Shown here: positions 1-13,500 of the stretch, one piece after another | Layout of the letters: each line of letters begins with the position of its first letter | Position numbering within the stretch: position 1 is the stretch's first letter | Assembly (NCBI GenBank): GCA_020343555.1 | Contig: CP070800.1 | Location: 2,279,005 to 2,292,504 of the forward strand | Direction: 5' to 3' | Length of the DNA stretch: 13,500 nt | Source: Dehalococcoidales bacterium | GTDB lineage: Bacteria; Chloroflexota; Dehalococcoidia; Dehalococcoidales; UBA2162 | Notes under the pieces: model-generated | What the model saw: the letters and a program-made list of their open reading frames with translations, nothing else | The model's database searches: none | What the model was told of the DNA's origin: nothing | Made by a program: the position numbers and the translations under genes

Positions 1-47
1 AGTACGAGTACCAGCAAGCCGGAATACAGCCAAATTTTATTACCCAT
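1..47 (-). CDS. N-terminus of an exported or membrane protein (cut by left edge)
   Basis: Only the first 15 codons are inside the window. An ATG at 47-45 is preceded on the minus strand by a GGGAG Shine-Dalgarno at 58-54 with a 6-nt spacer. The visible residues begin MGNKIW and continue into a hydrophobic run (LYSGLLVLV), the pattern of a signal peptide, lipoprotein leader or first membrane segment: a lysine, then hydrophobic residues. The rest of the protein is outside the window, so no function can be given. It is divergent from the selenoprotein gene at 369. A TATAAT-like box (86-81, minus) and a short dyad (103-116) lie upstream. Confidence 0.55.
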   Translation of the reverse strand, partial: MGNKIWLYSGLLVLV

Positions 48-368
48 TTTCCACTCCCGTCCGCAATATATGCATAAAGTATTATAATTATTTAACGAAT
101 TCAACCTTGAAAGGTTAGCACTTGAAAGTAAAACGACATAATTAAATAATCAAAACACCGAGATAGTTTCACATTCTATTTTCCCTATTGAGATTATACC
201 ATTGTGAAAGAAACAATCTTATGTTAACAGAATTAACCTGTCAAGTAAGACAATAATAACATAAATAACAAGATTACAGATGATATCCGGACATTTATCA
301 CAGATAATCGGCAACTTTTCCAGTATTATTAGTAAAAAAGACGGATATACAAAACGGGAGGAAATGTA
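48..368. other. Divergent intergenic region between the left-edge gene and the selenoprotein gene
   Basis: This is 321 nt of AT-rich non-coding sequence between two divergent starts. I see no RNA gene and no convincing ORF. It contains a minus-strand TATAAT at 86-81, a perfect 6-bp dyad at 103-116 (AACCTT-GA-AAGGTT), an inverted repeat TTTCACA/TGTGAAA at 167-173 and 203-209, and a dyad GTTAA-CAGAA-TTAAC at 223-237. For the rightward gene a TATTAT at 324-329 could be a -10 box, but no good -35 is found at normal spacing. Short dyads of this kind arise by chance in AT-rich DNA, so none is assigned a role. Confidence 0.5.
103..116. promoter_or_regulatory. Dyad next to a TATAAT box, possible operator of the left-edge gene
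   Basis: AACCTT and AAGGTT form a perfect 6-bp inverted repeat separated by GA. It lies 16 nt upstream of a minus-strand TATAAT (86-81), where a -35 element would normally sit. No TTGACA-like hexamer is found at 16-18 nt spacing, so the promoter would be weak or activator-dependent. The role is inferred from position only. Confidence 0.25.
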
Positions 369-890
369 ATGAGCGTTATCGTTTATTCAAGTCCAACCTG
401 ACCTTACTGTGATATGGTGAAACAGTTTCTTTCACAAAAGGGAGTAAATTACGAAGAACGGGATGTCTCACGCAACCAAGCGTATGCCCGGGAACTGGTG
501 AATAATACCGGACAGATGGGAGTCCCGGTAACAGTCTTCGATGGTGAGATTGTAGTCGGCTTCGATCAGCAGCGACTGGAGCAGCTTGTATCCAGCAAAC
601 CTCAGGCTAAACGCCCGTCTTTTGGGGCTTCTATTGCCGATGCAGATAAGATTACTGCAAAGCGAGGTAACCGAATAACTTCAGGAGCGTACGTAGGTGG
701 GACAAGGCAAGGTTCCGCTGCACAGAGAATAGGCTTGAAGCAGGGTGATGTTATCACGCGTGTAAACAAGCAGAATATAACAGATACAGGCGACCTTGAA
801 CGCGTGCTTGCCGGTATGAACGAAGGACAGCGAATACTGGTGGAGTTCCAGCGTGACGGTAGAGCGACTGCGGTTGAGGGTATTCTCTAG
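369..890 (+). CDS. Selenocysteine-containing glutaredoxin-PDZ fusion protein (TGA at codon 11 read as Sec)
   Basis: The ATG at 369 follows GGGAGGA (356-362) with a 6-nt spacer. The frame is open to TAG at 888-890 (173 aa) except for TGA at codon 11 (399-401). The reading is YSSPT-U-PYCDMVK, so the TGA replaces the first cysteine of the classic glutaredoxin CPYC site; C14 is the second. The rest of the fold is intact: an alpha-helix after the active site, the cis-proline loop MGVPVTVFD (P53) and the GFD motif near residues 64-66. Residues about 87-173 form a PDZ domain (GLKQGDVI core at 120-127), as in HtrA-type proteins. Glutaredoxin/NrdH folds reduce disulfides; a Sec would make a more reactive nucleophile (family knowledge). 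The PDZ suggests tethering to a partner peptide (inference). Starting at the downstream ATG 414 would delete the whole active site. No signal peptide is seen, so it is probably cytosolic. Alternatives are a sequencing error or a recent nonsense mutation of TGT/TGC. Confidence 0.85.
399..447 (+). promoter_or_regulatory. Candidate bacterial SECIS element following the in-frame TGA
   Basis: Directly after the TGA (399-401) the mRNA can form a two-tier stem-loop inside the coding sequence. The lower stem is UUACU (404-408) with AGUAA (443-447). An internal loop of 8 and 7 nt follows. The upper stem is GUGAAA (417-422) with UUUCAC (430-435), perfectly paired. The apical loop is the 7-nt CAGUUUC, which contains a G, a base important in known bacterial SECIS loops. 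The apical loop starts 21 nt after the UGA, within the range expected for SelB-dependent recoding. Competing short pairings exist (for example ACUGU 406-410 with ACAGU 422-426), so the fold needs computation. Confidence 0.55.
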
Positions 891-942
891 GGCAGATATC
901 TATTACCCTTGAAAGCTTATTAGAAGCAGTGATAACAGGTGT

Positions 943-1710
943 CTACATAGGTTTTTTATTTGCTTCGATCAGGTATCGTCTTGCATTAAAAGATAGTTCT
1001 GTTCCACTTTCTACCTGTTGTTGCAGTCGAATCAGGTATTCACTGTGAGTTTCTACCGAAAATCCCTGGACTGTCCACGGAATAGCTGTCAGGTAATAGA
1101 CCAGCGACCCGACGTCGGTAAAAGTCATTTTTCCCGACCATTCTCTCTGATCTCGAATAGTTAGCCCCGCTGTTTCAAGCTGCGGTATATAGAATTCCGG
1201 AGTGGCGAAAGGATAGGGAGGTTCACTGTCAAAGAAGGTCATCAGATCGAGTGACGAAAGACCGTGAACCTGCTGGGTGAGGAAGGTGCCACTCGGTGCC
1301 AGGACTCGAGCCACTTCACCCGGATGGAAACCGGAATGGCGGTTCAGGATCAGTTCAAACTCCTCATCTTCGAAAGGCATTAATATTTCGGTAGAGCCGC
1401 CGACATCATAAACCTTTACACCGTATGGTTCCAGTTGTTCTCTGGCCAGTTTAACGTTGGGCGGATAACCTTCCATAGCGGATACTTTCTCTGGCCAGTC
1501 GGTTTTCATTTCCAGCAATACCTCTCCGCCACCGGTTCCTATGTCGAGCACAGAGGAGCTCGAATGCATCAGCTCTAAAGCCCTCGTTTCATAAGACCAG
1601 GGAGGAGATTCGATATGCATTTTACCGTCAAGATAGGAGAAGTCCCATCCTGTGAATGGTTTCTGTTCCTCTTCTTTCCAGTGTTTTATCAGATCGTCCG
1701 AGTTTCTAAT
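943..1710 (-). CDS. Class I SAM-dependent methyltransferase, probable ATT start
   Basis: This is a Rossmann-fold methyltransferase with motif I VLDIGTGGGE (D56 to G62 from the proposed start), a motif II acidic residue in AMEGYPPN, LNRHSGF, and the late ARVLAPSGTFL strand. The substrate is unknown. The only ATG (1620) is too late: upstream codons in the same frame read WKEEEQKPF and GWDFSYLDGK, typical N-terminal sequence of this group. No ATG, GTG or TTG exists between the upstream in-frame TGA (1740-1738) and 1620. The best candidate is ATT at 1710-1708 (255 aa), 12 nt after AGGAAAGG, which overlaps the stop of the upstream hydrolase gene. CTG at 1692 or ATA at 1689 are alternatives. It is the last gene of the minus-strand cluster, 19 nt after the hydrolase, so translational coupling is likely. 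It stops at TAG 943-945, 52 nt from the convergent selenoprotein gene. Confidence 0.85.
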   Translation of the reverse strand: MRNSDDLIKHWKEEEQKPFTGWDFSYLDGKMHIESPPWSYETRALELMHSSSSVLDIGTGGGEVLLEMKTDWPEKVSAMEGYPPNVKLAREQLEPYGVKVYDVGGSTEILMPFEDEEFELILNRHSGFHPGEVARVLAPSGTFLTQQVHGLSSLDLMTFFDSEPPYPFATPEFYIPQLETAGLTIRDQREWSGKMTFTDVGSLVYYLTAIPWTVQGFSVETHSEYLIRLQQQVESGTELSFNARRYLIEANKKPM

Positions 1711-1729
1711 AGATGTACGGTACCTTTCC

Positions 1730-3127
1730 TTATAATTTCAGTTCAAGTCGCGGTTCCTGCAGTCTTTGCGGTACGTTAGTTTCGCGCATGAAGTCGACCA
1801 GGTATTTATGCATGTTACGAGCGATGTCGGGGTGCTGATCGATAACGTTGTTCAACTGGTCGGGATCTGATTTCATATTGTATAACTCTGAACCACCCGG
1901 GGCGCAATCGTGAAGGAATGACCATTCGTCAGTAGTGACAGTGGTCATTGACGGAACTACGCATCTGCGCAATAGATGGTCGACAAGCTGGTCAGTGTCT
2001 CCGGCATTGATGAATGGGCAGGCAGTGAAGACAACCTCGCGTCCAGGAGTCTTTGTATCCCTGACAGCGGGTAGTAATGATCTGCCTTCCACGTAAGACG
2101 GAATTTCCTGTCCGAACAGGTCAAGGATAGTGGGCATCAGGTCGACCGCCGAAGCCAGGCCATCGTACACTCCCGGTTTAACCCCCGGCAGGTAGATGGT
2201 CAGCGGTATAGCAGCTACTTCTTCGTAGAGAGGTGAGCGTGCCCAGGCGCCAGGATGTCGCCTTATTTCTTCCGGTAAATTTTGCGTATTGTCGAACACC
2301 ATTTTTCCAAAAATATCGTGTTCGCCGAAGTAGAAACCGTGGTCGGTGGTGAAGATGATGGCGGTATTCTCCATAAGACCCATGTACTCTACCTGGTTCA
2401 GCAGGTTTCCTATCCAGGCATCCACCATGCTTATCTCGCCGAGATAAGCGGCGTGGGCTTTTTTCAGCATCTCCTCGGTGAATCCGGGCTGCTCTTTCCA
2501 GTTTTTGTAGAAGGGCATTATCTGTTCACCGTCGTAGCCCGGCCAGTACGGTTCGGTGTAGTAAAGAGGAGCATTCCACGGCTCGTGCGGATCCCAGGTA
2601 TCGATGTAGAGGAAAAAGTCCTCCTTATAGTTTAGGGTCAGCCACTCCATTGCCTTGGTAAAGGTCTTCGGTGCGAAACATTCGGCATCGAGAGGTTCTT
2701 TCGGACGCCGTTCGAGTGTTTTTCGATAGGGGCTGTGGGGAGGGTTGTAGCCACCCTTGGCGACGAAATAATGGTCGGGTATCTCGACGAAGGTGGTGAA
2801 GCCGCGGTCGTAATTCATTCCGTCGCGGATGAAGAATGGAGTATCAACGATGCCGACGGTATGAACGTCCCCTTTATCACGCAGCAGTTCGGCAAGCAGG
2901 ACGTGCCCGGGAGGGATCGGTACCCACTGCATGAACGAGAGTGTCCATTTGCCTGTCATGTAATCGGCGCGGGTCGGCATGGTCGGGAAAGAAGCTGCGT
3001 AATAGCGGTCGAACCTCACCGACTTCGCAGACAGGGCATCGATTGCCGGAGTCCGCACTTTATCACTCCCGTAGACACCGATGTCCTTACGCCGTACCGT
3101 ATCTGAAACTATCCAAATTACGTTCAT
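1730..3127 (-). CDS. Sulfatase-family (alkaline phosphatase superfamily) hydrolase with Thr at the nucleophile position
   Basis: 465 aa. The fold is shown by the N-terminal metal-binding strand NVIWIVSDT (D9), the nucleophile region FPTMPTRADYMTG (46-58), DPHEPW (179-184) and the second metal site TTDHGFYFGEHD (D262, H263). In true sulfatases the signature is C/S-x-P-S/T-R, whose Cys/Ser becomes formylglycine. Here it is T49-M-P-T-R, so formylglycine cannot form. Thr nucleophiles are known in nucleotide pyrophosphatase/phosphodiesterases of the same superfamily, so a phosphoester substrate is as plausible as a sulfate ester. The start is the ATG at 3127: GGAGG at 3137-3133 lies just upstream, and extending to the TTG at 3139 would put the Shine-Dalgarno inside the gene. 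There is no signal peptide, so it is cytosolic. It sits between the RdhA-like gene and the methyltransferase. Confidence 0.88.
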   Translation of the reverse strand: MNVIWIVSDTVRRKDIGVYGSDKVRTPAIDALSAKSVRFDRYYAASFPTMPTRADYMTGKWTLSFMQWVPIPPGHVLLAELLRDKGDVHTVGIVDTPFFIRDGMNYDRGFTTFVEIPDHYFVAKGGYNPPHSPYRKTLERRPKEPLDAECFAPKTFTKAMEWLTLNYKEDFFLYIDTWDPHEPWNAPLYYTEPYWPGYDGEQIMPFYKNWKEQPGFTEEMLKKAHAAYLGEISMVDAWIGNLLNQVEYMGLMENTAIIFTTDHGFYFGEHDIFGKMVFDNTQNLPEEIRRHPGAWARSPLYEEVAAIPLTIYLPGVKPGVYDGLASAVDLMPTILDLFGQEIPSYVEGRSLLPAVRDTKTPGREVVFTACPFINAGDTDQLVDHLLRRCVVPSMTTVTTDEWSFLHDCAPGGSELYNMKSDPDQLNNVIDQHPDIARNMHKYLVDFMRETNVPQRLQEPRLELKL

Positions 3128-3159
3128 ATCAACCTCCAATGATTATAAAATGCAGGGTG

Positions 3160-3183
3160 ATTATAGCACGGAAAGCATGTCAA
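3160..3183 (-). promoter_or_regulatory. Possible internal promoter before the hydrolase-methyltransferase pair
   Basis: In the 78-nt gap between the RdhA-like gene and the hydrolase, the minus strand carries a perfect extended -10, TGCTATAAT (3168-3160). A consensus TTGACA lies at 3183-3178, but only 12 nt separate the two hexamers, too short for normal sigma-70 spacing. An extended -10 can work without a -35. A second TATAAT-like box lies nearer the start. The assignment is by consensus only. Confidence 0.4.
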
Positions 3184-3205
3184 GGATAAGATATTTAAAG
3201 ACGGT

Positions 3206-4372
3206 TTATTCCAGATTTGGTGGAATCCTCAGCTTGCTGTCTACTTCCTCGAGATCGAACCACCACTTTTCATTAGTCCTGGCTTTATCGGGTTTGAGTA
3301 TCTTCGAGGACTGGATGGCAATCCTCCGGGCAACTCCGGAACGTTGAACTGCCCAGCGAACGATGTTGTGGGAAAATGTATTCGGTCTTGTCCAGGGACA
3401 TACCTTTATGCATCTTCCGCAGTAAGTCCCTTTTTTATTCATCACCCTGAAGCTATGGCATCGCTGTTCGTCCAGCTTCCAGGTTTCATAGCCATTATGC
3501 ATTGTTTTTTCACCGCGAGGACTGGCATTTCCAGGGCAATAATCGGCGCAGATTAAGCAGTTCTTACAGAAGTCCTGAAGGCCGAATTCAACCGGTTTAT
3601 CGGGAGTAAGCGGCATATCGGTGAGAACAACAGCGGCTTTGAAGTGCATTCCGAGGTATGGATTGAGTATGATTCCGGCTCGACTGACCTCACCGATACC
3701 CGACCATAATAAGAGAGATGCAAACAATACATGGCATCCGTCGGGCATCTTTCCCGTGTATTCTGCCGAAGCAGGATAACCGAGACGCCGGATATAATTC
3801 GCCATTGTCTCGGATATCACAGCCAGGCGGAGATACAGATCATAACTCAGAGGAAGACCTATCCAGTCAAATCCGTTCGATGCGTCAAGTGTCTCATATT
3901 CTTTAGCCATCACAATGACGATTGCGTATTTATACTTGATATCTATTTCACTACCCTGCATATCATGGCTGTAAACCGCGTACTCAGGAACGTGACTTAC
4001 ACCCATTATGTCTGCTCTTAGAAAATATCCCAGTCGTTTGATGAAACGGGTCAGCATTTCAGGATTATCCGGTAGGGGTGCTGTTTTGAAGGACACGTTA
4101 TTCTTTTCAGTCATGGCTACGTAGCGGCGGATATCGCCAAGCGAAATACCCAGAGGATCTTTGGTAGCTGCATGCGGAGCTTCTTTAGCTACGGCTGGTC
4201 CGTAATCACCACGACGTGCTTTAGTGAAAGCGTTCTCTCGGGAATCGGTTCTCTGTACATTATCGGTAATCAGACTGGTCGGAGTATTAACACGCTTTAG
4301 TTTTCTCATCGGGAAAGGTTCATACTCCTTAGTTCCTGTCAGGTAACCGCTTGCATTCACCATATCAGACAT
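3206..4372 (-). CDS. Reductive-dehalogenase-like (RdhA family) corrinoid iron-sulfur protein without Tat signal
   Basis: 388 aa, ATG at 4372 after GGGAGGA. RdhA features are clear: IRRLGYPA (194-201), the LLWSGIGEVSRAG helix (221-233), NPYLG and the TDMPLTPDKPVEFG segment (251-264), then two ferredoxin-type 4Fe-4S motifs, C269-x2-C272-x2-C275-x3-C279-P and C305-x12-C318-x2-C321-x3-C325-P, and the WWFDLEEVD tail. Family members use cobalamin and two Fe-S clusters to remove halogen from organohalides. Respiratory RdhAs have a twin-arginine signal and an adjacent membrane anchor RdhB; neither is present, so this is probably cytosolic and non-respiratory (inference). The related epoxyqueuosine reductase QueG is less likely because the LPLTPDKP-type and C-terminal segments match RdhA. 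It lies 35 nt after the helicase and 78 nt before the hydrolase. The substrate is unknown. Confidence 0.85.
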   Translation of the reverse strand: MSDMVNASGYLTGTKEYEPFPMRKLKRVNTPTSLITDNVQRTDSRENAFTKARRGDYGPAVAKEAPHAATKDPLGISLGDIRRYVAMTEKNNVSFKTAPLPDNPEMLTRFIKRLGYFLRADIMGVSHVPEYAVYSHDMQGSEIDIKYKYAIVIVMAKEYETLDASNGFDWIGLPLSYDLYLRLAVISETMANYIRRLGYPASAEYTGKMPDGCHVLFASLLLWSGIGEVSRAGIILNPYLGMHFKAAVVLTDMPLTPDKPVEFGLQDFCKNCLICADYCPGNASPRGEKTMHNGYETWKLDEQRCHSFRVMNKKGTYCGRCIKVCPWTRPNTFSHNIVRWAVQRSGVARRIAIQSSKILKPDKARTNEKWWFDLEEVDSKLRIPPNLE

Positions 4373-4407
4373 TTATCTTCCTCCCAGTGTGTTGCACAAT
4401 TCACTTC

Positions 4408-6696
4408 CTAACTTTCAGGCAGCAAGCCTTTAAGGAGAACCATGGCGGTTTTTTTATCGAGGGGCTTGTTATTGTTACCGCACTTGGGCGACTGGATGCA
4501 GCTGGGGCAGCCGTCCTGGCAGGGACATTCAGATACGACCTGGAGGGTGGCTTTCCAGAGGTCTTCCACTATCTCGTACCCTTTTTCGGCAATACCTATT
4601 CCGCCGGGATAGGCGTCATAGATAAATATCTGTGCCCTTCCGGTGTCCGGGTGCAATGCGGTGGAGACTCCGCCGATGTCATTGCGATCGCAGAGCGTGA
4701 ACAGCGGAAGCATGGCGATAGCGGCGTGCTCAGCAGCGTGAAGTCCGCCGGGAAAGTCCATCTCGCCTTCGGTAATTTCCTGGACGGTCTCGACGGGAAG
4801 GTCGAACCAGAATGATACCGTGGGGAATTCGATAGGCGGCAGCGTCAGCGGTTCCTCGCCGATAACTTCTTCGGTATACTGGAGTTTTTTCTTGAATCCA
4901 ACGACGTTGTTGGTGACCTGCACCTCGCCGAGATAAACTGTCGACTTTCCGGCATCACGGCTTTTCAGCGCTTTCTTAATCCTCAGGTCTTCTATCTCCT
5001 TGGTCTGGGTGTAGTAGACGGCATCGGTTGCGGTGGCGTAAGCAGTGTGCCCGGGAAGGTCGAGTTCGTCGATAAAATACGGTTTTCCCTGGTGGAGGTA
5101 GATAGCGCCGCGGTGAATCTGGAAGAAAGCCATATCGGAATCAACCGTTTCAAGCAGCGAAGCAGTGGCGGTATCTATGACGGCGTAATCCTCACCTCCG
5201 GTTGAGCGTATTCCTATCGACTGCGCCGGATAGGAGATACTGGGGGCGAGATACCACCTCCTGTTTTTCTCCCTCAGCATACTCTCATTCTTCAGTCCTT
5301 CGAGTTCCTCAAGGAGTAGATTTCCGAAGTACTGCTCGTCGTTTAAAGTCAACGGCAGTTCCCAGGCGGCGCAAAGAAGATGGGCCCGGAGAATATAGTG
5401 GTTATCAGGATTGACAAGAGCATTCTCCACACTTTTCTGGAAGAAGGCTTCCGGATGGTGCATAAAATACTGGTCGAGCGGGTTGTCCAGTCCAACGAGG
5501 AAACTCATCGAAGGTTCCTTACCGCGTCCGCTTCTTCCCGCCTGCTGCCAGGTGCTGGCGATACTGCCGGGATATCCGGTAAGGACAGTAGCTTCAAGAT
5601 CACCGATATCCACACCGAGTTCGAGCGCAACGGTAGCCACAGCTCCCAGTAGCTGTCCTCCGAACAACTCTTTTTCTATCTTTCGCCTGTCTTCGGGCAG
5701 ATAGCCGGCTCGGTAGGCGCTGATCCTTCGTGCCAGCGGCGGATTCAGTTCGGCAAGACGATCACGCGAGTAGGTGTATATCAGTTCGGTCAGGCGTCGG
5801 CTGAGGGCGAACGTAAGAGTTCGCACACTCTGGTTTACCAGTTCCGTGAACAGGAGGGTCGCTTCGCTGTTCGGGCTGCGACGGGTATTCCTTTTTTCGT
5901 CGATAATCGGCGGATTCCAGAAGACAAAGTCTTTCTGTCCGTGCGGCGAACCGTCATTATCGACCACAGTGAAGGGCAAACCGGTGAGTTTTTCGGCGTG
6001 TTCACCGGGATTGGCGATGGTGGCTGAACAGAGTATGAACTGCGGTTCCGAGCCGTAGTAACGGCAGAGTCTGCGAAGTCGACGCACTACACCGGCGACA
6101 TGTGAACCGAATACACCCCGGTAGGTGTGGGCTTCATCGATGACCACATATTTCAGATTACGGAAGAATCTCGACCAGGAAGTGTGATTCGGCATTATAC
6201 CGACGTGCAGCATATCAGGATTGGTCAGGATTATCTTTGCCCGTTTCCTGATATCGTTCCTGTCTCCGAAGGGAGTATCTCCGTCGAAGGTAGAGAATTC
6301 GCGCTCCTTGAAAGGTTCGGGAGTAAACATCTCTCTCAGGACGCGAAGCTGATCCTGGGCGAGAGCTTTTGTCGGGAAGAGGTAAAGCGCCCGTCCGTCC
6401 AGCGTGTTCAGCAGTGCATCCAGAACGGAAAGGTTATAGCACAGACTCTTACCGGAAGCGCTGGAGGTAGCTACCATCACGTTCTTACCCCGTCGGGCGT
6501 TGTTGACTGCTTCTGCCTGGTGGGTATAGAGAGACGTTATCCATTTTTTATCGAGGCGTGCCTGTAAGGCGGGAGAAAGCGGTTGTTCCAGGTCGGCGGT
6601 AACCTCTCCACGAGGTTGTATATGCTCAATATGAGCCACCTGGCTGCTGTAGGTGGACTGGGACTGCAGGTACATGATAAATGCCTTTGTATCCAC
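4408..6696 (-). CDS. DEAD/DEAH-box repair helicase of the MrfA/YprA (Hrq1-like) family with C-terminal DUF1998
   Basis: 762 aa. An SF2 helicase core is complete: YTHQ Q-motif (57-60), Walker A SSASGKS (78-84), FPTKALAQDQ motif Ia, DEAH (187-190), SAT (224-226) and motif VI QQAGRSGRG (384-392). The C-terminal part is the DUF1998/MZB region, with HAAEHA and a cysteine cluster C724, C726, C730, C733, C739 that probably binds a metal. B. subtilis MrfA and eukaryotic Hrq1 of this family act in excision of mitomycin-type crosslinks and bulky DNA damage, so a cytosolic DNA-repair role is expected. The start is GTG at 6696, with GGAG at 6711-6708 (11-nt spacer, long); an ATG at 6675 is an alternative. 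It follows the DUF503 gene by 40 nt and precedes the RdhA-like gene by 35 nt. Confidence 0.9.
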   Translation of the reverse strand: MDTKAFIMYLQSQSTYSSQVAHIEHIQPRGEVTADLEQPLSPALQARLDKKWITSLYTHQAEAVNNARRGKNVMVATSSASGKSLCYNLSVLDALLNTLDGRALYLFPTKALAQDQLRVLREMFTPEPFKEREFSTFDGDTPFGDRNDIRKRAKIILTNPDMLHVGIMPNHTSWSRFFRNLKYVVIDEAHTYRGVFGSHVAGVVRRLRRLCRYYGSEPQFILCSATIANPGEHAEKLTGLPFTVVDNDGSPHGQKDFVFWNPPIIDEKRNTRRSPNSEATLLFTELVNQSVRTLTFALSRRLTELIYTYSRDRLAELNPPLARRISAYRAGYLPEDRRKIEKELFGGQLLGAVATVALELGVDIGDLEATVLTGYPGSIASTWQQAGRSGRGKEPSMSFLVGLDNPLDQYFMHHPEAFFQKSVENALVNPDNHYILRAHLLCAAWELPLTLNDEQYFGNLLLEELEGLKNESMLREKNRRWYLAPSISYPAQSIGIRSTGGEDYAVIDTATASLLETVDSDMAFFQIHRGAIYLHQGKPYFIDELDLPGHTAYATATDAVYYTQTKEIEDLRIKKALKSRDAGKSTVYLGEVQVTNNVVGFKKKLQYTEEVIGEEPLTLPPIEFPTVSFWFDLPVETVQEITEGEMDFPGGLHAAEHAAIAMLPLFTLCDRNDIGGVSTALHPDTGRAQIFIYDAYPGGIGIAEKGYEIVEDLWKATLQVVSECPCQDGCPSCIQSPKCGNNNKPLDKKTAMVLLKGLLPES

Positions 6697-6736
6697 TGAT
6701 AATATTACTCCAGGTATTCAGAGACAAACTGTGAAT

Positions 6737-7036
6737 CTATAGATCGAAAATGGGAATTATTTCGGTATTGAAATCAAGAACTTCCGCTTCAAAACGTGAT
6801 TCGGAGATAAAGTCGGCAACTTTCGAGATGATTTCGTTGGCATGTCTTTTATCGTTACTGACACAGGTAATCCCGAGAGTTGCGACCTGCCAGGTATCAT
6901 TATCACCGACTTCGGCGATCGATACGTTGAATTTATTCTTGACCCTTGTGGTGATGGATTTGAGCACGCGGCGCTTGTCTTTCAGAGAGCCGTTCTCCGG
7001 GATCCGCAGCCTGATTGTACAAACACCAATGTGCAT
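6737..7036 (-). CDS. DUF503 family protein (YlxP-like)
   Basis: 99 aa, the usual family length. It starts MHIGVCTIRLRIPENGSLKDKR and has the family pattern: a first beta strand, the conserved SLKDKRRVLKSI helix, FNVSIAEVGDNDTWQVATLGI and a C-terminal strand ending EIIPIF. The family has a ferredoxin-like fold; in many Firmicutes it sits near rbfA/infB and its exact function is unknown. Here it is instead between a MFS transporter (49 nt away) and the repair helicase (40 nt). The ATG at 7036 has AGGTG just upstream with a short spacer. There are no cysteines in a metal motif and no membrane segment. Confidence 0.9.
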   Translation of the reverse strand: MHIGVCTIRLRIPENGSLKDKRRVLKSITTRVKNKFNVSIAEVGDNDTWQVATLGITCVSNDKRHANEIISKVADFISESRFEAEVLDFNTEIIPIFDL

Positions 7037-7085
7037 GATGCACCTGATTCCAAATATACATGGTGGGGATTATAAGGTCAAGGAA

Positions 7086-8243
7086 CTACTTTCTTAATCC
7101 CATAATAAACTGGATCAAGATATAAACCAGGATCACGACTCCGAGTACTCCGTAGCCGATATGTATTCCGAATTTATTTGCTACAAAACCAACAAATAAA
7201 CTAAAGATGACTGTCCCGACTTCGCCCATAACGCCACAGACCGACGATATGGTAGCACGCTCTTCGGTCTTTATCTCTCTCTGTATCATTCCCTCGATAG
7301 TAACGAGACCGAGAAGGAGTGAGATACAATTAATTAGGAGACAAACGAGAATAAATGGACTTCGGACCAGAGAGATGATCACAAGACCAATCCCGGTAGT
7401 TATCCCAATTATACTGAGTACTCTCCAGCCAAGATTTTTAAACCGATGGGCAAAAAACGATCCGATGCTACTTACGCAGACGGCAATGGCAGCCCATATC
7501 CCGATAAAGGTATTCGAAAATCCAAGACGTTCCGATATCAAGACCTGGTCGTATTCTTCCAGTAGACCGAGTGTTGCGATGACAATGACCGAGTACAGCA
7601 TGATTTTCAGGATTAACCTGTTAGAGAAAGCCTGTCTGATACCACCCCGGAAATATGATAAATAACTTCTGCCGGTTTTTCTGTTTGTTGATTTTACTTC
7701 CGGCAGCAGTAACGCGATAATGCTTATCACCAGGGGTGAAAGAGCCGAGAAAACCAGAACAAGAGTATACGATATTTCACTCAGATATCCACCTATAGCT
7801 ACAGCAATAGCGATTCCCAGAGTATTAAGTGTAATACACCTTCCCCAGATTTTCTCAAAATCATCTTCTTTTTCGTGGATTTTCAGGAAATCATAGGTAT
7901 AAGCCTGTAATGTTCCGGATACGAGTGTACCTCCAATTGTACGAAAGATGAATCCCAGGACGAACGGCCAGAAGGAATAGCTGAATACCCATGTCACGTA
8001 ACAGAGTGAATAAAACAGACCTGACAGGACGAGAGTGTATTTCCTGCTCCAACGGTCGGCAAGAGCACCGGTCGGAACTTCCAGCAGAACGGTAAGTCCA
8101 CTCCAGATCGCTACCAGAACAGCGATTTCCTGGATTGATATGCCCCTGGACAGCAGGAACAGCTTGTCTACGGCATAGATGAGAATCAGGTCACCGAAAA
8201 AGTGGAACACGAATAGCAGGCGGATAACAGACTTGTAACTCAT
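7086..8243 (-). CDS. Major facilitator superfamily (MFS) transporter
   Basis: 385 aa and strongly hydrophobic, with about 12 predicted membrane segments in two halves of six. The cytoplasmic loop between segments 2 and 3 carries the MFS motif A-like sequence GALADRWSRK (59-68), which fixes the family. A central hydrophilic loop (about residues 185-205, rich in K/R/S) separates the two halves. The substrate cannot be read from sequence; a drug or metabolite exporter is the usual guess for this subgroup. The start is ATG 8243, with GGAGGT 9 nt upstream. It is first in the closely spaced minus-strand cluster, 194 nt downstream of the small DUF4177-like gene. A candidate promoter is at 8412-8384. 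There is no sign of truncation. Confidence 0.9.
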   Translation of the reverse strand: MSYKSVIRLLFVFHFFGDLILIYAVDKLFLLSRGISIQEIAVLVAIWSGLTVLLEVPTGALADRWSRKYTLVLSGLFYSLCYVTWVFSYSFWPFVLGFIFRTIGGTLVSGTLQAYTYDFLKIHEKEDDFEKIWGRCITLNTLGIAIAVAIGGYLSEISYTLVLVFSALSPLVISIIALLLPEVKSTNRKTGRSYLSYFRGGIRQAFSNRLILKIMLYSVIVIATLGLLEEYDQVLISERLGFSNTFIGIWAAIAVCVSSIGSFFAHRFKNLGWRVLSIIGITTGIGLVIISLVRSPFILVCLLINCISLLLGLVTIEGMIQREIKTEERATISSVCGVMGEVGTVIFSLFVGFVANKFGIHIGYGVLGVVILVYILIQFIMGLRK

Positions 8244-8311
8244 CAGTCCACCACCTCCGTGAAGTTCCGGTTAGGACTGGAGAGGGTGAACAAAACTAAC
8301 GGTGCAGATCG

Positions 8312-8328
8312 ATAACACTGCCTGTTAT
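8312..8328. promoter_or_regulatory. Inverted repeat upstream of the MFS gene, possible operator
   Basis: ATAACA (8312-8317) and TGTTAT (8323-8328) form a perfect inverted repeat around CTGCC. The surrounding sequence TAACACTGCCTGTTAT closely resembles TAACACTCTGGTTAT at 8621-8635, which overlaps the -10 box of the small upstream gene. It sits a few bases downstream of a TATACT box (8351-8346, minus). A shared regulator is an inference. Confidence 0.3.
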
Positions 8329-8383
8329 TAAGAGAAGTGCAGATAAGTATAGGGTTAACACGTCATATGTCGTTCATACAGGA

Positions 8384-8412
8384 ACTCTAACATCCTGGTT
8401 ATTTTTAGTCAA
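8384..8412 (-). promoter_or_regulatory. Candidate promoter for the MFS-led gene cluster
   Basis: On the minus strand TTGACT (8412-8407) is followed, after exactly 17 nt, by TAGAGT (8389-8384), and the bases before the -10 are TGT, giving an extended -10. This is the best-spaced promoter between the small gene and the MFS start. A second possible -10 (TATACT, 8351-8346) has no matching -35. Confidence 0.45.
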
Positions 8413-8437
8413 TGGAATTCATATTGAATAACTGTGA

Positions 8438-8590
8438 CTACCCTCTTTCGAACAGTAAATAGTGAGTAATAAGTGTTCCCTGACCAGTCGCCTGGTAGGT
8501 GTGGAGTTTCCATCCCTGCAACTGGTATTCCTGGATCTTCTCCGCTATATTCTTATGATGGTTGAGCTGTACACATTCATATTCTTTCAT
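8438..8590 (-). CDS. Small DUF4177-like protein, 50 aa
   Basis: ATG at 8590, AGGAGA Shine-Dalgarno with a normal spacer, TAG at 8440-8438. The protein reads MKEYECVQLNHHKNIAEKIQ, then EYQLQGWKLHTYQATGQG and TLITHYLLFERG. This is the plan of the DUF4177 family: an N-terminal 'YE-V' strand, a helix, the GW-L turn, and two strands ending in an aromatic/basic 'LLFERG' tail. The family's function is unknown; proteins are small and cytosolic. The gene has its own extended -10 box and an overlapping dyad (8617-8636). It lies 194 nt upstream of the MFS gene, so it is probably separately transcribed or shares read-through. Confidence is good for coding, moderate for the family name. Confidence 0.7.
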   Translation of the reverse strand: MKEYECVQLNHHKNIAEKIQEYQLQGWKLHTYQATGQGTLITHYLLFERG

Positions 8591-8616
8591 GTTCTTTTCT
8601 CCTGTGACATTGAGTA

Positions 8617-8636
8617 ATTATAACACTCTGGTTATA
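8617..8636 (-). promoter_or_regulatory. Extended -10 promoter with overlapping dyad for the small DUF4177-like gene
   Basis: The minus strand carries TGTTATAAT (8625-8617), a full-consensus extended -10, about 27 nt before the ATG at 8590. No TTGACA-like -35 is present at 16-18 nt. A perfect dyad TATAAC-ACTCTG-GTTATA (8619-8636) overlaps the -10, the position expected for a repressor operator. Confidence 0.4.
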
Positions 8637-8713
8637 GTGACCGATTATTTTAAGCAAGAGAATAAACCAACGGTACCATTCGATTTTGATTAGTCTCATA
8701 CTCACCCCCTTTA

Positions 8714-8774
8714 TCCCCCTCTCACGCAGTACCGTGTTACAAACCAGCAGTGATTGGACTGCGTAAAAGGGGGA
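8714..8774. repeat. Imperfect palindrome 1 of the repeat cluster
   Basis: The arms 8714-8730 and 8758-8774 pair at 15 of 17 positions. The core ACGCAGT/ACTGCGT (8724-8730, 8758-8764) is perfect, flanked by CCCCC/GGGGG and two C-A mismatches. The 27-nt loop is 8731-8757. No T-run follows on either strand, so it does not look like a simple terminator. Confidence 0.6.
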
Positions 8775-8783
8775 ATAAGTAAC

Positions 8784-8808
8784 TGAGAGGGGGCTTCGCC
8801 CCCTCTCA
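8784..8808. repeat. Perfect 11-bp hairpin 2 of the repeat cluster
   Basis: TGAGAGGGGGC (8784-8794) and GCCCCCTCTCA (8798-8808) are perfect complements around TTC. The hairpin is very stable, but the downstream sequence (AATAAAC) has no U-tract, which argues against an intrinsic terminator for rightward transcription. The CCCCCTCTC word recurs in palindromes 1 and 3. Confidence 0.7.
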
Positions 8809-8817
8809 AATAAACTC

Positions 8818-8875
8818 CCCCTCTCCAGCCTGGAATAACCAGCAATAACTAGCAATAGTGCTGGCTGGAGAGGGG
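8818..8875. repeat. Perfect 13-bp inverted repeat 3 of the repeat cluster
   Basis: CCCCTCTCCAGCC (8818-8830) and GGCTGGAGAGGGG (8863-8875) are perfect inverted repeats with a 32-nt interior. The interior contains a direct repeat AGCAATA (8841-8847, 8851-8857) and a secondary CCAGCA/TGCTGG pairing. Compact terminal inverted repeats with a short non-coding interior suggest a MITE- or REP-like unit. No target-site duplication was recognised. Confidence 0.6.
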
Positions 8876-8990
8876 CAAGGGGTAAGGTCAATACAATCAG
8901 GAGAATGCAAACAAGACCAATTCCAGGAAAATCTGAATAGTATAAGAGTAAAACTTAGAGGTGGATTTCAATCTTCTGTGTACAGGTTCG

Positions 8991-9018
8991 TGCTATAAAC
9001 TCATTTTTATGTTATACT
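8991..9018 (+). promoter_or_regulatory. Candidate promoter region of the rpsO-pnp-dapB operon
   Basis: Two possible -10 boxes precede rpsO: TATACT at 9013-9018, and an extended -10 TGCTATAAA at 8991-8999. Neither has a convincing -35 at 16-18 nt. A leader of about 50 nt would run from the first to the TTG start at 9073. Confidence 0.3.
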
Positions 9019-9072
9019 CAATAATCGGGTAAAAGTTTTTATTTGATATTAATATTACGGGAGTAGTGTAAT

Positions 9073-9336
9073 TTGGATAAAGTCAAAAAATCGGAGATCA
9101 TAGAGAAGTTCGCCCGTCAGAAGGGTGATACAGGTTCGACTGAAGTACAGGTAGCGATACTTACGGAAAGAATAAATCAACTTACCGGGCACATGGTTGC
9201 TAACAGACATGATTACCATACGCAGCGGGGATTGATCAAGCTTGTGGGTAGAAGAAGAAGGTTGCTTGCCTACCTGATGAACGAGGACGTTCAGAGGTAC
9301 CGCACCTTAATAAAGCAGCTTGGACTGCGAAAATAA
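9073..9336 (+). CDS. rpsO: 30S ribosomal protein S15
   Basis: 87 aa, near the family's usual 88-89. The sequence has the S15 signature: a [11 protein letters not shown] segment (18-28), [12 protein letters not shown], the HDYHTQRGL basic segment and [12 protein letters not shown], then a C-terminal [13 protein letters not shown]15 binds the central domain of 16S rRNA early in 30S assembly. The start is TTG at 9073, with GGGAG at 9059-9063 (9-nt spacer). The next gene is pnp, the classical rpsO-pnp pair; in E. coli S15 represses its own mRNA and PNPase acts on the intergenic region. A small ATGAT-TTTT-ATCAT hairpin (9341-9354) lies between the two genes here. Confidence 0.97.
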
Positions 9337-9369
9337 ACCGATGATTTTTATCATATATAGGAGAATATT

Positions 9370-11565
9370 TTGTTAATACCCCAGGTTTTTGAATGTGAGG
9401 TTGGTGGCAGGCAACTTACGATTGAAACAGGAAGAATAGCCGGACAGGCGGAAGCCTCAGTCACGGTTCGTTATGGAGATACGGTAGTCCTCGTAACCCT
9501 CTGTATCAGCGAGGAACCCAGAGAGGGGGTGGATTTTCTCCCCTTAACTGTCGATTACGAAGAGAGGTTGTACGCCGCCGGCAAAATACCCGGCGGTTTT
9601 ATTCGCAGGGAAGGACGCCCGACCCAGGAAGCGACATTGGCCTGTCGAATGACGGACAGACCGCTTCGACCTTTGCTGCCCAAGGAATGGCGCAGGGACA
9701 TACAGCTTGTCATCACTGTGCTGTCGGCTGACCTTGAGAATGATGCCGATCTTCTCTCTATCATAGGCAGTTCGACGGTCCTGGTGATGTCACGAGTTCC
9801 TTTTGCGGGACCGGTCAGCAGCGTATGTCTAGGTTACCTGGATGGCGAACTAATACTGAATCCAACGCTTTCGCAACTTGAGGAAAGTGACCTCGACCTG
9901 GTCGTAGCCAGCACGAAAGATTGTGTTGTAATGGTAGAAGCTGGGGCGAACGAGGTTCCTGAAGATGTAATCCTTAAGGCAATAATGATGGGGCATGAAG
10001 CCAACCAGGCTATTATCAAAATGCAGGAGCAGATTCAACAGGCTCTTGGGAAAACGAAGATAGAAGTAACTTCTAAAGAGATCCCGGCAGAGCTGGAAGA
10101 AAAGGTATCTGATATCAGCGATAACAGGCTTGGACAAGCCCTCAGCAATACAGTAAAAGCAGAACGTGATGAAGCTGTTTCATCGATCAGTAAAGAACTC
10201 GTTGAAAAACTGGAGGAATACGAGAAATCTGATATACTCGATGTCCTTGATAAAAAAATTAAAGCTGAAATCAGAAAAAGCATACTCGATAAAGACCAGC
10301 GTATCAGTGGCAGGGGACTAAACGAAGTAAGAGAACTGGATTGCCAGGTAGGATTACTGCCACGTACGCATGGTTCAGGTTTGTTTACTCGTGGTCAAAC
10401 CCAGGTTATGACGATAACCACGCTGGGATCGACGAGAAAGGAACAGCAACTCGACGGACTGGGTATCGAAGAAACCAAGAGATTCATACACCACTACAAT
10501 TTCCCGCCGTTCTCGACCGGCGAGGCGAGGCGTATCGGTACTCCGAGTCGGAGAGAGATCGGACACGGTGCCCTGGCTGAACGTTCTCTCCAGGCAATAT
10601 TGCCAAAAGACGAGGATTTCCCATACACGATACGACTTGTATCCGAAGTTATGAGTTCAAGTGGCAGTACCTCTATGGCAAGCGTATGTGCATCAAGTCT
10701 TTCACTCATGGACGCAGGTATACCGATCAAGAGAGCGGTGGCGGGGATAGCTATGGGACTCGTTACGGATGAAAACGGGAAATTTGCAGTGCTGACTGAT
10801 ATAGAAGGCACTGAAGATAACTATGGTGATATGGACTTCAAGGTAGCCGGGACTACGGAAGGAATAACCGGTCTCCAGATGGATACGAAGATCAAGGGGT
10901 TGTCCAGTGAGATCATAGAAAAAACTTTCCAGCAGGCTCGAGAAGCCCGGCTTCACATACTTGGTGTGATGAACGATACCATAAGTGAAAGTCGGACCGA
11001 ACTTAGTTTGTATGCTCCGAGAGTGTATAAACTGAGTATACCGACTGAAAAAATCGGCACTGTAATTGGTCCCGGTGGTAAAACCATCAGGTCGATTATC
11101 GATGAAACCAAAACCACGATCGACATCGATGATACCGGTACGGTACTGATCGGCTCGAATGATGAAGCCGCAGCCCGTAAGGCTATCGATATCATAGAGA
11201 ATATGACAAAGGAAGTCGAGGTCGGTACTGTCTATACCGGAAAGGTGACCCGAATACTAAATTTCGGTGCGATGGTGGAGATACTTCCTGGTAAGGAAGG
11301 GCTCGTTCACATCAGCGAACTCGCTGATTACCGCGTAAACAGTGTTGAAGATGTCGTCAAAGTCGACGACGAGATAATGGTCAAAGTTATAGAGATAGAC
11401 AACCTTGGCAGGATCAACCTGTCCAGGAGAGCAGTACTTGAAGAATCTACCGGTAAATCGGGGAGCAAGGATGACGGCTCAGGTTCGGTAGACTATCCGT
11501 TCAGATCACAACGTAATTCACGTCCTCCCCAGCGCTCCCAGAATTTCCGGAATAAGCGTCGATAG
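9370..11565 (+). CDS. pnp: Polyribonucleotide nucleotidyltransferase (PNPase)
   Basis: 731 aa, slightly longer than the usual about 700. Order: first RNase PH domain (residues 1-150, with the TDRPLRPL motif), an all-helical linker (about 230-305), a second RNase PH domain (from RISGRG, 313) with FTRGQTQ and the acidic GTEDNYGDMDF motif (480-490) of the phosphorolytic site, a KH domain with the IGPGGK loop (about 565-570) and an S1 domain (about 618-690, GTVYTGKV to INLSRRAV). The extra length is a basic, serine/arginine-rich tail. PNPase degrades RNA 3' to 5' with phosphate and takes part in the RNA degradosome. The start is TTG at 9370, with AGGAG 6 nt before. It lies 33 nt after rpsO and 20 nt before dapB, so all are probably co-transcribed. 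Confidence 0.97.
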   Translation: MLIPQVFECEVGGRQLTIETGRIAGQAEASVTVRYGDTVVLVTLCISEEPREGVDFLPLTVDYEERLYAAGKIPGGFIRREGRPTQEATLACRMTDRPLRPLLPKEWRRDIQLVITVLSADLENDADLLSIIGSSTVLVMSRVPFAGPVSSVCLGYLDGELILNPTLSQLEESDLDLVVASTKDCVVMVEAGANEVPEDVILKAIMMGHEANQAIIKMQEQIQQALGKTKIEVTSKEIPAELEEKVSDISDNRLGQALSNTVKAERDEAVSSISKELVEKLEEYEKSDILDVLDKKIKAEIRKSILDKDQRISGRGLNEVRELDCQVGLLPRTHGSGLFTRGQTQVMTITTLGSTRKEQQLDGLGIEETKRFIHHYNFPPFSTGEARRIGTPSRREIGHGALAERSLQAILPKDEDFPYTIRLVSEVMSSSGSTSMASVCASSLSLMDAGIPIKRAVAGIAMGLVTDENGKFAVLTDIEGTEDNYGDMDFKVAGTTEGITGLQMDTKIKGLSSEIIEKTFQQAREARLHILGVMNDTISESRTELSLYAPRVYKLSIPTEKIGTVIGPGGKTIRSIIDETKTTIDIDDTGTVLIGSNDEAAARKAIDIIENMTKEVEVGTVYTGKVTRILNFGAMVEILPGKEGLVHISELADYRVNSVEDVVKVDDEIMVKVIEIDNLGRINLSRRAVLEESTGKSGSKDDGSGSVDYPFRSQRNSRPPQRSQNFRNKRR

Positions 11566-11585
11566 GAAAATCAAGGAGCGGAGCC

Positions 11586-12380
11586 ATGGAACCAATAAGG
11601 GTTATTGTCCAGGGTGCACTGGGTAAAGTAGGTCGTGAAATCGTCATCGCAGTTTGTCGCGATACCGAGACAAAGATTGTTGGTGCGGTTGATATCGATG
11701 CAAAGAATACAAGTCTCTCTTTACCGGATGGATCGGGTGAAGTACCAATTTCCAAAGATATCAATGAAATACACGAAAAATGCCCCGCTGATGTGCTGGT
11801 GGATTTTACGGTTGCCAGTGCCACGATGCCTGCAGCCCGGGCGACGTTGACCAAAGGTGTGAATATGGTCATCGGCACCACGGGTCTTTCCGAAGATGAA
11901 CTGACTGAACTGGAGAACCTCACTGTCGATAACAACGCGGGAGTAGTGATCGCGCCTAATTTTGCGCTTGGAGCAGTGCTGATGATGCATCTTGCCAGGA
12001 TCGCAGCGAAATACATGGAGTTCGCCGAGATTATCGAGCTTCATCATAACCAGAAGGCAGATGCACCGTCCGGAACCGCCCTCTTAACGGCAAGAGGAAT
12101 GGCAGAAGAACGAGGAAATCCCTTTCCTGATCCTTATGACAGTGACAAGAATTTCAAGAGCAGGGGACAGGTAGTAGAAGGCGTACCCATTCATGCGATA
12201 AGATTGCCCGGCCTGATGGCTCATCAGGAGGTTATCCTCGGAACTGCAGGACAGACGTTAAGTATCAGGCATGACACGATAAACCGCGAATGTTATACAC
12301 CGGGTGTTCTTTACGCTGTCAAGGATGTGGTTAAGCGTAAGGGATTCACATACGGACTCGATGTATTGCTGGGATTATAA
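11586..12380 (+). CDS. dapB: 4-hydroxy-tetrahydrodipicolinate reductase, copy 1
   Basis: 264 aa. The enzyme reduces hydroxy-tetrahydrodipicolinate with NAD(P)H in the diaminopimelate/lysine pathway in the cytosol. The nucleotide-binding motif is GALGKVG (10-16); GTTG (97-100) and APNFALGA follow. The substrate-site signature ELHHNQKADAPSGTA gives H153, H154 and K157, the catalytic histidine/lysine pattern of DapB. After the second beta strand it has VGAVDIDAK, acidic at the position that contacts the adenosine ribose. The ATG at 11586 has AAGGAG 7 nt upstream. It is followed by a second dapB only 35 nt away, then asd. A complete, ordinary DapB, and the likelier canonical copy. Confidence 0.95.
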   Translation: MEPIRVIVQGALGKVGREIVIAVCRDTETKIVGAVDIDAKNTSLSLPDGSGEVPISKDINEIHEKCPADVLVDFTVASATMPAARATLTKGVNMVIGTTGLSEDELTELENLTVDNNAGVVIAPNFALGAVLMMHLARIAAKYMEFAEIIELHHNQKADAPSGTALLTARGMAEERGNPFPDPYDSDKNFKSRGQVVEGVPIHAIRLPGLMAHQEVILGTAGQTLSIRHDTINRECYTPGVLYAVKDVVKRKGFTYGLDVLLGL

Positions 12381-12415
12381 CCTCAACCGCTGTCATAGAT
12401 TCATTGAATCAGTCT

Positions 12416-13216
12416 ATGGAACCTATCAGAATTATTGTACGCGGAGCTATTGGTAGAATAGGGCGTGAAGTATGCAGATCGCTTCGTTTTGAACACGATT
12501 TTAAACTGGTCGGAGCAGTAGTATCCCCGAGGCAGCGTGAGAGGGTAATAACCTTTATCCATACAACAGAAGAATTTGATCAGGTGGTTGTCTCTGATAA
12601 CCTTGAATTTGTTATCAACCAATGTCAGCCGGACGTGATGGTAGATTTTACCAGTGCCTCGGAAGCAATGCCTGCCGTTCGAACTGCTGCCTGTAATAAA
12701 GTGAACCAGGTGATAGGCACAACCGGATTTTCTAACAATGATATTGCTGAAATGAGAAAACTTGCCGAATCCAATGGTATTGGGATATTATTAGTCTCTA
12801 ACTTCGCACTCGGTGCTGTATTGATGATGCACCTTAGTAGAATTGCGGCCAGGTATATGGAAAGCAGTGAAATAATCGAACTGCATCATAACAGGAAGGC
12901 TGATGCACCTTCAGGTACAGCATTTTCTACAGCTGGAACGATGGTAGAAACAAGGATAAAAGGAGATTCTCTATCTAAAGATACCGGAGAAATAAGCAGA
13001 GGAGAGAGGGTTGACGGAACAGCCATTCATAGCATCAGATTGCCGGGACTTATGGCTCATCAGGAAGTTGTGATGGGAACTGCCGGACAGACATTGAGCA
13101 TAAAACATGACATTTATAGCCCTGAATGCTATGTTAAAGGAGTATTTTTAGCAATTAGACAAGCAGTTGTCCGAAAAGGATTTACTAATAGTCTGGACGA
13201 ATTAATAGGATTATAG
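12416..13216 (+). CDS. dapB: Dihydrodipicolinate reductase paralogue, tandem copy 2
   Basis: 266 aa from the ATG at 12416, homologous to the start of copy 1 (both begin MEPIR); a TTG at 12404 would add four residues and has no better ribosome site. GAIGRIG (10-16), GTTG (101-104), SNFALGAVLMMHL and ELHHNRKADAPSGTA (H157, H158, K161) are intact, so it should be catalytic. The C-terminal half closely matches copy 1 (for example IRLPGLMAHQEV, GTAGQTLSI), but the cofactor half diverges: copy 1's VGAVDIDAK is VGAVVSPRQRER here, changing acidic to basic. This could alter NADH/NADPH preference (inference). No clear Shine-Dalgarno precedes the start; translation may depend on coupling to copy 1. Codon use is visibly AT-richer than copy 1. 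Confidence 0.9.
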   Translation: MEPIRIIVRGAIGRIGREVCRSLRFEHDFKLVGAVVSPRQRERVITFIHTTEEFDQVVVSDNLEFVINQCQPDVMVDFTSASEAMPAVRTAACNKVNQVIGTTGFSNNDIAEMRKLAESNGIGILLVSNFALGAVLMMHLSRIAARYMESSEIIELHHNRKADAPSGTAFSTAGTMVETRIKGDSLSKDTGEISRGERVDGTAIHSIRLPGLMAHQEVVMGTAGQTLSIKHDIYSPECYVKGVFLAIRQAVVRKGFTNSLDELIGL

Positions 13217-13225
13217 GGAAGAGCG

Positions 13226-13500
13226 ATGAAAGAGTATAGATTCGGGATAGTTGGAGCTACCGGACTGGTAGGAAGTGAATTTATCAAAGTCCTGGAGCAG
13301 CGTAACCTGCAGATAAAGTCGGTAAAGATGCTGGCTTCGTATCGATCAGCAGGTAATAAACTCCTTTTTAATAACCAGGAATACACAGTTGAAGAAACGA
13401 CTCCCGAATCCTTCGAGGACGTCGATATAGCCTTATTTTCGGCAGGAGGAGGTACGAGTGCCGCTCATCTACTCGGACCGCAGAGAATTTCGTACTCTGG
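13226..13500 (+). CDS. asd: Aspartate-semialdehyde dehydrogenase, N-terminal part (cut by right edge)
   Basis: 91 codons are visible; the gene runs off the right edge. MKEYRFGIVGATGLVG has the NADP-binding GATGxVG motif, followed by LASYRSAGNKL (phosphate-binding region) and the DIALFSAGGGTSA strand-turn typical of bacterial Asd. The enzyme reduces aspartyl phosphate to aspartate semialdehyde, the precursor that DapA condenses with pyruvate before DapB acts. It starts 9 nt after the second dapB, with a GGGAAGAG-type ribosome site. The catalytic cysteine lies beyond the window. Confidence 0.95.
   Translation, partial: MKEYRFGIVGATGLVGSEFIKVLEQRNLQIKSVKMLASYRSAGNKLLFNNQEYTVEETTPESFEDVDIALFSAGGGTSAAHLLGPQRISYS

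Follow-up and report, generated by a model that had tools for sequence, protein, structure and literature searches.

A misannotated glutaredoxin-PDZ gene of a Dehalococcoidales bacterium, predicted to encode a selenoprotein with selenocysteine at its active site

The analysis of a window of 13,500 nucleotides (the whole stretch of Dehalococcoidales DNA considered here) revealed a glutaredoxin-PDZ gene (369..890, + strand; 173 codons, with TGA read as selenocysteine, Sec) that, judging from sequence and with a probability of about 0.95, encodes a Sec-containing oxidoreductase whose UGA (399-401) would be decoded via SelB and a SECIS element. This is a real but misannotated selenoprotein gene, whose product is a variant of the Sec glutaredoxins already known, with a PDZ domain fused to it. 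Replacement of the first active-site Cys by Sec, which the first-pass annotation had proposed from the position of the TGA, is strongly supported by the TGA column among relatives, by a hairpin specific to the TGA genes and by the sel machinery of the genomes that carry the TGA.

The reading frame consists of ten codons from the ATG, a TGA, the codons for PYC, 159 more codons and a TAG (888-890), and is preceded by a Shine-Dalgarno region (CGGGAGGAAATGTA; 355..368, +), as had been described. The single in-frame TGA (399..401, +) is codon 11 and coincides with the first Cys of the active-site motif CPYC, also as first noticed; it would be read as Sec11 of U-P-Y-C. Gene callers start at an internal ATG (414..416, +), upstream of which no Shine-Dalgarno-like sequence was found. 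Indeed, the table-11 ORF call from this codon is 158 aa long, as is the database protein identical to the product of this start (P0002), and the active site is lost, which bears out the earlier suspicion of a wrong start. Codons 1-10 appear to be translated, since the two positions that differ from the relative L010 (84% identical protein) are both synonymous.

For the profile searches of the 173-aa product, the TGA was entered as Cys. The product comprises (i) a glutaredoxin domain (PF00462; residues 3-62; 375..554, +), scoring 69.1 bits over a gathering cut-off of 22.9, and (ii) a PDZ domain (PDZ_2, PF13180; residues 99-167; 663..869, +), scoring 44.9 bits against a cut-off of 27, both of which are also seen in the structure model. 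If the TGA is Sec, residues 11-14 (U-P-Y-C) form the UxxC motif of glutaredoxin selenoproteins. The AlphaFold model has a mean pLDDT of 85.3 and a pTM of 0.52, so that the single domains are trusted above their mutual arrangement. The best glutaredoxin match of the model is PDB 7c10 ('Dithiol cGrx1'; 1.1 A over 73 columns, 45% identity), and its PDZ part resembles HtrA/DegP-type PDZ domains such as that of 7l71 (2.5 A over 100 columns). A verified selenoprotein glutaredoxin is reportedly from Clostridium sp. OhILAs, which we take to be the source organism of 7c10 as well.

As the first-pass annotation had noted, no Sec machinery is encoded in the window: it holds no tRNA gene, and no sel gene is present among the ten other genes, eight of which were scanned with Pfam while rpsO and pnp were judged from their own sequence. 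No conserved gene neighbour that could act as client or reductase was found across the loci of the Grx-PDZ family; 10 of these loci have an upstream gene that was classed as Crp/Fnr-like by its sequence. The window also encodes a predicted reductive dehalogenase-type Fe-S protein (3206-4372, -; 388 aa; TIGR02486, 162.4 bits for a cut-off of 160.35) and two dapB genes in tandem (11586-12380 and 12404-13216, +), each with DapB_N and DapB_C.

Relatives were collected by full-protein searches that read through stops and counted them, in overlapping sets defined around the genome of L001 (Dehalococcoidia bacterium): 294 genomes of the class and 400 of the phylum (both drawn from more; the latter without class label), 12 of the family and 156 of the order. 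Rows were taken from 43 class genomes matching both domains, from 20 new genomes of the family and order sets (order E up to 1e-30) and from 26 new genomes of the phylum set (E up to 1e-28). Two TGA genes whose frame is broken in the contigs (L094, L095) were excluded from the alignments and from the resulting 88 genes. With the window included, the first sets gave 62 readable rows, in which column 11 holds 39 TGA, 13 TGT, 9 TGC and one TCA; all 26 phylum rows were readable, with 18 TGA and 8 Cys codons. Overall, the homologue alignment suggested by the first-pass annotation thus yields 57 TGA, 30 TGC/TGT, one TCA and no TAA or TAG at this column, and no randomly placed stops: where the matched stretch of a relative holds a stop, it is one TGA, at column 11. 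Its occurrence at the identical column in 56 other genomes is more than chance would give and makes a sequencing error at 399-401 very unlikely.

Gene callers appear to have missed this selenoprotein family. Indeed, 34 of the best 35 protein-database matches (P0002-P0036) are 157-158 aa long, and all ten that were inspected begin at the internal Met and do not contain the active site. The next tier of matches (about 60% identity) consists mostly of 173-aa proteins, among which P0037 and P0038 carry CPYC. From the DNA of the window and of L001, we infer that most of the short matches also have the TGA.

The strongest added evidence for Sec is a SECIS-type hairpin, which the first-pass annotation had not seen. 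In the window, this putative bacterial SECIS (417..435, +) is composed of two arms (417-422 and 430-435; 6 pairs) and a 7-nt loop (423-429, CAGUUUC) with a G at 425, the 24th base after the TGA. Bacterial SECIS elements carry a G in the apical loop and follow a distance rule of 16-37 nt. At the family level, a hairpin with an apical-loop G is found just downstream of the UGA, as in bacterial SECIS elements. By eye, GUGAAAG-AGUUU-CUUUCAC is common to the TGA genes and begins 15 nt after the TGA. In these class I genes (30, window included), 98.1% of the cells are paired and 6 cells are changed on both sides. The seventh pair (423/429) is formed in 28 of the 30; it is C-C in the window, which is left with 6 pairs, and this pair next to the loop is lost in the same way in L010. 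Class II (9 genes) is offset by one in register (GUCAAG-AGGUUU-CUUGAC and variants), with 98.1% of the cells paired and 3 changed on both sides.

In cells paired, changed cells and covariation score, class I was matched by none of 500 shuffles; for the number of doubly changed pairs, 35 of 500 were as high, and slid registers gave a pairing of at most 66.7%. For class II, 19 of 500 shuffles were as high. The 23 non-TGA genes are only 39.8% and 53.6% paired on the class I and class II structures, respectively, and RNAalifold, which recovered the hairpin in both TGA sets, gave no structure for these 23 genes. The registers were chosen on these same sequences, so that the fair tests are the synonymous-codon nulls, in which the protein is kept, and the genes fetched later. 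With the codon null, 31 of 39 TGA genes had P<=0.05 (mean z -2.71), versus one of 23 non-TGA genes (L076; mean z -0.07); in the later-fetched set, all 18 TGA genes reached this level, versus 2 of 8 non-TGA genes (L128, L137).

The window hairpin alone (6 of 7 pairs, -4.1 kcal/mol) has P=0.083 against codon-matched sequences, and single-sequence folds of 45, 68 and 81 nt of the window did not outperform shuffles (z about +0.7); the signal came only from the 24-nt hairpin region with the codon-matched null and from the alignments. When the window and L001 were scanned with Rfam, no SECIS family was returned; we know of no general bacterial SECIS model in Rfam. Two kinds of non-TGA genes are worth describing here. 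In L076, TCA (Ser) occupies the Sec position (1531-1533; genome G352) while all seven hairpin pairs are intact, and SelA, SelB and tRNA-Sec are all present in this genome. This Ser form is likely a relic of a recent Sec-to-Ser change, a sequencing error at this codon being conceivable. In the Cys forms L137 and L128, the hairpin region exceeds its codon-matched nulls in stability (P=0.003 and 0.028, respectively), with pairings unlike those of the TGA genes.

L001 is the nearest relative (84% identical). Its genome (G001, Dehalococcoidia W403) encodes SelA and SelB together on contig L126 (3263-4651 and 6578-8428), a tRNA-Sec(UCA) and a SelD carrying one TGA. With SelA as query, the protein database gave a SelA protein (P0243) that is 91% identical to that of G001 and scores over the curated selA cut-off. 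It sits on a contig of 2,332,868 bp, the same size as is given for the contig of the window protein P0002, a link based on this equality of size. A SelB query of the protein database did not return the window's contig among the best 120 of 7998 matches, possibly because the database is clustered at 90%.

Machinery was counted in 40 TGA genomes (27 of the class set and 13 of the family and order sets), including those of the excluded genes L094 and L095 (G151, G088). At least one of SelA, SelB and tRNA-Sec is present in all 40: SelB scores over its cut-off in 38 (25/27 class, 13/13 family/order), SelA was found in 36 (24/27 and 12/13) and tRNA-Sec in 30 (23/27 and 7/13). For tRNA-Sec, matches were counted from 60 bits upwards, the Rfam threshold being 47, because matches of about 50 bits recur as second matches beside a clear tRNA-Sec and 47 is exceeded in 5 of 14 control genomes. 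By this rule, at least one Sec part is present in 12 of the 16 Cys genomes of the class set and in 27 of its 27 TGA genomes (p=0.015), with none in four Cys genomes (G060, G107, G072, G077); at 47 bits, G060, G072 and G077 gain a tRNA match and the contrast vanishes. SelA is over the cut-off in 196 of the 294 class genomes; its frequency in TGA genomes (24/27) compares with 173/267 (p=0.007) and with 11/16 in Cys genomes (p=0.11). Since SelA is so common in the class, the co-occurrence is modest when taken alone, and supportive rather than decisive.

No clear tRNA-Sec (over 60 bits) was obtained for ten of the 40 TGA genomes (G171, G028, G151, G088, G396, G419, G397, G335, G388, G392), all of which have SelB; in nine of them only part of the candidates was scored. 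The matches of G396 and G397 (48.5 and 49.6 bits) are just above 47, and probable other tRNAs reach similar scores. Near the sel genes of these ten genomes, no tRNA-Sec was found by ARAGORN in 13 stretches nor by Rfam in 8 of the 13. The missing tRNA-Sec is likely due to incomplete assemblies and to the partial scoring of candidates. Separately, SelD (L154, L155 and other places) was found as a full-length match with one in-frame TGA in 8 of the 11 genomes searched.

Three other explanations could be considered. The gene could be a pseudogene, a Cys glutaredoxin-PDZ gene in which the TGA arose by simple nonsense mutation or through an error of sequencing; Cys forms do exist (30/88 genes), but the TGA is shared by the 56 other genomes, the hairpin is specific to TGA genes, and the comparison with L010 gives 22 synonymous and 6 nonsynonymous changes in codons 12-74, which means that selection persists beyond the TGA; constraint is weaker over codons 75-173, the PDZ half, with 33 and 34. 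This makes a pseudogene extremely improbable. A suppressor or reassigned tRNA could instead read UGA as Cys or another standard residue, without SelB and SECIS. The alternation of TGA with Cys codons would agree with this, as would the stop codons of the 11 listed genes of the window (7 TAG, 4 TAA, no TGA). However, the ten other genes of the window are whole ORFs without a sense TGA, two of them longer than 700 aa, TGA terminates 2 of 19 sampled ORFs in G001, and Sec is what the conserved hairpin and the sel genes point to, so that such a decoding is considered very improbable.

Finally, the real product could start at ATG 414, possibly under selenium shortage, as a PDZ protein in which the glutaredoxin fold is incomplete, the upstream ATG-TGA then being a leader. 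This start is the one used by gene callers, all 33 relatives chosen for alignment A4 keep Met16, and six of these have it as their own annotated start. Against this, Met16 is often replaced in the wider family, including in TGA genes (e.g. L013, L016), and the Cys relatives have the full length. Codons 1-10 show conservation in that their changes are synonymous, and the good Shine-Dalgarno is that of 369, with none at 414; there is very little chance that this start gives the real product. Decoding of the UGA as Sec is the preferred reading.

Under Sec decoding, the product would be a thiol/selenol oxidoreductase, with a glutaredoxin-like domain bearing Sec11-Pro-Tyr-Cys14 followed by an HtrA-type PDZ domain. 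The stem-loop at 417-435 would recruit SelB and Sec-tRNA(Sec), so that UGA 399-401 is translated as Sec; the comparative data support this standard SelB/SECIS route. As suggested by fold and motif, the Sec11 selenolate could attack a disulfide, Cys14 could resolve the selenenyl-sulfide, a reductase or a small thiol could recharge the enzyme, and the PDZ domain may dock it onto the tail of a partner.

In a tree of the 88 proteins, built by a quick method with column 11 masked and with 30 of its 85 inner branches open, the distribution of Sec needs 14 changes versus 25.6 with shuffled labels, and 6 are forced by well-supported branches, indicating that Sec and other residues were exchanged repeatedly. 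Cys forms with remnant hairpins have been described in other families in the available text of PMC1794560, which counts three glutaredoxins among bacterial selenoproteins and three selenoproteins for the Chloroflexi. A broader proposal is advanced as speculation: Grx-PDZ might be a selenoprotein family of the Dehalococcoidia, and probably of the wider phylum, with repeated moves between Sec, Cys and Ser and with the Ser form with intact hairpin in transition; its PDZ domain might tether the Sec centre to specific client or membrane proteins, making it a distinct redox relay or sensor and not a general glutaredoxin.

The gene adds the Grx-PDZ architecture to Sec proteins, widens the selenoproteome of the class Dehalococcoidia, to which organohalide respirers belong, and offers a natural series, well sampled, in which Sec, Cys and Ser are exchanged with gain and decay of the SECIS. 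Sec glutaredoxins are already known, and no description of the PDZ fusion was found in the portions consulted of the open-licence literature on selenoproteins, glutaredoxins and Chloroflexi/Dehalococcoidia. In Dehalogenimonas alkenigignens, the available text of PMC4918011 mentions selC, sel genes and the selenoproteins SelD and formate dehydrogenase, with no occurrence of glutaredoxin. PDZ is mentioned only for Trx7/PDZ with CxxU in the accessible parts of the 2026 review PMC13188914, and once, for the thioredoxin_7 type, in those of PMC9312934.

Several known families can be compared with the window product. Trx7/PDZ (NF041199) is also a selenoprotein family with a PDZ domain, but it is of the CxxU, thioredoxin_7 type according to excerpts of PMC13188914 and PMC9312934, whereas the window product has UxxC in a glutaredoxin and scores 36 bits, under the curated cut-off of 300. 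The best NCBIfam match is GlrX_YruB (TIGR02196; 86.0 bits, just under the curated cut-off of 88.55), from which the product differs by its Sec and its PDZ domain; a UxxT Grx-like selenoprotein, 'Distant Grx-like protein 1', is filed under the same model in an excerpt of PMC9312934. The UXX-star families (NF041212, NF041211, NF041114), listed in part of PMC13188914, share the glutaredoxin-like fold and Sec at the first motif position (NF041212: 63.4 bits for the window product, below the curated cut-off of 66), whereas the window product has Cys at the second motif position (UxxC) and the PDZ fusion. The UxxC motif is shared with the selenoprotein Grx of PF00462, given as experimentally verified in an excerpt of PMC13188914 (its ref. 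85, Kim 2011). Like the window product, it has a glutaredoxin domain with Sec replacing the first active-site Cys; the window product adds to it a C-terminal PDZ domain, a Dehalococcoidia host and the hairpin of this family.
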